From the NCBI GenBank assembly GCA_020249775.1, contig JADCFA010000016.1, forward strand, positions 1 through 64,000: a stretch of 64,000 nt of DNA, given 5' to 3'. This stretch comes from Roseomonas sp. (GTDB lineage: Bacteria > Pseudomonadota > Alphaproteobacteria > Acetobacterales > Acetobacteraceae). The stretch's first letter is position 1. Every line of letters starts with the position of its first letter. Positions 1 through 64,000 of this stretch are shown one piece after another. The translations under genes and the position numbers were made by a program. The notes below the pieces were generated by a model. The model worked only from the letters and a program-made list of their open reading frames with translations. It ran no database searches and was not told the origin of the DNA.

Positions 1-1
1 A

Positions 2-199
2 ATTGACGCTTCCAGGCCTACCCCGCGTCTGCACGACCGGAGCTTGGCCGCTTACTTGCTCCAGATCGCTAGGCTCGGCGGGTACCTCAACCGCAACCAC
101 GATCCGCCACCCGGGAACATGGTCATATGGCGCGGATTGACGCGTCTTCACGATATCGCCCGTGGCATACATATCGGCTCAAAACGACGATGTGGGTAA
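2..199 (+). pseudogene. IS4-family transposase, C-terminal fragment
   Basis: The frame starting at base 2 is open to the TAA at 197-199 and reads as the C-terminal end of an IS4/Tn5-type transposase. Recognisable blocks are an IARLGGYLNR segment, then DPPPGN, then VIWRGLTRLHDIARG, a pattern familiar from the last ~50 residues of these enzymes. Only about 65 residues lie in the window, so the upstream part is cut by the window edge or lost. No terminal inverted repeat was identified after the stop. The family call is from memory of the motif. Whether the element is complete to the left cannot be judged. Confidence 0.65.
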
Positions 200-213
200 T
201 TGAAAGACGCCAA

Positions 214-573
214 ATGCCAAATGAGTTTCTGGTAATTTCTCCTGGAACGCGTCTTTCATGGGGTTTAATCGGACGTGATAACGAAGCATTAATCGTCCAG
301 GTTGGCGAGCGCCTCTCTGATGGCAAACGATCGCGTAACTGTTCGGTCACGGCAGTCAACGCTGATTTTGGAAGGTTGCGCACGGGCCTTGAGCGACAAT
401 TTCAGTTGCGCAAGCTTGGCGATGTAAAGCAAGGGTCGAGTGACGTAACAATCTATAATGCCACATTGATTGGATACCCAAACTTTGTTAGCGTTGGATT
501 GCGACTCATGCGCGACTCGCAGCGTCCGGAGACGTTTCTCACCTTATCCATGTTCGAAGTCGCAGGATTTTAG
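214..573 (+). CDS. Hypothetical protein, low GC
   Basis: This ORF encodes about 119 residues and is not recognised. The frame is open from 127, but everything before 199 overlaps the transposase tail, so ATG 214, preceded by a weak GAAAG, is preferred; ATG 190 is possible. There is no signal peptide or membrane segment. The sequence has alternating short hydrophobic strands, suggesting a small beta-rich domain. Composition is clearly more AT-rich than the backbone, consistent with recent arrival next to an IS element. It stops at TAG 571-573, and the same frame then runs straight into the HigB-like tail, so this region may be a rearranged junction rather than an intact gene. Confidence 0.4.
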   Translation: MPNEFLVISPGTRLSWGLIGRDNEALIVQVGERLSDGKRSRNCSVTAVNADFGRLRTGLERQFQLRKLGDVKQGSSDVTIYNATLIGYPNFVSVGLRLMRDSQRPETFLTLSMFEVAGF

Positions 574-690
574 ACAACAAAAACTCTTCGAATGTTTGGG
601 CCGTCAGCACCGAAAAACTCGCGCCTGATATTCAGGATTGATCGGACGGAAATCGAAATGATCAACCTGGATTATGAGGATTATCATTGA
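574..690 (+). pseudogene. Truncated HigB-type toxin, C-terminal remnant
   Basis: Between the TAG at 571-573 and the TGA at 688-690 the frame encodes a short peptide ending NSRLIFRID...IEMINLDYEDYH. HigB/RelE-type killer proteins characteristically end in a strand followed by DYH, directly upstream of HigA. The Arg-Leu-Ile-Phe strand also fits the penultimate beta strand of the family. About 25-30 C-terminal codons survive; the N-terminal two thirds, including the catalytic region, are missing, apparently replaced by the unknown ORF upstream. The stop codon lies within the ribosome-binding region of the following antitoxin gene, as in intact higBA operons. Confidence 0.5.
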
Positions 691-701
691 AGGACGCAGC
701 A

Positions 702-1037
702 ATGACCAGCGCGCAACCCACCCGCCTGAAAAACCCCGCCCATCCGGGCGGCTTCATCAAGCACGAAGTCATTGACCCCCACGGGCTTTCGGTGACGGAA
801 GCGGCCAAGGTGCTCGGCGTCACGCGGCCCGCGCTTTCCGCGCTGCTGAATGAAAGGGCGGCGCTATCGCCCGAAATGGCGATCAGGGTCGAAAAGGCTT
901 TTGGCGTTTCCATGGATACGCTGATGCGCATGCAGGGCAGCTTCGATATCGCGCGCGCCCGGAAGCGCGCGCATGAGATCCAGGTCACACGCTTCAAGGC
1001 GCCCAAGGCCAAGGGCGAAAACCGGGCGGGGAGCTAG
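702..1037 (+). CDS. higA: HigA-family antitoxin (XRE HTH)
   Basis: This is a type II antitoxin that binds DNA through a helix-turn-helix and normally neutralises HigB. Family landmarks are NPAHPGGFI near residue 10, the HTH segment LSVTEAAKVLGVTRPALSAL (residues ~28-47), and MALRIEKAF-like and MDTLMRMQ blocks, at full family length (111 residues). ATG 702 is chosen over TTG 687 because GAAGGA at 689-694 sits 7 bases upstream. The cognate toxin upstream is only a remnant, so this antitoxin is probably orphaned. The stop codon lies inside the left arm of a perfect hairpin that follows. Confidence 0.85.
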   Translation: MTSAQPTRLKNPAHPGGFIKHEVIDPHGLSVTEAAKVLGVTRPALSALLNERAALSPEMAIRVEKAFGVSMDTLMRMQGSFDIARARKRAHEIQVTRFKAPKAKGENRAGS

Positions 1038-1055
1038 CTTAACTAGCTCCCCGCC
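1025..1055 (+). terminator. Perfect hairpin ending higA
   Basis: GGCGGGGAGCTAG (1025-1037) and its exact reverse complement (1043-1055) flank the 5-base loop CTTAA. The 13-bp perfect stem includes the higA stop codon. No strong T tract follows, so it may act as a bidirectional terminator between higA and the convergent kinase gene. Confidence 0.6.
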
Positions 1056-1118
1056 GCCTCTGCTTTCCCGCTAAATAGGTCAAAAAACCCGCTCACCACA
1101 TCCGCAATATACCGCCCC

Positions 1119-3119
1119 TCAATCACGCCGGTTGGCATTCACCGCGCCACCCGGCGCCACAGGAAAGGCAGCAAGGCTTTTTTCCACCAGATTAGGAAGG
1201 CTCTGGCAAAGCTCAGAAACGCGCGGCATATCGCGCGCCACGCACGCCTCCTCCAGGGAAGACGCAATGGAACGCAAGGCCGCCGCACCAAAAGTGCCGG
1301 CTGCGGATTTCAGCCCATGGGCTTCTTCTTCAATCACCGAAACATCATCGGTCGCGGTCAGGCGTGCCACACGCGCGCGGGTTTCATCGGCAAAAACACC
1401 AATCAGCCGCGGCAGCCGCCCGGGGCCAACGGCCGCGCGCAATTCCTGCAAGGTGGTATGGTCAATCAGCGTCGGGCCGGCCGGATCAGGCTCATCCGCT
1501 GCAACGCGTGGCCGGCGCGGCCGGTTTTCCAGCACATCGGAAACCGCGGAAAGCAGCGCGGTCAGGTCCATGGGCTTCGCCACATGCGCATCCATGCCGG
1601 CGGCAAGGCAGCGCGCAACCTCATTCGGCATGGCAGCGGCGGTCATGGCAATGATCGGCACGCGCCCGGCAGGGCCTTCCAGGGCGCGGATTGCGGCCGT
1701 TGCGGCAAAGCCATCCATGCGCGGCATGCGCACATCCATCAGCACCAGATCATAAGCGGCGGTGCGCGCAGCGCCCAGCGCTTCTTCACCATCGCGCGCC
1801 AAATCCACCGCATAGCCGGCCTTGCGCAGAATGGCCGCGGCAACAAGCTGATTAGCCTCCCCATCTTCTGCAATCAGGATACGCCCGCGCGCGCCGGGCA
1901 GGGGTTTTGCCAGGGCGGGTTTGGGCAAAAGTGTGCTCGGCGGGCGGCCTGATTCTGCAATGGGGCGCAGCGGAATCTCGAAGGAAAAGGTGGAACCCTT
2001 GCCAGGCGTGGAAGCTAGAACAATGCGCCCACCCATCAGCCCCACCAGGCGCTTGCAGATCATCAGGCCAAGGCCAGAACCGCCATAGCGCCGTGCGGTT
2101 TCCGGCCCGCCTTGCGCGAAACGCCCAAATAGCCGCGCCTGCACTTCGGGCGGCATGCCAATCCCCGTATCGGCCACGGCAAAGCGCACCTGGCCAGTCG
2201 CCTCGGCCCGTTCCACGCGAATGCCAACACCACCAACGGCAGTGAATTTCACCGCATTATCGGCAAGGTTCAGCAGCACTTGCCGCAAGCGCCGCGCATC
2301 GCCAATCACCCGCGCGGGCAAAAGGGGGTCAATGCTGGCTGAAAGCCTGATGCCCTTTTCCGCAACGGCCGGCGCCAGCAGATCAAGCACTTCGGCCACC
2401 GGTGCCGCCAGATCAAAGGCTTCTTCCTCAATCGCCAAATGCCCCGCTTCAATGCGCGACAGATCAAGCATTTCATTCACGGTCGCGAGCAGCAATTCAC
2501 CGCAGCGCCGCGCGGTTTCCGCATAGGCGTGCTGTTCGGCATCCAGCGTCGTGTCCAGCAGCAGCGAAATCGTGCCCATCACGCCATTCATGGGCGTGCG
2601 GATTTCATGGCTCATGAAGGCCAGGAAATCGCTTTTCTCGGCATTGGCGCGTTCTGCGGCGCGGCGGGCGCGTTCCGCATCGCGCGCGAATTGCTCGCGC
2701 GCGGAGACATCATGCTGAATGCCAAAAATATAGCGCACATCACCATCATCGCCGAAAATCGGCGACAAATGCAGTTCATTGACGAAGCGCGAGCCATCCT
2801 TGCGGTGATTGACGATTTCAACGTCAATCGCCTTGCCGGTTTCAATTGCCTCACGCAGCGCCTTAATGTGGCGCGGATTGGTGCCGGGCCCTTGCAGGAA
2901 GCGGCAATTGCGCCCGATGACTTCTTCTTCCGCATAGCCGGTGATGCGATAAAAGGCCGGGTTAGCGTAAATGATCGGGCAATCGGGCAGGTTCGGATCG
3001 CAGATCACAATGCCCGTCGGTGTCGCGAGCACGGCAGCGCTCAGCACGCCCTGTAAGGGCGTCGGCAATTGGGCCGCGAGGCTACTCGCTGTAGGAGACG
3101 AGCGCTTCGAATGGGACAT
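1119..3119 (-). CDS. LOV-domain hybrid histidine kinase (LOV-HisKA-HATPase-REC-HPt)
   Basis: A probable blue-light photoreceptor kinase of 666 residues. The PAS domain (~25-140) carries the LOV signature GRNCRFLQG, with the flavin-adduct Cys at 72, NHRKDG and FVNEL (candidate FMN-contacting Asn 104 and 114) and FGIQ with Gln 135. Next come HisKA with FMSHEIRTP (His 171), an HATPase domain with N, G1 (DTGIGM) and G2 (GGSGLGL) boxes at ~280-350, a receiver with Asp 462 in [11 protein letters not shown], and an HPt domain with His 601 in HGLKSAAG. All phosphorelay residues are present. The start at 3119 has GGGAGGAAG upstream; the gene overlaps the 3' end of apt by 38 bases. The output partner is not encoded nearby, and the cytosolic protein has no membrane segment. 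Confidence 0.93.
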
Positions 3120-3618
3120 CGAGCTTCTTCCTCCCTTCAAGAAATGAGAGCTCAATCAGCGCGGCGGCCGCTGGCACAACGGCACCCGCCTGGCGCAACA
3201 GGGCAATGCCGGCGGCCATGGTGCCGCCGGTGGCCAACAGATCATCCAAAATCACCACGCGCTGGCCGGGGCTGACGGCATCGGCCTGCATTTCAATCCG
3301 GTCCGTGCCGTATTCCAAAGCGTAATCAAGCCCGATGCGCGCGCCGGGCAGCTTGCCCTGCTTGCGGAGCATGATGAAGCCCAGCCCCAATTCCAGCGCC
3401 AGCGGTGCGGCGACCAAAAAGCCGCGGCTTTCAACGCCGGCCAGAAGATCGGGCTTATGCGGCCCGATCGCGCGCGCCATGCGCGCCATGGCAGTGCGCC
3501 AAGCGGGGCCGTGGCGGAGCAGGGTGGAAATGTCATAGAAAAGGATGCCCGGTTTGGGAAAATCCGGGATGCCGCGGATATGGGCCTTGAGATCAAGTTG
3601 GTCGTTGGTGTCTGTCAC
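3082..3618 (-). CDS. apt: Adenine phosphoribosyltransferase
   Basis: This enzyme converts adenine and PRPP to AMP in purine salvage, in the cytoplasm. It is 178 residues, normal for the family. The PRPP-binding motif [14 protein letters not shown] spans residues ~121-134, and the N-terminal [14 protein letters not shown] and GVESRGF blocks are typical of Apt. Its stop codon lies inside the start of the downstream LOV kinase gene, so the two are translationally coupled or at least co-transcribed. No functional link between them is evident. Confidence 0.96.
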
Positions 3619-3752
3619 GTGTCTGCGCTGTCGTTGTTTCTGCTTTGCTTTGCCGGTCAGTCCCCGCCGCCTTGACAGGTGAGGCCTGACTGAGCCCTTC
3701 CTGGGCGATCATAACTATGTGACAATTCAAATGTCCAGCGAAGTTGACACAT

Positions 3753-3974
3753 ATGGCAAAATTTCCGGGCCATCCCCAATTACCGGCCATGTCAAAACCT
3801 ATGCTTGCCGGAATTATCGGCGTCCTTGGCTTTCTGTTCTATGTGGCGGCGGTGATAATGCTGGCCGATCATGTACTTGGCACGCATTGGACGGTGGAAT
3901 TCGTCTATTTCGCGCTGGCCGGCATTGTCTGGGTCTGGCCCGCCAAGGCCCTGATCATCTGGGCGGCGCGGTAA
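3753..3974 (+). CDS. DUF2842 family small membrane protein
   Basis: A predicted inner-membrane protein of about 73 residues with two hydrophobic helices (MLAGIIGVLGFLFYVAAVIMLA and VYFALAGIVWVWPAKALIIW). The layout and the final W-x-x-PAK-x-L-I-x-W segment match the alphaproteobacterial DUF2842 family, whose function is unknown. Start choice is uncertain: ATG 3753 gives a longer N-terminus, ATG 3789 (MSKPMLAG) gives a length closer to the family. Neither has a convincing ribosome-binding site. It lies alone between apt and the convergent tRNA. Confidence 0.7.
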   Translation: MAKFPGHPQLPAMSKPMLAGIIGVLGFLFYVAAVIMLADHVLGTHWTVEFVYFALAGIVWVWPAKALIIWAAR

Positions 3975-3979
3975 AGCGT

Positions 3980-4056
3980 TGGTCGGAGTGAGAGGATTCG
4001 AACCTCCGGCCCCTGCGTCCCGAACACAGTGCTCTACCAGGCTGAGCTACACTCCG
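3980..4056 (-). tRNA. tRNA-Pro (anticodon CGG)
   Basis: The minus strand folds into a complete cloverleaf. The acceptor stem is CGGAGTG/CACTCCG, the D arm GCTC...GAGC, the anticodon stem CTGTG/CGCAG with loop TTCGGGA giving anticodon CGG, and the T arm contains GGTTCGAATCC. CCA is encoded (complement of 3980-3982). It decodes CCG, a frequent proline codon in this GC-rich genome. Confidence 0.95.
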
Positions 4057-4213
4057 AGGCCGACCGTGACGTCCCGCGGCTATAGCGGGCGGGGCAAAAC
4101 CCCGCAAGCGGGCAGGCGGCAGGCTTCATGGAGTGCCAGTCATTGCCATGCCTTATGGTAAGTTCTTTCTTGCAACGTCGCTGCACCCCTTCAAGCAGCA
4201 TTGGGAGAAACAG

Positions 4214-4654
4214 ATGAAACTTTGGTAATATACCGCCACGCTGGTCACGGTCCTGGCGCTCGCAATACCCGCTTGGGCTCAGGGGGACATTATAGCCGCC
4301 CGCCGGGATGGCCTGAAAGGCATTGCCCGCCAAATGGAAGGCATCAAGGCAATCGTTGATCAACGTGGCGACCCGCGTGCGACAGGTGCTGGCATCGGCG
4401 AAATGATCGGTTTTTTTGAAGGCTTCCCCGCACGTTTCCCTGCAGGCAGCGGTTCTGGTGATACACGCGCGCTGCCAGCGATTTGGACCGATCGGGCCGG
4501 GTTCGAAACGGCCAATGCGAATATATTGACCCAGTTGCGCGCCCTTCAGGCCGCCGCAAATTCGGGTGATCAAGCGGCCTTTGGTGCCGCTTTTCAGCAA
4601 ACCGGGGCCACCTGCGGCGCCTGCCATCGCCCCTATCGCGGCCCTGCCCGCTAA
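4214..4654 (+). pseudogene. Cytochrome c' with premature stop in the signal peptide
   Basis: The reading frame from ATG 4214 (preceded by GGGAGAAA) encodes MKLW, then a TAA at 4226-4228, then in the same frame a normal signal peptide continuation ending AIPAWAQ. A c'-type cytochrome domain follows, with helix-rich sequence and a C-terminal heme motif CGACH (near 4612-4626) followed by RPYRG. No ATG, GTG or TTG exists between the stop and 4334, so periplasmic export is lost unless the stop is misread. Restart at ATG 4334 would give a leaderless 106-residue protein. The convergent neighbour is cytochrome b561, a common partner gene. A sequencing error in the single codon is an alternative explanation. 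Confidence 0.75.
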
Positions 4655-4693
4655 GCCGGCGCTACCGATAAGGCGTGCTTGGGGCGGGGCGTT

Positions 4694-5368
4694 TCAAAAG
4701 AAGCGGATAAACGAGAATACCGCTGCCCCCGCCAAAACAAGCAGGCCGAGTGCGAGCCGCCCGGGTGCCAAGCGCGGCGCCTTGGCGCCTTCGGGCAGCA
4801 GCTTTTCGCCGGTCAGCATTGGCATGACCAATTCATGGCCCTTGATCAGCTTGTAGAGCATGATGGCCAGCACATGCAGGGCAATGGTCAGCACCAGATA
4901 GCGTTGCACGGCAAGATGGAGCGCGGAAAGCGATTCTGAAGTCGCCTCGGTCACTTTCAGCGCCAAAGGCCCATGCTGGGAATAGCTGAAACCTGGATCA
5001 TGATTGGCGAAAAGCCCGCTGAAAGCCTGGGTCAGCAGCAGCGCCAAAAGCACGACCACCATCCAACCGCCAGCCGGGTTATGGCTGGTTTCCGTGTCCC
5101 TATCGCGCTTCGCAAGGCGCCCCAATTGCCGGGCTGCCGCCAGCGGTGACTTCAGAAAAAACACAAAGCGCGCATTCTCTGACCCGAAAAACCCCCAAAG
5201 GATGCGAAACAGCACCAAAGTCAGGATGGCGTAGCCAGAGGCATAATGCAGCGTCCAGACGCCGCTTTTGCCGCTCGCGTAGGAAAGCGCAACCAGCAGG
5301 ATCAGCCCCCAGTGAAACAGGCGTATGGGGCGGTCCCAGATGCGGATTCGGGTGGTTGATGAGCTCAT
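4694..5368 (-). CDS. Cytochrome b561 family protein
   Basis: A predicted di-heme inner-membrane electron-transfer protein of about 224 residues. It opens with IRIWDRPIRLFHWGLI, the classic first helix with its heme-ligand His. Further helices contain LHYASGYAILTLVLFRILWGF, a GGWMVVVLLALLL segment, and LHLAVQRYLVLTIALHVLAIMLYKLIKGHELV with paired His residues. The start at 5368 (MSSSTTRIRIW) follows GGCGGGGGAA; an upstream in-frame extension to 5479 is IS-derived sequence and is rejected. It probably passes electrons from quinol to the cytochrome c' encoded convergently, whose gene is interrupted here. Confidence 0.9.
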   Translation of the reverse strand: MSSSTTRIRIWDRPIRLFHWGLILLVALSYASGKSGVWTLHYASGYAILTLVLFRILWGFFGSENARFVFFLKSPLAAARQLGRLAKRDRDTETSHNPAGGWMVVVLLALLLTQAFSGLFANHDPGFSYSQHGPLALKVTEATSESLSALHLAVQRYLVLTIALHVLAIMLYKLIKGHELVMPMLTGEKLLPEGAKAPRLAPGRLALGLLVLAGAAVFSFIRFF

Positions 5369-5672
5369 TTCCCCCGCCAATACGTGCCTAGGCCGAGTCC
5401 TTGTTTCAGGCCCATGACGCGATACATAAAAGACTTCTTCACAATCCAGTGCAAGCCAAGATCTTGCTTCCTCGCGCACAGCAGCAGGGGGACAGGAGCA
5501 TTGGCAACGAACAAGCCGGCGGAACCCCCGTCAAGAGGCTGGACAATGCTACCATAATGCCCTTCATCTGGCTTACTCGGCACATTTCCTCCTCAATGGC
5601 ACAAGGATGCAATGGTGAATTCCGAAGTGTCCGGCTTCAGCACCTATGGGACCAAATTGGCGATTTGAGTGA

Positions 5673-5730
5673 CGGAGGATTTCTGGCTCATCTTCACTCC
5701 TTGGGGTTACGATGAGCCAGAAATCCTCCG
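5673..5730. repeat. 20-bp perfect inverted repeat
   Basis: CGGAGGATTTCTGGCTCATC at 5673-5692 is matched exactly in reverse complement at 5711-5730, with an 18-base spacer. The right arm is the beginning of the IS3-type OrfA coding sequence (MSQKSS), so the left arm is a head-to-head copy of the same start region. This looks like a rearranged IS end rather than a terminator. Confidence 0.8.
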
Positions 5731-5807
5731 CCCCACCCATGCGGGTGCCAGCCGAAAAGCTGGTTCGCGACATTCGTCGTGCCACGCGCAGGCGCCATTC
5801 CGCCCAA
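5712..5807 (+). pseudogene. IS3-family OrfA transposase, N-terminal fragment
   Basis: ATG 5712 begins a peptide MSQKSSAPPMRVPAEKLVRD followed by IRRATRRRHSAQ, which I recognise as the N-terminus of IS3-group OrfA proteins (the segment before the HTH). After about residue 32 similarity ends, and the frame runs on into unrelated sequence overlapping the 3' end of rpoD. HTH, leucine zipper and OrfB are absent, so this is a dead fragment. Confidence 0.55.
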
Positions 5808-5885
5808 GCAGTTTCAAATGATTTGACGACGGACAGCCGCGGCTTACCCCGGCGGGGGTCAGTGGGCAGCGCCCCCGTCACTCCC

Positions 5886-7808
5886 TCAATTATCCAAGAA
5901 AGACCTTAGTTTCCGGCTCCGGCTTGGATGTTTCAGTTTGCGCAGCGCCTTGGCTTCAATCTGGCGGATGCGTTCGCGCGTGACGTTGAATTGCTGGCCC
6001 ACTTCTTCCAGCGTGTGATCCGTATTCATGCCGATGCCAAAGCGCATGCGCAGCACGCGTTCTTCGCGGGGTGTCAGGCTGGCCAAGACGCGCGTGGTCT
6101 GTTCGCGCAGATTTGACTGGATCGCCGCATCAATCGGGATGATCGCGTTCTTGTCTTCGATGAAATCACCAAGATGGCTGTCTTCCTCATCCCCGATCGG
6201 AGTTTCAAGGCTGATCGGTTCCTTCGCGATCTTCAGCACCTTGCGCACCTTCTCAAGCGGCATGCCGAGCTTTTCGGCGAGTTCTTCCGGCTGAGGTTCG
6301 CGCCCGATTTCATGCAGCATCTGGCGTGAAGTGCGCACCAGCTTATTGATAGTTTCAATCATATGCACCGGAATGCGGATGGTGCGCGCCTGATCGGCGA
6401 TGGACCGCGTAATGGCCTGGCGGATCCACCAGGTGGCATAGGTGCTGAACTTATAGCCGCGGCGATATTCGAACTTATCCACCGCCTTCATCAGGCCGAT
6501 ATTGCCTTCCTGGATCAAATCCAGGAATTGCAGGCCGCGATTGGTGTATTTCTTGGCGATGGAGATAACAAGGCGCAGATTGGCCTCGATCATTTCCTTC
6601 TTCGCCTGGGTCATATCGCGTTCGCCGCGCGACACCGTGGCATATACGCGCTTAAATTCCGCGACCGGCAGGCCGGTTTCATTCGCGACTTCGCTGATGC
6701 GCGTGCGGATTTGTTCAACCTCAGCGCCGTATTTCGCGACAAAAGGCTTCCAGCCCTTGCCCGGCAGATTGCCAACGCGTTCCAGCCAGGCAGGGTCCAT
6801 TTCGCTGCCGCGCCATTGCGCCAGGAATTCATCGCGCTTGACCTTCTGGCTATCGGCCAGGCGCAGCACCTGGCCTTCCATCTGGGTCATGCGGCGGTTC
6901 AGCGTTTTCAGCTGATCAACCAATTCTTCGATGCGGTTATTGTGCAGCTGCACCTTTTCAACCAGCGTGATCAGTTCCTTGCGGAGCTTTTCGTAGTTTT
7001 TCTCCCCGCGCGTCGCCAATTCCTCGCCCGAGGTAAAAGCTTCCATACGCTTCGAACTCAGCTTGGAAAGCTTGGCGTAAATGCCTTCAATCTGCTCAAA
7101 AGTCGCCAGCACTTCCGGCTTCAGCTTTTCTTCAAGCGCGGAAAGCGAAAGACCGAGTCCTTCCCCTTCTTCGCCTTCTTCAAATTCCTCCACCGCGGCG
7201 GAGGCAGCGGCTTCGGGATTGCCGGCGGATTGGGTTGCTTCCAGGTCAATAATGTCGCGTAGCAGCATGCGCGGCGGTGTCTGGCGCACCGCTTCATGCC
7301 AACGCAGAATGGCCTTGAAGGTCAGCGGGCTTTCGCACAAGCCGCCAATCATCATGTCGCGCCCGGCTTCAATCCGCTTGGCGATGGCGATTTCGCCTTC
7401 GCGGGAGAGCAATTCAACACTGCCCATCTCACGCAGATACATGCGGACAGGATCATCGGTGCGCCCGACGCTTTCCTCATCCACATTGCCGCCGGCTTCT
7501 TCTTCGTCTTCGCCATCCGCGCGCGTGACGGGCTTGATCAGCGCGCCTTCGCCTTCTTCGGCTTCTTCCGCTTCGGATACGGTGATGCCGGCTTCGCTCA
7601 ACATCGCCATGGTGTCTTCGATCATTTCCGAAGACACTTGTTCTGAGGGCAATACGGCGTTGATTTCGTCCACCGTCACATAGCCGCGTTCCTTGCCGCG
7701 GGCGATCAGCTTCTTCACCGCCGCCGATTGGATGTCGAGCAGCATGCCCTCCACCTGTTCGTCGCGGGCTTCGACCGGTTCCGCCCCTGCCGCCGCTTTA
7801 GTCGCCAT
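5886..7808 (-). CDS. rpoD: RNA polymerase sigma factor RpoD (sigma-70)
   Basis: The primary housekeeping sigma factor, 640 residues. Region 1.1 is at the N-terminus, followed by [22 protein letters not shown] (region 1.2), an acidic non-conserved insert, the region 2 core [27 protein letters not shown] with [21 protein letters not shown], region 3, and region 4 ending [21 protein letters not shown]. All promoter-recognition regions look intact. GGAG lies about 9 bases before the start. It is downstream of dnaG in the conserved primase-sigma order with a 69-base gap, so the two are probably co-transcribed. Confidence 0.98.
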
Positions 7809-7877
7809 GCCGTGTCACTCCATCCAACTGCAACAGGCACCCGGCGCCCCGGATGCCCGCGCATCTACCCTCTACAC

Positions 7878-9683
7878 TTATGGCGTTGCCGCCGTATCTT
7901 CGGCCATATCGGCCCCATCTTCACCCCGGCGCAAGGCGCCAAGGGCTTCGGTAAGGCGGATCAGCCTTTGCTGCGCCGCCGGGTCATTCGTGGCGGCGAA
8001 GCTTTCCGCCGCCGCCTTCTGGTCTTCAAGCAAAGCCGCCTCTCCGCGCAGCCTCAGGAAGAAATGCCAGAAGCCTTCCTCTACCTCCCGCGGCAGCGCA
8101 TCGGGGCGCGCCGCTTGGGGCAGGGCCTCAGCGCCAAGCGCCCAGGCCGCAGCATCCGCCAAACCTTCAGTTGCGAGGTGGGATAGCAGGGCCTGAGAGT
8201 CAAGGCGCTGAGGGTCCATAGGCCAGGACAGAATGGCGCTTTGCAGCCGCCGTGCCGGGCCTTCGGGCAGGTCAAGCAGGCCAAAGGCTTCTTCAATCTG
8301 CGGCAGCAGCCAGGGGTGGCGGAGCAGAATGGCGATCAGAATGCGCGCCTGGGCAGTGCGGATGGCGGGCGCGACCAGGGCAGGGCGAGTGATGCGCTGC
8401 GCTGGCGCGGCGCGGCCGGGCTGACGGCGCGTGGCGGCAAAGAAGCGATCGAGCAAAGCCTGGCGATATTCCCCGGCCAAGGCGCGGTCCGTAATGGTGG
8501 CGGCGGCGGCGACCAGGCGGTTGCGCGCGGCGGCGCGTTGTTCCGGGCTCGCCATCGGTTGGCCTTCCAACAGCAGGCCGTAAAGCGCTTCTGAGAGGGG
8601 CCGCGCGCCATCCAACACGGCCTGGAAGGCGGCTTTGCCGCCCTTGGCGATCAGCGTATCGGGGTCTTCCCCCGCCGGCAGGGTCGCCAGCTTCAGGCTG
8701 CGTTCGGCGCTGATCAGCGGCAGGGCGGCTTCCGCAACACGGGCAGCGGCCCGGGCGCCGGCGGCATCGCCATCAAAACACAGCACCGGTTCGGGCGATA
8801 GGCGCCATAATTCCTGCAACTGATCTTCCGTGAGCGCGGTGCCAAGCGGCGCCACCGCCCCGGTGAAGCCCGCCTGATGGAGCGCGATCACATCCATATA
8901 GCCTTCAACCGCCACCACCGAGGCACCGCGAAAAGCGCCTTCCCGCGCGCGGTCCAGCCCGTAAAGCGCATAGCGTTTGCGAAACAGCGGCGTTTCCGGG
9001 CTGTTGATGTATTTCGGCTGACCATCGCCCAGAATGCGCCCGCCAAAGGCAATCACGCGCCCGCGCCGGTCCCGGATGGGGAACATGACGCGGTTGAAGA
9101 AAAAATCGCGCGGCGCTTCATCGCCTTCGGGCGCCTTCAGCAGGCCGGCTTCGATGAGTTGCGCGGTTTCGAACGCATCCTGCTTCAAATCCGCCTGCAA
9201 GGCGCCGCGCCCCGCGCCCGCCCAGCCGAGGCCGAAGCCCTGAATGGTATCCTCGGTCAGGCCGCGGCGGCGGAGGTATTCCAAAGCCGGGCGGCCTTCC
9301 GGCAGGCGGAGCCGGCGCTGAAACGCGGCGCTGGCCGCTTCCATAACAGTGTGGAGGTCCCGCGCCTGGCGGGCGCGTTCGGCATCGCGCGGGGCGAGTT
9401 TGGGGACATCGAGCCCTGCTTCGCTGGCCAGGCGTTCCACCGCTTCCATGAATTGCGCGCCTTCGGCCCGCATGACGAAGGTAACGGCATCCCCATGGGC
9501 GCCGCAGCCAAAGCAGTGGAAGTGGTCGTCATAAACGTAGAAAGACGGCGTCTTTTCCCCATGAAAGGGGCAGCAGCCCTTCCAGTTACGCCCGGATTTG
9601 AGCAGCCGCGTCTTCCGCCCGATCAGACCGGGCAGGGGCGTGCGGGCGCGAAGCTCATCAAGGAAACCGGGGGGCAGGGCCAT
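7878..9683 (-). CDS. dnaG: DNA primase
   Basis: Synthesises RNA primers at the replication fork; 601 residues. The CHC2 zinc-binding domain has Cys38, His41, Cys57 and Cys60, followed by the toprim core with VVAVEGYMDVIAL and LCFDGDAAGARAA, and a C-terminal DnaB-interaction region. The first 24 codons plus 25 bases upstream (9612-9708) occur again at 10404-10500. Because of that duplication only 25 bases of native upstream DNA remain in front of this start. The original promoter lies beyond an inserted gene in the same orientation, and dnaG expression may depend on read-through. Confidence 0.97.
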   Translation of the reverse strand: MALPPGFLDELRARTPLPGLIGRKTRLLKSGRNWKGCCPFHGEKTPSFYVYDDHFHCFGCGAHGDAVTFVMRAEGAQFMEAVERLASEAGLDVPKLAPRDAERARQARDLHTVMEAASAAFQRRLRLPEGRPALEYLRRRGLTEDTIQGFGLGWAGAGRGALQADLKQDAFETAQLIEAGLLKAPEGDEAPRDFFFNRVMFPIRDRRGRVIAFGGRILGDGQPKYINSPETPLFRKRYALYGLDRAREGAFRGASVVAVEGYMDVIALHQAGFTGAVAPLGTALTEDQLQELWRLSPEPVLCFDGDAAGARAAARVAEAALPLISAERSLKLATLPAGEDPDTLIAKGGKAAFQAVLDGARPLSEALYGLLLEGQPMASPEQRAAARNRLVAAAATITDRALAGEYRQALLDRFFAATRRQPGRAAPAQRITRPALVAPAIRTAQARILIAILLRHPWLLPQIEEAFGLLDLPEGPARRLQSAILSWPMDPQRLDSQALLSHLATEGLADAAAWALGAEALPQAARPDALPREVEEGFWHFFLRLRGEAALLEDQKAAAESFAATNDPAAQQRLIRLTEALGALRRGEDGADMAEDTAATP

Positions 9684-9708
9684 GGCGAGGGGGTAGGATA
9701 TACCTTTG
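9612..9708 (-). repeat. 97-bp direct repeat, copy A (5' end of dnaG)
   Basis: Identical to 10404-10500 except at 9648 and 9692 (95 of 97 bases; offset exactly 792). It covers the first 24 codons of dnaG and 25 bases upstream including the ribosome-binding site. Copy A belongs to the intact primase gene. Confidence 0.97.
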
Positions 9709-9746
9709 ATGGGAAAAGTGGACTCGGGCGGGGGCGTCGGATCATG

Positions 9747-10322
9747 TCATTGGCAGTCAAAGCCGTTTGGCGTGGGGCGACCCGTCATGGCGCTTAGCTT
9801 TCTGAACAGGTCCTCCACCGCGCTTTGCCCCTCAACGGTATCAAACAGATGTTTGTCCGTTTCGACTAATTTTTGGCTTGCATCCGCACAGGCCACTCCC
9901 AACTCCTCAGCACCTAATCGTGCTAAGGACTCATCCATTTGTCGTCGCAGCCGGGACCGCGCATCAACGCCATAGAGCGCTTCAAATCGGCCCTCACCAA
10001 GTGAAACGCCTCGGCTCACAAAACCCGCCAGTCTTTCTGGCAATGGAACACGACAAACACTACCGACGACTTCGAAGAGACGTAGGCGGGAAAGAAAGAA
10101 ACTGAAGCACGCTTCGGCTTGGCCTTCGGGGGGCTGGCCCGAATTATCTTGCGTCAAATGAAAGCTTTTTGCACTCATCAGCGGGTCCGCTATCGAGGAG
10201 AAGGCAGAGCTAACAGAGCGTGTCCCAATTTCGGAATGCCATGACTGCGCGAACATCGAGCTAAAGCTTCCCTGGAAGGTCAGGCAAAGCGCAATCAGCG
10301 CGATCCGACGGGCATTCTGCAT
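9747..10322 (-). CDS. Hypothetical exported protein inserted before dnaG
   Basis: Unrecognised protein of 191 residues. The N-terminus (RRIALIALCLTFQGSFSSMFAQ) is a signal peptide with probable cleavage after FAQ, so it is exported. The mature part is mostly helical and charged, with RLRRQMDESLARLGAEE and a short amphipathic C-terminal helix. Composition is less GC-rich than the neighbours. The frame is open without a stop back to the dnaG start codon of repeat copy B (10475). A 242-residue chimera starting with the first 24 residues of DnaG is therefore also possible, and it would use the native dnaG ribosome-binding site. The internal ATG 10322 is preferred because the signal peptide starts there, though its own ribosome-binding site is weak. 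Confidence 0.6.
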   Translation of the reverse strand: MQNARRIALIALCLTFQGSFSSMFAQSWHSEIGTRSVSSAFSSIADPLMSAKSFHLTQDNSGQPPEGQAEACFSFFLSRLRLFEVVGSVCRVPLPERLAGFVSRGVSLGEGRFEALYGVDARSRLRRQMDESLARLGAEELGVACADASQKLVETDKHLFDTVEGQSAVEDLFRKLSAMTGRPTPNGFDCQ

Positions 10323-10403
10323 GGTCTTTATCCGAAGTTTTTGCCAAAGCGAAAGTGGTTCTCTGTTTTGCCAAGCCCTATATCGCTGCCTTGAGTTTTG
10401 GAC

Positions 10404-10500
10404 CTTCCGCCCGATCAGACCGGGCAGGGGCGTGCGGGCACGAAGCTCATCAAGGAAACCGGGGGGCAGGGCCATGGCGAGGGTGTAGGATATACCTTTG
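10404..10500 (-). repeat. 97-bp direct repeat, copy B (truncated dnaG 5' end)
   Basis: Second copy of the dnaG start region, differing from copy A at 10440 and 10484. It retains the ribosome-binding site, the start codon at 10475 and 24 codons, then diverges abruptly at 10404. It lies next to the presumed original upstream region of dnaG (10501-10645). Confidence 0.97.
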
Positions 10501-10645
10501 CAGGAAAAAAATAGAGCACAGGCGTGGGGCCAAAAAAACACCCCCTATAAATAGGAGAGTCGTTTTTACCATGCTTGGGGCTCTGGTTTGCGCCCAGGCA
10601 GCAAGGCGGCTATCCCGGCCCACCTATTTTTGAAGGAACGCGACC

Positions 10646-10864
10646 ATGACCCCCGCCGAACGCGCCGCCGTGCAGGCGCATCTGCGCAAGCTTTTCAGCA
10701 ACCCCCGCATTCAGGTGACCGCGCCGGACCGCCCCAAGGGCAGTGTGGAGCTCAAAATCGGCAATGAATTCATCGGCACCGTCCACCGCGACGCGGAAGA
10801 TGGCGATGTTTCCTATGCCGTGCAGATCGTGGTGCTGGCGGAAGATTTACAGGACAACGACTAG
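10646..10864 (+). CDS. DUF3126 family protein
   Basis: A small protein of 72 residues, full length for DUF3126, an alphaproteobacterial family of unknown function. The conserved features are IQVTAPDRPKGSVELKIGNEFIGT in the middle and DGDVSYAVQIVVL near the end. GAAGGAACGC precedes the ATG. It is divergent from dnaG and convergent with the yqeY homologue, an arrangement often seen in this class. Confidence 0.88.
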   Translation: MTPAERAAVQAHLRKLFSNPRIQVTAPDRPKGSVELKIGNEFIGTVHRDAEDGDVSYAVQIVVLAEDLQDND

Positions 10865-10887
10865 GTAGCGCCGGGCGCGAGCCGGGG

Positions 10888-11349
10888 TTAGCCCCCCAGC
10901 CGCGCCTTCACCATCGGCCCGGCCTTGGCCATATCCAGGGCTGCGGCGTGGCGGGATTTCAGCACCGCCATCACCTTGCCCATATCCTTGATGGAAGCCG
11001 CCCCCGCTTCCGCCACCGCCGCATCAACCGCGGCAGCCATGGCAGCATCATCCATCTGCTGCGGCAGGAAGCCTTCAATCACGGCGATTTCGGCTTCTTC
11101 CTTCGCCGCCAATTCAGGGCGATTGCCCTGGCGGTACAAATCCACACTTTCGCGCCGGGATTTCGCCATCCCGCGCAGCATAGCGATGATCTGATCATCC
11201 GGCACGCCCGGGTCCTGCGGCGTCTTGCGCGCGGCGATATCGGTATCCTTCAGCTTGGCCATGATCATGCGCATGGTGGAGGTTGTGGCCGCATCCTTGG
11301 CGAGCATCGCGGTCTTCAGGGCATCGGTGAAACGGGCGCGGAGTTCCAT
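10888..11349 (-). CDS. GatB/YqeY domain protein
   Basis: A 153-residue protein of the YqeY family, homologous to the C-terminal tRNA-binding tail domain of the GatB amidotransferase subunit. Typical blocks are MRMIMAKLKDTDIA, QIIAMLRGMAKSRRESVDLY and EEAEIAVIEGFLPQQM. Its role is not established; it is thought to touch tRNA-dependent amidation or stress. AAGGAA lies 9 bases before the start. It is the only gene in its small transcription unit. Confidence 0.92.
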   Translation of the reverse strand: MELRARFTDALKTAMLAKDAATTSTMRMIMAKLKDTDIAARKTPQDPGVPDDQIIAMLRGMAKSRRESVDLYRQGNRPELAAKEEAEIAVIEGFLPQQMDDAAMAAAVDAAVAEAGAASIKDMGKVMAVLKSRHAAALDMAKAGPMVKARLGG

Positions 11350-11416
11350 GGGCTTATTCCTTCAATCTGGGCCGCGCTTATAGCAAAGCGGGGCCGGCGG
11401 GCCAGGGTGGGGCGGG

Positions 11417-11632
11417 TCAGGTGGCCCTGATCGCCTCGATCAATTTCGGCTCCCGCGCCAGCAGCTTCATCAGCAGCAGCGTCGGGCGGCTCCGCGGCGC
11501 CTTACCATGTTCGTTTTTGCAGAAGCTGTTTGGCGAACCCGTCAGCAAAAGACTCGCATCCTTCTGCGTCAGGCCGGCCACTTTGCATAGCTGCTTCGCC
11601 ATGGTCATGGCGGCATCAAGCAGAAAGGCCAC
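11417..11632 (-). CDS. Small HTH protein, MqsA/YgiT-like DNA-binding domain
   Basis: A 71-residue ORF starting at GTG 11632. The segment LTQKDASLLLTGSPNSFCKN followed by EHGKAPRSRPTLLLMKLL resembles the helix-turn-helix of MqsA-type antitoxins (LTQ-x-EAA-x-LFGG...F-x-x-YE-x-GK...LLKLL). The zinc-binding N-terminal domain of MqsA is absent and no toxin gene adjoins it. An upstream ATG at 11688 with a strong GGAGG runs in another frame, so an ancestral longer gene may have been shortened by a frameshift. A bidirectional-coding artefact remains possible because the opposite strand is also open here. Confidence 0.45.
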   Translation of the reverse strand: MAFLLDAAMTMAKQLCKVAGLTQKDASLLLTGSPNSFCKNEHGKAPRSRPTLLLMKLLAREPKLIEAIRAT

Positions 11633-11707
11633 TTGAATGGCTGGCAGATCATGACCGCCAATGCAAAACGCCGGATCATAAGAACGGCTTCCTCCGTGTT
11701 ATCAGCG

Positions 11708-11742
11708 ATAAAAAACCGCGCAGGATAGGTCCCGCGCGGTTT
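11708..11742 (-). terminator. Rho-independent terminator of glnK-amtB
   Basis: On the minus strand a 13-bp stem with one mismatch (AAACCGCGCGGGA paired with TCCTGCGCGGTTT) and a 4-base loop is followed by a T tract. It lies 25 bases beyond the amtB stop codon. Confidence 0.85.
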
Positions 11743-11767
11743 CTGTTTGGGTATTGCGCCTCAAAGA

Positions 11768-13102
11768 TTAATTGATACGCTCACCATGCAGCGCGACATC
11801 AAGGCCTTCGCGCTCTTCTTCTTCGCTCACGCGCAGGCCGACGATGACATCAGTGATCTTGAGCAGGATCCAGGTGGCAATCGCGGTATAGACCATGGTC
11901 GCGGCCACAGCGATCACCTGCTTGATGAATTGCTCCATCCCACCTGAAGACCCCTCCGGCAGCGCGGTGGTGGCGGAAAGCGGGCCATAGGCCAGGAAGC
12001 CCACCAGCAGGGCGCCGACAATGCCGCAAATGCCATGCACACCAAAGGCATCCAGGCTGTCATCATATTTGAGCGCGCGCTTCAGCACCGTGGAACCCCA
12101 ATAGCCCGCCACACCGGCAACCAGGCCGATGATCAGCGCGCTGCCCGGCAGCACGAAGCCCGAAGCAGGCGTAATGGCGACCAATCCCGCCACCGCGCCG
12201 GAAATTGCACCCAGCACGGAAGGCTTGCCCTTGCCGATCCATTCCGCCAGCGTCCAGGACAGAACAGCCGCCGCCGCGCCGATTTGCGTGACCAGCATGG
12301 CCATGCCCGCACGGCCGCCGGAAGAACCAACCGCAGACCCGGCATTGAAACCGAACCAACCCACCCAGAGCAGGCCCGCACCAATCACGGCCAAGCCAAG
12401 ATTGAAGGGTGAGAGGTTTTCCGAGCCATAGCCGATGCGCTTGCCAAGCACGATGGCAGCGACAAGCCCCGCCACGCCGGCATTGATATGCACCACGGTG
12501 CCGCCCGCGAAATCCAGCGCGCCGAGCTCGAAAATCCAGCCATTCGGATGCCAGACCCAATGCGCAACCGGGGAATAGACCAGCAAGGTCCAAAGCCCGA
12601 CGAACACCAGCAGCGCCGAGAATTTCATGCGATCCGCAACCGCGCCCGTGATCAGCGCCGCGGTAATGATGGCGAAGGTCATCTGGAAGGTCAGGAAGAT
12701 GGATTCCGGAATGGTGGTGGCCACCGCCGCATCGCCTGATCCCAGCGTAAAGGGCTTGTCCCAATTCTCAGCCAGGCCGCCCAGGAAGAAGCGGGAGAAA
12801 TCGCCGATCCAGGCATTGCCCTCACCAAAGGCAAGGCTATAGCCGGCAATCATCCACAGCACGGAAACCAGCGCGCAAATGGAAAAGGACTGCATCATGG
12901 TGGCAAGCACATTCTTCTTGCGAACCATGCCGGCATAAAACAGCGCCACGCCCGGCACCGTCATCATCAGCACCAAAGCGGTGCTCACCAGCATCCAGGC
13001 AGCATCACCGGTATCAACCTTTGCCTCATCACCGGCAAAGGCGGGTGCGGCGGCCAGGCCAAGGAAAGCCGCGGCCATACCGCAGCGAGCGAGGAACCTC
13101 AT
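11768..13102 (-). CDS. amtB: Ammonium transporter AmtB
   Basis: Inner-membrane ammonium channel of 444 residues. A cleavable signal peptide (MRFLARCGMAAAFLGLAAAPAFA) precedes the mature N-terminus. Family blocks include MVRKKNVLATMMQ, FAGGTVVHINAGVAGLVAA and GVHGICGIVGALLVG, giving 11 predicted helices with the twin pore His. The start at 13102 is chosen because AAGGGA sits upstream and the signal peptide begins there; longer versions run back into glnK. It follows glnK closely, the universal pairing in which GlnK blocks AmtB when nitrogen is plentiful. Confidence 0.97.
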   Translation of the reverse strand: MRFLARCGMAAAFLGLAAAPAFAGDEAKVDTGDAAWMLVSTALVLMMTVPGVALFYAGMVRKKNVLATMMQSFSICALVSVLWMIAGYSLAFGEGNAWIGDFSRFFLGGLAENWDKPFTLGSGDAAVATTIPESIFLTFQMTFAIITAALITGAVADRMKFSALLVFVGLWTLLVYSPVAHWVWHPNGWIFELGALDFAGGTVVHINAGVAGLVAAIVLGKRIGYGSENLSPFNLGLAVIGAGLLWVGWFGFNAGSAVGSSGGRAGMAMLVTQIGAAAAVLSWTLAEWIGKGKPSVLGAISGAVAGLVAITPASGFVLPGSALIIGLVAGVAGYWGSTVLKRALKYDDSLDAFGVHGICGIVGALLVGFLAYGPLSATTALPEGSSGGMEQFIKQVIAVAATMVYTAIATWILLKITDVIVGLRVSEEEEREGLDVALHGERIN

Positions 13103-13140
13103 GGGTTGTCCCTTCTTTTGCAAAGTTTCGGAATTCGGGC

Positions 13141-13578
<438 letters not shown>

Positions 13579-13612
13579 TCAGGCGATGGCAGGGCCTTAT
13601 CCGCCCATAAAC

Positions 13613-13650
13613 TGCACAGATGCATATTTTCTGTGCATTATTTGGGGTGC
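13613..13650 (-). promoter_or_regulatory. Possible NtrC enhancer sites
   Basis: TGCACAGA (13613-13620) and TCTGTGCA (13630-13637) form an 8-bp perfect inverted repeat. An adjoining TGCATTATTTGGGGTGC (13634-13650) resembles the NtrC box TGCAC-N-ATTTTGGTGCA. The sites are 60-115 bases upstream of the sigma-54 element, the normal enhancer position. They also lie 50-85 bases before the divergent hydroxylase gene. Confidence 0.45.
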
Positions 13651-13697
13651 TGTTTTAAGGCTTGGTCGCCCCCCTAAGCCCCGGTAGACTGCGCGGC

Positions 13698-14933
13698 ATG
13701 AAAACCTCCCAGGATGTAGATGTTTGCGTGGTGGGTGCCGGGCCGGTCGGCGCCACCCTGGCCGCCAGGTTGGCCGGCGCCGGGGTCAGGACCGCGGTGG
13801 TTGACGCGGCCCCCCTGCCGCCCATGGAAATGCCCGCCTTTGATGGCCGCGCCTATGCCATTGCATTGACCTCCAAACGGCTGCTGGACGCCAGCGGCGT
13901 TTGGGAAAGGCTGCCGGTGGAACCCTGCCCCATCCTTGGCATTCGCGTGGCCGATGGCCGGCCGGGTGATGCGCCATCTTCGCTCTCACTGCATTTCGAT
14001 CATGCGGCACTTGGTCATGATCCCTTTGGCTGGATGGTAGAGGCACGGTCGCTCCGCATCGCGCTCAATGCCCATTTGCCGCAATTGGCCAATCTTACGG
14101 TGCATGCGCCCGCCAAGGCCGAGGTCACGCGGGATGCTGATGGTACGACCATCACGCTTTCATCGGGCACGCAATTCCGCGCCCGGCTGGTGGTCGGCGC
14201 CGAGGGGCGCAATAGCCCGCTGCGCGCCGCTGCCGGGATTCGCGTTTCCCGGCTGGATTACCATTGCATGGGCATTGTCGGGTCCATCGCGCATGAAAAG
14301 CCGCATCGCAATATGGCGCTTGAGCAATTCCTGCCCCATGGCCCCTTCGCCCAATTGCCCATGCCGCCATTGCCAGACCATCCCCATGTGAGCGCCATTG
14401 TCTGGACCGACAAGACCGCGATTGCGGAGCGTTGCCTCGCCATGGATGATGCTGCCTATGGGCGCGAAATCGCGCGGCGCCTTGGCGGGCATTTGGGCGC
14501 CGTGAAGCCGATTGGCCGGCGCTGGTCCTATCCGCTCTCGGCCATGCATGCCGCACGCTATGTGGACACACGCATGGCGCTGGTGGGCGATGCCGCGCAT
14601 GGCATTCACCCGATTGCGGGCCAGGGGCTCAATCTTGGCTTTCGTGATGTGGATGCGCTGGCTGCGCTGGTGATTGAAGCTGTGGCGCGCGGTGATGACC
14701 CCGGCGCCGAAGCGCTGCTGGCGCGCTACCAGGCCAAGCGCCGGCCCGATAGCCTGCTGATGCTGGGTGCGACCCATGCGCTGGAACGGCTCTTCGCCAA
14801 TGACATCGCCCCCATCCGCATCGCGCGCCGGCTTGGCATTGCCGCGGTGGACCGCCTGCCCAGGCTCAAGAATTTCTTTGCGCGGCAAGCGATGGGGATG
14901 AATTCATCTGCGGGGGCGCTGATCGGGAGGTAA
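13698..14933 (+). CDS. UbiH/COQ6-family FAD-dependent hydroxylase
   Basis: Flavoprotein monooxygenase of 411 residues, probably acting on the ubiquinone ring. The N-terminal dinucleotide motif VCVVGAGPVGATLAARLAGAG binds FAD, a DG-type motif RLVVGAEGRNSPLR lies near residue 168, and the GD motif MALVGDAAHGIHPIAGQGLN is near residue 295. Start ATG 13698 is preferred over 13662 because the Rossmann strand follows it at the usual distance. UbiH, UbiF and UbiI cannot be told apart from sequence alone. It stands alone, divergent from glnK. Confidence 0.9.
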   Translation: MKTSQDVDVCVVGAGPVGATLAARLAGAGVRTAVVDAAPLPPMEMPAFDGRAYAIALTSKRLLDASGVWERLPVEPCPILGIRVADGRPGDAPSSLSLHFDHAALGHDPFGWMVEARSLRIALNAHLPQLANLTVHAPAKAEVTRDADGTTITLSSGTQFRARLVVGAEGRNSPLRAAAGIRVSRLDYHCMGIVGSIAHEKPHRNMALEQFLPHGPFAQLPMPPLPDHPHVSAIVWTDKTAIAERCLAMDDAAYGREIARRLGGHLGAVKPIGRRWSYPLSAMHAARYVDTRMALVGDAAHGIHPIAGQGLNLGFRDVDALAALVIEAVARGDDPGAEALLARYQAKRRPDSLLMLGATHALERLFANDIAPIRIARRLGIAAVDRLPRLKNFFARQAMGMNSSAGALIGR

Positions 14934-15019
14934 AAAGCCGCGTCGCTCCACCAGCGATTGACGCACCTGCCCGCAAGCCGCCATCCTGCTTCCGAAATCT
15001 GGAAGAAAGGGTGACTGCA

Positions 15020-16618
15020 ATGGAAATGAATCGCCGGGCCTTGCTGCTGACCTCCGCCGCTTTGGCCGCCAATGTTGTCGCGCCGGAAGCCGCCTTTGCG
15101 CAGGAACAACCGCGTCGGGGGGGCATCATGACGGTGCATTTCCCAACCGAACAGCGCATCCTGAACCCAAGCCTGCAGGCTTCCACCGGTGTTTACATCG
15201 TGGGTGGCAAAATCCAGGAACCGCTGGTGGATTTGGATGCCGCCGGCAATCCCGCGCCTTGCCTGGCCGAATCCTGGGAAGCGACGCCGGATGGCAAGAC
15301 CATCACCTTCAAGCTGCGCCAGGGAGTGACTTGGCATGATGGGCGGCCCTTCACCTCGGCGGATGTGCAATTCACCGCCATGGAGATGTGGAAGAAGATC
15401 CTGAATTACGGCACGACGCTGCAATTATTCCTGGAAGCGGTGGACACACCAGACGCGCATACCGCGATCTTCCGCTACAGCCGCCCCATGCCGCTGAACC
15501 TGCTGCTGCGCGCGCTGCCTGATCTTGGCTATGTGTCCGCCAAGCACATTTATGAAGGGACGGATATTCGCCAAAACCCGGCCAATACGGCGCCCATGGG
15601 CACTGGGCCTTTCCGCTTTGTGCAATATGAACGCGGGCAATTCATCATTGCCGATCGCAATCCGAATTACTGGCGCAATAACCTGCCCTATCTGGACCGC
15701 GTGGTCTGGCGTGTGGTGTCGGACCGTTCGGCGGCGGCAGCACAGATGGAATCCGGGCAATTGCTGTTCAGCCCTTTCTCGGCACTTTCCATCGCTGATT
15801 TCACGCGCCTTGGCCGCGACCCGCGTTTTGAAGTGACCACGCGCGGCAATGAAGGTAATGCGCGGACGAATACGCTGGAATTCAATTTCCGCAATCCGAT
15901 CCTGGCCGATATCCGCGTGCGCCGCGCCATTGCGCATGCACTCGATATCCCCTTCTTCATTGAAAACTTCCTTGGCCCCTTCGCCAAGGTTGGCACGGGG
16001 CCGATCCCCACCACCTCGCCCGATTTCTATCCGCCAAATATGCCGCAATACCCCTTCAACCGCGCCCAGGCGAACCGCCTGCTGGATGAGGCCGGGCATC
16101 GGCGCGGCGCGGGCGGTGTGCGCTTCAACCTGCGCCTGACGCCAGCACCTTGGGGCGAGGATATTGCGCTATGGTCCACCTTCATTCAGCAATCATTGAA
16201 TGAGGTCGGCATCCGCGTTGAAATCGTGCGCCTCGATGCGGCGGGATTCCTGCGCACCGTCTATAATGACTGGAATTTCGATCTGGCGACCGGCTGGCAC
16301 CAGTATCGCAATGACCCTGCGGTTTCCACCACCGTCTGGTATCGTTCCGGCCAGCCGCGTGGCGCACCCTGGACCAATCAATGGGGCTGGACGGATGAGG
16401 AAACGGACCGCGTGATTGACGCTGCCGCAACCGAATTGGATCCCGCGCGGCGCAAGGCGCTTTATGCCGATTTCGTCCGGCGGGCGAATACGGAATTGCC
16501 GCTTTGGATGCCGATTGAACAGATTTTTGTTTCGGTCATCAATCGGCGTATGCGCAATCATTCCAATACGCCGCGCTGGGCGTCTTCATCCTGGCACGAT
16601 CTCTGGCTCGCTTCCTGA
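15020..16618 (+). CDS. ABC transporter substrate-binding protein, family 5
   Basis: Periplasmic solute receptor of 532 residues, the SBP_bac_5 family that binds peptides, nickel or related solutes. The signal peptide has twin arginines (NRRALLLTSAALAANVVAPEAAFA). Conserved blocks are PCLAESWEATPDGKTITFKLRQGVTWHDGRPFTSADV, the family signature, and RIRRAI-like VRRAIAHALD further on. ATG 15020 has GGAAGAAAGG 9 bases upstream. It is the first gene of a four-gene operon with two permeases and a double ATPase. The substrate cannot be read from the sequence. Confidence 0.93.
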   Translation: MEMNRRALLLTSAALAANVVAPEAAFAQEQPRRGGIMTVHFPTEQRILNPSLQASTGVYIVGGKIQEPLVDLDAAGNPAPCLAESWEATPDGKTITFKLRQGVTWHDGRPFTSADVQFTAMEMWKKILNYGTTLQLFLEAVDTPDAHTAIFRYSRPMPLNLLLRALPDLGYVSAKHIYEGTDIRQNPANTAPMGTGPFRFVQYERGQFIIADRNPNYWRNNLPYLDRVVWRVVSDRSAAAAQMESGQLLFSPFSALSIADFTRLGRDPRFEVTTRGNEGNARTNTLEFNFRNPILADIRVRRAIAHALDIPFFIENFLGPFAKVGTGPIPTTSPDFYPPNMPQYPFNRAQANRLLDEAGHRRGAGGVRFNLRLTPAPWGEDIALWSTFIQQSLNEVGIRVEIVRLDAAGFLRTVYNDWNFDLATGWHQYRNDPAVSTTVWYRSGQPRGAPWTNQWGWTDEETDRVIDAAATELDPARRKALYADFVRRANTELPLWMPIEQIFVSVINRRMRNHSNTPRWASSSWHDLWLAS

Positions 16619-16635
16619 CGCGCGCCTGATTTCTG

Positions 16636-17622
16636 ATGCGGGTATTGAGCCTCGCTGCCCGGAGATTGGCGGCGTCCTTGCCGACGCTGCTGATCATCCT
16701 GGCCGGCATGTTTCTGCTGCTGCAATTGGCGCCGGGCGACACGGTGGATGCGCTGATTGCGCAGATGGGTGGTGGTGGAGACGCCGCGCTGGCGGAAGAA
16801 CTGCGCCGCTTCTACGGGCTTGATCTTTCCATCCCGGCGCAGCTTGGCAATTACCTCTGGCGGCTGATTCGTTTTGACCTTGGCTTTTCCGCGATCTACG
16901 GCAAGCCCGTCGCGACCGTGATTTTTGAACGCCTGCCCGCGACCCTGGCGCTGATGACCGCGGCGCTTTCCTTCGCCTTTTTCGTGGGCCTGGTGTTGGG
17001 TGTGATTGCCGCCAAGCGGGTCAATGGCTGGCCCGATACGGTGATTTCCACGCTCGGGCTGATTTTCTACGCCACCCCTTCCTTCTGGTTCGGGTTGATG
17101 GCGATTGTGCTCTTTTCCGTCCATCTGCAATGGCTGCCCGCTGGCGGGTTTGAGGATATCGCCTCGGGCCTCACGGGTTTTGCTCGGCTGCGTGACATCG
17201 CGGCGCATCTGGTGCTGCCCACGCTGACCTTGGGGCTGATTTTTCTCGCGATTTATCTCCGCATCATGCGCGCTTCAATGCTTGAGGTTTTGACGCTTGA
17301 TTTCGTGCGCACGGCGCGCGCCAAGGGCTTGGATGAAACGCGCGTCATGGTGCGCCATGTGCTGCGCAACGCCATGCTGCCTATGGTCACACTGATTGGC
17401 CTGCAAGCCGGCACCATGCTGGGCGGGTCTGTGGTGGTGGAAAGCGTCTTTTCCCTGCCGGGGCTGGGGCGGCTTGCCTATGAAGCGGTGGTGCAGCGCG
17501 ATCTCAATACGCTGCTTGGGATTGTGTTCATCTCTGCCCTTTTGGTCATTATCGTGAATTTCCTGGTGGATTTACTCTACGCGCGACTTGATCCGCGCAT
17601 CGGCACCGGGGGCGCGCCCTGA
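16636..17622 (+). CDS. ABC transporter permease (DppB-type)
   Basis: Inner-membrane permease of 328 residues with about six helices. The first helix LAASLPTLLIILAGMFLLLQLAPGD is typical of DppB/OppB proteins, and the EAA coupling loop ARAKGLDETRVMVRHVLRNA lies near residue 235. It forms a heterodimer with the next gene product, whose start codon overlaps this stop codon (TGATG at 17620-17624). Confidence 0.95.
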   Translation: MRVLSLAARRLAASLPTLLIILAGMFLLLQLAPGDTVDALIAQMGGGGDAALAEELRRFYGLDLSIPAQLGNYLWRLIRFDLGFSAIYGKPVATVIFERLPATLALMTAALSFAFFVGLVLGVIAAKRVNGWPDTVISTLGLIFYATPSFWFGLMAIVLFSVHLQWLPAGGFEDIASGLTGFARLRDIAAHLVLPTLTLGLIFLAIYLRIMRASMLEVLTLDFVRTARAKGLDETRVMVRHVLRNAMLPMVTLIGLQAGTMLGGSVVVESVFSLPGLGRLAYEAVVQRDLNTLLGIVFISALLVIIVNFLVDLLYARLDPRIGTGGAP

Positions 17623-18464
17623 TGGCCGCGCTCAAGCGTTTTGCCCTGGCCTATTTGCGCAACCCGGCGGCGGGCATTGGGCTATTGCTGCTGATTGCGA
17701 TCATCATCATGGCGGTGACGGCGGATTGGTTCTTTCCGCGCGATCCGCTGGCGCTGGCAGGCCGGCCATTGCAATGGCCAGGCGCCAATCCGCGCTTCCC
17801 GCTGGGCACCGATAATTCCGGGCGCGATATCGCGGCGCAAATCTTTCACGGCGCGCGGGTTTCGTTGCTTATTGGCCTGGTGGCGACCTCCATCGCGGTT
17901 GTCATTGGCATCGTGATCGGTGCGCTCGCGGGTTATTACGGCGGGGTCATGGATGATGTGCTGATGCGGCTGACGGAGGCATTTCAGACCCTGCCCAATT
18001 TCCTTTTGCTGCTGGTGTTGGTTTCGATCTTTGGGTCGGAACTCACCACCGTGGTGGTCGCGATTGGCGTGGTATCCTGGCCTGCCACGGCACGGCTGAC
18101 GCGCGCGGAATTCCTGACGCTGCGCAACCGCGAATTCGTGCAAGCCTGTCGCGGGCTTGGCATGGGCGATGGGCGGATCATCTTTCGCGAAATCCTGCCC
18201 AATGCGCTACCACCCGTCATTGTCTATGCCAGCGTTGTCATGGCGGTTGCCATTCTGCTGGAAAGCGCTTTGGCGTTTCTACGGCTTTCCGATCCCAATG
18301 TCGCTTCCTGGGGCAATCTGATCGGGCTCGGGCGCGATGTGCTGCGCGTGCAATGGTATGTCTCGGCCATTCCAGGCATTGCCATATTGCTGACGGTGCT
18401 GGCGGTTTCCTTGGTTGGGCAGGGCTTGAATGATGCTTTGAACCCAAGGCTGAAAGGCCGATGA
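17622..18464 (+). CDS. ABC transporter permease (DppC-type)
   Basis: Second permease, 280 residues. The periplasmic segment after helix 1 contains GTDNSGRDIAAQIFHGARVSL, the DppC/OppC hallmark, and the EAA loop CRGLGMGDGRIIFREILPNALPP is near residue 190. The stop codon overlaps the start of the ATPase gene by four bases (ATGA), indicating translational coupling. Confidence 0.95.
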   Translation: MAALKRFALAYLRNPAAGIGLLLLIAIIIMAVTADWFFPRDPLALAGRPLQWPGANPRFPLGTDNSGRDIAAQIFHGARVSLLIGLVATSIAVVIGIVIGALAGYYGGVMDDVLMRLTEAFQTLPNFLLLLVLVSIFGSELTTVVVAIGVVSWPATARLTRAEFLTLRNREFVQACRGLGMGDGRIIFREILPNALPPVIVYASVVMAVAILLESALAFLRLSDPNVASWGNLIGLGRDVLRVQWYVSAIPGIAILLTVLAVSLVGQGLNDALNPRLKGR

Positions 18465-20062
18465 GCGCGGTGCTTGCCCTTGATGGTCTCACGGTTGCCC
18501 TGCCGCGCGGCGCGGATCGGCCAGAGGCGCTGCGGCAGGTCTCGCTTGAATTGAAGGCGGGCGAGATTCTGTGCGTGGTTGGTGAAAGCGGTTCGGGCAA
18601 ATCCATGATGGCGAGTGCCATCATGCGCCTGCTGCCGGGCAATGTGCGTATCACCGGCGGCAGCATCCTGTTCGAAGGCAAGGACCTTGCCAGCGCGGAT
18701 GAGGCAACCATGCGCGCGCTACGCGGCGCCCGCATTGCCATGGTGTTCCAGGAACCCATGACCGCGCTCAATCCCTTGCGCAGCATTGGCGATCAGATCG
18801 CCGAGATGTTTCGTATTCATACCAACCTGAATAAGACTGAAATCGAAGCCCGCGTGCTGGCATTGCTGGACGAAGTGCGTATCCCACACCCGGCGGAAGC
18901 CGCGCGCGCCTTCCCGCATGAGCTTTCCGGCGGGCAGCGCCAGCGCGCCATGATTGCCATGGCCTTGGCGCTTGATCCTGTGGTGCTGATTGCCGATGAA
19001 CCCACCACGGCCTTGGATGTCACGACCCAGGCGCAAATCCTGGCGCTGATCCGCGATTTGCAGCGACGCAAGGGCACGGCGGTGCTGTTCATCACGCATG
19101 ATTTCGGCGTGGTGGCGGAAATCGCTGATCGCGTGGCAGTCATGCAGCATGGGCTTTTGGTGGAACAAGGCCCGGCGCGCGAAGTGCTGCACCAACCCCA
19201 GCACGACTATACAAAGGCGCTGATCGCCGCCGTGCCACCGCTGAAAGCCCCGGCACCGCGGGAAATTTCCAGCGAGTCCATCCTGGTGCTGGAGAGTGTA
19301 CAAAAAACCTATCGCAGCGGCGGCTTGTTTGGGCGCCGCCGGCGCGAAACCCATGCGGTGCGGGATGTCACACTCTCGCTCCCCAAAGGCGGTACGCTTG
19401 GCGTGGTGGGCGAATCAGGCTCCGGCAAATCCACGCTCGCGCGTTGCATCACACGGCTGGTGCGCGCCGATAGCGGCAGCATTCGGCTTGATGGCGTTGA
19501 TCTTTTGCACCTGTCGAAACGCGAAGCACGCCAGGCCGCGCGACGCATCCAGATGGTGTTTCAGGACCCCTATGCCTCGCTCAATCCGCGCCGGCGCGCG
19601 GGGGAATTGGTGGCGCAAGGCCCAATGATCCATGGCATGGCGCGCGATGCGGCCATGGCGAAGGCGCGCGAATTATTCGCCCTGGTCGGGCTTGATCCAG
19701 CGGCGATTGAACGCTTCACGCATGAGTTTTCCGGCGGGCAGCGCCAGCGTATTGGGCTCGCGCGGGCGCTTGCGATGGCACCGGAAGTGCTGGTGGCGGA
19801 TGAACCAGTCTCGGCGCTTGATGTGTCGGTGCAGGCGCAGGTCCTGAAGCTGCTCGCGGAATTGCGCGAAAGGCTTGGGCTTTCGATTGTTTTCATCACG
19901 CATGATTTGCGCGTGGCGGCGCAGGTTTGTGATCTGGTCGCAGTGATGAAGGATGGGGAAGTGGTGGAACACGGCCCGATTGCGCGGGTGTTTGAAGCGC
20001 CGCGCCATGCCTATACCCAGGCGCTATTGGCTTCCGTGCCCGGGCGCGGCTTTGGGGCTTAG
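18461..20062 (+). CDS. ABC transporter ATP-binding protein, fused DppD-DppF type
   Basis: One 533-residue polypeptide carries two nucleotide-binding domains, like GsiA. Domain 1 has Walker A GESGSGKS (~residue 43), signature LSGGQRQR and Walker B VVLIADEPTTALD. Domain 2 has Walker A GESGSGKSTLARC (~315), signature FSGGQRQRIGLARALA and Walker B EVLVADEPVSALD. A linker of roughly 20 residues separates them. It powers the upstream receptor and permease pair, so the operon encodes a complete importer without other genes. Confidence 0.95.
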   Translation: MSAVLALDGLTVALPRGADRPEALRQVSLELKAGEILCVVGESGSGKSMMASAIMRLLPGNVRITGGSILFEGKDLASADEATMRALRGARIAMVFQEPMTALNPLRSIGDQIAEMFRIHTNLNKTEIEARVLALLDEVRIPHPAEAARAFPHELSGGQRQRAMIAMALALDPVVLIADEPTTALDVTTQAQILALIRDLQRRKGTAVLFITHDFGVVAEIADRVAVMQHGLLVEQGPAREVLHQPQHDYTKALIAAVPPLKAPAPREISSESILVLESVQKTYRSGGLFGRRRRETHAVRDVTLSLPKGGTLGVVGESGSGKSTLARCITRLVRADSGSIRLDGVDLLHLSKREARQAARRIQMVFQDPYASLNPRRRAGELVAQGPMIHGMARDAAMAKARELFALVGLDPAAIERFTHEFSGGQRQRIGLARALAMAPEVLVADEPVSALDVSVQAQVLKLLAELRERLGLSIVFITHDLRVAAQVCDLVAVMKDGEVVEHGPIARVFEAPRHAYTQALLASVPGRGFGA

Positions 20063-20086
20063 AGCCCCAAAACCATCCCCCAAGCG

Positions 20087-20770
20087 CTACTTCACCGGCG
20101 AAAACGCCGTTGGCTTCATTTCCATGACCGTCTGCTGCTTGAGCGCGCCCAGCGGCGCAATCGCCTTGCCGAATTCGGCCCAGCCCGGGTCGCTCATCAT
20201 GGCGGTGCGGCGGCGGTCGCGGTCACCCAGGCTCTCATAGGCCCACATGAAGACCACCTGGTTGATCGGCCCGATCTCGGTCACCGCGAAAAGCAGCAAT
20301 TGGCCAAGCAGGCGCTTTTGCACGGGCAGGCCGTATTTTTCATAGGCCTCCAACCAGCCGGCCATCTTGCCGGGGTAGAAATCATAGGTGCGGTGATCCA
20401 CGAACATCCCCGTCCCGCCGATCTCTTGCTTGAATTGAAAGCCCTTGGCCTGGGTAATTGGCGAAAAAGGCACTGTTTTCAGAAACTTGACTTCCTGCTG
20501 GGCGAGTGCCCCGGCCTCCGCCGAGCGCTTGCGGAAAGCCTGCCAATCGGGGTCCGCCTCACGCGCGGCCAGGCAGGCTTCGCGGGTATCAATATCATCC
20601 CAGCCGCGGAAGAAGACCACGCGGTTAATGGTGCCAACCTCGACCTGAAAGAAGCCGAGCGATGGCCCCATATGGCGGCCGGAGGCCGGGCCGCCGAGGC
20701 TTTGATAAGCATCCATCCAATGCGGCATCTTGCCCGGGTGGAAGGTATATTGGCGCTGTTCGACATACAT
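20087..20770 (-). CDS. NIPSNAP family protein with two repeats
   Basis: A 227-residue cytosolic protein with two tandem NIPSNAP (dimeric alpha-beta barrel) domains. Each begins with a YxF-YPGKM type segment (QRQYTFHPGKMPHWMDAY near residue 5 and HRTYDFYPGKMAGWLEAY near 118) and includes a NRVVFF/NQVVFMWAYESL strand. Function is unknown; small-molecule oxygenase or vesicle-related roles have been proposed for the family. The start at 20770 has GGGAAAGAA upstream; the longer frame to 20866 is not needed. It is convergent with the ABC operon. Confidence 0.87.
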   Translation of the reverse strand: MYVEQRQYTFHPGKMPHWMDAYQSLGGPASGRHMGPSLGFFQVEVGTINRVVFFRGWDDIDTREACLAAREADPDWQAFRKRSAEAGALAQQEVKFLKTVPFSPITQAKGFQFKQEIGGTGMFVDHRTYDFYPGKMAGWLEAYEKYGLPVQKRLLGQLLLFAVTEIGPINQVVFMWAYESLGDRDRRRTAMMSDPGWAEFGKAIAPLGALKQQTVMEMKPTAFSPVK

Positions 20771-20927
20771 TTGGCGTTCTTTCCCCTTCGGTTTGTCAGA
20801 CAAGTTTCCGCCGAGACCGCCGCCAAGGCAAGGCGCCCGACACCCTACAAATTTGCTGCACCGCAAAAAATACTTGAAACCCCCGTGCTAGAGGCGCAGG
20901 AAGATGCCCGAAAAAGGAGCCTACGCC

Positions 20928-23231
20928 ATGACCACCAAGCGCCCCATCCCCCCCGGTCGGGAATTGCTGAGCAAGGGCAATGCGACTGCCCAGCGCGTGC
21001 TGGAACAGTCCCGCAGCATGGCCGATGTGGTGGGCCGCCACGCCCGAACCCTGCCGGATGCGCTGAACCCCAAGGCGCCGCTGGAAAGCCTGGCCAAGGC
21101 CGGGCGCGGCTTGATGCAGGCGCCGCAGAACCTGGTCATGGATGCGGCTTCCTATATGCTGGATGCGGCGCAAAGAAGCTTCCTGTTCTGGGACACGATG
21201 CGCGAAGCCGGCAATAACTTCGTAGCGCATGAAAAGGCCGGCTGCCCGCCCGTGCTGATATTTGATTATGAAACCGTGGTGGATGGCCGCAAGCTGAAGC
21301 GCCCGGTGAATTACGCCCTGGTGCGCATCACGCCCCCGGATGACATGCCGCCGAGTAATGATGTGCTGCGTCCCTTCCTGATTATTGATCCGCGCGCGGG
21401 CCATGGCGCTGGCATTGGCGGCTTCAAATCAGATAGCCAGGTGGGTGTTGCCTTGCGTCGCGGGCATCCGGTTTATTTCGTGGTCTTCTTCCGCGACCCC
21501 GAGCCCGGCCAGACCATTCTGGACATTACCGCCGCTGAGGCGGTGTTTCTGAAGCATGTGACGGATGCCCACCCCAAGGCGCCGAAGCCTGTCGTGATCG
21601 GCAATTGCCAGGGCGGTTGGGCGGTGATGATGCTGGGCGCTTCAATGCCCAACCAGCTTGGCGCGCTGGTGCTGAATGGCGCGCCGCTATCCTATTGGGC
21701 CGGCGAGCGGGGCAAGAACCCGATGCGCTATCTGGGCGGGTTGGCCGGTGGTGGTTGGCCGGCGGCACTTATGGCCGATATGGGCAATGGCCGTTTTGAC
21801 GGCGCCAATCTGGTCGCGAATTTTGAGGCGCTGTCGCCCGCCAATACCTGGTTCCGCAAATATTTCGACCTTTACGAAAATGTGGATCAGGAGGCCGAGC
21901 GCTTCCTGGAGTTTGAACGCTGGTGGGGCGGCTATTTCCTGATGAACCGCGATGAGATTCGCTGGATCGTGGAAAACCTGTTCATCGGTAATCGCTTCGC
22001 TGCCGGGCGCATCTCAGCAGGCGATGGCCAGACCTTCAATATGCGCGAAGTGAAGGCACCGATCATCGTTTTTGCCTCTGCCGGCGATAATATCACCCCG
22101 CCCGGCCAGGCTTTGCGTTGGATTGCCGATGTCTATCGCGACGAACGCGAAATCAAATCCCTTGGCCAGACCATTGTGTATCTGTTGCATGAGGATATCG
22201 GGCATCTCGGCATTTTCGTTTCCGGCAAGGTGGCGAAGAAGGAACATAGCGAAATCGCCACCACGATTGACATGATCGAATCCGTGGCACCTGGGCTCTA
22301 TGAAATGGTCATCACTGGGCATGAGGGTGAAGGGGATGGCGCATGGCAGGTGGAGCTGGTGGAACGCAGCATCGCCCATGTGCGGGAGATTTCGGGCGAG
22401 GCAGAGAATGAGGCCTTCCCCGCGGTCGCGCAAATCTCCGAATTGAACCAGCATTTGTATGATGTGCTGGTGTCACCAGTCATTCGGCAATTCAGTACGG
22501 AAATGGGCGCGGAAGCGCGGCGGCGCATGAACCCGATGCGCTGGCGCCGCTATGCGCTGAGCGATATGAACCCCTGGATGGGGCCGATCTCATCCCTTGC
22601 GGGACTCGCGCGACAGAATCGTCGCCCTGTCTCGGCGACTAATCCCTTCCTGGCTTTCGAGAAGGCCTTTGCGGATTCAGTGGAATATGGGTTGAATTCT
22701 ATGCGCGATTTGCGCGATGCCTGGGTGGAGATCGCCTTCCATGGCGTCTATGGCACGCTGCATGCCGCCGGCGTCACCGGTGAGGATTATGAGGCAGAAG
22801 CTGAGGCTGCGCGGGATTCCGTTACCACTGATGCGCCGCAGCGTGCCGAAGCGGAAGCCAAGCTGGCGCAAGGCGGCTATGCGGAAGCAGTCATCCGCAT
22901 GATGATTCTGCTGGCTGATGCGCGCGGTGCGGTGCGGCGTTCACGCCTCGCGCGGTCCAATCAATTACTGACGACCGAAGCGCCCTTTGCGCAAATGAGT
23001 GCGGCAGAACGCATGGCGGTGATCCGTGATCAGACCATGATCGCGACACTTTTCCCGGAAGAGGCGATCAAGGCGCTGACAGTGCTGCTGCCGGATGCGG
23101 CTTCCCGCCGGAAGGCCTTGAAGGCGGTGGAAACCGTCGCCGGCCCGGATGAGGAGCTTGGTGAGAATGCGCGCGCGCGCTTGCAGCGTTTGCGTGAAGT
23201 TCTGGCAGTGCGGCCGCAACGCGCGGCGTGA
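20928..23231 (+). CDS. DUF3141 domain protein, PHA-synthase-like alpha/beta hydrolase
   Basis: A 767-residue protein of the DUF3141 family. The alpha/beta-hydrolase core includes LIIDPRAGHGAGIGGFKSDSQ and a nucleophile elbow VVIGNCQGGW, where Cys takes the place of Ser as in polyhydroxyalkanoate synthases. A candidate acid and His follow (ASAGDNITPP and HEDIGHLGIF). The long C-terminal region is helical and unique to the family. ATG 20928 has AAAAGGAG at a good distance; ATG 20904 is possible. A link to PHA or acyl metabolism is inference only. It ends against the convergent phosphoribosyltransferase gene. Confidence 0.88.
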   Translation: MTTKRPIPPGRELLSKGNATAQRVLEQSRSMADVVGRHARTLPDALNPKAPLESLAKAGRGLMQAPQNLVMDAASYMLDAAQRSFLFWDTMREAGNNFVAHEKAGCPPVLIFDYETVVDGRKLKRPVNYALVRITPPDDMPPSNDVLRPFLIIDPRAGHGAGIGGFKSDSQVGVALRRGHPVYFVVFFRDPEPGQTILDITAAEAVFLKHVTDAHPKAPKPVVIGNCQGGWAVMMLGASMPNQLGALVLNGAPLSYWAGERGKNPMRYLGGLAGGGWPAALMADMGNGRFDGANLVANFEALSPANTWFRKYFDLYENVDQEAERFLEFERWWGGYFLMNRDEIRWIVENLFIGNRFAAGRISAGDGQTFNMREVKAPIIVFASAGDNITPPGQALRWIADVYRDEREIKSLGQTIVYLLHEDIGHLGIFVSGKVAKKEHSEIATTIDMIESVAPGLYEMVITGHEGEGDGAWQVELVERSIAHVREISGEAENEAFPAVAQISELNQHLYDVLVSPVIRQFSTEMGAEARRRMNPMRWRRYALSDMNPWMGPISSLAGLARQNRRPVSATNPFLAFEKAFADSVEYGLNSMRDLRDAWVEIAFHGVYGTLHAAGVTGEDYEAEAEAARDSVTTDAPQRAEAEAKLAQGGYAEAVIRMMILLADARGAVRRSRLARSNQLLTTEAPFAQMSAAERMAVIRDQTMIATLFPEEAIKALTVLLPDAASRRKALKAVETVAGPDEELGENARARLQRLREVLAVRPQRAA

Positions 23232-23882
23232 TCACGCGGCGCGGGCCAGGATTTCCAGCATTTCGGCATCGCTGATCTGATGGAAATCCTGGTAGAAGCT
23301 ACCGATACCAAAGTGGATGGGGGCGGTCTCGACCGTGATCACCTCATCCGCCAGCCCCTGGAATTCCGCGATGCTTTCAGGCGCGGCGATAGGCACGGCG
23401 AGCACCAGCCGCGCCACGCCCTGTTTGCGTAGCGCAGCAATCCCAGCGCGCGCGGTGATGCCGGTGGCGAGGCCATCATCCACCAGAATGACAATGCGCC
23501 CTTTGGGGTCCTGCCTGTGTCGGCCCTTCAGGTATAGCGCGACGCGGCGGGCGAGTTCCCGATTTTCTGCGGCCAGCACCGGTGCAATCATGTCTTCCGT
23601 CAGGCCGGTATGGGCGATGATGTCCTGATTGAGCAGCGGTTCTGCAAGACCTTCGGCAATCGCCCCAAACCCCAATTCCGGCTGCCAGGGCACGCCCAAT
23701 TTACGCACCAGCAAAAGATCAAGCAGGGCGCGCAGGCCTTGCGCGATGGGCAGCGCGACGGGCACGCCGCCGCGCGGCAGGGCATAGACCAGGGGTCGGT
23801 CAAAACCGCGCGCTGCAAGTAGTGGCAGAAGTTTCAGCCCTGCTTCGGTGCGATCCGCAAAAAGGGGCAGGGGCCTTGGCAT
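23232..23882 (-). CDS. Phosphoribosyltransferase domain protein
   Basis: A 216-residue type I phosphoribosyltransferase fold. YALPRGGVPVALPIA (~33-47) and the PRPP loop VILVDDGLATGITARAGI (~131-148) are clear, but the substrate is not. Such proteins are often predicted PRTases adjoining hydrolase genes. The start lies 13 bases after the stop of the 3-hydroxyacyl-CoA dehydrogenase gene, so it is probably the last gene of the urease transcription unit. Stop codons of this gene and DUF3141 abut with no spacer. Confidence 0.88.
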   Translation of the reverse strand: MPRPLPLFADRTEAGLKLLPLLAARGFDRPLVYALPRGGVPVALPIAQGLRALLDLLLVRKLGVPWQPELGFGAIAEGLAEPLLNQDIIAHTGLTEDMIAPVLAAENRELARRVALYLKGRHRQDPKGRIVILVDDGLATGITARAGIAALRKQGVARLVLAVPIAAPESIAEFQGLADEVITVETAPIHFGIGSFYQDFHQISDAEMLEILARAA

Positions 23883-23895
23883 GGACTATCGGGCT

Positions 23896-24822
23896 TCACC
23901 CTTCCTCATCGCGCAGGATACGCGCGGCGGCCAGCAGCGCCTTTTCATAACGCGCGCGTTCCTTGGCGGTTTTCTCGGCCGGCCAGGGGCGAAAACCTTC
24001 TCCGGTCTTGGGGCCAAGCTTGCCTTCCGCAACCAGCCGCGCAAGGCCCGGGCTCGGGTCTTTGCTATTGTTGAGCGAGGGATAGATGGTGCGCCCGGCT
24101 TCCAATTGCGTCTCAAGCCCCGCCAATTCCTTTTGCAGAATCGGCCCCGCCGCCACATAGCGAAAGCCGAAGGCGAAACGCACGGCGTTATCCACATCCT
24201 CAGCGGTGGCAAGGCCCTGATCAATCACTGAAAAGGCTTCGCGCATCAGCGCATGCTGGATGCGATTGGCGAGAAACCCCGGCACATCCTTCGCGACACG
24301 AATAACCTTGCGACCAAGCCCGGCCATGATCTCGGCGAGTTTATCGCACACTGCTTGGTCAGTGTATTCGCCGCGCACGACCTCGACCCCCGGCACCAGA
24401 TGCGCGGGCAGGAAGAAATGAAGGTTCGCGCAGCGCGCCCGACCGGGCAGGTCACCGGCGATATCCGTGATGCGATAGCCTGAGGCGTTGGACGCGATGG
24501 GGATGCCCGCGGGCACCAGCGCATCAAGTTCCGCAAAGACCTTGCGCTTCAATTCAAGCTTTTCGGGCACGGCTTCAATCACTGCTTCGGCCTGCGCGTA
24601 ATCCGGCGCCTTCATGTCATCCATAAGCGTGAGGCCGGAAGCCGCGGCAGGATCGCCATCCAATTGGGTGATGGATTGCGCCACACGCGCTTGGGCGGCG
24701 GGCCAACGATCCCGCGCGGGTTCCACGGCAGTCACGCGCCAGCCGCCGTTGAGGAAAATCGCCGCGATATCGCAGCCCATCAACCCCATGCCGAGGATGA
24801 TGACATGGCGCGGCGCGGTCAT
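23896..24822 (-). CDS. 3-hydroxyacyl-CoA dehydrogenase family protein
   Basis: NAD-dependent dehydrogenase of 308 residues. The Rossmann motif [14 protein letters not shown] lies at residues ~7-20. Other landmarks are [33 protein letters not shown] and [18 protein letters not shown], where a catalytic His/Glu region is expected; [15 protein letters not shown] supplies the conserved His. The start overlaps the ureG stop by four bases (ATGA). Length and the single-domain layout suggest a hydroxybutyryl-CoA or carnitine-type dehydrogenase; the substrate is not determined. No link to urease is known. Confidence 0.9.
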
Positions 24823-25451
24823 GCCGCAGCCCTTGGCGTAATGCCGCCCTGTGCCACGATGAAATCGGCGATATCGGAAACCCCTTGCAGCGCCTTCAGA
24901 TTGGTGAAGATGAAGGGACGCGTGCCGCGCATCTTGCGCGCATCGCGATCCATCACGGAAAGATCAGCGCCCACCAGCGGCGCCAGATCAATCTTATTGA
25001 TCACCAGCAAATCGCTGCGCGTAATGCCAGGCCCGCCCTTGCGCGGGATTTTGTCGCCAGCCGAGACATCAATCACATAGATGGTCAGATCCGCCAATTC
25101 CGGGCTGAAGGTCGCGGCCAGATTATCGCCGCCGCTTTCAATGAACAGGATTTCCAGCTTCGGGAATTTCACCGCCATGTCATGCACGGCGGCAAGATTG
25201 ATGGAGGCATCTTCGCGGATCGCCGTATGGGGGCAGCCGCCAGTCTCTACCCCCGCAATGCGTTCCGGCACCAGCGCGCCGGAGCGCGTCAGAAATTCCG
25301 CATCTTCGCGCGTATAGATGTCATTGGTGATGACCGCGATATCGTAGCGGTCGCGCATGTATTTGCAAAGCCGATCCACCAGCGCGGTTTTGCCGGAACC
25401 AACCGGGCCACCAATGCCCACGCGAAACGGGCCATTCTGCGAAGTGCTCAT
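24819..25451 (-). CDS. ureG: Urease accessory protein UreG
   Basis: GTPase that drives nickel insertion into urease; 210 residues. The P-loop [17 protein letters not shown] lies at ~12-28. [12 protein letters not shown], the metal-binding CPH in [15 protein letters not shown], the [15 protein letters not shown] block and NKIDLAP follow. It overlaps ureF upstream and the dehydrogenase downstream by four bases each, so it is tightly coupled in the operon. Confidence 0.98.
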
Positions 25452-26167
25452 GATCTGAACAACCTTGTGTATTGCGTCTCATGACGCAGGGAAAAAATAT
25501 CCAGCATCGGCGCGGCGGTGCCAAGCCTTGTTACATCTGCATTCAAGGCGGCCTCGGTCGCGGCGGCGACAGCGGGCTGCAACGCGGCGATGGCAAGCTG
25601 GCCATCAGTCTGCCCAAGCGGCACCAGGCGCACACCAGCGGAAACCAGATTGGCCGCAAAAGCCGAGAGAAAGCCAAAGGCCGCATCACGCGCGGCAATG
25701 CCCTGTTCCGCCGCCGCCGCACCAAAGGCGACCGCATGGGCAAGCTGGCGCGGGTGGCGCGCAGCGAAAGCAGCAAAGCGTGGCATGGGCCAGGCGGCGA
25801 GCGTCACATTGGTAAAGGCTGTGCCCTGCGCTTCCGCTTCCAAAGCGGTTTCCACCGTGCCGCGCCAGGCGGCACCCAGTTCCGCAACCTCATGCAGCGC
25901 CTTGTCATTGCCCTTCAGCATGGCGCGATGTGCGGCGACCAGCAGCGCACCATCCACACGCCCCGCGCCGCGCTGCAAGGCAGAACTGACATAGGCAATC
26001 AGCCCATCGCGCTTGGCCACGCTGCCCGCTTCCACCGCCGCTTCCAGCCCATGGCTATAGGTATAGGCGCCGACCGGATAGGCCGGCGAAAGCCAGGTCA
26101 GCAGCCGATACAGCGCCTGTTGTGCGGCGCCCGCGCGTTTTTCAGTGATGGTGGTGATGATCGCCAT
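25448..26167 (-). CDS. ureF: Urease accessory protein UreF
   Basis: UreF, 239 residues, helical scaffold that with UreD and UreG forms the urease activation complex. [21 protein letters not shown] near the N-terminus is diagnostic. The start at 26167 is chosen because the diagnostic block follows it; it overlaps the His-rich 3' end of ureE by 26 bases in a different frame. The open frame continues upstream to 26293 only because it shadows the His codons of ureE. The C-terminus overlaps ureG by four bases. Confidence 0.93.
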
Positions 26168-26684
26168 CGCCGTGATGATGGTCGTGATCGCCATCATCAT
26201 GATGGTGATGATGCCCCGGATGGCGGTTATGTTCGCCGTAAGCGCCGCCTTCGGGATCAAAGGCGACTTCCACATGCTGCAATTGCGCGCCAAGCCCTTT
26301 CAGCATGGCTTCAATCACATGATCCTTGCGTATCAGGATACGCGTGCCTTCAATCTGCGTCGGCAAATGGCGGTTACCCAGGTGCCAAGCCAAACGCGCG
26401 AGGCGTTCCGGCGTTTCCGCCGTGACCTCAATCAAGGGCTCGGGCGCGGCCTGCACCAGAATGACGCCGCCGCCTTCCAGCAGCAGCCCATCGCCCTGGC
26501 GGAGCACAGTTGCTTCCTCCAAATCCAACAAGAACGCAAAACCATCTTCCGCGACATAGCGCTTGCGGCGGCGGAAGCGGTCATCGAAATCAAGCGTAAC
26601 ACGATGGCGCGCAGTGCGTTCCACCCAGCCGCCGGCGGGCAGCACCTGAATGGCACGGGGGAGAGTTTCGGTCATGTCAGGCAC
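26142..26684 (-). CDS. ureE: Urease accessory protein UreE with His-rich tail
   Basis: Nickel metallochaperone, 180 residues. The N-terminal peptide-binding domain and central metal-binding domain (LAWHLGNRHLPTQIEG, ending HVEVAFDPEGGAYG) match UreE. The last ~25 residues are almost entirely His, Asp and Gly, a strong nickel-storing tail. Translation of this tail overlaps the start of ureF. The gene follows ureC by 3 bases. Confidence 0.96.
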   Translation of the reverse strand: MPDMTETLPRAIQVLPAGGWVERTARHRVTLDFDDRFRRRKRYVAEDGFAFLLDLEEATVLRQGDGLLLEGGGVILVQAAPEPLIEVTAETPERLARLAWHLGNRHLPTQIEGTRILIRKDHVIEAMLKGLGAQLQHVEVAFDPEGGAYGEHNRHPGHHHHHDDGDHDHHHGDGDHHHHH

Positions 26685-26687
26685 ACC

Positions 26688-28400
26688 TCAAAACATGAAA
26701 TAGCGCTGCGCCATGGGCAGCACCTTGGCGGGTTCACACACCAGCAATACGCCATCGGCGCGCACTTCATAGGTTTCGGGATCAACCTCAATCTTGGGAA
26801 GCGTCGCATTATGCACCATGCTGCGCTTGCCAATGCCGCTGCGGCAATTACGCACCGTCACCAATTCGCGCGCAAGCCCGAAGCGGCCCGCAATATCCGC
26901 CTGCAATGCGGCACCACTCACGAAAGTGACAGCCGATACCAAACGCGAACGCCCGTAACTCCCAAACATCGGCCGGTAATGCACCGGCTGCGGCGTGGGG
27001 ATGGAAGCATTGGGGTCCCCCATCAGCGCCATCGCAATGGTGCCGCCCTTCAACACCATATCGGGCTTCACGCCGAAAAAGGCCGGCGTCCACATCACCA
27101 GATCGGCGATCTTGCCCACTTCCACGCTGCCGACATGATCGGACACGCCCTGCGCAATCGCCGGGTTGACCGTGTATTTCGCGATATAGCGCTTGGCGCG
27201 CACATTATCATTATCGCCCTTTTCTTCCGGCAGGCGCCCGCGCTGCACTTTCATCTTATGCGCGGTCTGCCAGGTGCGGATGATCACCTCCCCCACGCGC
27301 CCCATCGCCTGGCTGTCGGACGACATCATGCTGATGGCGCCGATATCATGCAGGATATCTTCGGCGGCGATGGTTTCCTTGCGGATGCGGCTTTCGGCAA
27401 AGGCCACATCTTCCGCAATGCGCGGATCGAGATGGTGGCAGACCATGAGCATATCCAAATGCTCATCCACGGTGTTCACCGTATAGGGCATGGTGGGGTT
27501 GGTGGAAGAAGGCAGCACGCCCGCTTCACCCACCAGGCGCAGAATATCCGGCGCATGGCCGCCGCCGGCACCTTCGGTATGGAAGGCCTGAATGGTGCGG
27601 CCGCGAATGGCCTTGATGGTTTCTTCGACAAAACCACTTTCATTCAGCGTATCGGTATGGATGGCGATTTGGATATCCATCTCATCCGCAACTGAAAGGC
27701 AGTTATCAATCGCTTTGGGTGTGGTGCCCCAATCCTCATGCAGTTTCAGCCCGCAGGCGCCCGCACGGATTTGTTCTTCCAAGCCTGCCGGCAGCGCGGC
27801 ATTGCCCTTGCCGAGGAAGCCAAGGTTCATCGGGAAACCTTCGGCCGCCTGCAACATACGCTCCATATGCCAGGGCCCGGGCGTGCAGGTGGTGGCAAGT
27901 GTGCCATGCGCCGGACCAGTGCCACCGCCGAACATGGAGGTAATGCCGGACGCCAGAGCTTCTTCGATCTGTTGCGGGCAGATGAAATGGATATGCACAT
28001 CAAGCCCGCCCGCGGTCAGGATGCGCCCTTCACCGGCGATGATTTCCGTCCCCGGGCCGATGATGATGTCCACATTGGGCTGCGTATCGGGATTGCCTGC
28101 CTTGCCGATCGCGGCAATGCGCCCGCCGCGCAAGCCGATATCCGCCTTCACCACGCCCCAATGATCCAGGATCAGCGCATTGGTGATCACGGTATCCACC
28201 GCGCCATTGGCGCGTGTCACTTGCGATTGGCCCATGCCATCGCGAATCACCTTGCCGCCGCCGAACTTCACTTCCTCACCATAGGTGGTCAGGTCGCGCT
28301 CAACCTCGATGAAGATTTCCGTATCGGCCAGGCGCACACGGTCTCCGACCGTTGGGCCATACATGCCGGCATAGGCGGCGCGAGAGATTTTCGTTGCCAT
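26688..28400 (-). CDS. ureC: Urease subunit alpha
   Basis: Catalytic subunit of urease, 570 residues, a normal length. The nickel centre ligands are in [13 protein letters not shown] and [14 protein letters not shown] (the carbamylated Lys), with [14 protein letters not shown] supplying further His. The mobile flap contains MVCHHLDP with the conserved Cys-His pair. All catalytic residues appear present. It lies 3 bases after ureB and is followed by the maturation genes ureE, ureF and ureG. Confidence 0.99.
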
Positions 28401-28403
28401 GGG

Positions 28404-28709
28404 TCAGACCGCCCCTTCCGTTTCGCCGCGAAAGCCATGGATGATGCGTGCGCCTGAAAGCGGGATCAGGCGCACCTTGCGCGTCTGCCCCGGTTCAAAG
28501 CGCACCGCCGTACCGGCGGGAATATCCAGGCGGCAGCCGCGCGCCTTGGCGCGATCAAAATCGAGCAGCGGATTGGTTTCCGCGAAATGGTAATGGCTGC
28601 CCACTTGCACCGGGCGGTCGCCCTTATTCGCCACCGTGATTTCCACGGCGTCGCGTGAGGCATTCAGCGTGATCTCGCCAGGGGCGGTGATGATTTCGCC
28701 GGGGATCAT
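28404..28709 (-). CDS. ureB: Urease subunit beta
   Basis: Structural subunit, 101 residues, starting [16 protein letters not shown] and containing [18 protein letters not shown] and [18 protein letters not shown], all standard for UreB. The start overlaps the ureA stop by four bases. It is not fused to UreA as in some bacteria. Confidence 0.98.
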
Positions 28710-29170
28710 TTGCGGGCTCCCTTCTTCCGAGCGGGTTTGGCCTTGGGCTTGGGCTTCGCGGATTTCTTCGCGGCCTTGGCTTTGGGCTTGGCGGCGGCTT
28801 TCGGTTTGGCTTTGGCCTTTGGTGCGGCTTTCGCCTTTGCCTTCGCGCTCGGCTTCTTCGCCACTGGCGCACGGATCGGCTGATGCACTGTCACCAGCTT
28901 GGTGCCATCCGGGAAGGTCGCTTCCACCTGGATTTCATGCAGCATCTCGGCGATGCCATCCATCACCTGATCGCGCGTCAGCACGGTGGCGCCATCGCGC
29001 ATTAGTTCCGCGACGCTGCGGCCATCGCGGGCACCTTCCACCACGAAATCCGTGATCAGCGCCACGGCTTCGGGGAAGTTCATTTTCAGGCCGCGTTCCA
29101 GGCGCCGTCGCGCCACGATCGCAGCCATGGAAATCATCAGCTTGTCTTTTTCACGCGGGGTCAGGTTCAT
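28706..29170 (-). CDS. ureA: Urease subunit gamma with a Lys/Ala/Pro-rich tail
   Basis: Residues 1-100 are a complete UreA ([11 protein letters not shown] at the start, [19 protein letters not shown] near 80, ending VHQPIR). UreA is normally about 100 residues, but this one continues for 54 more, of which about 21 are Lys and nearly all the rest Ala or Pro, in [21 protein letters not shown] repeats resembling histone H1 tails. The tail is translated in frame and the next gene overlaps its stop, so it is not a misread end. Its function is unknown. Confidence 0.95.
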
Positions 29171-29218
29171 GGCGTTGGGTTCCGCAATCGCTGTGCCATC
29201 ATCATGGGATTTTCTGCT

Positions 29219-30049
29219 TCAGGTCGTCCATAGGCGCGGCAGCCGCGCCGGCAGGCTAAGCGCCGGGCGCAGCCGGCAAATCGCCGCCCCCAGCCCTTCA
29301 CGCACCGCAACGGCACCACCAAGCCAGCGCGTGAGCAACAGCCCGGGCCGCACAAGGCTGGCGAGTGCGCCATCTTCGCGGAGCGCATCACGCAAATCGG
29401 GCGAAGCCAGCGGGCCAGCTAGCACCAGGCTGCCCAGCGCTTCGGCACCCGCGAAACCAAAGGGGTCGGCGAAATCGGCCGCGATATCCTCACCAAGGCT
29501 TAGCCCATCGGCCCAAAGCAGCTTGCCCCCACGCTGAATGCGCCAGGAATCCTGAAGCGCGCCGCGCCGCCAGGTCTCGCCCCGCGCGGCGCGGCCGAAG
29601 ACCAGCGCTTCGGCCATCAGCAGCGTCGCGTCCTCCGCGATATCGGCATTCAGGCGCCGTTCAAGCCGCGCCCCTTCGAACAGGATGGTTTCCTGCGGGA
29701 TCCATTCGAAAACCGCGCCAGGGCCGGCTTCAAGCGTCACGGAAATTTCGGTTACAGGGCCAAGGCTGCGATAGATTTTCTCGGCCGCCGGGGTGGAGAA
29801 ACTCGCCCGCGCCCCGGCACCAAGGCTGAGGGCGATTTCCACCTTATCGCCGCCGGCCAGGCCGCCCGCGGTATTTACCAGCGCGCAGATCGGCGCCTCA
29901 TCTGCCTCGGGGTCGGGGAATAGGGCGCGCATGGGCGGCGATTGATAAAGCCCGCCGAGCACCGTGCGCCCTTCATACAGATGGTAATCCAACTCCAACC
30001 GCCCGCGAGATCGCTGATGGCTTGGTTGGGGCAGGGCGGTGGCGCGCAT
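29219..30049 (-). CDS. ureD: Urease accessory protein UreD
   Basis: UreD, 276 residues from ATG 30049. Landmarks are HQRSRGRLELDY near the start, ALVNTAGGLAGGDKVEIAL (~70-88), FSTPAAEKIYRSLG and WIPQETILFEGARLERR. It is first in the ureDABCEFG operon. No good ribosome-binding site precedes 30049. The same frame stays open to 30211 and would add 54 residues with a strong transmembrane helix (LRLLLVFWAIIALICIIWLL), but that stretch is AT-rich and adjoins a foreign-looking gene. The shorter start is preferred. Confidence 0.93.
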   Translation of the reverse strand: MRATALPQPSHQRSRGRLELDYHLYEGRTVLGGLYQSPPMRALFPDPEADEAPICALVNTAGGLAGGDKVEIALSLGAGARASFSTPAAEKIYRSLGPVTEISVTLEAGPGAVFEWIPQETILFEGARLERRLNADIAEDATLLMAEALVFGRAARGETWRRGALQDSWRIQRGGKLLWADGLSLGEDIAADFADPFGFAGAEALGSLVLAGPLASPDLRDALREDGALASLVRPGLLLTRWLGGAVAVREGLGAAICRLRPALSLPARLPRLWTT

Positions 30050-30313
30050 GAACAATAGCTTAGCCGCGCCCAATCCAAGTAACCAAATGATGCAAATGAG
30101 GGCAATTATTGCCCAAAAAACCAGCAATAATCTCAAGACAAACGAGCCTTCTTTGGAGCGAATTTCGGGCCTTGTCGCACCAGAGCTGCGCATGGGGCGG
30201 GTGGGGTCCACAACGCGAACGCCAAAACAATGACGTTTCGGAGCTTAATCTTATTGAAATAAGCAAGGCTAGCTGCTACATCCCATGCCAACTCTCGGTA
30301 GATTTATATTATC

Positions 30314-31069
30314 ATGGAACTAGTCATGGTGGTGGCGGGCGCAACCGTGATCGCGGGTTGCGGCCTTGCTGTTGTTCTGCGGGGGTCGGATAGGAAAGGG
30401 CGAAGTGTTGTGCAGACAACCTCCCCCAGCGTTCGCTCGTCTTCAGCTCCACCCAGCAAAGGCATTCCACTCGATATTCAGTACGCCGACCCAAATGGCC
30501 AGGTTTCCGGCTACCGGATTGAGGTGCTGGAAGTCAGGGAAAAACACTATGAAGGAGCGGTAAGGCCCAGGCTTCTGGTGATTGGGTGGTGCCATTTGCG
30601 TCGAGGAGAGAACGAATTTGTCGTCTCGCGGATCGAAACAATAGTCGATCCGCGGACGGGTGAAATATATGACAAGACCGATGCTATCGCTGGCTTTTTG
30701 CGTTTAATCGCCTCAAGCAACATCGCGACGCCTGATGATCGGCGCCTCGAAGGATATCGCGAAGTTGCCAGGGCAAAACGGGACCGAAAACTGATCCTTA
30801 GCCCAATCAATGCCACCATCGAATGGAGGTTTTCGCACGGGAAAGGTGCTCCTCAATCCATGAGGGTCTGGATCACCGCCGTGGCTCTCCGCTTGGACGG
30901 CCAAGCCTATGCTTTATTCGCGGAAACGATCGGAAGAGTTCCTGAGGAGCGCCCCTACTTTATCAATCCACTCGGTAGTGGTCATCCAGAGGTTTTGGCC
31001 CTCGAAGAGGAGGATAACCGGCACGAAGGAGACGCTATCTTACGATGGGCGGAGAAACGCGTTCGCTAG
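30314..31069 (+). CDS. Membrane-anchored protein with WYL-like domain, low GC
   Basis: A 251-residue protein. An N-terminal helix (VMVVAGATVIAGCGLAVVL) acts as anchor or signal. A Ser/Pro-rich linker follows, then a region resembling a WYL ligand-sensing domain: PLDIQYADPNGQVSGYRIEVL ... RPRLLVIGWCHLRRGENEFVVSRIETI. The WYL similarity is my reading of the pattern (hydrophobic strand, W-CHLR, F-x-x-SRIE). WYL domains are usually cytosolic regulators, so a membrane-anchored one is unusual. Base composition is much more AT-rich than either flank. It is divergent from ureD. Confidence 0.55.
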   Translation: MELVMVVAGATVIAGCGLAVVLRGSDRKGRSVVQTTSPSVRSSSAPPSKGIPLDIQYADPNGQVSGYRIEVLEVREKHYEGAVRPRLLVIGWCHLRRGENEFVVSRIETIVDPRTGEIYDKTDAIAGFLRLIASSNIATPDDRRLEGYREVARAKRDRKLILSPINATIEWRFSHGKGAPQSMRVWITAVALRLDGQAYALFAETIGRVPEERPYFINPLGSGHPEVLALEEEDNRHEGDAILRWAEKRVR

Positions 31070-31202
31070 CCAGAAGGGACACTTTAGGGAAGAGACGTTA
31101 GTCTGGAACTTTGGGTCTAGACTGGGCCTTAAACACTCGCATCCTCTGGACAGGCGCGCGCCGCACGGCTTTGGTGGCGGGGTTCAAACCGGAAGCCACC
31201 TC

Positions 31203-31676
31203 ATGCGCCGCATCATCACAGAACCGCTCACCGCCGAAGCCTTCGCCTCCTTTGGGGAGGTGCTGGAAAGCCCGACCTCCCCAGGGCGCGCTTACATAGA
31301 TAAGATGCTGGAAAATCGCCGCAGCGGGGCGGCGCCCAGCCTTTCCTTCACGCGGGCCCTGCCGAAATCTGCGCCCTTCGCTTCCACCACCATGGAACGG
31401 CATGAATTTTCCTCCCAATCCTTCATCCCCATGGAAGCCGGGCGCTGGCTGGCGCTGGTGGCGCCGCACGGGGCGGATGGCAAGCCGGATATGGCAAAGG
31501 CGCGCGCCTTTCTGGCGCGCCCTGATCAGGGAGTAACCTATGGCGCCAATGTATGGCACCACCCTTTCACTGCCTTTGACCGCGAAGCCCGCTTCGCGGT
31601 TTTCATGTGGAAGGACGGCACTTCAGCCGATGATGAATTTGTCGAGGTCGCACCCTTCGAATTGCATCTCGGCTGA
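31203..31676 (+). CDS. allA: Ureidoglycolate lyase
   Basis: AllA cleaves ureidoglycolate to glyoxylate and urea in purine (allantoin) degradation. The protein from ATG 31203 has 157 residues, the family length. Recognisable blocks are ITEPLTAEAFASFGEVLE at the start, MERHEFSSQSFIPME and GVTYGANVWHHPFTAFDREARFAV with the conserved His pair. The upstream open frame is foreign low-GC DNA and is not part of it. Its product urea is the substrate of the urease encoded just upstream. Confidence 0.93.
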   Translation: MRRIITEPLTAEAFASFGEVLESPTSPGRAYIDKMLENRRSGAAPSLSFTRALPKSAPFASTTMERHEFSSQSFIPMEAGRWLALVAPHGADGKPDMAKARAFLARPDQGVTYGANVWHHPFTAFDREARFAVFMWKDGTSADDEFVEVAPFELHLG

Positions 31677-31684
31677 AGCGAGCT

Positions 31685-32686
31685 TCAGCAGCCTTGCGGC
31701 TGCTGATTGCGGGTTTTCCAGAGCGACCAGAAAATCCCGCCCGCGATGATCAGCGCCGTCACGCCAAGCGAAATGGTTGGGTCGAGCTTGCCGACCATCT
31801 GGTTCCAGAAGATCTTGCCGCCGATGAAAACCAGCACCAGCGCCAGCGCATATTTCAGGTAGTGGAAGCGATGCACCATGGCGGCAAGCGCGAAGTAAAG
31901 CGCGCGCAGCCCAAGGATCGCCATGATATTCGCCGTATAGACAATGAAGGTATCAGTCGTGATGGCAAAGATCGCCGGCACGCTATCCACCGCGAAAATC
32001 AGATCGGCGATATTGATCACCACCAGCGCCAGGAACAGCGGCGTTGCGAAAGCGAGCTTCTTGCCCGTGGCCGGATCCATCTGGCGGACAAAGAATTTCT
32101 GGCCATGTAGCTCATCCGTCACGCGCATATGCTTGCGCATGAAGCGGACCACCGGGTTTTTCGAGATATCCTGCTCCCCTTCCGGCACCACCAGCATCTT
32201 GATGCCGGTCGCGATCAGGAAGGCGCCGAAGATATAGAGCACCCAGCTATATTGCTGCACCAGCGCCGCGCCCAGGCCAATCATGATGCCGCGCAGCACA
32301 ATCACGCCAATGATGCCCCAGACCAACGCGCGATACTGATAGCGGCGCGGGATGGCGAAATAGCCAAAGATCAGGCTGATCACGAAGACATTATCTATGG
32401 ACAGCGCCTTTTCAATGAAAAAGCCCGTAAAATAGGTAATGCCCGCATGGGTGCCGTCTGAGGTGGTAAGCTCCCCAACCTCATAGGCCCACCAGATGCC
32501 GGCGCCATAGAGCATGGCAAAGGCAATATAAAAGGCGGAAAGCCACAGGCTTTGGGCGACGCCCATTTCCTTTTCCTTGCGATTCAGCACGCCAAGGTCA
32601 AAGGCCAGCAGCACCAGCACAATCAGCAGAAAGCCCTTCCACATCCAGAAGGGCTTGCCCATCCATTCGGCAGCCAGGAATTCCAT
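31685..32686 (-). CDS. TerC/Alx family membrane protein
   Basis: An integral membrane protein of 333 residues with about nine helices. TerC hallmarks are GFFIEKALSIDNVFVISLIF and LVVINIADLIFAVDSVPAIFAITTDTFIVYTANIMAILGLRALYF, each with the conserved Asp/Asn pair. Alx-type members export manganese or act at alkaline pH. The start at 32686 has GAGGATA upstream; in-frame extension to 32722 is possible. I saw no yybP-ykoY manganese riboswitch in the leader, which often precedes this family. Confidence 0.93.
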   Translation of the reverse strand: MEFLAAEWMGKPFWMWKGFLLIVLVLLAFDLGVLNRKEKEMGVAQSLWLSAFYIAFAMLYGAGIWWAYEVGELTTSDGTHAGITYFTGFFIEKALSIDNVFVISLIFGYFAIPRRYQYRALVWGIIGVIVLRGIMIGLGAALVQQYSWVLYIFGAFLIATGIKMLVVPEGEQDISKNPVVRFMRKHMRVTDELHGQKFFVRQMDPATGKKLAFATPLFLALVVINIADLIFAVDSVPAIFAITTDTFIVYTANIMAILGLRALYFALAAMVHRFHYLKYALALVLVFIGGKIFWNQMVGKLDPTISLGVTALIIAGGIFWSLWKTRNQQPQGC

Positions 32687-32980
32687 CCCGAGTATCCTCA
32701 TCCTACGGCGCGGGTCAGCCATAGGGGGCCGAGACCGCGCAGGGTTGCACGATCCGACATCACGGCAGGCCGCCTATAGAAGGGCGGCCCCCGCCAGAGG
32801 GGCCCGGATGACGAGAAAATGGTGGACGCCAGTTTGGTTTTCAAGCCCCATTGCGGCAGCCCCTGAGAGAAACCATTTGGGGGTTTGCGCGGCGCCCCCT
32901 TGGCTATTAGGTTGCCGCCATGTCATAGGGTCCGAAGGTCCGCTTCGGCGGGACTTCCAACTGGGAATTGAGGCGTCGCA
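32687..32980. other. Structured intergenic region between terC and tatA
   Basis: No coding gene is supported. GGCCCC and GGGGCC near 32786-32805 form a short GC hairpin, and AAATGGT (32817-32823) is complementary to ACCATTT (32872-32878), enclosing about 48 bases with further pairing potential. A promoter for tatA or a leader of terC must lie here. A small RNA is possible but no family is recognised. Confidence 0.35.
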
Positions 32981-33253
32981 ATGGGTTCCTTCAGCATCTG
33001 GCATTGGCTTGTTGTTCTGCTGGTCATTCTGCTGCTTTTCGGCAGCGGCAAGATCAGCGGCCTGATGGGCGATCTGGCCAAGGGCATCAAGTCCTTCAAG
33101 CAAAATATCAAGGAAGATCAGGCAGATGCCTCCATGGAGGCGCAGGCCCAGGGGCAGTCCCAGCCGGCCGGCAGCATCCAGGGGCCCGCCGCGGCGTCTT
33201 CCACCGCGCAGGCCGCCCCGGCGCAAAACACGCCGCCTCGTCCGGGCGCCTGA
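32981..33253 (+). CDS. tatA: Sec-independent translocase subunit TatA
   Basis: TatA of 90 residues. The N-terminal helix [19 protein letters not shown] is followed by the [21 protein letters not shown] amphipathic helix typical of TatA/E, and then an Ala/Gln/Pro-rich tail. tatB and tatC are not adjacent in the window. Several exported proteins in this window have twin-arginine signals that this system could serve. Confidence 0.93.
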
Positions 33254-33406
33254 CTACCTCACCCGCCCTCGCGCCGTTTTGGCGGGGGCGGCGTTACACC
33301 CTTGCCCCGGCGCGCAAGCCTGGGCCTGGGGCCGATGAGACTATTCAGGCTGCCGGGCCAGGGTTAGAAAACATCTGCCTCTTTCGCCGCGTGGAGGGCC
33401 CGCGCC

Positions 33407-34447
33407 ATGCTCACAACCTGGACCGTTGAGGATGGCCGTTGTCGCGTGCGCGAAGGCGCTATTTCCGACATCACGGCCGCCTTGCCCGAACCCGCCCGGG
33501 AATTTGCCGGTGAGGTCGCGGAGGCGGAGAATCTTCGCCAAGCTGTTTGGATAGATTTGCTGAACCCCACGCCGGCGGAAGAACGCGCGGTGCAGCAGGC
33601 GCTCTCGCTCGAAATTCCGACCCGCGAGGAAATGCAGGAAATCGAAAGCTCCTCTCGGCTTTATCGGGAAGATGATGCACTGTTTCTTACCGCCAATTTT
33701 CTCTATGGCGTGGATTCAGGCGAATATGGTTCCACCCCCATCAGCTTCGTCTTGACCAATAGCGCGCTGGTCACGGTACGCTACGCCACGCCACGCGCCT
33801 TCACCATTTTCGGCACAAGGGCGCAGCGCCACCCAACCCTGCTGAATTCACCAGATGCGGTCATGCTGCATCTGTTCGAACAGATCGTGGATCGCCTGGC
33901 TGATATTCTCGAAAAAGTCGGCACGGATATGGACAAGGCAAGCCAATCCACTTTCCGCACCTCCCAGGCCGATTTCAAGATGCATCGGCGCAATGACAAG
34001 CTGAAGGAAGCGCTCTTCACCCTGGGTCAGGTGGGCGAAGTCACAACGCGCGCCTCCGAAACCTTGCTTGGTTTGTCACGCATCCTGACCTTTGTGGGCG
34101 CCGAGAAGGCAACCGCGGTGCGCAAGGAAAACCAGGCGCTGATCAAGACGCTGGTGCGCGATGTGCGATCCCTGGTGGAACACGCAAGCTTCCTCAATTC
34201 CAAGGCGCAATTCCTGCTTGATGCGGTGCTTGGCGTCTTGAATGTGGAACAAAACGCCATCATCAAGACTTTCACGGTCGCCTCCGTCGCGCTCATGCCG
34301 CCCACACTGGTTGCCAGTATTTACGGGATGAATTTTGAATTCATTCCGGAACTGAAATTCACCTTCGGCTATCCCTTGGCGCTTTTGCTGATGATCGTCT
34401 CAGCCATTCTGCCCATTCTCTATTTCCGCCGCAAAGGCTGGCTCTGA
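33407..34447 (+). CDS. Magnesium transporter CorA family protein
   Basis: A 346-residue CorA-type channel. The long cytosolic N-terminal domain is followed by two C-terminal helices. The signature YGMN occurs in ASIYGMNFEFIPEL (~residue 305), at the periplasmic mouth between the helices, and the acidic-basic end FRRKGWL is typical. GGAGG lies about 10 bases before ATG 33407. Substrate could be Mg, Co or Ni ions; nickel would suit urease, but nothing in the sequence shows this. Confidence 0.95.
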   Translation: MLTTWTVEDGRCRVREGAISDITAALPEPAREFAGEVAEAENLRQAVWIDLLNPTPAEERAVQQALSLEIPTREEMQEIESSSRLYREDDALFLTANFLYGVDSGEYGSTPISFVLTNSALVTVRYATPRAFTIFGTRAQRHPTLLNSPDAVMLHLFEQIVDRLADILEKVGTDMDKASQSTFRTSQADFKMHRRNDKLKEALFTLGQVGEVTTRASETLLGLSRILTFVGAEKATAVRKENQALIKTLVRDVRSLVEHASFLNSKAQFLLDAVLGVLNVEQNAIIKTFTVASVALMPPTLVASIYGMNFEFIPELKFTFGYPLALLLMIVSAILPILYFRRKGWL

Positions 34448-34465
34448 CCCCTCAAGGAAATTCTG

Positions 34466-35437
34466 ATGTCGCAAGCAACGCGTATCCCCGCTTCTGTCGC
34501 CACCTGCCGTTGGGGTGGGTTTGATGCGTCCTTTCCGCCAGTCGCGAGCATTGCCTCCGGCGAGACGGTCATTCTGGAATGCGTCTCGGGCGGACCAGAA
34601 GTGATGCCGGGGCCGGAAAAGGGCCTCAAGCTGCATCCGGCGATTTCGGAAATCCATGCCAAGTTGCCGCGGCTTGGCGCGCATATCATCACCGGCCCCG
34701 TTGCGGTGCGCGGCGCCGAGCCAGGCGATGCGCTCCGCGTGGATATCGAGAAAATCGAACTCGGCGCGGATTGGGGTTTTTGCGGCTTTCGTCCGCTCTT
34801 CGGCACGCTGCCGGAAGATTTCCCCTATCGGCGCACATTGCATATTCCGGTGAACAAGCAGGCCATGACATGCCGTCTGCCCTTCGGGCCGCAGGATGGC
34901 GGGCTTGATCTGCCACTCGCGCCCTTCTTTGGCGTGATGGGCGTGGCGCCGCCGCCCGAATGGGGCATGGTGAACACCAAGGAACCGCGTGCCATTGGCG
35001 GCAATCTGGATAATAAGGAATTGACCGGAGGCACCACTTTGTTCCTGCCCATTTTCAACAAGGGCGCGCTGTTTTCCGCCGGAGATGGCCATGGCGTGCA
35101 GGGCGATGGGGAGGTCTGCATCAATGCCCTCGAAATCTGCCTGACGGGGCATTTCAAGCTTTCCGTGGTGAAGGGCGGCGGCGCCAAGGACCCGGTGCTG
35201 AAATTCCCCCGCGCCGAGACCAAGACCCATTTCATCACCATGGGCATGAATGAGGATCTGGATTTGGCGATGAAGCAGGCGCTGCGTGAGATGATCGCCT
35301 TCATCTGTTCGCGTACCAATCTATCGGATGCTGATGCCTATCAATTCTGCTCGCTGGCGGTGGATTTCCGCGTGACGCAGACAGTGAATGGCGAAAAGGG
35401 CGTGCATGGCATGCTGAAGAAGGGGCTGTTGTTCTGA
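34466..35437 (+). CDS. Acetamidase/formamidase family protein
   Basis: A 323-residue amidase of the FmdA/AmdA family, which hydrolyses short amides to ammonia and acid. Family blocks include VSGGPEVMPG, HIITGPVAVRGAEPGDALRVDIEKIE, the metal-site region GGNLDNKELTGGTTLFLPIFNKGALFSAGDGH with the conserved GDxH, and FITMGMNEDLDLAM. AAGGAA precedes ATG 34466. It follows corA by 18 bases and may be co-transcribed with it. It fits the nitrogen-release theme of the region. Confidence 0.93.
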   Translation: MSQATRIPASVATCRWGGFDASFPPVASIASGETVILECVSGGPEVMPGPEKGLKLHPAISEIHAKLPRLGAHIITGPVAVRGAEPGDALRVDIEKIELGADWGFCGFRPLFGTLPEDFPYRRTLHIPVNKQAMTCRLPFGPQDGGLDLPLAPFFGVMGVAPPPEWGMVNTKEPRAIGGNLDNKELTGGTTLFLPIFNKGALFSAGDGHGVQGDGEVCINALEICLTGHFKLSVVKGGGAKDPVLKFPRAETKTHFITMGMNEDLDLAMKQALREMIAFICSRTNLSDADAYQFCSLAVDFRVTQTVNGEKGVHGMLKKGLLF

Positions 35438-35454
35438 CGCGCCTTGACCGGCTG

Positions 35455-35471
35455 AAACCGCTTTGCGGTTT
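35455..35471 (+). terminator. Hairpin after the amidase gene
   Basis: AAACCGC (35455-35461) and GCGGTTT (35465-35471) form a 7-bp perfect stem with a TTT loop, 18 bases past the stop codon. No T tract follows beyond the stem. Confidence 0.5.
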
Positions 35472-35574
35472 GGCGGATTGCCCATAAGCTGCTGCGGAAA
35501 TGCCGCCTGCTGAGGCTGGCGGTTCGGTTGGGCCACGGAACTCGGCCGAAAGGGGCGTTTGGGAGGATCAGGGC

Positions 35575-37266
35575 ATGAGCCAAGGCGCTTTTAAAGCCGC
35601 GCGGGATTTTCTGTTGGCGCAGCGTGGGGATTACGCCACGGCCTATCGCGATTTCCGCTGGCCAGTACTGGAAAATTTCAACTGGGCGCTTGATTGGTTT
35701 GACGCGGAATTGGCCGCCGGCGCCCATGGCGCGCGCCCCGCACTTCGCATTGTTGGCGATGGCGCGGCGGAGCGCAGCTTTGCTGAGCTTTCGGCAGCGT
35801 CCAACCGTGTTGCCAATGGGCTACGCGCGCTTGGCGTCAAGCGCGGTGATCGCATTCTGCTCATGCTCGGCAATGTTGTGCCGCTTTGGGAAGTGATGCT
35901 GGCGGCGATGAAGCTCGGCGCCGTGGTGATCCCCGCCACCACGCTGCTGGCCGGTGATGATTTGAAGGACCGTTTTACCAGAGGCCGCGCGCGTTTCGTG
36001 GTTGCCAATGCCGCCGATGCACCGAAATTTGAAGGGCTGGCAGCGGGTGTGACGCGCATCGCGGTGGGCGCGGTGCAGGCGGGATGGGTTGCCTATGACA
36101 CCCTGCATCAGGGTGCGGCCAGCTTCACACCGGATGGGCCGACCAAGGCCAGCGATCCCATGCTGCTTTATTTCACCTCAGGCACCACGGCCAAGCCGAA
36201 GCTTGTTCTGCATAGCCATCAATCCTATCCGGTGGGGCATCTTTCCACCATGTTCGTGCTCGGCCTGCAGCCGGGCGATGTGCATTTGAATATTTCCTCG
36301 CCGGGCTGGGCGAAGCATGCCTGGTCCTGCATTTTTGCGCCCTGGATTGCGGGCGCGGCGGTGTTCATCGCCAATCAGCCGCGCTTCAATGCGCGCGGCA
36401 TGTTGGATGCGATTGCCGCCAATGGCGTGACGACGCTGTGTGCCCCGCCCACTGTCTGGCGCATGTTTGTCCAGGAAGACATGAAGGCGATCCGCACGTC
36501 GCTCCGCGAAGTGGCTGGCGCGGGGGAACCGCTGAACCCGGAGATCATCGAACAGGTGCGCGACGCCTGGGGCCTCACGATCCGCGATTTCTTTGGCCAG
36601 ACGGAAACCACGGCGCAAATTGGCAATCCGCCGGGGATGGCGTTGAAGGAAGGCTCCATGGGCAAGCCGCTGCCGGGTTATCGGATTGTGCTGCTCGACC
36701 CCGATGACAAGCCCGCTGAGGAGGGGGAGGTCTGCATCGCCCTCAACCCCGCGCCGACCGGGCTGATGATGGGCTATCAGGCCGATGATGGCAGCACCCT
36801 GCCGGCGGGCGAGGCGTTTTATCGCACCGGTGATGTCGCCAATCGGGATCAGGATGGCTACCTGACCTATGTCGGGCGGGCGGATGATGTCTTCAAAGCC
36901 TCCGACTACCGGATTTCGCCCTTTGAATTGGAAAGCGTGCTGATCGAGCATGAGGCGGTGGCGGAAGCTGCGGTGGTGCCGGCACCTGATGCCATGCGCA
37001 TGGCGGTGCCCAAGGCCTTTATTGCGCTGGCACCCGGGGCGGTAGCGAACCATGCCACCATGCTATCCATCTTCCAGCATCTGCGCGGGCGGCTTTCCGC
37101 CTTCAAGCGCGTGCGGCGCCTTGAAGTGCATGAATTGCCCAAGACGATTTCCGGCAAGATCAGGCGGGTGGAGCTCCGCCAATTGGAAGAAAAGCGTTTC
37201 GCCGCCGGCACCAGGTCAGCCGGCGAGTATCGGGAGGAGGATTTCCCGGAATTGAGGCAGGGCTGA
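35575..37266 (+). CDS. AMP-dependent acyl-CoA synthetase
   Basis: An adenylate-forming ligase of 563 residues that activates a carboxylate with ATP and CoA. The P-loop motif LLYFTSGTTAKPKLVLHSH lies near residue 195, A5 FFGQTETT near 340, the hinge YRTGDVANRDQDGYLTYVGRADDVFK near 420, and the C-terminal catalytic Lys region KTISGKIRRVELR near 530. Start ATG 35575 (MSQGAFKAARD) is preferred over the longer open frame from 35500. Substrate is uncertain; the overall pattern is nearer to medium-chain or aromatic acyl ligases than to Acs. It is followed by a transaminase gene. Confidence 0.93.
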   Translation: MSQGAFKAARDFLLAQRGDYATAYRDFRWPVLENFNWALDWFDAELAAGAHGARPALRIVGDGAAERSFAELSAASNRVANGLRALGVKRGDRILLMLGNVVPLWEVMLAAMKLGAVVIPATTLLAGDDLKDRFTRGRARFVVANAADAPKFEGLAAGVTRIAVGAVQAGWVAYDTLHQGAASFTPDGPTKASDPMLLYFTSGTTAKPKLVLHSHQSYPVGHLSTMFVLGLQPGDVHLNISSPGWAKHAWSCIFAPWIAGAAVFIANQPRFNARGMLDAIAANGVTTLCAPPTVWRMFVQEDMKAIRTSLREVAGAGEPLNPEIIEQVRDAWGLTIRDFFGQTETTAQIGNPPGMALKEGSMGKPLPGYRIVLLDPDDKPAEEGEVCIALNPAPTGLMMGYQADDGSTLPAGEAFYRTGDVANRDQDGYLTYVGRADDVFKASDYRISPFELESVLIEHEAVAEAAVVPAPDAMRMAVPKAFIALAPGAVANHATMLSIFQHLRGRLSAFKRVRRLEVHELPKTISGKIRRVELRQLEEKRFAAGTRSAGEYREEDFPELRQG

Positions 37267-37333
37267 ACGCAAGCCCGCTTGCCCCCGCGCGCCAGCGGGT
37301 GTTTGTATCGTCTCAAAGCCCGGAGATACCCCG

Positions 37334-38665
37334 ATGAATGAGATCAATGTGCCGCGCCCGAATAATCTGGACGCGTTCTGGATGCCCTATTCGGACAATA
37401 AGTATTTCAAGGACCGTCCGCGCATGCTCGCCCGCGCCGAGGGCATGCATTACTACACGCCGGAGGGGCGGGAGATTCTGGACGGTACCTCTGGCCTTTG
37501 GTGCTGCAATGCCGGGCATGGCCGGCGGGAAATTGTGGAGGCCATCCAAAAACAGGCCGCGATCATGGATTTCGCGCCCGCCTTCCAGCTTGGCCACCCG
37601 ATTGCCTTTGAAGCCGCTTCGCGCGTGGCCGACATGACGCCGGAGGGGTTGGACCGGGTTTTCTTCACCAATTCAGGCAGCGAAAGTGCGGATACGGCGC
37701 TGAAAATCGCGCTGGCCTATCACAAGGCGCGTGGCGAAAGCTCTCGCGTGCGGTTGATTGGGCGCGAACGCGGCTATCATGGCGTGGGTTTCGGCGGCAT
37801 GTCGGTGGGCGGCATCGGGCCTAATCGCAAGCAATTCGGCGCCCTGCTGCCCTATGTGGACCATCTGCCGCATACGCATCTGCCGGCGAAAAACAGCTAT
37901 TGCCGGGGTGAACCGCCGCATGGGGCGGAACTGGCCGATGTGCTGGAAAACCTGGTGGCGCTGCATGGCGCTGAGACCATCGCCGCTGTCATGGTGGAAC
38001 CGGTGGCGGGGTCAACCGGCGTGCTCGTGCCGCCGGTGGGCTACCTGAAGCGGCTCCGCGATATCTGCACTAAGCACGGCATTCTGCTGATTTTTGATGA
38101 GGTGATCACCGGCTTCGGGCGGCTTGGCGCCAATTTCGGCGCGGAACGCCTGGGCGTCACGCCAGATATCGTGACCATGGCCAAGGGGCTGACGAACGCC
38201 GCCGTGCCCATGGGGGCGGTGGCGGTCAAGAACGAGATTTATGATGCCATCGTGCAGGGCACTGGCGCGGGGATCGAATTCTTCCACGGCTATACCTATT
38301 CCGGGCATCCCTTGGCCGCCGCTGCGGCGATTGCCACGCTTGAACTGCATCGCGCCGAGGATTTGCCGGCCCGCGCCCGCGCCTTGGAGCCCTATTGGCA
38401 GGATGCGGTGCATTCGCTCAAAGGCTTGCCCAATGTGATTGATATCCGCGATGTCGGGTTGATTGGCGCGGTGGAATTGGCGCCGCGCCCCGGCAAGCCG
38501 ACACAGCGCGCCTTGGATGTCTTCCGCCGCTGCTTTGATGAGGGCGTGCTGATCCGCGTGACCGCCGATATCATTGCCATGTCGCCGCCGCTGATTTGCG
38601 AAAAGCCGCATGTGGATAGGCTGATCAATACACTTTCCGATGCGATCATGGCGGAAGCGGCCTAA
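37334..38665 (+). CDS. Class III aminotransferase, beta-alanine--pyruvate type
   Basis: A PLP enzyme of 443 residues. N-terminal NNLDAFWMPYSDNKYFK is characteristic of omega-amino acid:pyruvate transaminases. FTNSGSESADTALKIAL binds the cofactor phosphate, IFDEVITGFGRLG contains the conserved Asp, and MAKGLTNAAVPMGAV carries the PLP Lys. The product of beta-alanine transamination is malonate semialdehyde. Together with the preceding acyl-CoA synthetase (68 bases upstream) it could serve amino-acid or polyamine catabolism; this is inference. Confidence 0.94.
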   Translation: MNEINVPRPNNLDAFWMPYSDNKYFKDRPRMLARAEGMHYYTPEGREILDGTSGLWCCNAGHGRREIVEAIQKQAAIMDFAPAFQLGHPIAFEAASRVADMTPEGLDRVFFTNSGSESADTALKIALAYHKARGESSRVRLIGRERGYHGVGFGGMSVGGIGPNRKQFGALLPYVDHLPHTHLPAKNSYCRGEPPHGAELADVLENLVALHGAETIAAVMVEPVAGSTGVLVPPVGYLKRLRDICTKHGILLIFDEVITGFGRLGANFGAERLGVTPDIVTMAKGLTNAAVPMGAVAVKNEIYDAIVQGTGAGIEFFHGYTYSGHPLAAAAAIATLELHRAEDLPARARALEPYWQDAVHSLKGLPNVIDIRDVGLIGAVELAPRPGKPTQRALDVFRRCFDEGVLIRVTADIIAMSPPLICEKPHVDRLINTLSDAIMAEAA

Positions 38666-38677
38666 GTCTCTCACCGG

Positions 38678-38698
38678 GCGGGGTGACCTCTGCCCCGC
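38678..38698 (+). terminator. GC hairpin after the transaminase gene
   Basis: GCGGGG (38678-38683) pairs with CCCCGC (38693-38698) across a 9-base loop, and TTCG follows. It lies between two same-strand genes and may separate their transcription. Confidence 0.45.
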
Positions 38699-38743
38699 TT
38701 CGCCCCATATAGGCTCTCAAACCTTGCTGATGGAGAAACTCAC

Positions 38744-39775
38744 GTGAGCGATACTGCCCGCGCCCCCGTGCCCGTGACCGTGCTGACCGGCTATCTTGGT
38801 GCCGGCAAAACCACGCTGCTGAACCGTATCCTGACCGAAAATCACGGCCAGAAATTCGCGGTCGTGATCAATGAATTCGGCGAATTGGGCGTGGATAACG
38901 ACCTGGTCGTGGATGCCGATGAAGAAGTGTTCGAAATGAACAATGGCTGCATCTGCTGCACGGTGCGCGGGGATTTGATCCGTATCCTGAGCGGGCTGAT
39001 GAAGCGGCGCGACAAGTTCGATGGCATCATTGTAGAAACCACCGGCCTCGCGGACCCGGCCCCGGTGGCGCAGACCTTTTTTGTTGATGATGATGTGAAG
39101 CGCGCGACGAAGTTGGATGCGATCGTGACCGTGGTGGATGCCAAGCATTTGCCGGCGCGGCTGGCAGATTCCGCCGAAGCGCAGGAACAGATCGCCTTTG
39201 CCGATATCATTGTGCTGAACAAGATGGATCTGGTGAGCGAGGCCGAAGCGGCGGAAGTTGAAAAGCGCATCCGCGCCATCAACCCCTATGCCGAAATTCG
39301 CCGTGCGACGAAATCCGATGTGCCGATCAATGCCGTGATCGGGCGTGATGCCTTCAACCTGGAGCGCATCCTGGAACGTGAGCCGGAATTCCTCTCGGGC
39401 GAGGATGATCACGAACATGACTCGGAAGTGAACAGCGTCTCCTTCGAAGTGGAGCGCCCGATTGACCCCGAGCGTTTCAACGCCTGGATCACGCAGGTGC
39501 TGTCCAGCAAGGGGCAGGATTTGCTGCGCACCAAGGGTATTTTGGCTTATGAGGGCGATGATCGCCGCTTCGCTTTCCAGGCGGTGCATATGATTGCCGA
39601 TGGCGATTTCATCGGCCCCTGGAAGGAAGGCGATCCGCGCCGTTCCAAACTGGTTTTCATCGGTCGCGATCTCAATCGTCCCTGGCTGCGCCGCGGTTTC
39701 GAAGCCTGCCAGGCCGGTGAGGATGAGGCGAAAATCAATGCCGAAATCGCGCGCTGGAGCCCCCCCGGCGCATGA
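38744..39775 (+). CDS. COG0523 (CobW/YjiA-type) GTP-binding protein
   Basis: A G3E-family GTPase of 343 residues, a predicted metal chaperone. Walker [16 protein letters not shown] is at ~16-30, the metal-binding CICC in [13 protein letters not shown] near 66, Walker B region [13 protein letters not shown] near 95, NKMDL for guanine, and an HEHDSE segment as a further metal ligand cluster. The CobW C-terminal domain follows. GTG 38744 with GGAG upstream is taken as start. It is coupled to the WD40 gene by a 4-base overlap, and no cobalamin genes are nearby, favouring zinc homeostasis over CobW. Confidence 0.93.
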
Positions 39776-40797
39776 GCGGCGCGGATTATTTGCTGGATAG
39801 CCGGGGCGTTTCGCAAAACCTCGGCGCCTGGGTGGCAGGGCTTGCTTTCGGGCATGAAGGCCGCACTTGCAGCTTCGGCACCAGCGATGGCGTCTTGCAT
39901 CAGGCAAGGCTTGCTGCCCCGCAGGATGCTTGGGCGCGGCATGAAGCGCATCAGGGCGCGGTGCTGTCGCTTTGTGCCGATGCCAAGGATGGCCTGATTT
40001 CCGGCGGCGATGATGGGCGGCTGATGCGCCTTGGCGCCGATGGCACGCTCACCGAATTGGCGCGCTATGGCAGCCGTTGGGTGGAACATGTCGCCGCGCA
40101 TGAAAGCGGGCTGCGCGCCGCCGTGGTCGGCAAGGCCGTGCATGTGCTGGATGGCGCAGGGGCGGCGCTGAAATCACTCGCGCACGCAACCTCCGTCACG
40201 GGCATTGCCTTTGACACCAAGGGCAAGCGCATCGCGGCGAGCCATTACAATGGCGTCTCGCTTTGGTTTGTGGCGGCGAAGGATGACAAGCCGCGTTCAC
40301 TGGAATGGAAGGGCAGCCATACGGGCATTATTTTCAGCCCGGATGGAACGCATGTGGTGACTTCCATGCAGGAGAATACGCTGCATGGCTGGCGGCTCGC
40401 GGATGGTCAGCATATGCGCATGGCGGGCTATCCGGCGAAGACGAAATCGCTGTCTTTCACGTCCAAGGGGCGGTGGCTCGCGACCTCCGGCGCGGATTGC
40501 GTGGTGTTGTGGCCGTTCTTTGGTGGCGGGCCCATGGGCAAAGCGCCGACGGAACTCGCCGGCGGTGATCAGGCGCTGTGTTCGGCGGTTGCCTGCCATC
40601 CGCAGCAGGAAGTGGTGGCGGCCGGTTTCAATGACGGGCTGGTTCTGATTGCCGAGGTTGCCAGCGGGCGCATTGTGCCCGTGGCTGCACCGGGGCGCGG
40701 CGGTGTTTCGGCCCTTGCCTGGAGCGATGCGGGCACGCATCTGGCCTTCGGCACGGAAGAAGGTTTCGCCGGCCTCGTGGATCTTTCGCGCCGCTGA
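39772..40797 (+). CDS. WD40 repeat protein
   Basis: A 341-residue cytosolic beta-propeller. Repeated units with a hydrophobic core and terminal W/F-D-x-L-W-like strands are visible, for example [51 protein letters not shown] and [22 protein letters not shown]. Its start codon overlaps the COG0523 stop. This GTPase-propeller pair is recurrent in alphaproteobacteria and suggests a shared metal-related task, though the propeller's role is not known. Confidence 0.88.
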
Positions 40798-40801
40798 AAG
40801 C

Positions 40802-40820
40802 CGGGGCTGGAAAAGCCCCG
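40802..40820 (+). terminator. Hairpin after the WD40 gene
   Basis: CGGGGCT (40802-40808) and AGCCCCG (40814-40820) make a 7-bp stem with loop GGAAA, 5 bases after the WD40 stop codon. The following T content is low. Confidence 0.5.
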
Positions 40821-40865
40821 CGACCCTGTGCTTGAGTGCGCCCGTCTTGAGACCGGAGAAGCACC

Positions 40866-41282
40866 ATGGCTGCACGTGATGATGAAGATGAGGATTTCGA
40901 TCTGGGCATCAGCCTGGAATCGGTGGCCGCCATTGTGGATGCGGCGCGCGCCGTTCAGGAAGGTGAGGAAAGCGGCGCCATCTCTCGCGCGGATGAGGAT
41001 GAAGAAGGCCTCGACGCCGAAGATGATGAAAACATGGATGAGGATGCTTTGCGCGCCTTCATCAGCGAATTGAATGAGGATGAACAGGCGTCCTTGATCG
41101 CCCTCGCCTGGATCGGCCGCGGCGATTATGAGGCGGATGATTGGGAAGAAGCGCGCAACCTGGCACGGGAACGCAATATGCGTGACCCGGCGGGGTATTT
41201 GCTTGGTATCGAAATGCTCGGCGATATGCTGGAAGAAGGGTTGGAAGCGCTTGGCCTTTCGCTGGAGGATGTGGAGGGGTGA
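40866..41282 (+). CDS. DUF3775 domain protein, acidic
   Basis: A 138-residue, very acidic protein. The first 60 residues are rich in Asp and Glu, and the C-terminal part (EDALRAFISELNEDEQASLIALAWIGRGDYEADDWEEA...AGYLLGIEMLGDMLEEGLEALG) matches DUF3775, a domain of unknown function common in alphaproteobacteria. GGAG lies 7 bases before ATG 40866. It follows the WD40 gene after a hairpin. Confidence 0.88.
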   Translation: MAARDDEDEDFDLGISLESVAAIVDAARAVQEGEESGAISRADEDEEGLDAEDDENMDEDALRAFISELNEDEQASLIALAWIGRGDYEADDWEEARNLARERNMRDPAGYLLGIEMLGDMLEEGLEALGLSLEDVEG

Positions 41283-41422
41283 GGATCGGGGCGAACGGAT
41301 TCCCCCAAATGAGAGGTTCTCCGATTCCCCCCCCATCACCTCATGAATTGATTTGCTCCCCACAAATTTCTTGTCTTTTAAGTTCCGTTTCTATTAGCCT
41401 TTGGTAAGGGAGGGAATTCAAA

Positions 41423-41692
41423 ATGAAGCTGGACGCCTATACCAAAGGGGTTCTCACGGTCATCGCTCTAGCCCTGGTTACACTAGCAATTCAAAACGCC
41501 ATCCAACCAGCTGTTGCTCAAAGTGGGGTGCAGAAGGTCACGATCTGTACGCAAGATGGTAGAAATTGCCAAGGTTTACCTACTACTCATGTCCGTCTGC
41601 CCGGCGGAAGCGTAGACATACCGGCACTCATTGTTTCCGGGACTGTTGGCACCTACTTAGGGCAGGTCAATATCATCCCACATCCCCCATAA
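41423..41692 (+). CDS. Small secreted or membrane-anchored protein
   Basis: An 89-residue protein with an N-terminal helix (GVLTVIALALVTLAIQNAI) followed by PAVAQ, a likely signal peptidase site. The mature part has two Cys (TICTQDGRNC) that could form a disulfide and ends in a short beta-rich segment. The N-terminal pattern MKLDAYTKGVLTVIALAL recurs in a family of small uncharacterised proteins. AAGGGAGGG is a strong ribosome-binding site. The upstream 140 bases and the gene are AT-richer than surroundings; TTGTCT and TATTAG with a 15-base spacing may be promoter boxes. Confidence 0.7.
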   Translation: MKLDAYTKGVLTVIALALVTLAIQNAIQPAVAQSGVQKVTICTQDGRNCQGLPTTHVRLPGGSVDIPALIVSGTVGTYLGQVNIIPHPP

Positions 41693-41749
41693 CTCAGGCG
41701 GGTGAGCCAGGGGTGTTTTCGCTTCGCTGTGATCAATGTCATGGACGGT

Positions 41750-44035
41750 TCACCGCCGCCCGCCACCCAGAATACCCCCAAGGCCGCGCAGCACATCCTG
41801 CACCGGTGATGGCAAGGCAGGCACGCCTGGCCGAGGCGCTTCCTGCACGGCTTCCGGAGCGGCGCGCGGCGCGGGCGCCGGGCCATCCGCGCCAAGCCGC
41901 GCAACCCGCAAGGGCTCGCCGCAATCCGCTTCCGCATTGCGGCCCGCACCGCCGAGCAGATTGCCCAAAGGATCAGTCACAACGCGCCCCGTCAGCGTAT
42001 CGCCCAGCAGGCCAATCGCGGTTTGCCCAAGGGCCGCACCCGCCGCGACACCGATGCGGGGCGCCGCCAGCGTCCCGCCCAGATTGACCGGCGCGCGCAG
42101 CCCGAAGCCGAAAACGCGCAGATTGGTCTCAAGCCGCCCATTCAGGCTTTCATCGCGCAGATTGATGGCCGCCTGACCGCCGATCTGGCCAATGGCGCTA
42201 TCCATGAACAAGGCGCGGCTTTGCGCCATGCCCTGCTCTGCCGCGAAGGCCAGCGCCACGCAACGCAGCTCCACCGCGCCGAGTCGTTGAGAGTTGGGCG
42301 ACAGCAAGGCAAGCAAAGCGCCCAAAGCCTCCATCGCTGTGCCCTGTTCCAGCCGGGCATTGATCAGGGCCAGGCCCATATCGCCATTCAGGCTGGCGGC
42401 AATGGCGCGCGTGGTGGCGCCGGTGCCGCGCAGATCGGCGGCAATATCGCCGCGCCCGCGCAGCCCCAGCCCATCCAGCGCGCCGCTGAGTGCTGCAAGA
42501 TCAAGCCCCGCGCCATCCGAACGCAGCCTGAGGCCGAATTGCGCCGGGGTCGCCGCAGCATTCACCGTGACCTGCCCGGAAATCCGCCCGGCGGGCAGCG
42601 TCAGGTTGAAAGGCGCCAGCGTCAGCGCCCCATTCCGGAGGCGCAGATTCGTCTGCACCGCCACTTGCGGCAGGCTGCTGGAAGTCACGCCGCGCAAGGC
42701 AAGCGCCAATTCCGCATCCAGCGCGTTCAGGGCTGCAACCGGCACGGCAATATCTGGAATAACGCGCCCATCCGCCGCAGGCGCCGGGGCCGCAGGTGCA
42801 GGACGTGCTGCGCTTGGTGCTGGCGCCCCCGATAGCGCATCCAGATCAAGCCGTGTCACATCAATCCGCCCGGCAAGGCTTGGCCGATCCGCAAGCGCCA
42901 GCGTCAGCGCTGCGGTTCCGGCCAGGGCTGGGCTGGTCACTTGCAGGCGGGGCAGGCTGATATTCTGCGCATCCTGCCATTCCAGCCGCGCCGATCCGCG
43001 CAAGCCGGGAGGCAGGGCGGTAAACCCGGTCAGCCCGGCGGCATCCGGCGCATCCAAGGTCAGGTCGAATTGCCCATCAGCCATTTCGCGCGGGCGCGCC
43101 ACCCTGCCCTGCAGCGTCAGGCTGGCAGCACCCGCGACAAGCCGCGCTTCGATCGGCAGCGGTGCTTCGGCGCCTTGCAGCAGCTTGCCGATCTCGCCCA
43201 GGCTTGCCTCAAGCCCTATCGCGTTACCGTTGCGGTTGAAGCTGCCGGTGAGCCTTGCCTCGCCTTCCGGTGGGGCGATGATTTCCAGCGCTTCCAAGCG
43301 CAGATCGGGTAGCAGCCAGCCAAGATCACCCGCGCTGGCCCTGAGCGTGATGGCCCCCAAAGGCGGCAGCGTTCCGGGGGCAGCACCGAAAAGCGGCCCG
43401 GCCTTCCCGGCCAGGATAAAAGTAATGCCTTGGAAGCGCCATTCGGCGGCCAGATCGCTCGCGCTGGTGGCGCTAACATTACGGATGGAGAGCGAAGGGA
43501 TTTCGATATCCCGCCCCGCACTGCCCGGCAGGATCACATGCGCATCATGCAGCCGGACCAGCCCGATATGCGGCATGTTGGCAGTTCGCCGTGGCGCCGC
43601 TGGTGCCGCGGTGGCGTCCCGGGTGGGCCTTTCGGCAGCCGGCAAAGCCCAAAGCACCGGGTCCAGATTGAGCCGCAGCCCATCCGCCTCAACGCTTGGG
43701 ATTTCGATGCCGCCGGAGATCAGGGAGCGTAGCGAAATACTCGCGGCCAGCCTGGGCGCCACCAGGCCCGGCGCGGCGCTGCCCGGTGTGCTGAGCGTCA
43801 CATCGCGCAATTCCAGCTTGGGGATTAGCCCAAGCGCCAAGCCCATCCCGCCGATGCTGGCGCGGTAGCCGGTGGCGTTTTCGATCTCGGCCTTGATGCG
43901 CGGCGTGAAGCGGCCGGATTCCAAAGCAGCGCGCAGCGCGAAAACAACGCCGATCAGCAGCAGGAAAAGCAGCGCCAACCCACCTGCAACGTAGCGCGGC
44001 CAGCGCCGGGCGGGGTTCAGCGCAGATGCCGACAT
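41750..44035 (-). CDS. AsmA family protein
   Basis: A 761-residue envelope protein anchored by one N-terminal helix (YVAGGLALLFLLLIGVVFAL, ~15-34), with the rest in the periplasm as repeated beta-strand modules. The N-terminal AsmA domain (ENATGYRASIGGMGLALGLIPKLELRDVTL) and C-terminal AsmA_2 region (LRGRGDIAADLRGTGATTRAIAASLNGDMGLALINARLEQG) are clear. AsmA-like proteins are linked to phospholipid transport to the outer membrane. Its start lies 19 bases inside the end of rluC, so the two are coupled. Confidence 0.92.
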   Translation of the reverse strand: MSASALNPARRWPRYVAGGLALLFLLLIGVVFALRAALESGRFTPRIKAEIENATGYRASIGGMGLALGLIPKLELRDVTLSTPGSAAPGLVAPRLAASISLRSLISGGIEIPSVEADGLRLNLDPVLWALPAAERPTRDATAAPAAPRRTANMPHIGLVRLHDAHVILPGSAGRDIEIPSLSIRNVSATSASDLAAEWRFQGITFILAGKAGPLFGAAPGTLPPLGAITLRASAGDLGWLLPDLRLEALEIIAPPEGEARLTGSFNRNGNAIGLEASLGEIGKLLQGAEAPLPIEARLVAGAASLTLQGRVARPREMADGQFDLTLDAPDAAGLTGFTALPPGLRGSARLEWQDAQNISLPRLQVTSPALAGTAALTLALADRPSLAGRIDVTRLDLDALSGAPAPSAARPAPAAPAPAADGRVIPDIAVPVAALNALDAELALALRGVTSSSLPQVAVQTNLRLRNGALTLAPFNLTLPAGRISGQVTVNAAATPAQFGLRLRSDGAGLDLAALSGALDGLGLRGRGDIAADLRGTGATTRAIAASLNGDMGLALINARLEQGTAMEALGALLALLSPNSQRLGAVELRCVALAFAAEQGMAQSRALFMDSAIGQIGGQAAINLRDESLNGRLETNLRVFGFGLRAPVNLGGTLAAPRIGVAAGAALGQTAIGLLGDTLTGRVVTDPLGNLLGGAGRNAEADCGEPLRVARLGADGPAPAPRAAPEAVQEAPRPGVPALPSPVQDVLRGLGGILGGGRR

Positions 44036-44988
44036 GGCGGTGTCTTCGGGCGATCAAAGCCAAGCAAGCCAAAGGTTTCCTTCATATGCGCCGGCAAGGG
44101 TGCCGCGAGTTCCAGCATACCACCTTCCGGATGCGGCAGGCGCAAGGCGCGTGCGTGCAGATGCAGCGTATTGCCGAAGCCTTCCAGATGCGCGGCCTGC
44201 CCGCCATATTTGCCATCACCCATGATCGGGCAGCGCAAAGCCTCGGCGCAATGCACACGTAATTGATGGGTGCGGCCCGTCAGCGGGCGCAATTCCAGCA
44301 TCGCCGCCTGGCGCTGCGCGGAATCCACCACGCGATACAGCGTGACGGCGCGCGTGCCTTCGCCATCCGCAACGCCTGCCACCCGTTCGCCGCGCTGCCC
44401 GCCAAGCTTGGCAAGCGGCAGGTCAATGCGGCCTTCCAGCGGATGCGGGCGGCCAATCACTACGGCCCAATAGGTTTTCTCCGCATCCCGTCCGCGAAAG
44501 GCCGCGGCCAAGCGGGACGCAGCGGCGGCGGTGCGCCCCAGGATCAGAACGCCCGATGTGTCCTTGTCCAGCCGATGCACCAGGCGCGGGCGTTCCTCAT
44601 AACCAAAGCGGAGCGCATCCAGCATGCCATCCACATGCCGCGTAATGCCTGGCCCCCCCTGCACCGGCAGGCCCTGGGGCTTGTCGAGCACAATCACCGA
44701 GGCATCGCGGTAAATCACCATGCGTTCAAGCGCCGCCGCGTCCCGGTCTGACACTGGCCGGGCTGAAGGCGGTTTGGATGCTTCCGCCGGCATGGGCGGG
44801 ATGCGCAATTGCTGGCCGGGCTTGAGCCGCGCATTCGCTTCGACGCGCGCGCCATCCAGCCGGATCTGACCGGTGCGCAGCATTTTCTGCAAAGCGCCCT
44901 GGGTCAGGTTCGGGTAGTGCCGATGAAACCAGCGATCAAGCCGGATATCGGCCTCGGCCGCGGTAATGGAGCGTTGGGTGACAGGCAT
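44017..44988 (-). CDS. RluA/RluC-family pseudouridine synthase
   Basis: A 323-residue RNA pseudouridine synthase. The N-terminal S4 domain (DIRLDRWFHRHYPNLTQGALQKMLRTGQIRLDG) is followed by a catalytic domain with the Asp motif RLVHRLDKDTSGVLIL (~residue 140) and RPLTGRTHQLRVHCAEAL. RluC acts on 23S rRNA positions 955, 2504 and 2580; that specificity is inferred from domain layout only. ATG 44988 is the start; the frame open to 45231 overlaps the divergent tctC leader. It is the first gene of a two-gene unit with asmA. Confidence 0.92.
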   Translation of the reverse strand: MPVTQRSITAAEADIRLDRWFHRHYPNLTQGALQKMLRTGQIRLDGARVEANARLKPGQQLRIPPMPAEASKPPSARPVSDRDAAALERMVIYRDASVIVLDKPQGLPVQGGPGITRHVDGMLDALRFGYEERPRLVHRLDKDTSGVLILGRTAAAASRLAAAFRGRDAEKTYWAVVIGRPHPLEGRIDLPLAKLGGQRGERVAGVADGEGTRAVTLYRVVDSAQRQAAMLELRPLTGRTHQLRVHCAEALRCPIMGDGKYGGQAAHLEGFGNTLHLHARALRLPHPEGGMLELAAPLPAHMKETFGLLGFDRPKTPPCRHLR

Positions 44989-45109
44989 GGCAATCCGTAA
45001 CAGGCGGGGCGCGGTTCTGAAAGCGGCAAATGCAGCGCATGATTTCACTGGTTCCATCGCCCCTGCTTCTGCTTTATGGAACGGCAAAACTCGTCCGGGG
45101 GAGAAAATC

Positions 45110-46207
45110 ATGACAAACGCCTCACAATTCCCAATCACGCGCCGCGCCCTTGGCGGGCTTGGCCTGGGCCTGGCTGCGACAGGTGCCGCACGCGCGCAGG
45201 ATATGGCCGGCAAGACCATTGAATGGGTCATCCCCTTCGCGGTCGGTGGCGGTTCGGATGTCTGGGCGCGGTTTCATTTGCCGCTGCTGCAACGCCATAT
45301 GCCGGGCAATCCCACCGTGGTGATCCGCAATGTCACCGGCGGTGGCAGCATCAATGGCGCCAATCAATTCGCGCAACGCACACGGCCTGATGGGCTGACC
45401 ATCCTTGGCACCAGTGGCTCGACGCAATTCCCCTTCCTGATGGGCGATCCGCGCGTGCGTTATGATTACCGCGCCTGGAGCGTGCTGATGGCAAGCCCGA
45501 CCGGTGGCGTTTTGTATGTGCGCCCGGAACTGGGCGTCCGCGGCCCGGCGGATTTGGCCAAGCTGCAAGCGGCGCAGGGCTTGCGCTTTGGCAGCCAGGG
45601 TCCGACCTCGCTTGATGTGGTGCCGACCCTTGCCTTTGAACTGATGAATCTGAATGTGCAGATTGTCTTTGGCATGCAGGGCCGTGGCCAGGGGCGGCTT
45701 GCCTTTGAACGTGGTGAAACGCCGATAGATTATCAGACATCCTCTGCCTATACGAGCCAGGTTCTGCCGCTGGTGCGCGAAGGCAAGGCCGTGCCGCTGT
45801 TTTCCTATGGCATCATGAATGCCGCGGGCGATATCGTGCGCGATCCGAATTTCCCCGATCTGCCGACCTTCCCGGAATTCCTGCGCGCCGCCACAGGGCA
45901 GGAACCGTCAGGCCCGGCCTGGGATGCCTATCGCACGCTGTTCGTCGCGGGTTTTGCTGCGCAGAAATTCGTCGTTGTGCCGAAGGAAACCCCGCGCGCC
46001 GTGCAGGAGCTTTACCGCACCGCCTTCACGCGCATCTTTGCCGATCCGGAATACAAGGAAAAGCGCGGCGCGGTGATTGGCGAATATGATGAGGTGGTGG
46101 GCGACGCCGCCGAGAAAGCCTATGCCGCCGGCACCGTCATCAGTGAAGCGACGCGCGACTGGATCAAGGAATGGTTGCTGCGCCGCTTCAACCATCGGCT
46201 TGGCTGA
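45110..46207 (+). CDS. Tripartite tricarboxylate transporter receptor (Bug/TctC)
   Basis: Periplasmic solute receptor of 365 residues. A twin-arginine signal (ITRRALGGLGLGLAATGAARAQ) precedes EWVIPFAVGGGSDVWARFHLPLL, the Bug family opening with its ligand-loop glycine run, and NVTGGGSINGANQFAQ. GGGGGAG lies before ATG 45110. It belongs with the following TctA-type permease and PrpF-family gene. Ligand is probably a carboxylate, as for the whole family; the exact one is unknown. Confidence 0.9.
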   Translation: MTNASQFPITRRALGGLGLGLAATGAARAQDMAGKTIEWVIPFAVGGGSDVWARFHLPLLQRHMPGNPTVVIRNVTGGGSINGANQFAQRTRPDGLTILGTSGSTQFPFLMGDPRVRYDYRAWSVLMASPTGGVLYVRPELGVRGPADLAKLQAAQGLRFGSQGPTSLDVVPTLAFELMNLNVQIVFGMQGRGQGRLAFERGETPIDYQTSSAYTSQVLPLVREGKAVPLFSYGIMNAAGDIVRDPNFPDLPTFPEFLRAATGQEPSGPAWDAYRTLFVAGFAAQKFVVVPKETPRAVQELYRTAFTRIFADPEYKEKRGAVIGEYDEVVGDAAEKAYAAGTVISEATRDWIKEWLLRRFNHRLG

Positions 46208-46245
46208 TCGGTCCAAAGGCAGCGCGGTAAAGGGAGTAAAATTGC

Positions 46246-48207
46246 ATGCTTGACGCGCTGCTGATGGCGCTTACCGCGCTCGCGAGCCCTGAACGCCTTG
46301 GCTATATGGCGCTTGGTGTTTTGATTGGTTACGCGATTGGTGTGCTGCCCGCACTTGGTGGCCTGGCAGGGCTTTCACTGGTGATGCCGTTCATCTACGG
46401 GTTGGATCAGGTTTCGGCCCTTGCCATGCTTGTCGGCCTGGTTGCGGTGGCGGCGACAGCGGATACTTTCAGCTCCATCCTGATGGGCATACCAGGATCA
46501 TCGGCGAGCCAAGCGACGATCCTGGATGGCTTCCCGATGGCCCGACGAGGAGAGGCCGCGCGCGCTCTATCGGCATCCTTCCTGGCTTCCATGATCGGTG
46601 GCCTGATTGGCGCGGTGATTTTGACCGGCGCAGTGCTGATTGCGCGGCCCTTGATTCTGGCGCTTGGCACCGCGGAATTATTCATGCTGGCGCTGCTGGG
46701 CCTTTCCATGGTGGGCGTGCTGGCGGGCAAAAGCTTCGCCAAGGGTTTGATCGCTTGCGGCATGGGCTTGGCGCTTGGCACGGTCGGCACCGCACCCGCC
46801 ACGGCGGAATATCGGCTGGATTTTGGGCTGATTTATCTTTCGGATGGTCTGCCTTTGCCCGTTTTGGTGCTGGCGATTTTCGCGCTGCCGGAAATCATTG
46901 ATCTGGCGCGCGGTGGTGGGACGATTTCGCGCTCGGCGGATTTGGGCCGCGGTTGGATCACGGGCATGCGCGACATCATGACCCATTGGTGGCTGGTGCT
47001 GCGTACATCTTCCATCGGGTCCGTGTTGGGGGCGATCCCGGGGCTTGGCGGCAGCGTGACCGATTGGATTGTCTATGGCCACGCGATTCAAACCGAAAAG
47101 AACGGCCAATTCGGCAAGGGTGATGTGCGCGGCGTGATTGCCGTGGAGGCATCGAATAATGCGCGCGAAGGTGGCGCGCTGGTGCCAACGCTTTTCTTCG
47201 GTATTCCTTCATCCGGGTCCATGGCAGTGTTTTTGGGCGGCATGACGCTGCTTGGTATTGAAGCCGGGCCGGCGCTGGTGGGTTCCCGGCTTGATCTGAC
47301 CTATGCGATCATCTGGTCGCTTGCCATCGCCAATGTCATGGGCACGCTGCTGTGCTTCGCGACATCGCCCCTGATTGCGCGGCTGACCACGGTGCGCTTT
47401 GGGTTGCTCGCGCCCTTTATGATGATGGTGGTGTGCTTCGGCGCTTTCAACAATAATCGCGAATTGGCGGATTTGCTGCTGCTGCTGGGTATTGGCCTGC
47501 TCGGCCTGCTGATGCGCCGCTTCGGCTGGCCGCGCCCGCCCTTCGTGGTTGGCTTTGTGCTGGCGCAGCCGATGGAAACTTACCTGTACCAAGCTGTGCA
47601 ATTCTATGGCTGGGATTTCTTGACGCGGCCGGGCGTGATGATCATTGCCGCGCTGATCGTGGTGTTTGCCGGGCTTGGTATCCGCAAGCGCCGCCTGGCC
47701 GATACGGAAGAAGATGGCGGCAGCACGGATACGGGCCAGCGCCAGCCTCAGGCGATTTTCGCCGTGATTCCGGTGGCACTTTTCGCCGCTGTCTTCGTTG
47801 ATGCGATGCGCCATAGCTTCCTGGGCGCGGTCTTCCCCATGATGATTGCGGGCGCCATGCTGCTGATCAGCGTGCCCGTATTGTTGCGGCTGAATTTCGG
47901 GCGCGTCGGCGGTTCGCTGTTCCATGATGCGGAAGCCAAGGCGAAGCCCGAGGATGGCAGCTTCTGGGCGCATCTTGGTTGGGTGATCGGGCTGGTCGGG
48001 CTTTCTGCCCTGGTTGGCTTCTTGCTCGCCAATACCATCTTCTTTCTGTCCTTCCTGCGTTATGCGGCGGGCTGCACCTGGCGGATGACATTATTTTTAA
48101 CTTTCATCGCAACCATTGGCCTGATTGTGGTGGCGCAATTGCTGACGCTGGATTTCCCGCAAGGGCTATTGCAGTATTTCTTCGATCTCCCCTGGCCCCT
48201 ACGCTGA
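46246..48207 (+). CDS. TctA-type permease fused to a TctB-like domain
   Basis: A 653-residue membrane protein. Residues 1-490 form TctA with its typical GVLIGYAIGVLPALGGLAGLSLVMPF start and the PFFGIPSS-like VPTLFFGIPSSGSMAVFLGG repeat. After a polar linker (RRLADTEEDGGSTDTGQRQP) the last ~145 residues hold four further helices arranged like the small subunit TctB. TctA alone is about 500 residues and no separate tctB exists here, so this is a natural fusion of the two membrane subunits. AGGGAGT precedes ATG 46246. Confidence 0.88.
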   Translation: MLDALLMALTALASPERLGYMALGVLIGYAIGVLPALGGLAGLSLVMPFIYGLDQVSALAMLVGLVAVAATADTFSSILMGIPGSSASQATILDGFPMARRGEAARALSASFLASMIGGLIGAVILTGAVLIARPLILALGTAELFMLALLGLSMVGVLAGKSFAKGLIACGMGLALGTVGTAPATAEYRLDFGLIYLSDGLPLPVLVLAIFALPEIIDLARGGGTISRSADLGRGWITGMRDIMTHWWLVLRTSSIGSVLGAIPGLGGSVTDWIVYGHAIQTEKNGQFGKGDVRGVIAVEASNNAREGGALVPTLFFGIPSSGSMAVFLGGMTLLGIEAGPALVGSRLDLTYAIIWSLAIANVMGTLLCFATSPLIARLTTVRFGLLAPFMMMVVCFGAFNNNRELADLLLLLGIGLLGLLMRRFGWPRPPFVVGFVLAQPMETYLYQAVQFYGWDFLTRPGVMIIAALIVVFAGLGIRKRRLADTEEDGGSTDTGQRQPQAIFAVIPVALFAAVFVDAMRHSFLGAVFPMMIAGAMLLISVPVLLRLNFGRVGGSLFHDAEAKAKPEDGSFWAHLGWVIGLVGLSALVGFLLANTIFFLSFLRYAAGCTWRMTLFLTFIATIGLIVVAQLLTLDFPQGLLQYFFDLPWPLR

Positions 48208-48218
48208 CGGATAAGACT

Positions 48219-49310
48219 ATGCAGAAAGCCATTCCCTGCACGCTGATGCGCGGCGGCACCAGCCGCGGCCCTTATTTCCTGCGCCATGACCTGCCCGAGG
48301 ATCGGGAAGCCATGGGCCGCGTGCTGCTCGCTGCCATGGGATCGCCCGATGCGCGGCAGATTGATGGGCTGGGTGGGGCGACGACGCTGACCAGCAAGGT
48401 TTGCATTGTCTCTCGTGCCGCGGCGGGTGAGGCGCAGCAGGTGGATTATCTTTTCGCGCAGGTTTCCGTGGATCGCGCCTTTGTGGATTGGGGGCCGACG
48501 TGCGGGAATATGCTGGCGGGTGTTGGGCCTTTTGCGATTGAAAGCGGGTTGGTGCCGGCCGAAGAAGGCGAAACCCGCGTGATGATCCGCGCGGTGAATA
48601 CGGGCGCGATGATCGAAGCCGTGGTGCAAACCCCCGGTAAGCGCGTGAATTACGAAGGCGATACCGCGATTGCCGGCGTGCCCGGCACGGCTGCCCCCAT
48701 TGTGCTGAATTTTGCCGATGCAGTGGGCGGAGCGACTGGCAAGCTGATGCCAACCGGCAAGGCCATTGATGTGATTGATGGCGTCGCAGTCACCTGCCTT
48801 GATATCTGCATGCCGGTGGTGATCGCGCGCGCGCGGGATTTTGGCAAAACCGCGCGTGAGACCGCGAAGGAATTGGACGCCGACAAGGACTTTATGGCGC
48901 GGATCGAGGCCATTCGCCGCAAGGCGAGCCTTGCCATGGGCATGGGTGATGCGGAAGGGCGCGTCATTCCGAAATTCGCCATTATCGCGGAACCCGCCGG
49001 TGGACAGGGCGGTGTCGCGGCGCGGTATTTCACGCCACTCGCCTGCCATGAGGCGATGGCGGTGACGGGCGGGATTTGCATCGCGAGTGCTTGCGTGCTG
49101 CCGGGCACGGTGGCGGAAGGCGTGGCACACATCACCGGCGCGGATCGGGAGACGATTGTGCTGGAACACCCAACCGGCAGCATGGAAGCGGTGATCACCA
49201 CGCGGCGTGCGGCGGATGGATCGCGGGAGGTGATTTCGGGCGGCACGCTGCGCACCGCGCGGCGGCTGATGGCGGGCGAGGTTTATGTCCCCGCCCGCGC
49301 TTGGGGTTGA
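48219..49310 (+). CDS. PrpF/4-oxalomesaconate tautomerase family isomerase
   Basis: A 363-residue protein with the diaminopimelate-epimerase-like fold of PrpF. Blocks are IPCTLMRGGTSRGPYFLRHDLP at the start, QIDGLGGATTLTSKVCIV, PTCGNMLAGVGPFAIE with the conserved Cys, and LPTGKAIDVIDG-like KLMPTGKAIDVIDGVAVTCLD. Family members isomerise aconitate or 4-oxalomesaconate. It follows the transporter permease by 11 bases, so the imported substrate is plausibly a tricarboxylate-like or aromatic-ring-cleavage acid. The ribosome-binding site is weak, as for coupled genes. Confidence 0.9.
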   Translation: MQKAIPCTLMRGGTSRGPYFLRHDLPEDREAMGRVLLAAMGSPDARQIDGLGGATTLTSKVCIVSRAAAGEAQQVDYLFAQVSVDRAFVDWGPTCGNMLAGVGPFAIESGLVPAEEGETRVMIRAVNTGAMIEAVVQTPGKRVNYEGDTAIAGVPGTAAPIVLNFADAVGGATGKLMPTGKAIDVIDGVAVTCLDICMPVVIARARDFGKTARETAKELDADKDFMARIEAIRRKASLAMGMGDAEGRVIPKFAIIAEPAGGQGGVAARYFTPLACHEAMAVTGGICIASACVLPGTVAEGVAHITGADRETIVLEHPTGSMEAVITTRRAADGSREVISGGTLRTARRLMAGEVYVPARAWG

Positions 49311-49355
49311 GGTGATGCCTTCCTGCCAGGGCAGCGCCTTGCAGGGGGGAGCGAT

Positions 49356-50528
49356 ATGGCAAGCCTGACCCGGCGCGGATTTGGTTTGGCTGGCATGGGG
49401 GCGCTGGCAGGTGCGGGCGCGGTGCGCCCGGCGGGTGCTTCCTGGCTTGGCAATTTGTTGCCGGGTGGCCGCGGCATGACTGGGTCTGGTGGCGTAAGGC
49501 TGAAGCAAATTGCCAGCGTTGACTTACCGGATACTCATGATCGCTTGGTTGACGCAATGGCCTGGAGCCCGGATGGCAGCAGGCTGGTGGCAGCAACATC
49601 CGTACTAAATGTATTCGACACAGACACTTGGAAATTGCGCGCGCGGTTCCGCGCTTTGACAGCTAATTCGGGAAAAATCTTTGGTTTTTCGGCGGACGGA
49701 CAGGAATTGGTTGCATCACGCGCCGTCGAAACGCCTTTTTCGGTTTTTGAAACCGATACAGGCAGAGTGGTACGAGACTCAGACCCTTTTCCAATTTCCG
49801 TTCCAGATGCCCTGGGCCAGTCTGGACCAAGGGTCCTATGGCAAGTGCGAGATCAGCAGAGCCTTACAGTGTCTCCTGATGGGCGCTACGTCATCATAAT
49901 TCAAAATGTTATTGGGTCGGGGATTAATGCATCTAGGCTTTTCTATACTTTTCTTTTTGATAGCCAAACTGGGCGCCATCTTTCGACCTCAGAAGGAACA
50001 TTGCGGCGGCGTCCAACCATAAGCCGTGATAACCGTCTCGCTGTGGAAGCGTCGCAGGGTTTGAATGCGTCGAACGAAGTCGAAATACTTGATCTTCCCT
50101 CATTGACGAAGCGCCTAAGCTTTCCCGTACGACTAGGTTTCATGCAATCTCTGTCTTGGTCGCCGGAGGGAGATCGACTGGCTAGCGGAATGGCGGACTC
50201 CTCGTCACCCCGAGAGCAGTATGACTCTATTACAATATGGAATGCGACGTCGGGTGAACGCATCGCCGGGTTTGAAAGCGGCATTGAACCAATCAGACAC
50301 ATAGACTGGCACCCGAGTGGGCGGTTCATCGTTTCTACTTCAACCAAAGGTACTGGTGATCGCGGGACATTACTGCAACTTCTCCCTGCGGGCGGCGGCG
50401 AACCGGCGTTACGGCACTTCGCTTCCGGAAGCACACTAATACGCGCACCATGCTTTTGCCCGCGCACCGCACGTTTGGCTTGGAATGAGAGTGGCAAGAT
50501 TCTGATCCATGAAATTCAGGGGCTTTGA
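49356..50528 (+). CDS. Tat-exported WD40-like beta-propeller protein
   Basis: A 390-residue protein. SLTRRGFGLAGMGALAGAGA is a twin-arginine signal. Repeats such as VDAMAWSPDGSRLVAATSVLNVFDTDTW and MQSLSWSPEGDRLASGMADSS...YDSITIWNATSGERIAGF are WD40 or TolB-like blades. The signal region is GC-rich like the genome, but from about 49500 the coding sequence is distinctly AT-richer. That suggests a foreign body sequence joined to a local leader, or relaxed selection. GGGGGAGC precedes ATG 49356. Function unknown; partners unknown. Confidence 0.82.
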   Translation: MASLTRRGFGLAGMGALAGAGAVRPAGASWLGNLLPGGRGMTGSGGVRLKQIASVDLPDTHDRLVDAMAWSPDGSRLVAATSVLNVFDTDTWKLRARFRALTANSGKIFGFSADGQELVASRAVETPFSVFETDTGRVVRDSDPFPISVPDALGQSGPRVLWQVRDQQSLTVSPDGRYVIIIQNVIGSGINASRLFYTFLFDSQTGRHLSTSEGTLRRRPTISRDNRLAVEASQGLNASNEVEILDLPSLTKRLSFPVRLGFMQSLSWSPEGDRLASGMADSSSPREQYDSITIWNATSGERIAGFESGIEPIRHIDWHPSGRFIVSTSTKGTGDRGTLLQLLPAGGGEPALRHFASGSTLIRAPCFCPRTARLAWNESGKILIHEIQGL

Positions 50529-50575
50529 CGCGCCCACCGCGCCATAAAGCACCTCAACCTCGACTCGCACCATAA

Positions 50576-50599
50576 GGGCCAAGCGTCCCCGCTTGGCCC
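50576..50599. terminator. Perfect 10-bp hairpin
   Basis: GGGCCAAGCG (50576-50585) and CGCTTGGCCC (50590-50599) pair perfectly around the loop TCCC, 48 bases after the propeller gene. No T tract follows, so intrinsic termination is uncertain. Confidence 0.5.
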
Positions 50600-50634
50600 A
50601 ACCTCACCCTACCCCAGCCGCTGCATCCTAACCC

Positions 50635-50681
50635 AGTCATGTTGTGGTCCGCCAAACGGACCACAACATGACTCATTTTTT
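50635..50681 (+). terminator. Strong 17-bp hairpin with T tract
   Basis: AGTCATGTTGTGGTCCG (50635-50651) and its exact reverse complement (50657-50673) enclose the loop CCAAA and are followed by CATTTTTTG. It is a strong intrinsic terminator candidate for the upstream plus-strand gene. The arm length is unusual, and it could also be an inverted-repeat end of a lost element. Confidence 0.65.
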
Positions 50682-50721
50682 GCGCGGCTGATTCACGGCT
50701 TCGGCCTTCAGCCTCCGCCGA

Positions 50722-50865
50722 TCAGGCGCGCGCCGCCATCCCGCGCATAAAGGTCTCACGGAAGCGGATCGGGTCGCGGTCCGTTTGTGTCTTGCCGGGT
50801 TCATTATCAATCCGCGCGCCAATCACATGCGGGCCATCAGTGGCAAGGGCGCGGTCAAAGCCGAG
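50722..50865 (-). pseudogene. C-terminal relic of a ThDP-dependent enzyme
   Basis: The minus-strand frame ending at TCA 50722-50724 reads FDRALATDGPHVIGARIDNE then PGKTQTDRDPIRFRETFMRG and ends in MAARA. This looks like the end of small-subunit ThDP enzymes (sulfopyruvate or phosphonopyruvate decarboxylase and acetolactate-synthase-like proteins), where A-L-x-x-DGP-x-VI-x-x-RID-x-x-PG precedes the C-terminus. Upstream of this the frame loses similarity and reaches a stop within about 30 codons, so the body of the gene, including the ThDP site, is gone. Confidence 0.5.
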
Positions 50866-50985
50866 GCTCGAGAAGCTTCTTTGCTGCATGGGGGCGTGCT
50901 CAAGGGTTTATTGGACGATACGGAAGAGAATCAGAAATTCAGTAATAGGCCAAGGGGGAGGGATTAAATCAGAGGTTTCTTAAAA

Positions 50986-51062
50986 TGGTCGGAGCGGCGG
51001 GATTCGAACCCACGACCCCCAGTCCCCCAGACTGATGCGCTACCAGGCTGCGCTACGCTCCG
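50986..51062 (-). tRNA. tRNA-Pro (anticodon GGG)
   Basis: The minus strand folds as a cloverleaf with acceptor stem CGGAGCG/CGCTCCG, D arm with GCGC and AGCCTGGTA, anticodon stem TCAGT/ACTGG with loop CTGGGGG giving anticodon GGG, and T arm GGGTTCGAATCC. CCA is encoded. It is the second proline isoacceptor in the window and lies downstream of merR on the same strand. Confidence 0.93.
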
Positions 51063-51137
51063 ACTTGATGTTGCTTAGCACCCTCGTTTCCGGATTGCCA
51101 ACCCTTACGAGATGATCCGAGCGGAGGCTTGAAAACG

Positions 51138-51557
51138 CTAAGCCGCCAGCCGATGCAGGGCGCGCGCAATATCCTCAAGCTCGGCCAGCGCGACCTTCAG
51201 TGCCAAGGCTTCCGACGCTTCGGTTGCAGGCGGCGGATCGCCCAAGGGCAATTCCAACGCCACGGGGCCTGGGCCTTCATCCGTGCCATCGCGCAACAGC
51301 CGCTGCACGCCCTTGATGGTATAGCCCTGATTATAGAGCAGATCGCCCACGCGCTTCAGCAGCGCGATATCCTCTGGCCGGTAATAGCGCCGCCCACCGC
51401 CGCGCTTCAGCGGCTTCAATTGCGGGAATTTGCTTTCCCAAAAACGCAAAACATGCTGCGGAATATTCAAATCATCGGCGACTTCACTGATGGTGCGAAA
51501 GGCGGTTGGCGCCTTGCGCGGGCGCCCCTTGTCATCCGCATCATCAGCGTCGCTCAT
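51138..51557 (-). CDS. MerR family transcriptional regulator
   Basis: A 139-residue regulator. The winged HTH is in [46 protein letters not shown] (~21-66) and a short dimerisation helix follows. No metal-binding Cys cluster is present at the C-terminus, so a classical metal sensor is unlikely. It overlaps the ihfA stop by four bases, a conserved alphaproteobacterial arrangement. Its targets are unknown. Confidence 0.93.
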
Positions 51558-51859
51558 GCCTCGTCTTCCACTTCTTCATTGTTGATCCGCGCCTTCAGAA
51601 CTTGCGAAGGGCGAAAGGAAAGCACCTTGCGCGGCAGGATCGGCACTTCAACGCCGGTCTTCGGGTTGCGGCCGATGCGCTGGCCCTTCTGGCGCACCAG
51701 GAACGTCCCGAAGGAGGAAATCTTCACCGACTCACCCGATCCCAGCACGGCAGAAATACGCTCCAGCACATTTTCCAGCAGATCGGCGCTTTCGTTTCGC
51801 GAAAGCCCAACCTGCGCATAGATCGCCTCGGCCAGATTGGCCCGGGTGATGGTTTCCAT
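51554..51859 (-). CDS. ihfA: Integration host factor subunit alpha
   Basis: DNA-bending nucleoid protein of 101 residues that pairs with Ihf[32 protein letters not shown] and the DNA-binding arm [25 protein letters not shown] with the intercalating Pro are intact. It lies between fabH and merR in the conserved cluster. IHF would also serve NtrC/sigma-54 promoters such as that proposed for glnK. Confidence 0.96.
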
Positions 51860-51939
51860 AGGTTCAGTCCCAGTTTGTCCCTGTTGGCTAAAGCAAACCG
51901 GCTTCCTGCGGCGGCGTCAACCACTCAGGGCGTGAATTC

Positions 51940-52920
51940 TCAGAATCGTGCAATGGCCGACCCCCAGGTCAGCCCCCCGCCAATGGCTTCCATCACCACC
52001 AGATCGCCATTCTTGATCCGGCCATCTCCCCGTGCCTCCGCCAGTGCGAGCGGAATGGAAGCGGCCGAGGTATTGGCGTGGCGGTCCACTGTCACCACCA
52101 CACGCCCCGGTTGCAGGTTCAATTTTTTGCCCATGGCTTCAATGATGCGCAGATTCGCCTGATGCGGCACCAGCCAATCAATATCGGCCTGCGTCAGCCC
52201 ATTGGCCGCCAGCGCCTCATCCACCACGGCTGCGAGTTTGGAAACCGCGTGGCGAAAAACCTCCTTGCCGGCCATGCGCAATAGGCCGGTGCCGCCGGTG
52301 GAACCAGCGCCGCCTTCGACCGCCAGAATATCCCCATGCCGGCCATCGGCATGCAGATGGGTCGAAAGCAGGCCGCGATCCTTGTTGGTGCCCGCCCCTT
52401 CGCCCGCACTCAGCAGCACCGCGCCGGCGCCATCGCCAAACAATACGCAGGTGCCGCGATCGGTCCAATCCAGGATGCGGGTATAGACCTCAGCGCCGAT
52501 CACCAGCACGTGGCGGGCATGGCCCGCGCGCATCATCGCCTCAGCGATGGAGAGCCCATAGATAAAGCCAGTGCAGGCTGCGGTAATATCAAAGGCAAAG
52601 CCCGGCCCGGCGCCAATCTTGGCCTGCACGCGCGCGGCAGTGGCGGGGAAGCCGGAATCAGGCGTGGTGGTGGCAACGATGACGCCATCCACTTTCGAAG
52701 CCTCCATGCCGGCATCCGCCAGCGCAGCGCGCGCGGCAGCGGCGGCAAGATCGGAAGCTGCTTCGTCAGGTGCCGCGACATGGCGGTATTTGATCCCCGT
52801 GCGTTCCTGGATCCAGGCGTCAGAGGTTTCAAGCCCGTGGCGCGCCGCCAATTCATCATTGGAAAGCCGCAAGGAAGGAAGGTAGCCGCCGCAACCGGCG
52901 ATCAACGCACGCATGACCAT
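51940..52920 (-). CDS. fabH: Beta-ketoacyl-ACP synthase III
   Basis: FabH condenses acetyl-CoA with malonyl-ACP to start fatty acid synthesis; 326 residues. The catalytic triad is visible: Cys116 in DITAACTGFIYG, His in LVPHQANLRIIE and Asn in DRHANTSAASIPLAL. Start 52920 (MVMRAL) or 52914 are both possible; no clear ribosome-binding site decides. It is 14 bases downstream of plsX, the usual lipid-synthesis pairing. Confidence 0.97.
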   Translation of the reverse strand: MVMRALIAGCGGYLPSLRLSNDELAARHGLETSDAWIQERTGIKYRHVAAPDEAASDLAAAAARAALADAGMEASKVDGVIVATTTPDSGFPATAARVQAKIGAGPGFAFDITAACTGFIYGLSIAEAMMRAGHARHVLVIGAEVYTRILDWTDRGTCVLFGDGAGAVLLSAGEGAGTNKDRGLLSTHLHADGRHGDILAVEGGAGSTGGTGLLRMAGKEVFRHAVSKLAAVVDEALAANGLTQADIDWLVPHQANLRIIEAMGKKLNLQPGRVVVTVDRHANTSAASIPLALAEARGDGRIKNGDLVVMEAIGGGLTWGSAIARF

Positions 52921-52934
52921 GGCGCTAAGCTACA

Positions 52935-53984
52935 TCAAGATGGCGAAGGCGCCAGCCTGTTGCGGCCGGCAAGCCGATCAAATCCATCCCGAATGCGATC
53001 ATTATAGCCATGCGTCACCATATCCATGGCCACATCCACGGCATGGGCGAAGCCAAGCGCATCCGTCCCGCCATGGGATTTCACCACCACGCCATTCAGC
53101 CCAAGCAGGATGGCGCCATTATAACGGCGCGGGTCCATCCATTCGCGCAACCGATCCAGGGCCGGGCGCGCCAGCAAATAGCCAAGCCGCGCGGGCACGC
53201 TGCTGGTAAAGACCTGGCGCAGCAAATCGCGCATCAGCTTCAGCGCCCCTTCGCCAGTCTTCAGCGCGACATTGCCGGTAAAGCCATCCGTCACCACCAC
53301 ATCCACCGTGCCCGCGGTGATGTCATGGCCTTCAATGAAGCCGCGGAACTGCGCGCCCACATGGGAATCGCGCAGGATCTCAGCCGCGGCGCGCACGCGG
53401 TCATCGCCCTTCAATTCCTCACTGCCCACATTGAGCAAGCCAATGCTGGGCGTGGTGAGGCCAAGCGCCACGCGCGCAAAAGCATCACCCATGATGGCGA
53501 ATTCCACCAGGTTGCGCGCATCACATTGCACATTGGCGCCAAGATCAAGCAGGACCACATCGCCGCGTGCGGAGGGGCCAATCGCCGCCAGTGCGGGCCG
53601 ATCAATTTCCGGCATGGTCTTGATGACAATCTTGGCCAGCGCCATCAGCGCCCCTGTATTGCCGGCGGAAACAATGCCAGCCGCTTCGCCGACCGCCACG
53701 GCATCAATCGCCATGCGCATGGACGAACCGCGCATGCGCAGCGCCGCCGTTGGCTTCAAATCACCAGAAATCACTTCGGGCGCATGGCGTAGGCTGCATG
53801 CGCGTGCGGCGCGCTTGCGCCGCGCCAAGGCACCACCAACCCGCGCTTCATCACCCACCAGCAGGAAACGCGCCCCCGGGTGCCGCTCGGCAGCCATTTC
53901 AAGGCCATCAAGCACAACTTCGGGTGCCGCATCCCCACCCATGGCATCAATCGCCAGAGAGAAGGCGGGCCCTGCATCAGCCAC
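52935..53984 (-). CDS. plsX: Phosphate acyltransferase PlsX
   Basis: PlsX makes acyl-phosphate from acyl-ACP for phosphatidic acid synthesis; 349 residues. IDAMGGDAAPEVVLDGL at the start, NTGALMALAKIVIKTMPEIDRPALA and VVVTDGFTGNVALKTGEGALKLM are diagnostic. It follows rpmF by 33 bases and precedes fabH in the conserved order. Confidence 0.97.
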   Translation of the reverse strand: MADAGPAFSLAIDAMGGDAAPEVVLDGLEMAAERHPGARFLLVGDEARVGGALARRKRAARACSLRHAPEVISGDLKPTAALRMRGSSMRMAIDAVAVGEAAGIVSAGNTGALMALAKIVIKTMPEIDRPALAAIGPSARGDVVLLDLGANVQCDARNLVEFAIMGDAFARVALGLTTPSIGLLNVGSEELKGDDRVRAAAEILRDSHVGAQFRGFIEGHDITAGTVDVVVTDGFTGNVALKTGEGALKLMRDLLRQVFTSSVPARLGYLLARPALDRLREWMDPRRYNGAILLGLNGVVVKSHGGTDALGFAHAVDVAMDMVTHGYNDRIRDGFDRLAGRNRLAPSPS

Positions 53985-54017
53985 AGCGGGAGCCTCGGCG
54001 CCCTGGGTTCTGCGGGA

Positions 54018-54218
54018 TCAGAGCCGGACGGCCGGCTTCAGGCGATCGGCCGCCACCACTTCACGGCCATCATAATAGCCGCAATGGGAGCAGACATGAT
54101 GCGGGCGCTTCAATTCGCCGCAATTGGCGCATTCATGATGCGCGGAACTGCTCAGCGCTTCATGGCTGCGACGCATGCCGCGGCGGGAAGGCGAAGTCTT
54201 CTTTTTCGGAACGGCCAT
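54018..54218 (-). CDS. rpmF: 50S ribosomal protein L32
   Basis: L32 of 66 residues. [20 protein letters not shown] at the start and a zinc ribbon with [25 protein letters not shown] are standard for this protein. The zinc-binding (C+) form is retained, so it may depend on zinc supply. It sits between yceD and plsX as in most bacteria. Confidence 0.98.
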
Positions 54219-54315
54219 GGCGCCGGGTCTCTTTCACTCAAGCGAAAATGGGGATTTGAACAGGGGCGGGCGCATAGCATCCCCTTGGCGGGGGCGCAAG
54301 CATGGTAGGGCCTGA

Positions 54316-54825
54316 TCAGCCCTTGGCGCCGCGCAAGGCGGCCAATGCAGCAAAGGGGTTGCGCGGTGTGGCCTCAGCCGCTTCCCCCTGCGCCAGGGGC
54401 AAATGCGCCCCTGCCGCGCGCGGATAGGGGTTGAGCGAGAGCGACAATTCCTCCGCCAGGGCCTCGCCCAGGTCGAAATGGCCGGTGGCATCAGCCTGGA
54501 TTTCATCCGGCCCATCCGGGTCTTCCGATAGCGCGCCATCAGCGGGCAGCACCACCAGTGTGAAGGGCTTGTCCAACTGCTCTGTCACCGGCTCAAGGCT
54601 GACGACGCAAAGCTGCACGGGTTCGGCCTTGAGCCGCCCAGTAATCAGCAACCCCCCGCCCGGATAGGGTTTGCGGGTGAAACGGGCGCTGAAACGCTTA
54701 AGCGCCTCGATCCCGAAGCGCTGAGCAAGCGCCGCGCATTCCGCCGGGCTTGCTTCCAGGTGATCCTCCACCCCGGCCTGGGGCGGGTCGGTCAGGATTT
54801 GGCGGCGAGAGAATTCAGGCAGCAT
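54316..54825 (-). CDS. YceD/DUF177 family protein
   Basis: A 169-residue protein of the DUF177 family, encoded upstream of rpmF in nearly all bacteria and implicated in 23S rRNA accumulation in plants and bacteria. Blocks are GGGLLITGRLKAEPVQLCVVSLEPVTEQLD and FDLGEALAEELSLSLNPYPRAAGA. ATG 54825 lies 11 bases inside the 3' end of the chaperone gene, so the two are coupled. The frame open to 55044 is the antisense-like shadow of that gene and is rejected. Confidence 0.92.
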   Translation of the reverse strand: MLPEFSRRQILTDPPQAGVEDHLEASPAECAALAQRFGIEALKRFSARFTRKPYPGGGLLITGRLKAEPVQLCVVSLEPVTEQLDKPFTLVVLPADGALSEDPDGPDEIQADATGHFDLGEALAEELSLSLNPYPRAAGAHLPLAQGEAAEATPRNPFAALAALRGAKG

Positions 54826-55369
54826 CGGGGATGGCTTCCGGCGCCAAAAAGCGGGCCTGCCCGGCCAAAAGCTCGGCAAAAGCCTGGGATTGCAGGTGTT
54901 CAGCCTGGGCGAAGGCAATCCGCGCCAGGCGATGGGCGGCGGGCCCTGCCTCATCTTCCCGCCAGACATTGCGGGCCAGGGCAGCGGCCATGGCGGCGGG
55001 GTCGGCGGCATCCAAGGCGGCCTCATAGGCGATGGCGCGGCCATGAAAGGCCTCCCACAGCCCGCGCACGCGCTTGCCGACGACTAGGTCACTCACCCCC
55101 ATTTCGCGCAGATTGACATCCATATCGGAAAACATCGCGTCAAAAACCGCCTGGGCCAAAGCGGGGCCACGCTTATCGGCATCGCTTCTCAAGCGGCGGA
55201 CCAGCAGCGCGGCGTGTAGATGGATCAGGTCAAGCCGCCCTTCCACCGAATCCCGCACGGACAGATCGGCATAGAAATAGGGCGACCGCGCGCTGGCAAC
55301 AGCGGCACCGTAAAGCGTGAAGCCCGCCCTTTCATGCGGTGAGCGTCGGAAGGCGCTGAGCAAACCCAT
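54815..55369 (-). CDS. Ubiquinol-cytochrome c chaperone (CBP3-like)
   Basis: A 184-residue member of the ubiquinol-cytochrome c chaperone family, homologous to yeast Cbp3, needed for cytochrome bc1 assembly. LYGAAVASARSPYFYADLSVRDSVEGRLDLIHLHAALLVRRL and FDAMFSDMDVNLREMGVSDLVVGKRVRGLWEAFHGRAIAYE are typical. ATG 55369 (MGLLSAFRR) is preferred over TTG 55384. It is first in the yceD-rpmF-plsX-fabH cluster and divergent from bamE. Confidence 0.93.
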   Translation of the reverse strand: MGLLSAFRRSPHERAGFTLYGAAVASARSPYFYADLSVRDSVEGRLDLIHLHAALLVRRLRSDADKRGPALAQAVFDAMFSDMDVNLREMGVSDLVVGKRVRGLWEAFHGRAIAYEAALDAADPAAMAAALARNVWREDEAGPAAHRLARIAFAQAEHLQSQAFAELLAGQARFLAPEAIPDAA

Positions 55370-55501
55370 TGATCCCAATCCCAAGCCGAAAGGCAGCGGT
55401 TGACCCCAGAGCCCCGGGGTGTCTATCGAAGACCTTGGACATGGGTTCGGAACGGCGAATGGTCAATCTTGAACAGGGCGTCTTGGCCTGGGAACCGCGA
55501 C

Positions 55502-56005
55502 ATGGCTGATGGTTTTTTCCGCAAGCGCAGCGTGATTGCATTGCTGCTGTTGGGCACCCTGATCGCCGGGGCCTGCGAAAAACTGGCCCCGCCACCGGTG
55601 CCGCGCGGCAATCGGGTGGAAGCTGAAAGGCTCGCTCAAATCACCACGGGGGTGCAGACGCGCGGGGATGTGCTGGCGCTGCTCGGCCCACCCACAGCGC
55701 GCGGCACCTTCGATGAGGAAAATTGGTATTACATCAGCGGCAATACGCAACTGATGCCAGGGCGTTATTTAGAATTGCGTGACCGCGTAGTGGTGGCAAT
55801 CAGCTTCGACCGGCGTGGCGTTGTGCAGGATATCCGGCAATTGAAGCCCGAAGATGGGCAGGATGTCGGCATGGTCTCACGGGAAACACCGGTCCCCGGG
55901 ACGGAACGGAATATGCTGCAGGCGCTGTTTGGCAATATCGGCCGTCCGAGCCTTTCAGATACCGCTACCAGCACCATGAACAACCCTGCCCGGATGAACA
56001 GGTGA
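55502..56005 (+). CDS. bamE: Outer membrane assembly lipoprotein BamE
   Basis: BamE (SmpA/OmlA), 167 residues, a lipoprotein subunit of the BAM complex. The signal peptide ends LLGTLIAGAC with lipid Cys25, and the domain contains LAQITTGVQTRGDVLALLGPPTARGTFDEENWYYIS, the classic BamE block. A C-terminal extension of about 40 residues is disordered. ATG 55502 is the start. It is transcribed divergently from the cytochrome bc1 chaperone gene over a 130-base region. Confidence 0.93.
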   Translation: MADGFFRKRSVIALLLLGTLIAGACEKLAPPPVPRGNRVEAERLAQITTGVQTRGDVLALLGPPTARGTFDEENWYYISGNTQLMPGRYLELRDRVVVAISFDRRGVVQDIRQLKPEDGQDVGMVSRETPVPGTERNMLQALFGNIGRPSLSDTATSTMNNPARMNR

Positions 56006-56051
56006 AGCGCGGCTCTTCCCGGCCATAAAGGCGGGCTGCGTCATGGGGGCG

Positions 56052-56789
56052 TCACCGCCCTCCGATCAGGCGCGCTGCCAGGGCCGGTGTCAGACCCTTG
56101 CTGAGGCGGCCAACTGCTGGCGCAAAGGAACCGCTCTGCGCCCTGGGTGGGTTGAGCGCCACCAGGGCTTCCGCGAGCTTCACCCCGCAGCGAATGCCAT
56201 CGAATAGCGGCAGGGCCGCCCGCCCTGCCAGGCGCAGGTCAAACCCCGCCATCGCCGCGCCGGCCAGCACGACCGAATCCGCCCCCTGCGCCGCCAGACC
56301 CTCCACCGCGATGCGAAGTTTTTCGGCAACGCCTTCCGGGTTGGCGAGGGCTTCTGGCGGCGTCGCATCCAAGCCGGCCAAAGCCGCCAGCCGTGCGGCA
56401 AGCCCATGGCGGGCGATCAATTCACGGTAGGGTTCCACATTGCCGAAGGTGATCAGGCCAAAGCGCCCGCCCATCATGCAGGCGGTCAGCGCCGCCGCTT
56501 CCGTCATGCCAAGCACCGGGCAGGGCATGAGCTGGCGCGCGGCATCCAAGGCTGTATCAAAACTGACCGCGAGCAAAACCGCATCAACCTTCCCGGCATG
56601 CTCGGCCAAGGCTTCCAGCAAGGCGTGGCCGGCAATGACATTTTCCACGCGGGTTGCGATCACCGCCGGGCCGAAGCGTGGCGTGGCGCCAATGATCTCG
56701 GTGCCCGGCGCGGCGGCAGCGCGCGCGACCGCCGCGCAGGTTTCGGTGATGGCTTCCGTGGTATTCGCATTGGCAACCAAAAGGCGCAT
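56052..56789 (-). CDS. Asp/Glu/hydantoin racemase family protein lacking both Cys
   Basis: A 245-residue protein with the Asp/Glu racemase fold. LLVANANTTEAITETCAAVA at the N-terminus, DAVLLAVSFDTALDAARQL (~69-87) and DSVVLAGAAMAGFDLRL (~171-187) match the two catalytic loops of hydantoin racemases. In those enzymes the loops read ACFxDPGLDAAR and LGCAGMAG, each with a catalytic Cys; here the positions are Val75 and Gly177. Other Cys (90, 104) are in different contexts. It is therefore unlikely to be a two-base racemase and may have a different reaction or a non-catalytic role. It is convergent with bamE. Confidence 0.85.
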   Translation of the reverse strand: MRLLVANANTTEAITETCAAVARAAAAPGTEIIGATPRFGPAVIATRVENVIAGHALLEALAEHAGKVDAVLLAVSFDTALDAARQLMPCPVLGMTEAAALTACMMGGRFGLITFGNVEPYRELIARHGLAARLAALAGLDATPPEALANPEGVAEKLRIAVEGLAAQGADSVVLAGAAMAGFDLRLAGRAALPLFDGIRCGVKLAEALVALNPPRAQSGSFAPAVGRLSKGLTPALAARLIGGR

Positions 56790-56912
56790 CGCTTTGTCTC
56801 CGTTTCGGTGCAGCTTAACAGCAAGCCCCTGCCCTGCCGAGTTGCCCCCTTGCCCTGAGCCGCGCGGCGCCGCAGGCTTCGGGCGTGATCATTCCCGCGA
56901 CCCGGAGACACC

Positions 56913-58058
56913 ATGCCTGACGCCGCCGCTGCCCTTGCGCTGCCTTTTGACGCTGATGACATCCTATCCCGCCTGATGCGCTGGGCGGCCTCAGAAAGCC
57001 CAACCTTCGATGCGGGCGCGGTCAATCGCATGATGGATTTGGCGTCCCGCGATTTGGCGCTGCTGGGGGCGCGGATTGATCGCATCCCCGGGCGCATGGG
57101 GCTTGGCGATTGCGTGCGCGCGCGCTTTCCGCATGAAGCGGGGGATGGTGCGCCGGGTATTCTGGTGATGGCGCATCTGGATACCGTGCATCCCATCGGC
57201 ACGCTCGACAAATTACCGATCCGGCGAGAGGGCAATCGCTGCTATGGGCCGGGCATATTGGACATGAAGGGCGGCACGGTGCTGGCGGTGGAAGCCATGC
57301 GCCAGATCATCGCGGCGAGGCTCGCAACCCCGCTGCCGATCACGATCTTGCTGACCAGCGATGAGGAAATCGGCAGCCCTTCGACGCGCGACCTGATCGA
57401 AGCGGAAGCGGCGCGGCATAAGTTTGTGCTGGTGCCGGAACCGGCGCGGGCGGATGGCGGTGTGGTGACCGGGCGCTATGCCATTGCGCGTTTCAATCTG
57501 AAGACCACGGGCCGGCCTTCCCATGCCGGCGCGCGGCTTGCGGAGGGGCGGAGTTCGATCAAGGAAATGTGCCGGCAAATCCTGGCGATTGAGGATATGA
57601 CCACCGAGGATTGCACCTTTTCGGTGGGTGTTCTGCATGGCGGGCAATGGGTTAATTGCGTCACGACAACCACAGAGGCCGAGGCGCTTTCCATGGCCAA
57701 GCGCCAGGAAGACCTTGATGCTGGTGTCGCCAAAATGCTGGCGCTCAGGTCTTCCACCAATGATGTGCAGTTGGAAGTCACGCGCGGTGTCACGCGCCCA
57801 GTCTGGGAGCCTGATGCGAAAGTGATGGCGCTTTATCGCCATACGCGGGAGATTGCGCAGGCAATTGGCTTTGACATCAATCACCAATCAAGCGGAGGCG
57901 GTTCGGATGGCAATTTTACTGGCGCGCTTGGCATCACCACTTTGGATGGCCTGGGCGTGCAAGGTGCCATGGCGCATACGCTTGAAGAACATGTGCTGAT
58001 TGATAGCCTGGTGCCGCGCGCCAGGCTGATGGCGGGGCTGCTGACGACGCTGAATTAG
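56913..58058 (+). CDS. M20-family metallopeptidase
   Basis: A dizinc amidohydrolase of 381 residues, nearest to glutamate carboxypeptidase (CPG2) types. Metal ligands are in ILVMAHLDTVHPIG (His88, Asp90), GPGILDMKGG, LTSDEEIGSP with the catalytic Glu, and the final His in AMAHTLEEHVLI. The dimerisation lid starts around KTTGRPSHAGARLAEG. GGAG lies 8 bases before ATG 56913. It lacks a signal peptide and is cytosolic. The substrate is unknown. Confidence 0.93.
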   Translation: MPDAAAALALPFDADDILSRLMRWAASESPTFDAGAVNRMMDLASRDLALLGARIDRIPGRMGLGDCVRARFPHEAGDGAPGILVMAHLDTVHPIGTLDKLPIRREGNRCYGPGILDMKGGTVLAVEAMRQIIAARLATPLPITILLTSDEEIGSPSTRDLIEAEAARHKFVLVPEPARADGGVVTGRYAIARFNLKTTGRPSHAGARLAEGRSSIKEMCRQILAIEDMTTEDCTFSVGVLHGGQWVNCVTTTTEAEALSMAKRQEDLDAGVAKMLALRSSTNDVQLEVTRGVTRPVWEPDAKVMALYRHTREIAQAIGFDINHQSSGGGSDGNFTGALGITTLDGLGVQGAMAHTLEEHVLIDSLVPRARLMAGLLTTLN

Positions 58059-58059
58059 A

Positions 58060-58103
58060 GCATTTTCAAGCCAAGTGGAATCACTTGGCGCCTCGGAAAA
58101 TGC
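58060..58103. repeat. Nested palindrome, REP-like
   Basis: GCATTTTC (58060-58067) pairs with GAAAATGC (58096-58103), and inside it CCAAGTG (58071-58077) pairs with CACTTGG (58082-58088). The pattern GAGCATTTTCAAGC...GAAAATGC is one I have seen in many alphaproteobacterial intergenic regions. It lies exactly between two convergent genes and probably works as a bidirectional terminator. Confidence 0.65.
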
Positions 58104-58115
58104 GACCAAAAAAAT

Positions 58116-59180
58116 CTAGTTCGCCATCAGTTCCAGCAGATTGTTATCCGAGGCCGGGCGCGCACCGGCCTCACATTCATGGATCATGGCAACCAGCCGC
58201 GTGATGGTGGGGCAGGCAACGCCATGGCGCGCAGCGATGGCGAGCACTGGCGCGATTTGCGCATCCACCGGCGTCAGGCGCCGGCGCACCCATAAATCAC
58301 GCCAGATGCCGGAATGGGTTTTCGCATTGGGGCGATTGAACTCCACCATCGCGGCGACCGAAGCCGCTGCTGCGGCCTGATCGGCGCCGGGCGCAAAAGC
58401 TGCCGGGTCAAAGCCATTGAAGCCGCGCACTGCAACACCTTCGGCGCGCGCCACCGCCACCGCCTCTGCACCAAGCCGCCGCCAGAGCGGCAGCAATTCC
58501 GGCCGTGCCAGCGCATCGGCAATGCCTTTCTCACCCAGCGCCTGGGTATAGAGCATAGAACTGTACGCGATCTTGCCCCACAGATAACCCCAGATATTCT
58601 CGGTCATGATCGCATCGGGCTCAAAATGATCGCGCAGCATGCGATGTAGCGCGGTCAGGCGCGGCGTGATCTCCCCGGTCAATTCGCCGAGCACCAGCGC
58701 ACCGCGCCCGCCATAGATGATGCGCCCCGGCGCCAGCCAATCCGCGCTGAAATTGACGAAGCAGCCAATGGTGCGCGCCTCGCCCAGGATCGGCGCAATC
58801 AACGCCTCACAAAGCCCGTTCTGCAACGACACGACATAGCCATCAGGCGCCAGATGCGGCGCGATGGCATGGCAGGCGGCTTCCGTATCCTGCGCCTTCA
58901 CGCAGAGGAGCACGCGGCGGAACTGGCCCTTCAATGTCGCGGGTGTATAGGCGGGGGCGGAAATCCGGTGCGCGTCAACCGGGCCTTCAATGGTAAGGCC
59001 CACCGCAGGGTCGCGGATTGCCGACACATGATCTTCCACAATATCCACAAACACCACGGCATGGCGCGCACGCACCAAAGCGGCACCGAGTGTGCCGCCA
59101 ATCGCACCCGCGCCCCAGATCAGGATCGGGCCATGATCCACGGCGTCACGGATGGCGCGCTGTTCGGCTGCACTGGTCAT
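58116..59180 (-). CDS. Ketopantoate reductase family protein
   Basis: A 354-residue NAD(P)-dependent dehydrogenase of the PanE/ApbA family. The nucleotide motif ILIWGAGAIGGTLGAALVRA is at ~19-38, LLCVKAQDTEAACHAIAP near 90, SLQNGLCEAL near 118, and ENIWGYLWGKIAYSSMLYTQAL carries the conserved Lys region. It is longer than PanE (about 300 residues), with an extended C-terminus, so pantothenate synthesis is not certain and a broader 2-oxoacid reductase is equally likely. Start 59180 has GGAGATTGCC upstream. Confidence 0.88.
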   Translation of the reverse strand: MTSAAEQRAIRDAVDHGPILIWGAGAIGGTLGAALVRARHAVVFVDIVEDHVSAIRDPAVGLTIEGPVDAHRISAPAYTPATLKGQFRRVLLCVKAQDTEAACHAIAPHLAPDGYVVSLQNGLCEALIAPILGEARTIGCFVNFSADWLAPGRIIYGGRGALVLGELTGEITPRLTALHRMLRDHFEPDAIMTENIWGYLWGKIAYSSMLYTQALGEKGIADALARPELLPLWRRLGAEAVAVARAEGVAVRGFNGFDPAAFAPGADQAAAAASVAAMVEFNRPNAKTHSGIWRDLWVRRRLTPVDAQIAPVLAIAARHGVACPTITRLVAMIHECEAGARPASDNNLLELMAN

Positions 59181-59309
59181 GGCAATCTCCTCAAGCCGCT
59201 CAGGCTGCCGCAAAGCGCCATCCCTTGCCAAGGCCAGGGCTAGGCAGCAGGGTGGGAGTGCAATTTTTCGCGGAATCGCGCGCTTGCCCCTGACCCATCC
59301 CCGCCGCCC

Positions 59310-60188
59310 ATGATGCCGCGCTGGAACAGCCTGCCGGGCAATCTGCGTGGCGCGGTGTTGATGAGCCTCGCGGCAATGCTCTTTGCCGGGGAAGCGCTCG
59401 CGATCCGCTACATGAATGAACGCGGCATTCCAACCGCGATGCAGCTTTTCGCGCGGTCCTTCGGGCAATTACTGTGGGTCATGCCGCTATTACTGCGGAC
59501 CGGGCTTGCCGTTTTCAAAACCAATCGGCGCGGGCTGCATATCATGCGTGGCGCGGCCAGCCTGCTGACCTGGGGTTTTTACTTCCTGTCCTTCGTCTTT
59601 CTCGATCTCGCGACTGCCACGGTGCTCTCCTTCACCAATGTCATGTTCACCACGCTGCTCGCAGGGCCGGTGCTGAAGGAGCATATCGGCACGGCGCGCT
59701 GGATCGGCACCATGGCCGGGTTTCTGGGCGTGGTGCTCATGCTCAGGCCGGGGGCAGAGATTTCCTTCATCGGCGTGGTGATGGCGCTTGCGTCTGCGGC
59801 CAGTTGGTGCGGCATCACGCTCACCAGCCGCATGCTGGCGCAGACGGAGCGCAATGAAACCGTGCTGGCTTGGGTGGGCGTCGTGACCAGCCTTGGTATG
59901 CTGCCCTTCGCCATTTCCGCCTTCACGCCCGTCAGCGCCTTTGACCTGCTGTTTCTTCTCGCCTTCGCCATCACCACGCCCGGCATCATCTGGCTGCTGA
60001 CATCGGCCTATCGCGCGGGAGAAGCCTCCGCCGTTGCGCCCTTCCAATATCTGCGCCTTTTGCCCGTGGTTGGCTTTGGGTGGATTTTTTTCGGCGAAGT
60101 GCCTGATCCCTGGACCTGGCTTGGCGGAGGCATCATCCTGGCCGGTGCGCTGGTGATCACCATTGCCGAGACGCGCCGAAAGACCTGA
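59310..60188 (+). CDS. DMT-family transporter (EamA)
   Basis: An inner-membrane permease of 292 residues with ten predicted helices in two EamA repeats, for example LRGAVLMSLAAMLFAGEALAIRY at the start and FLGVVLMLRPGAEISFIGVVMALASAASWCG in the middle. The second repeat ends WTWLGGGIILAGALVITIAE. Drug or metabolite export is typical for the family; the substrate is unknown. It is 129 bases from the divergent reductase gene and 12 bases before the MBL gene. Confidence 0.92.
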   Translation: MMPRWNSLPGNLRGAVLMSLAAMLFAGEALAIRYMNERGIPTAMQLFARSFGQLLWVMPLLLRTGLAVFKTNRRGLHIMRGAASLLTWGFYFLSFVFLDLATATVLSFTNVMFTTLLAGPVLKEHIGTARWIGTMAGFLGVVLMLRPGAEISFIGVVMALASAASWCGITLTSRMLAQTERNETVLAWVGVVTSLGMLPFAISAFTPVSAFDLLFLLAFAITTPGIIWLLTSAYRAGEASAVAPFQYLRLLPVVGFGWIFFGEVPDPWTWLGGGIILAGALVITIAETRRKT

Positions 60189-60200
60189 GCGGAGGAAACC

Positions 60201-61184
60201 ATGCCGGACCCCATCGCGGCTGATCGCATCGAAATCACGGTGCTGGTGGATAATGTCACGGATAGTCTTTCCTCGACCCCGAGTTTCGTCACGCGTGAAT
60301 GGCTGCGCCTGCAACGCCAGGGGATGAAGCGCACCATGGGTGGCGCGCTGTGCTGCGCCAATCACGGCCTCTCCTTGGTGGTGCGCGCCGAGATCGGCGG
60401 CAAATCCCGCACCGTGCTGTTTGATGGCGGCCCGGTGGATTACGCGGTGGAACGCAATGGCACGCGGCTTGGTGTGGATTTCGCGGCGATTGAGGCCATG
60501 GTGCTGTCTCACGGCCATTGGGATCATGCGGGCGGCTTGCCCAAGGCCATTGAAATGACTCGTGCGGCCAATGGTGGGCGTGCCGTGCCACTCTACCTTC
60601 ACCCGGGCATGTTCCGCGAACGCGCCAGCCGCCAGGCGGATGGCGGGGTTTTCCCGATGGATAGGGTGCCGCCACCCGAAGGCTGGGCAGCAATGGGCGC
60701 CACGCCGGTTGTGGTGCGCGATGAACACATCATCGCCGATGGCTTTTACGTCAGTGGCGAAATCCCGCGCACCACAATCTATGAGACCGGCCTGCCCGGC
60801 CAGGTGGCGCGCGATGATGAAAACACGCCCTGGCAGCCAGATGAATGGCTGACGGATGAACGCTTCATGGCGGTACATCTGCGCGGCAAGGGGTTGGTCG
60901 TATTTTCTGCCTGCTCACACACCGGCATCGTGAATGTGCTGCATGCCGCGCGGCGGCGCTTTCCTGATCTGCCGCTTTATGCCGCGATGGGTGGGTTTCA
61001 CCTGTCCGGCATCAATGAACGCGTAATCCCGGAGACCGTGCGCGATTTGGGTGGCTTTGGCCTGACCTATCTTTTCCCCGCGCATTGCACCGGCTGGCGC
61101 GCGGTGAATGCGCTGGAACGCGCCTATGGGGAGGCGATGGTGGTGCCCGCTGCCGTCGGCAAAACCTTCACCCTTTCTGCCTGA
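60201..61184 (+). CDS. MBL-fold metallohydrolase, MptA/DHPA-synthase-like
   Basis: A 327-residue metallo-beta-lactamase-fold enzyme. The zinc motif SHGHWDHAGG is at 103-112, with VLFDGGP before it and ACSHTGIVNVLHAA and AMGGFHL after it. The N-terminal VLVDNVTD and these blocks match the subfamily annotated as dihydropterin-ribofuranosylaminobenzene phosphate synthase, an archaeal assignment that should not be transferred to this bacterium without evidence. GGAGG precedes ATG 60201. Confidence 0.9.
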   Translation: MPDPIAADRIEITVLVDNVTDSLSSTPSFVTREWLRLQRQGMKRTMGGALCCANHGLSLVVRAEIGGKSRTVLFDGGPVDYAVERNGTRLGVDFAAIEAMVLSHGHWDHAGGLPKAIEMTRAANGGRAVPLYLHPGMFRERASRQADGGVFPMDRVPPPEGWAAMGATPVVVRDEHIIADGFYVSGEIPRTTIYETGLPGQVARDDENTPWQPDEWLTDERFMAVHLRGKGLVVFSACSHTGIVNVLHAARRRFPDLPLYAAMGGFHLSGINERVIPETVRDLGGFGLTYLFPAHCTGWRAVNALERAYGEAMVVPAAVGKTFTLSA

Positions 61185-61190
61185 CGCCGC

Positions 61191-62594
61191 ATGATTCTGG
61201 CCCTACAGGCGCTGCCGCTGCTGCTATTGATCGGGTTGTTATTTTCCGGCCGCGTGGCACCTTTGCCGGCGGTGCTGGCGGCGCTTGTCGCGGCGATTCC
61301 CGCGGCTTTTGTTTCACTGCCCGGCGGCATCGGCTTCCCTGGTTTTCTGGCCGAGCAAATCCTGCGCGGCGCCTATCTGGCGTTGCAGCCCATGGGCGTG
61401 GTGCTGGCCGGGTTGTTGTTCTATGCTGCGGTTTCGGGCGGAGAGAGCGCACAGGATCAGGCGCCGGCGACAGCGCGCCGGGTTTTTATCGCAACGCTGC
61501 TGCTTGGCACCTTCATGGAAAGTGTCACCGGCTTTGCGGTGGGGGCGGTATTCGCACTGGCAACTTTGCGCGGCATGGGCGTTATCGGCGCGCCGGCGGG
61601 CGCCATGGCGCTGCTCGCTTTGTGCCTGATCCCATGGGGCGGGCTTGGGCCTGGTTCCTTGCTTGGCGCGGCGCTGATCGGCCTGCCCGCGCAGGATATC
61701 TTGCGCATCACCGCGCTGCCCAATGCGCTTTGGCTTGTGGCGCTGGGGCCGGTGCTGTGGCGGCTTTGCAGGGCGGCAGGGCTTGCGGTGCCACGGGCGG
61801 AAAAGCTTGCGCAAATGGGCTATCTCATGGCGGTGGCGCTGCTGCTGGTGGCCTGCCATTGGCTGCTGCCCTTTGAGGTGATTGGCGTTATCGCCACCGG
61901 CCTGCCGCTCATTTTCGCGCTCTGGCGGCTTGCCCCGCCGCAGGATGGCGCTGCCTGGCGGAAGGCGATGGCGCGCTTGGCACCTTACGCGCTGCTGACG
62001 GTTTCCCTTTTGGCGGCGCGCGCGGTGCCGAACCCGCCCGCCTGGCAGCCTTTTGCCGATTTGCCCGCCTTTCCCGTGACGCATGTCTCATTGGTTTTGG
62101 GAGCGGTGGCGCTATTGCTGCTGGCGCGCCGGGCCGGCGCTATTGCCCTCGCGCAGGGCGCCATCAAGCGCGCTGCCAGGCCGGCGCTGATCATGCTGCT
62201 TTATGTGCTGTTGGCGCGCTGGATGAGTGAAAGCGGTGCCACGGCTGCGCTCGCGCGGGAAGCCGCCGCCGCGCTGGGTCCGCTCGCACCATATGCCGTG
62301 CCCCCGCTTGGGCTGATGGCGGGAATCGTCACAGGGACCAATGTCGGGTCCAATGCTGCGGTCATGCCGGTGCAATACAAGCTTGGCCTGGCGGCTGGGC
62401 TGCCGCCGGTGCTGGCCCCGGGCGTGCATAATTTTGTCGGTGCGGCGGGGGCCGGCATGTCCTTTGCTGTCACCGGCATGATTTGCGGCTTGCTCGCCGA
62501 TGGCACCAAACCCGTCCAGCTTTGGCGGCTGTTATGGCCGTCGCTGGCGGCGGTGCTGCTGCTGGGCTGGGGGGCGATGGCCTTCTTATCCTGA
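61191..62594 (+). CDS. LctP-family permease (lactate permease-like)
   Basis: A 467-residue membrane protein with about 12 helices. GTFMESVTGFAVGAVFALATLRGMGV and GIVTGTNVGSNAAVMPVQ correspond to the two half-helix signature regions of L-lactate permeases. The similarity is at family level and the ligand may be another monocarboxylate. It starts 6 bases after the MBL gene and has no clear ribosome-binding site, so translation is probably coupled. Confidence 0.87.
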   Translation: MILALQALPLLLLIGLLFSGRVAPLPAVLAALVAAIPAAFVSLPGGIGFPGFLAEQILRGAYLALQPMGVVLAGLLFYAAVSGGESAQDQAPATARRVFIATLLLGTFMESVTGFAVGAVFALATLRGMGVIGAPAGAMALLALCLIPWGGLGPGSLLGAALIGLPAQDILRITALPNALWLVALGPVLWRLCRAAGLAVPRAEKLAQMGYLMAVALLLVACHWLLPFEVIGVIATGLPLIFALWRLAPPQDGAAWRKAMARLAPYALLTVSLLAARAVPNPPAWQPFADLPAFPVTHVSLVLGAVALLLLARRAGAIALAQGAIKRAARPALIMLLYVLLARWMSESGATAALAREAAAALGPLAPYAVPPLGLMAGIVTGTNVGSNAAVMPVQYKLGLAAGLPPVLAPGVHNFVGAAGAGMSFAVTGMICGLLADGTKPVQLWRLLWPSLAAVLLLGWGAMAFLS

Positions 62595-62656
62595 GGGCTT
62601 GCATCCGGCGCCAAGGCCGCACAGTTTGGGGTCAAGAAACTTCAGGGAGGCTGACA

Positions 62657-63634
62657 ATGCCGCACTTCACCCGCCGCTCTGCCTTGGCGCTTTCCGCCGG
62701 CATTCTGGCCGCGCCGGCCGTTCATGCCCAAGGCGCCTTTCCGAACAAGCCCTTGCGGATCATCGTGCCCTATCCGCCGGGCGGCGTGACCGACATTATG
62801 GGCCGCCTGGCTGCCGAAGCCATGGCGCGGCATTTGGGCCAGACAATTGTGGTTGAAAACCGCGCCGGCGCCGGTGGCAATATCGGCGCCATGGCGGCCG
62901 CCCAGGCGGAGCCCGATGGCTATACCCTGTTCCTTGGCACCATGGCCACACAAGGGGTGAACCCCATCCTTTATCCCGATCCGCGCTTTGACCCGCGCAA
63001 GGCTTTCGTGGGTGTTGGCATGATGGCGGATATGCCCAATGTCATGTCCTGCCTGCCGCGCCGTTACAACCCGGCCAGCGCGCGCGAAGCGATTGCGCGC
63101 GCCAAGGCCGAACCGGGCAAAATGACCTTCGGCACGGTTGGCAATGGGTCCTCGGCGCATCTGTCGCTTGTCATGCTGGAAAAGCTCGCCGGCGTTGACT
63201 TCGTTCATGTGCCTTATCGCGGTTCCGCGCCCGCGGTCGCGGCGCTGCTGGCCGGTGATCTAGATTTGTTGTTTGACGCTTCGGCCACCTCCGCCCCGCA
63301 TATCCTGCAAGGCTCGATCAAGGGGCTTGCCGTCACCATGGATCGGCGGATCGGCAGCCTGCCCAATACGCCCACGCTGCACGAAGAAGGTGTCGCCGGC
63401 TATCATTTGAGCGTCTGGAACGGCGTCTTCACCCAATCCCGCGTGCCAGCGCCGATCCTGGCGCGGTTGCAGGACGCCTTCAACAAGGCGATGGATGCAG
63501 CAATGCTGGAAAGGCTCAAGGCCAATCACACGGAACCCCTGCTGATCCCGACCGCCGAATTGCAACCCTGGCTGGATCGCGATGCGCAGCGCTGGGGCCA
63601 GGTTGCGCGTGACAGCGGCATCAGGATTGACTAA
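62657..63634 (+). CDS. Bug-family periplasmic receptor (TctC-like)
   Basis: A 325-residue tripartite tricarboxylate transporter receptor. The signal peptide (TRRSALALSAGILAAPAVHAQG) has twin arginines. FPNKPLRIIVPYPPGGVTDIMGRLAAEAM and VENRAGAGGNIGAMAAAQAEPDGYTLFLG are textbook Bug blocks, as is FVHVPYRGSAPAVAALLAGDLDLLFD. GGGAGG precedes ATG 62657. No tctA/tctB genes are adjacent, common for the expanded Bug receptors in this bacterial group. Confidence 0.93.
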   Translation: MPHFTRRSALALSAGILAAPAVHAQGAFPNKPLRIIVPYPPGGVTDIMGRLAAEAMARHLGQTIVVENRAGAGGNIGAMAAAQAEPDGYTLFLGTMATQGVNPILYPDPRFDPRKAFVGVGMMADMPNVMSCLPRRYNPASAREAIARAKAEPGKMTFGTVGNGSSAHLSLVMLEKLAGVDFVHVPYRGSAPAVAALLAGDLDLLFDASATSAPHILQGSIKGLAVTMDRRIGSLPNTPTLHEEGVAGYHLSVWNGVFTQSRVPAPILARLQDAFNKAMDAAMLERLKANHTEPLLIPTAELQPWLDRDAQRWGQVARDSGIRID

Positions 63635-63698
63635 CCGGAGGCTTGGCTTCGCCGGGGGCCGCGTTCAACAACAACCAACCAAAACACAAGGAGACATC

Positions 63699-64000
63699 AT
63701 GTCCATTTTTCGTCGCATGACGCTGGCCGCCGGGTTGGCCGCGCCGCTTTTTGCGCTGCCCGCCCTGGCGCAGCCGCAGATCACCATCCAGCACGGGCTG
63801 CCGCCCAATAGCCATACCGGGCTTGGCGCTTCCACCTTCAAGGATAATTTTGAGCGTCTGACCAATAACCGCTTCCGCGTTGTGGTGCAGCGCAATGACA
63901 ATGAACGCGAAATGATTGAAAGTGTGCAGATCGGCACGCTGGATTGCACCTTCACTTCTACCGGGCCGGTTGGCAATTTCGTGCCTGAAGTGCGCGTTTT
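63699..64000 (+). CDS. TRAP transporter substrate-binding protein, partial (window edge)
   Basis: The first ~100 residues of a DctP-type periplasmic receptor. A signal peptide (FRRMTLAAGLAAPLFALPALAQ) is followed by ITIQHGLPPNSHTGLGASTFKDNFERLTNNRFRVVV and QRNDNEREMIESVQIGTLDCTFTSTGP, the normal DctP start. AAGGAGA precedes ATG 63699. The gene runs past the right edge, where the two membrane subunits of the TRAP transporter would be expected. Confidence 0.9.
   Translation, partial: MSIFRRMTLAAGLAAPLFALPALAQPQITIQHGLPPNSHTGLGASTFKDNFERLTNNRFRVVVQRNDNEREMIESVQIGTLDCTFTSTGPVGNFVPEVRV

Follow-up and report, generated by a model that had tools for sequence, protein, structure and literature searches.

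Duplicated dnaG start sequences around an inserted gene in a Roseomonas-like bacterium: a probable case of insertion with long target duplication

Upstream of the primase gene dnaG in a Roseomonas sp. genome, a gene for a small, exported-looking protein is held between two direct copies of the dnaG start, and the site that it occupies is empty in seven close relatives. The arrangement lies in the window, the 64,000-nucleotide stretch of DNA that was analysed (NCBI GenBank assembly GCA_020249775.1, contig JADCFA010000016.1, positions 1 to 64,000 of the forward strand), and the source genome, G000, clusters in a clade with Roseomonas MAGs. Judged by its layout, the dnaG locus appears to match the process described as insertion with long target duplication. 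It is probable, at about 0.65, that the gene was inserted by import and host recombination, which left the long target duplication behind, and the insertion is most likely owed to ordinary DNA recombination and not to a dedicated mobile-element enzyme. Established here are the anatomy of the locus and its recurrence elsewhere in these genomes, the empty sites, and the fact that the two upstream stretches have diverged.

The intact dnaG gene (7878..9683, reverse strand) is complete and encodes a DNA primase of 601 amino acids with the Pfam Zn_ribbon_DnaG, DNAG_N and Toprim domains. Its upstream bases, start and codons 1-24 form the first repeat copy (9612..9708, reverse strand). The second copy (10404..10500, reverse strand) is a truncated, orphan dnaG 5' end to which the native upstream region is still attached. 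The two are identical at 95 of 97 bases, with mismatches at 9648 and 9692, and the match can be extended to 106 nt at 95%. The insert that they delimit (695 bp, 9709..10403) is missing from the seven relatives with an empty site, and its GC content of 54.2% is lower than that of dnaG (67.3%) or of the window (61.7%). Its dnaG-proximal end overlaps a clade-typical stretch of about 54 bp kept upstream of the intact gene (9684..9737, reverse strand), which has three mismatches to the consensus of the aligned dnaG upstream regions. Beyond the orphan copy lie a terminator-like hairpin with a T run (10533..10558, reverse strand; stem 10541-10558), similar by eye to what many relatives have there, a DUF3126 gene (10646..10864, forward strand; PF11324) that marks the empty site in relatives, and a YqeY-like gene (10888..11349, reverse strand; PF09424). 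When the whole window was searched for direct repeats of at least 45 nt within 5 kb, a second family was found (87 nt, 77%, 19088-19174 and 19892-19978), apparently paralogous transporter ATPase sequence as judged by eye. The hairpin sequence CTATTTATAGGGGG was considered as a possible mobile-element end and rejected: allowing at most one mismatch, it occurs once per genome in three of seven genomes, always at dnaG.

A first-pass annotation of this DNA had described the repeat, the lower-GC insert with a long open frame, the native upstream region ahead of the truncated copy and an intact dnaG downstream. The repeat is real, the insert and the frame both held when recomputed, and the two remaining points were borne out. 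The frame of 242 codons (9747..10475, reverse strand) runs from the upstream dnaG ATG (10475) to a stop ending at 9747 and joins 24 dnaG codons to the inserted gene proper (9747..10322, reverse strand), whose 191-residue protein begins at internal Met 52. The same annotation had seen meaning in this in-frame fusion. The homologous gene is out of frame in the other carriers G014, G047 and G012, in which it starts 305 bp (G014, G047) or 304 bp (G012) after the truncated dnaG ATG and has GGAGAA directly 5' of its own ATG; only in the window is it in frame. A functional fusion was accordingly dropped, the frame not being conserved among carriers, and we read the one in the window as incidental.

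The inserted protein is rare. Among 5.8 billion proteins it falls into six clusters, its own included, and no family match was obtained in Pfam, NCBIfam or PADLOC, nor a significant match in the PDB. Four cysteines are invariant across seven aligned sequences, and a signal peptide recognised by eye gives the protein an exported appearance. Matches were found in three of 39 relatives (this genome, G014 and G012), in three of 299 genomes of the order (this genome, G014 and G047) and at two loci among GTDB genome contigs, both from Roseomonas MAGs. Between G014 and G047, dN is 0.034 and dS 0.077, and the gene evolves fast, yet seems to be under constraint. Beside it in G014 lies a second exported-looking gene (L029 9026-9718), with relatives in G047 and G048; its family is unmatched, and it has three clusters in the protein database.

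The dnaG start region could be matched in 34 of 35 genomes of the genus (G017 gave no match and was left out), which divide into a close group of 18, including this one, with dnaG fragments at about 90% protein identity or more, and a distant group of 16 at about 67-79%. The comparison with close relatives that the first-pass annotation had asked for did reveal an empty site: in seven of the 18 close genomes (G019, G008, G049, G050, G006, G044 and G002) the gap between DUF3126 and dnaG measures just 164-173 bp, both start codons counted. A truncated dnaG together with a homologue of the inserted gene is present in four, namely this genome, G014, G047 and G012, the contig of the last stopping within the homologue. 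Four more (G046, G039, G043 and G045) carry other cargo in the gap and no second dnaG start was seen in them. The G046 cargo has homing-endonuclease-associated repeats (PF18780), that of G039 is an HNH-like gene (an identical-looking gene in G012 scores under the Pfam cut-off), that of G043 is by eye a degraded small gene, and that of G045 belongs to the HicB family. In G048, two contigs carry a dnaG start, one of them ending at codon 39 of the gene, and the stretches fetched show no homologue of the inserted gene. The remaining two were left unclassed: the G007 contig likewise ends at codon 39 of dnaG, and the G022 contig is without DUF3126. In the distant group the gap is short (81-156 bp) in 14 of 16 genomes; in G018 about 3.1 kb separates the two genes, and in G001 the stretch fetched showed no DUF3126. 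The DNA just upstream of dnaG is an insertion hotspot.

Several further observations concern what lies at this hotspot. The PF18780 gene upstream of dnaG in G046 (L035 1485-2351) has a near-identical open frame in G007 (L046), and the G018 gap (L057) contains a 953-codon open frame on the strand opposite to dnaG. The HNH-like gene belongs to a 773-bp element, the same in G012 (L030 5402-6174) and G039 (C54 4758-5530), with terminal inverted repeats (35 bases, 32 of them matching) and what appears to be a target duplication of 10 bp; it sits within the terminator-like hairpin upstream of dnaG, in a single copy in each of the two genomes, and no match was found in the other 33. The truncated dnaG of G014 (L029 8045-8374) keeps an open frame, with similar frames in G047 and G012. 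Since this remnant still covers the greater part of the primase zinc-finger domain (PF01807, residues 6-87), it could yield a free-standing zinc-finger product.

The breakpoint within dnaG is not a shared core. The truncated copy retains 24 codons in the window as against about 89-90 in G014, G047 and G012, with the break near codon 89 in all three, and the repeat, 97-106 bp long here, reaches 331 bp in G014. Variation of this kind extends beyond dnaG. Comparing this genome (946 kb) and G014 (795 kb) each with itself brought out further inserts between repeats of part of a gene. In G014, the start of acs is repeated over 404-408 bp around an MFS gene, and a query made of the joined flanks with one copy matches as one piece in 14 other genomes, this one included, as two adjoining pieces in G022, and split with the doubled part in G014 itself. 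In this genome, it is the 3' end of a GNAT gene that is duplicated (96 bp, 94%), around an insert of 1.5 kb; a one-piece empty site for it was found in G050, one of 34 other genomes, most of the others matching the gene side alone. In G014, a 233-bp repeat (89%) at a cupin gene and a 274-bp repeat (84%) at a hydrolase gene are candidates. For the cupin locus the joined-flank query gave no one-piece empty site, its left flank being variable and holding a dispersed repeat of about 115 bp (query positions 96-212) that occurs in many places in the close genomes. Over the five loci the target duplication spans 96-408 bp. A 71-bp pair in C8, the window's contig, resembles a dispersed intergenic repeat. 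Inspection covered the repeat pairs other than those at loci L093, L103, L105, L106 and L127, one near 67842 in C8, two tandem families (near 402000 and near 223564), and pairs that were short or 80-91% identical, located near 405377 in G014 and, in G000, near 13860 and 64234. The distant relative G009 had no such case in 400 kb; as the frequency observed here predicts about 1.4 for that length, no difference is indicated.

Where the second dnaG start came from can be approached through the sequence just before the gene. Between positions -60 and -31 the divergence of a genome's two copies from each other is 0.54 in G000, 0.29 in G014, 0.56 in G047 and 0.59 in G048, and the same region differs between strains by a median of 0.36 (range 0.07-0.82; 66 pairs from 12 single-copy genomes). 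Because the upstream copies in one genome thus differ about as much as those of separate strains do, the comparison favours, short of showing it, that one dnaG copy was imported together with the insert, an argument carried by a short stretch that also varies strongly between strains. Over -60 to +72, seven of eight dnaG copies are nearest to the sequence of another genome, often to another truncated copy; the exception is the intact dnaG of G014, nearest to its own orphan copy. The coding part says little on import: over the first 85 codons the two copies agree at 95.3% in G014 and 94.5% in G047, and the intact gene agrees with its nearest relative at 96.5% and 96.9%, respectively. The acs copies, 92.3% identical to each other and 93.8% and 93.1% identical to G022, appear neutral on the matter, and an old duplication in place is possible there.

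In the model that we favour, for which we infer the import, the direction of import and the route of recombination, DNA entering from a different strain would have brought in the cargo gene along with part of the donor's dnaG start region. Through this start region the incoming DNA would have recombined homologously with the resident dnaG, and its other end would have been joined non-homologously within the gene, at codon 24 in the window and near codon 89 in the relatives. The net order would be the resident upstream region, the truncated dnaG start, the cargo, a second upstream region and a complete dnaG. A circularised fragment could give such a product through a single crossover, and so could a one-sided homologous join linking sister chromosomes. 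The first route has a counterpart in E. coli conjugation, where, according to PMC3240628, the transferred DNA, shortened at its homologous end, closed into a circle again and entered by a single crossover, leaving a duplication in 56 of 60 clones, which covered 109-950 bp of the target in the 14 clones sequenced. The likeness lies in the partial duplication beside the insert; as that text describes it, the event there was selected in the laboratory, whereas the one here is natural. The second route can be set beside the merodiploids formed by Streptococcus pneumoniae transformation, for which PMC3784515 has incoming DNA bridge sister chromatids and thereby create duplications; the pneumococcal model outlined there, unlike the present case, needs a repeat already in the recipient and has the duplicated region between repeats. 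A ComEC-family uptake protein is encoded in 34 of the 35 genomes, which is weak support for DNA uptake because the protein is widespread (10 of 14 control genomes). Ku, the simplest end-joining enzyme, was found in six of the 35 genomes, all of the distant group, and in none of the close group, where some genomes are incomplete; Ku-dependent joining of the incoming DNA was rejected, Ku not having been found in the close-group carriers. A comparison of junction microhomology requires the donor sequence.

A different origin would be an integrative element that targeted the dnaG 5' end and supplied a replacement start, its integrase having since been lost. SXT-type elements at prfC and islands at dusA target a gene's 5' end in this way and supply the replacement start, using an integrase and a fixed attachment core. 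The likeness is that the start of the target is regenerated with the insert ahead of it; the repeat at dnaG does span upstream bases, start and first codons, and a longer version, ending at about codon 89, is common to three relatives. The difference is that neither a tyrosine integrase beside the insert nor a shared attachment core was found here. The tyrosine integrase family PF00589 has no member on the window's contig C8 and four elsewhere in the genome (two on C56, one each on C7 and C10), serine integrases and transposases lying outside this search, so that the earlier remark on the lack of an integrase nearby holds for tyrosine integrases. No homologue of the inserted protein was found in viral contigs, the repeat length at dnaG is variable, and similar anatomy recurs at unrelated genes and at a 3' end; we therefore regard a decayed element as quite improbable. 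The dedicated strategy of 5'-end replacement proposed in the first-pass annotation fares no better, as similar repeats flank unrelated cargo at acs, with the cupin and hydrolase genes as candidates, and the GNAT gene is duplicated at its 3' end: the same anatomy at acs and at the GNAT 3' end argues against an integration system specific to the start of dnaG. Overall, that annotation's insertion with a duplicated dnaG 5' end, empty site and no tyrosine integrase nearby has stood, whereas its 5'-replacement strategy, fusion and dependence on read-through have not.

Somewhat less improbable, but still unlikely, is a tandem duplication in place of the dnaG start and neighbouring cargo, followed by deletion, so that the second start would never have been imported. 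The direct orientation and small size of the repeat suit such an event, as do coding parts of the copies nearly as alike as they are to other strains, and acs copies whose mutual identity is on a par with their identity to the nearest relative. Against it, seven of the eight copies find their nearest sequence in another genome over -60 to +72, the cargo is missing in the relatives with an empty site, and the acs cargo lies between flanks that adjoin in 14 other genomes. In favour of an assembly artefact, repeats are apt to break assemblies, and the contigs of G007 and G048 do end inside a dnaG start. Such an artefact is nevertheless unlikely, to the point of being hardly credible, because G014, G047 and G012 share the architecture; the window's contig, moreover, spans the locus over 187 kb, and the homologous gene with its upstream truncated dnaG lies on contigs of 220 and 358 kb in G014 and G047. 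Import and host recombination remain the preferred explanation. A bolder extension of it would make dnaG the seat of an integrase-free exchange, in which small, fast-diverging exported-protein genes are swapped between strains by host recombination with the dnaG start as homology arm, the essential gene serving as an always-rebuilt docking site and some carriers being left with a free-standing primase zinc-finger domain; we hold this to be a speculative idea with little likelihood of being right.

It had also been proposed that the insertion leaves dnaG dependent on transcription through the insert. This is unsupported because about 54 bp of clade-typical sequence remain ahead of the intact copy, and a clade-conserved terminator-like hairpin oriented in the dnaG direction (10558-10541) precedes the truncated copy. 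Within the inserted gene, another terminator-like site of the same orientation (10043-10025) counts against ruling read-through out. On the same side, the three terminator-like sites found are within the range of shuffled sequence (mean 1.4, sd 1.4), and the scan gave no sigma-70-like promoter.

Insertion with long target duplication was described in Helicobacter pylori by Nobusato et al. 2000, as cited in PMC1643837, PMC3031569 and PMC4978471. As far as these citing texts relate it, the likeness extends to the long direct target duplication of variable length around an insert and to the empty site in a relative. Both hold in the present set, with long direct duplications of variable length and single-copy empty sites in seven genomes for dnaG, 14 for acs and one for the GNAT gene. 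The same citing texts name restriction-modification genes as frequent cargo in H. pylori, whereas the cargo here is an exported-looking protein and elsewhere comprises MFS transporters and small proteins, in Roseomonas-like bacteria; the window's cargo is without a family match, and an association given as frequent was not taken as defining. No dnaG case of such an insertion was met in a limited literature search, which is no claim of absence from print.

Insertion with long target duplication is an explanation for gene gain that is seldom invoked. The finding brings it to a Roseomonas-like clade and to cargo beyond restriction-modification genes, and does so at several loci, of which three have an empty site in a sequenced relative. 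The divergence of the upstream copies within one genome suggests that one copy was imported with the insert. The case also cautions that a truncated gene start ahead of an essential gene need not signify a mobile element.
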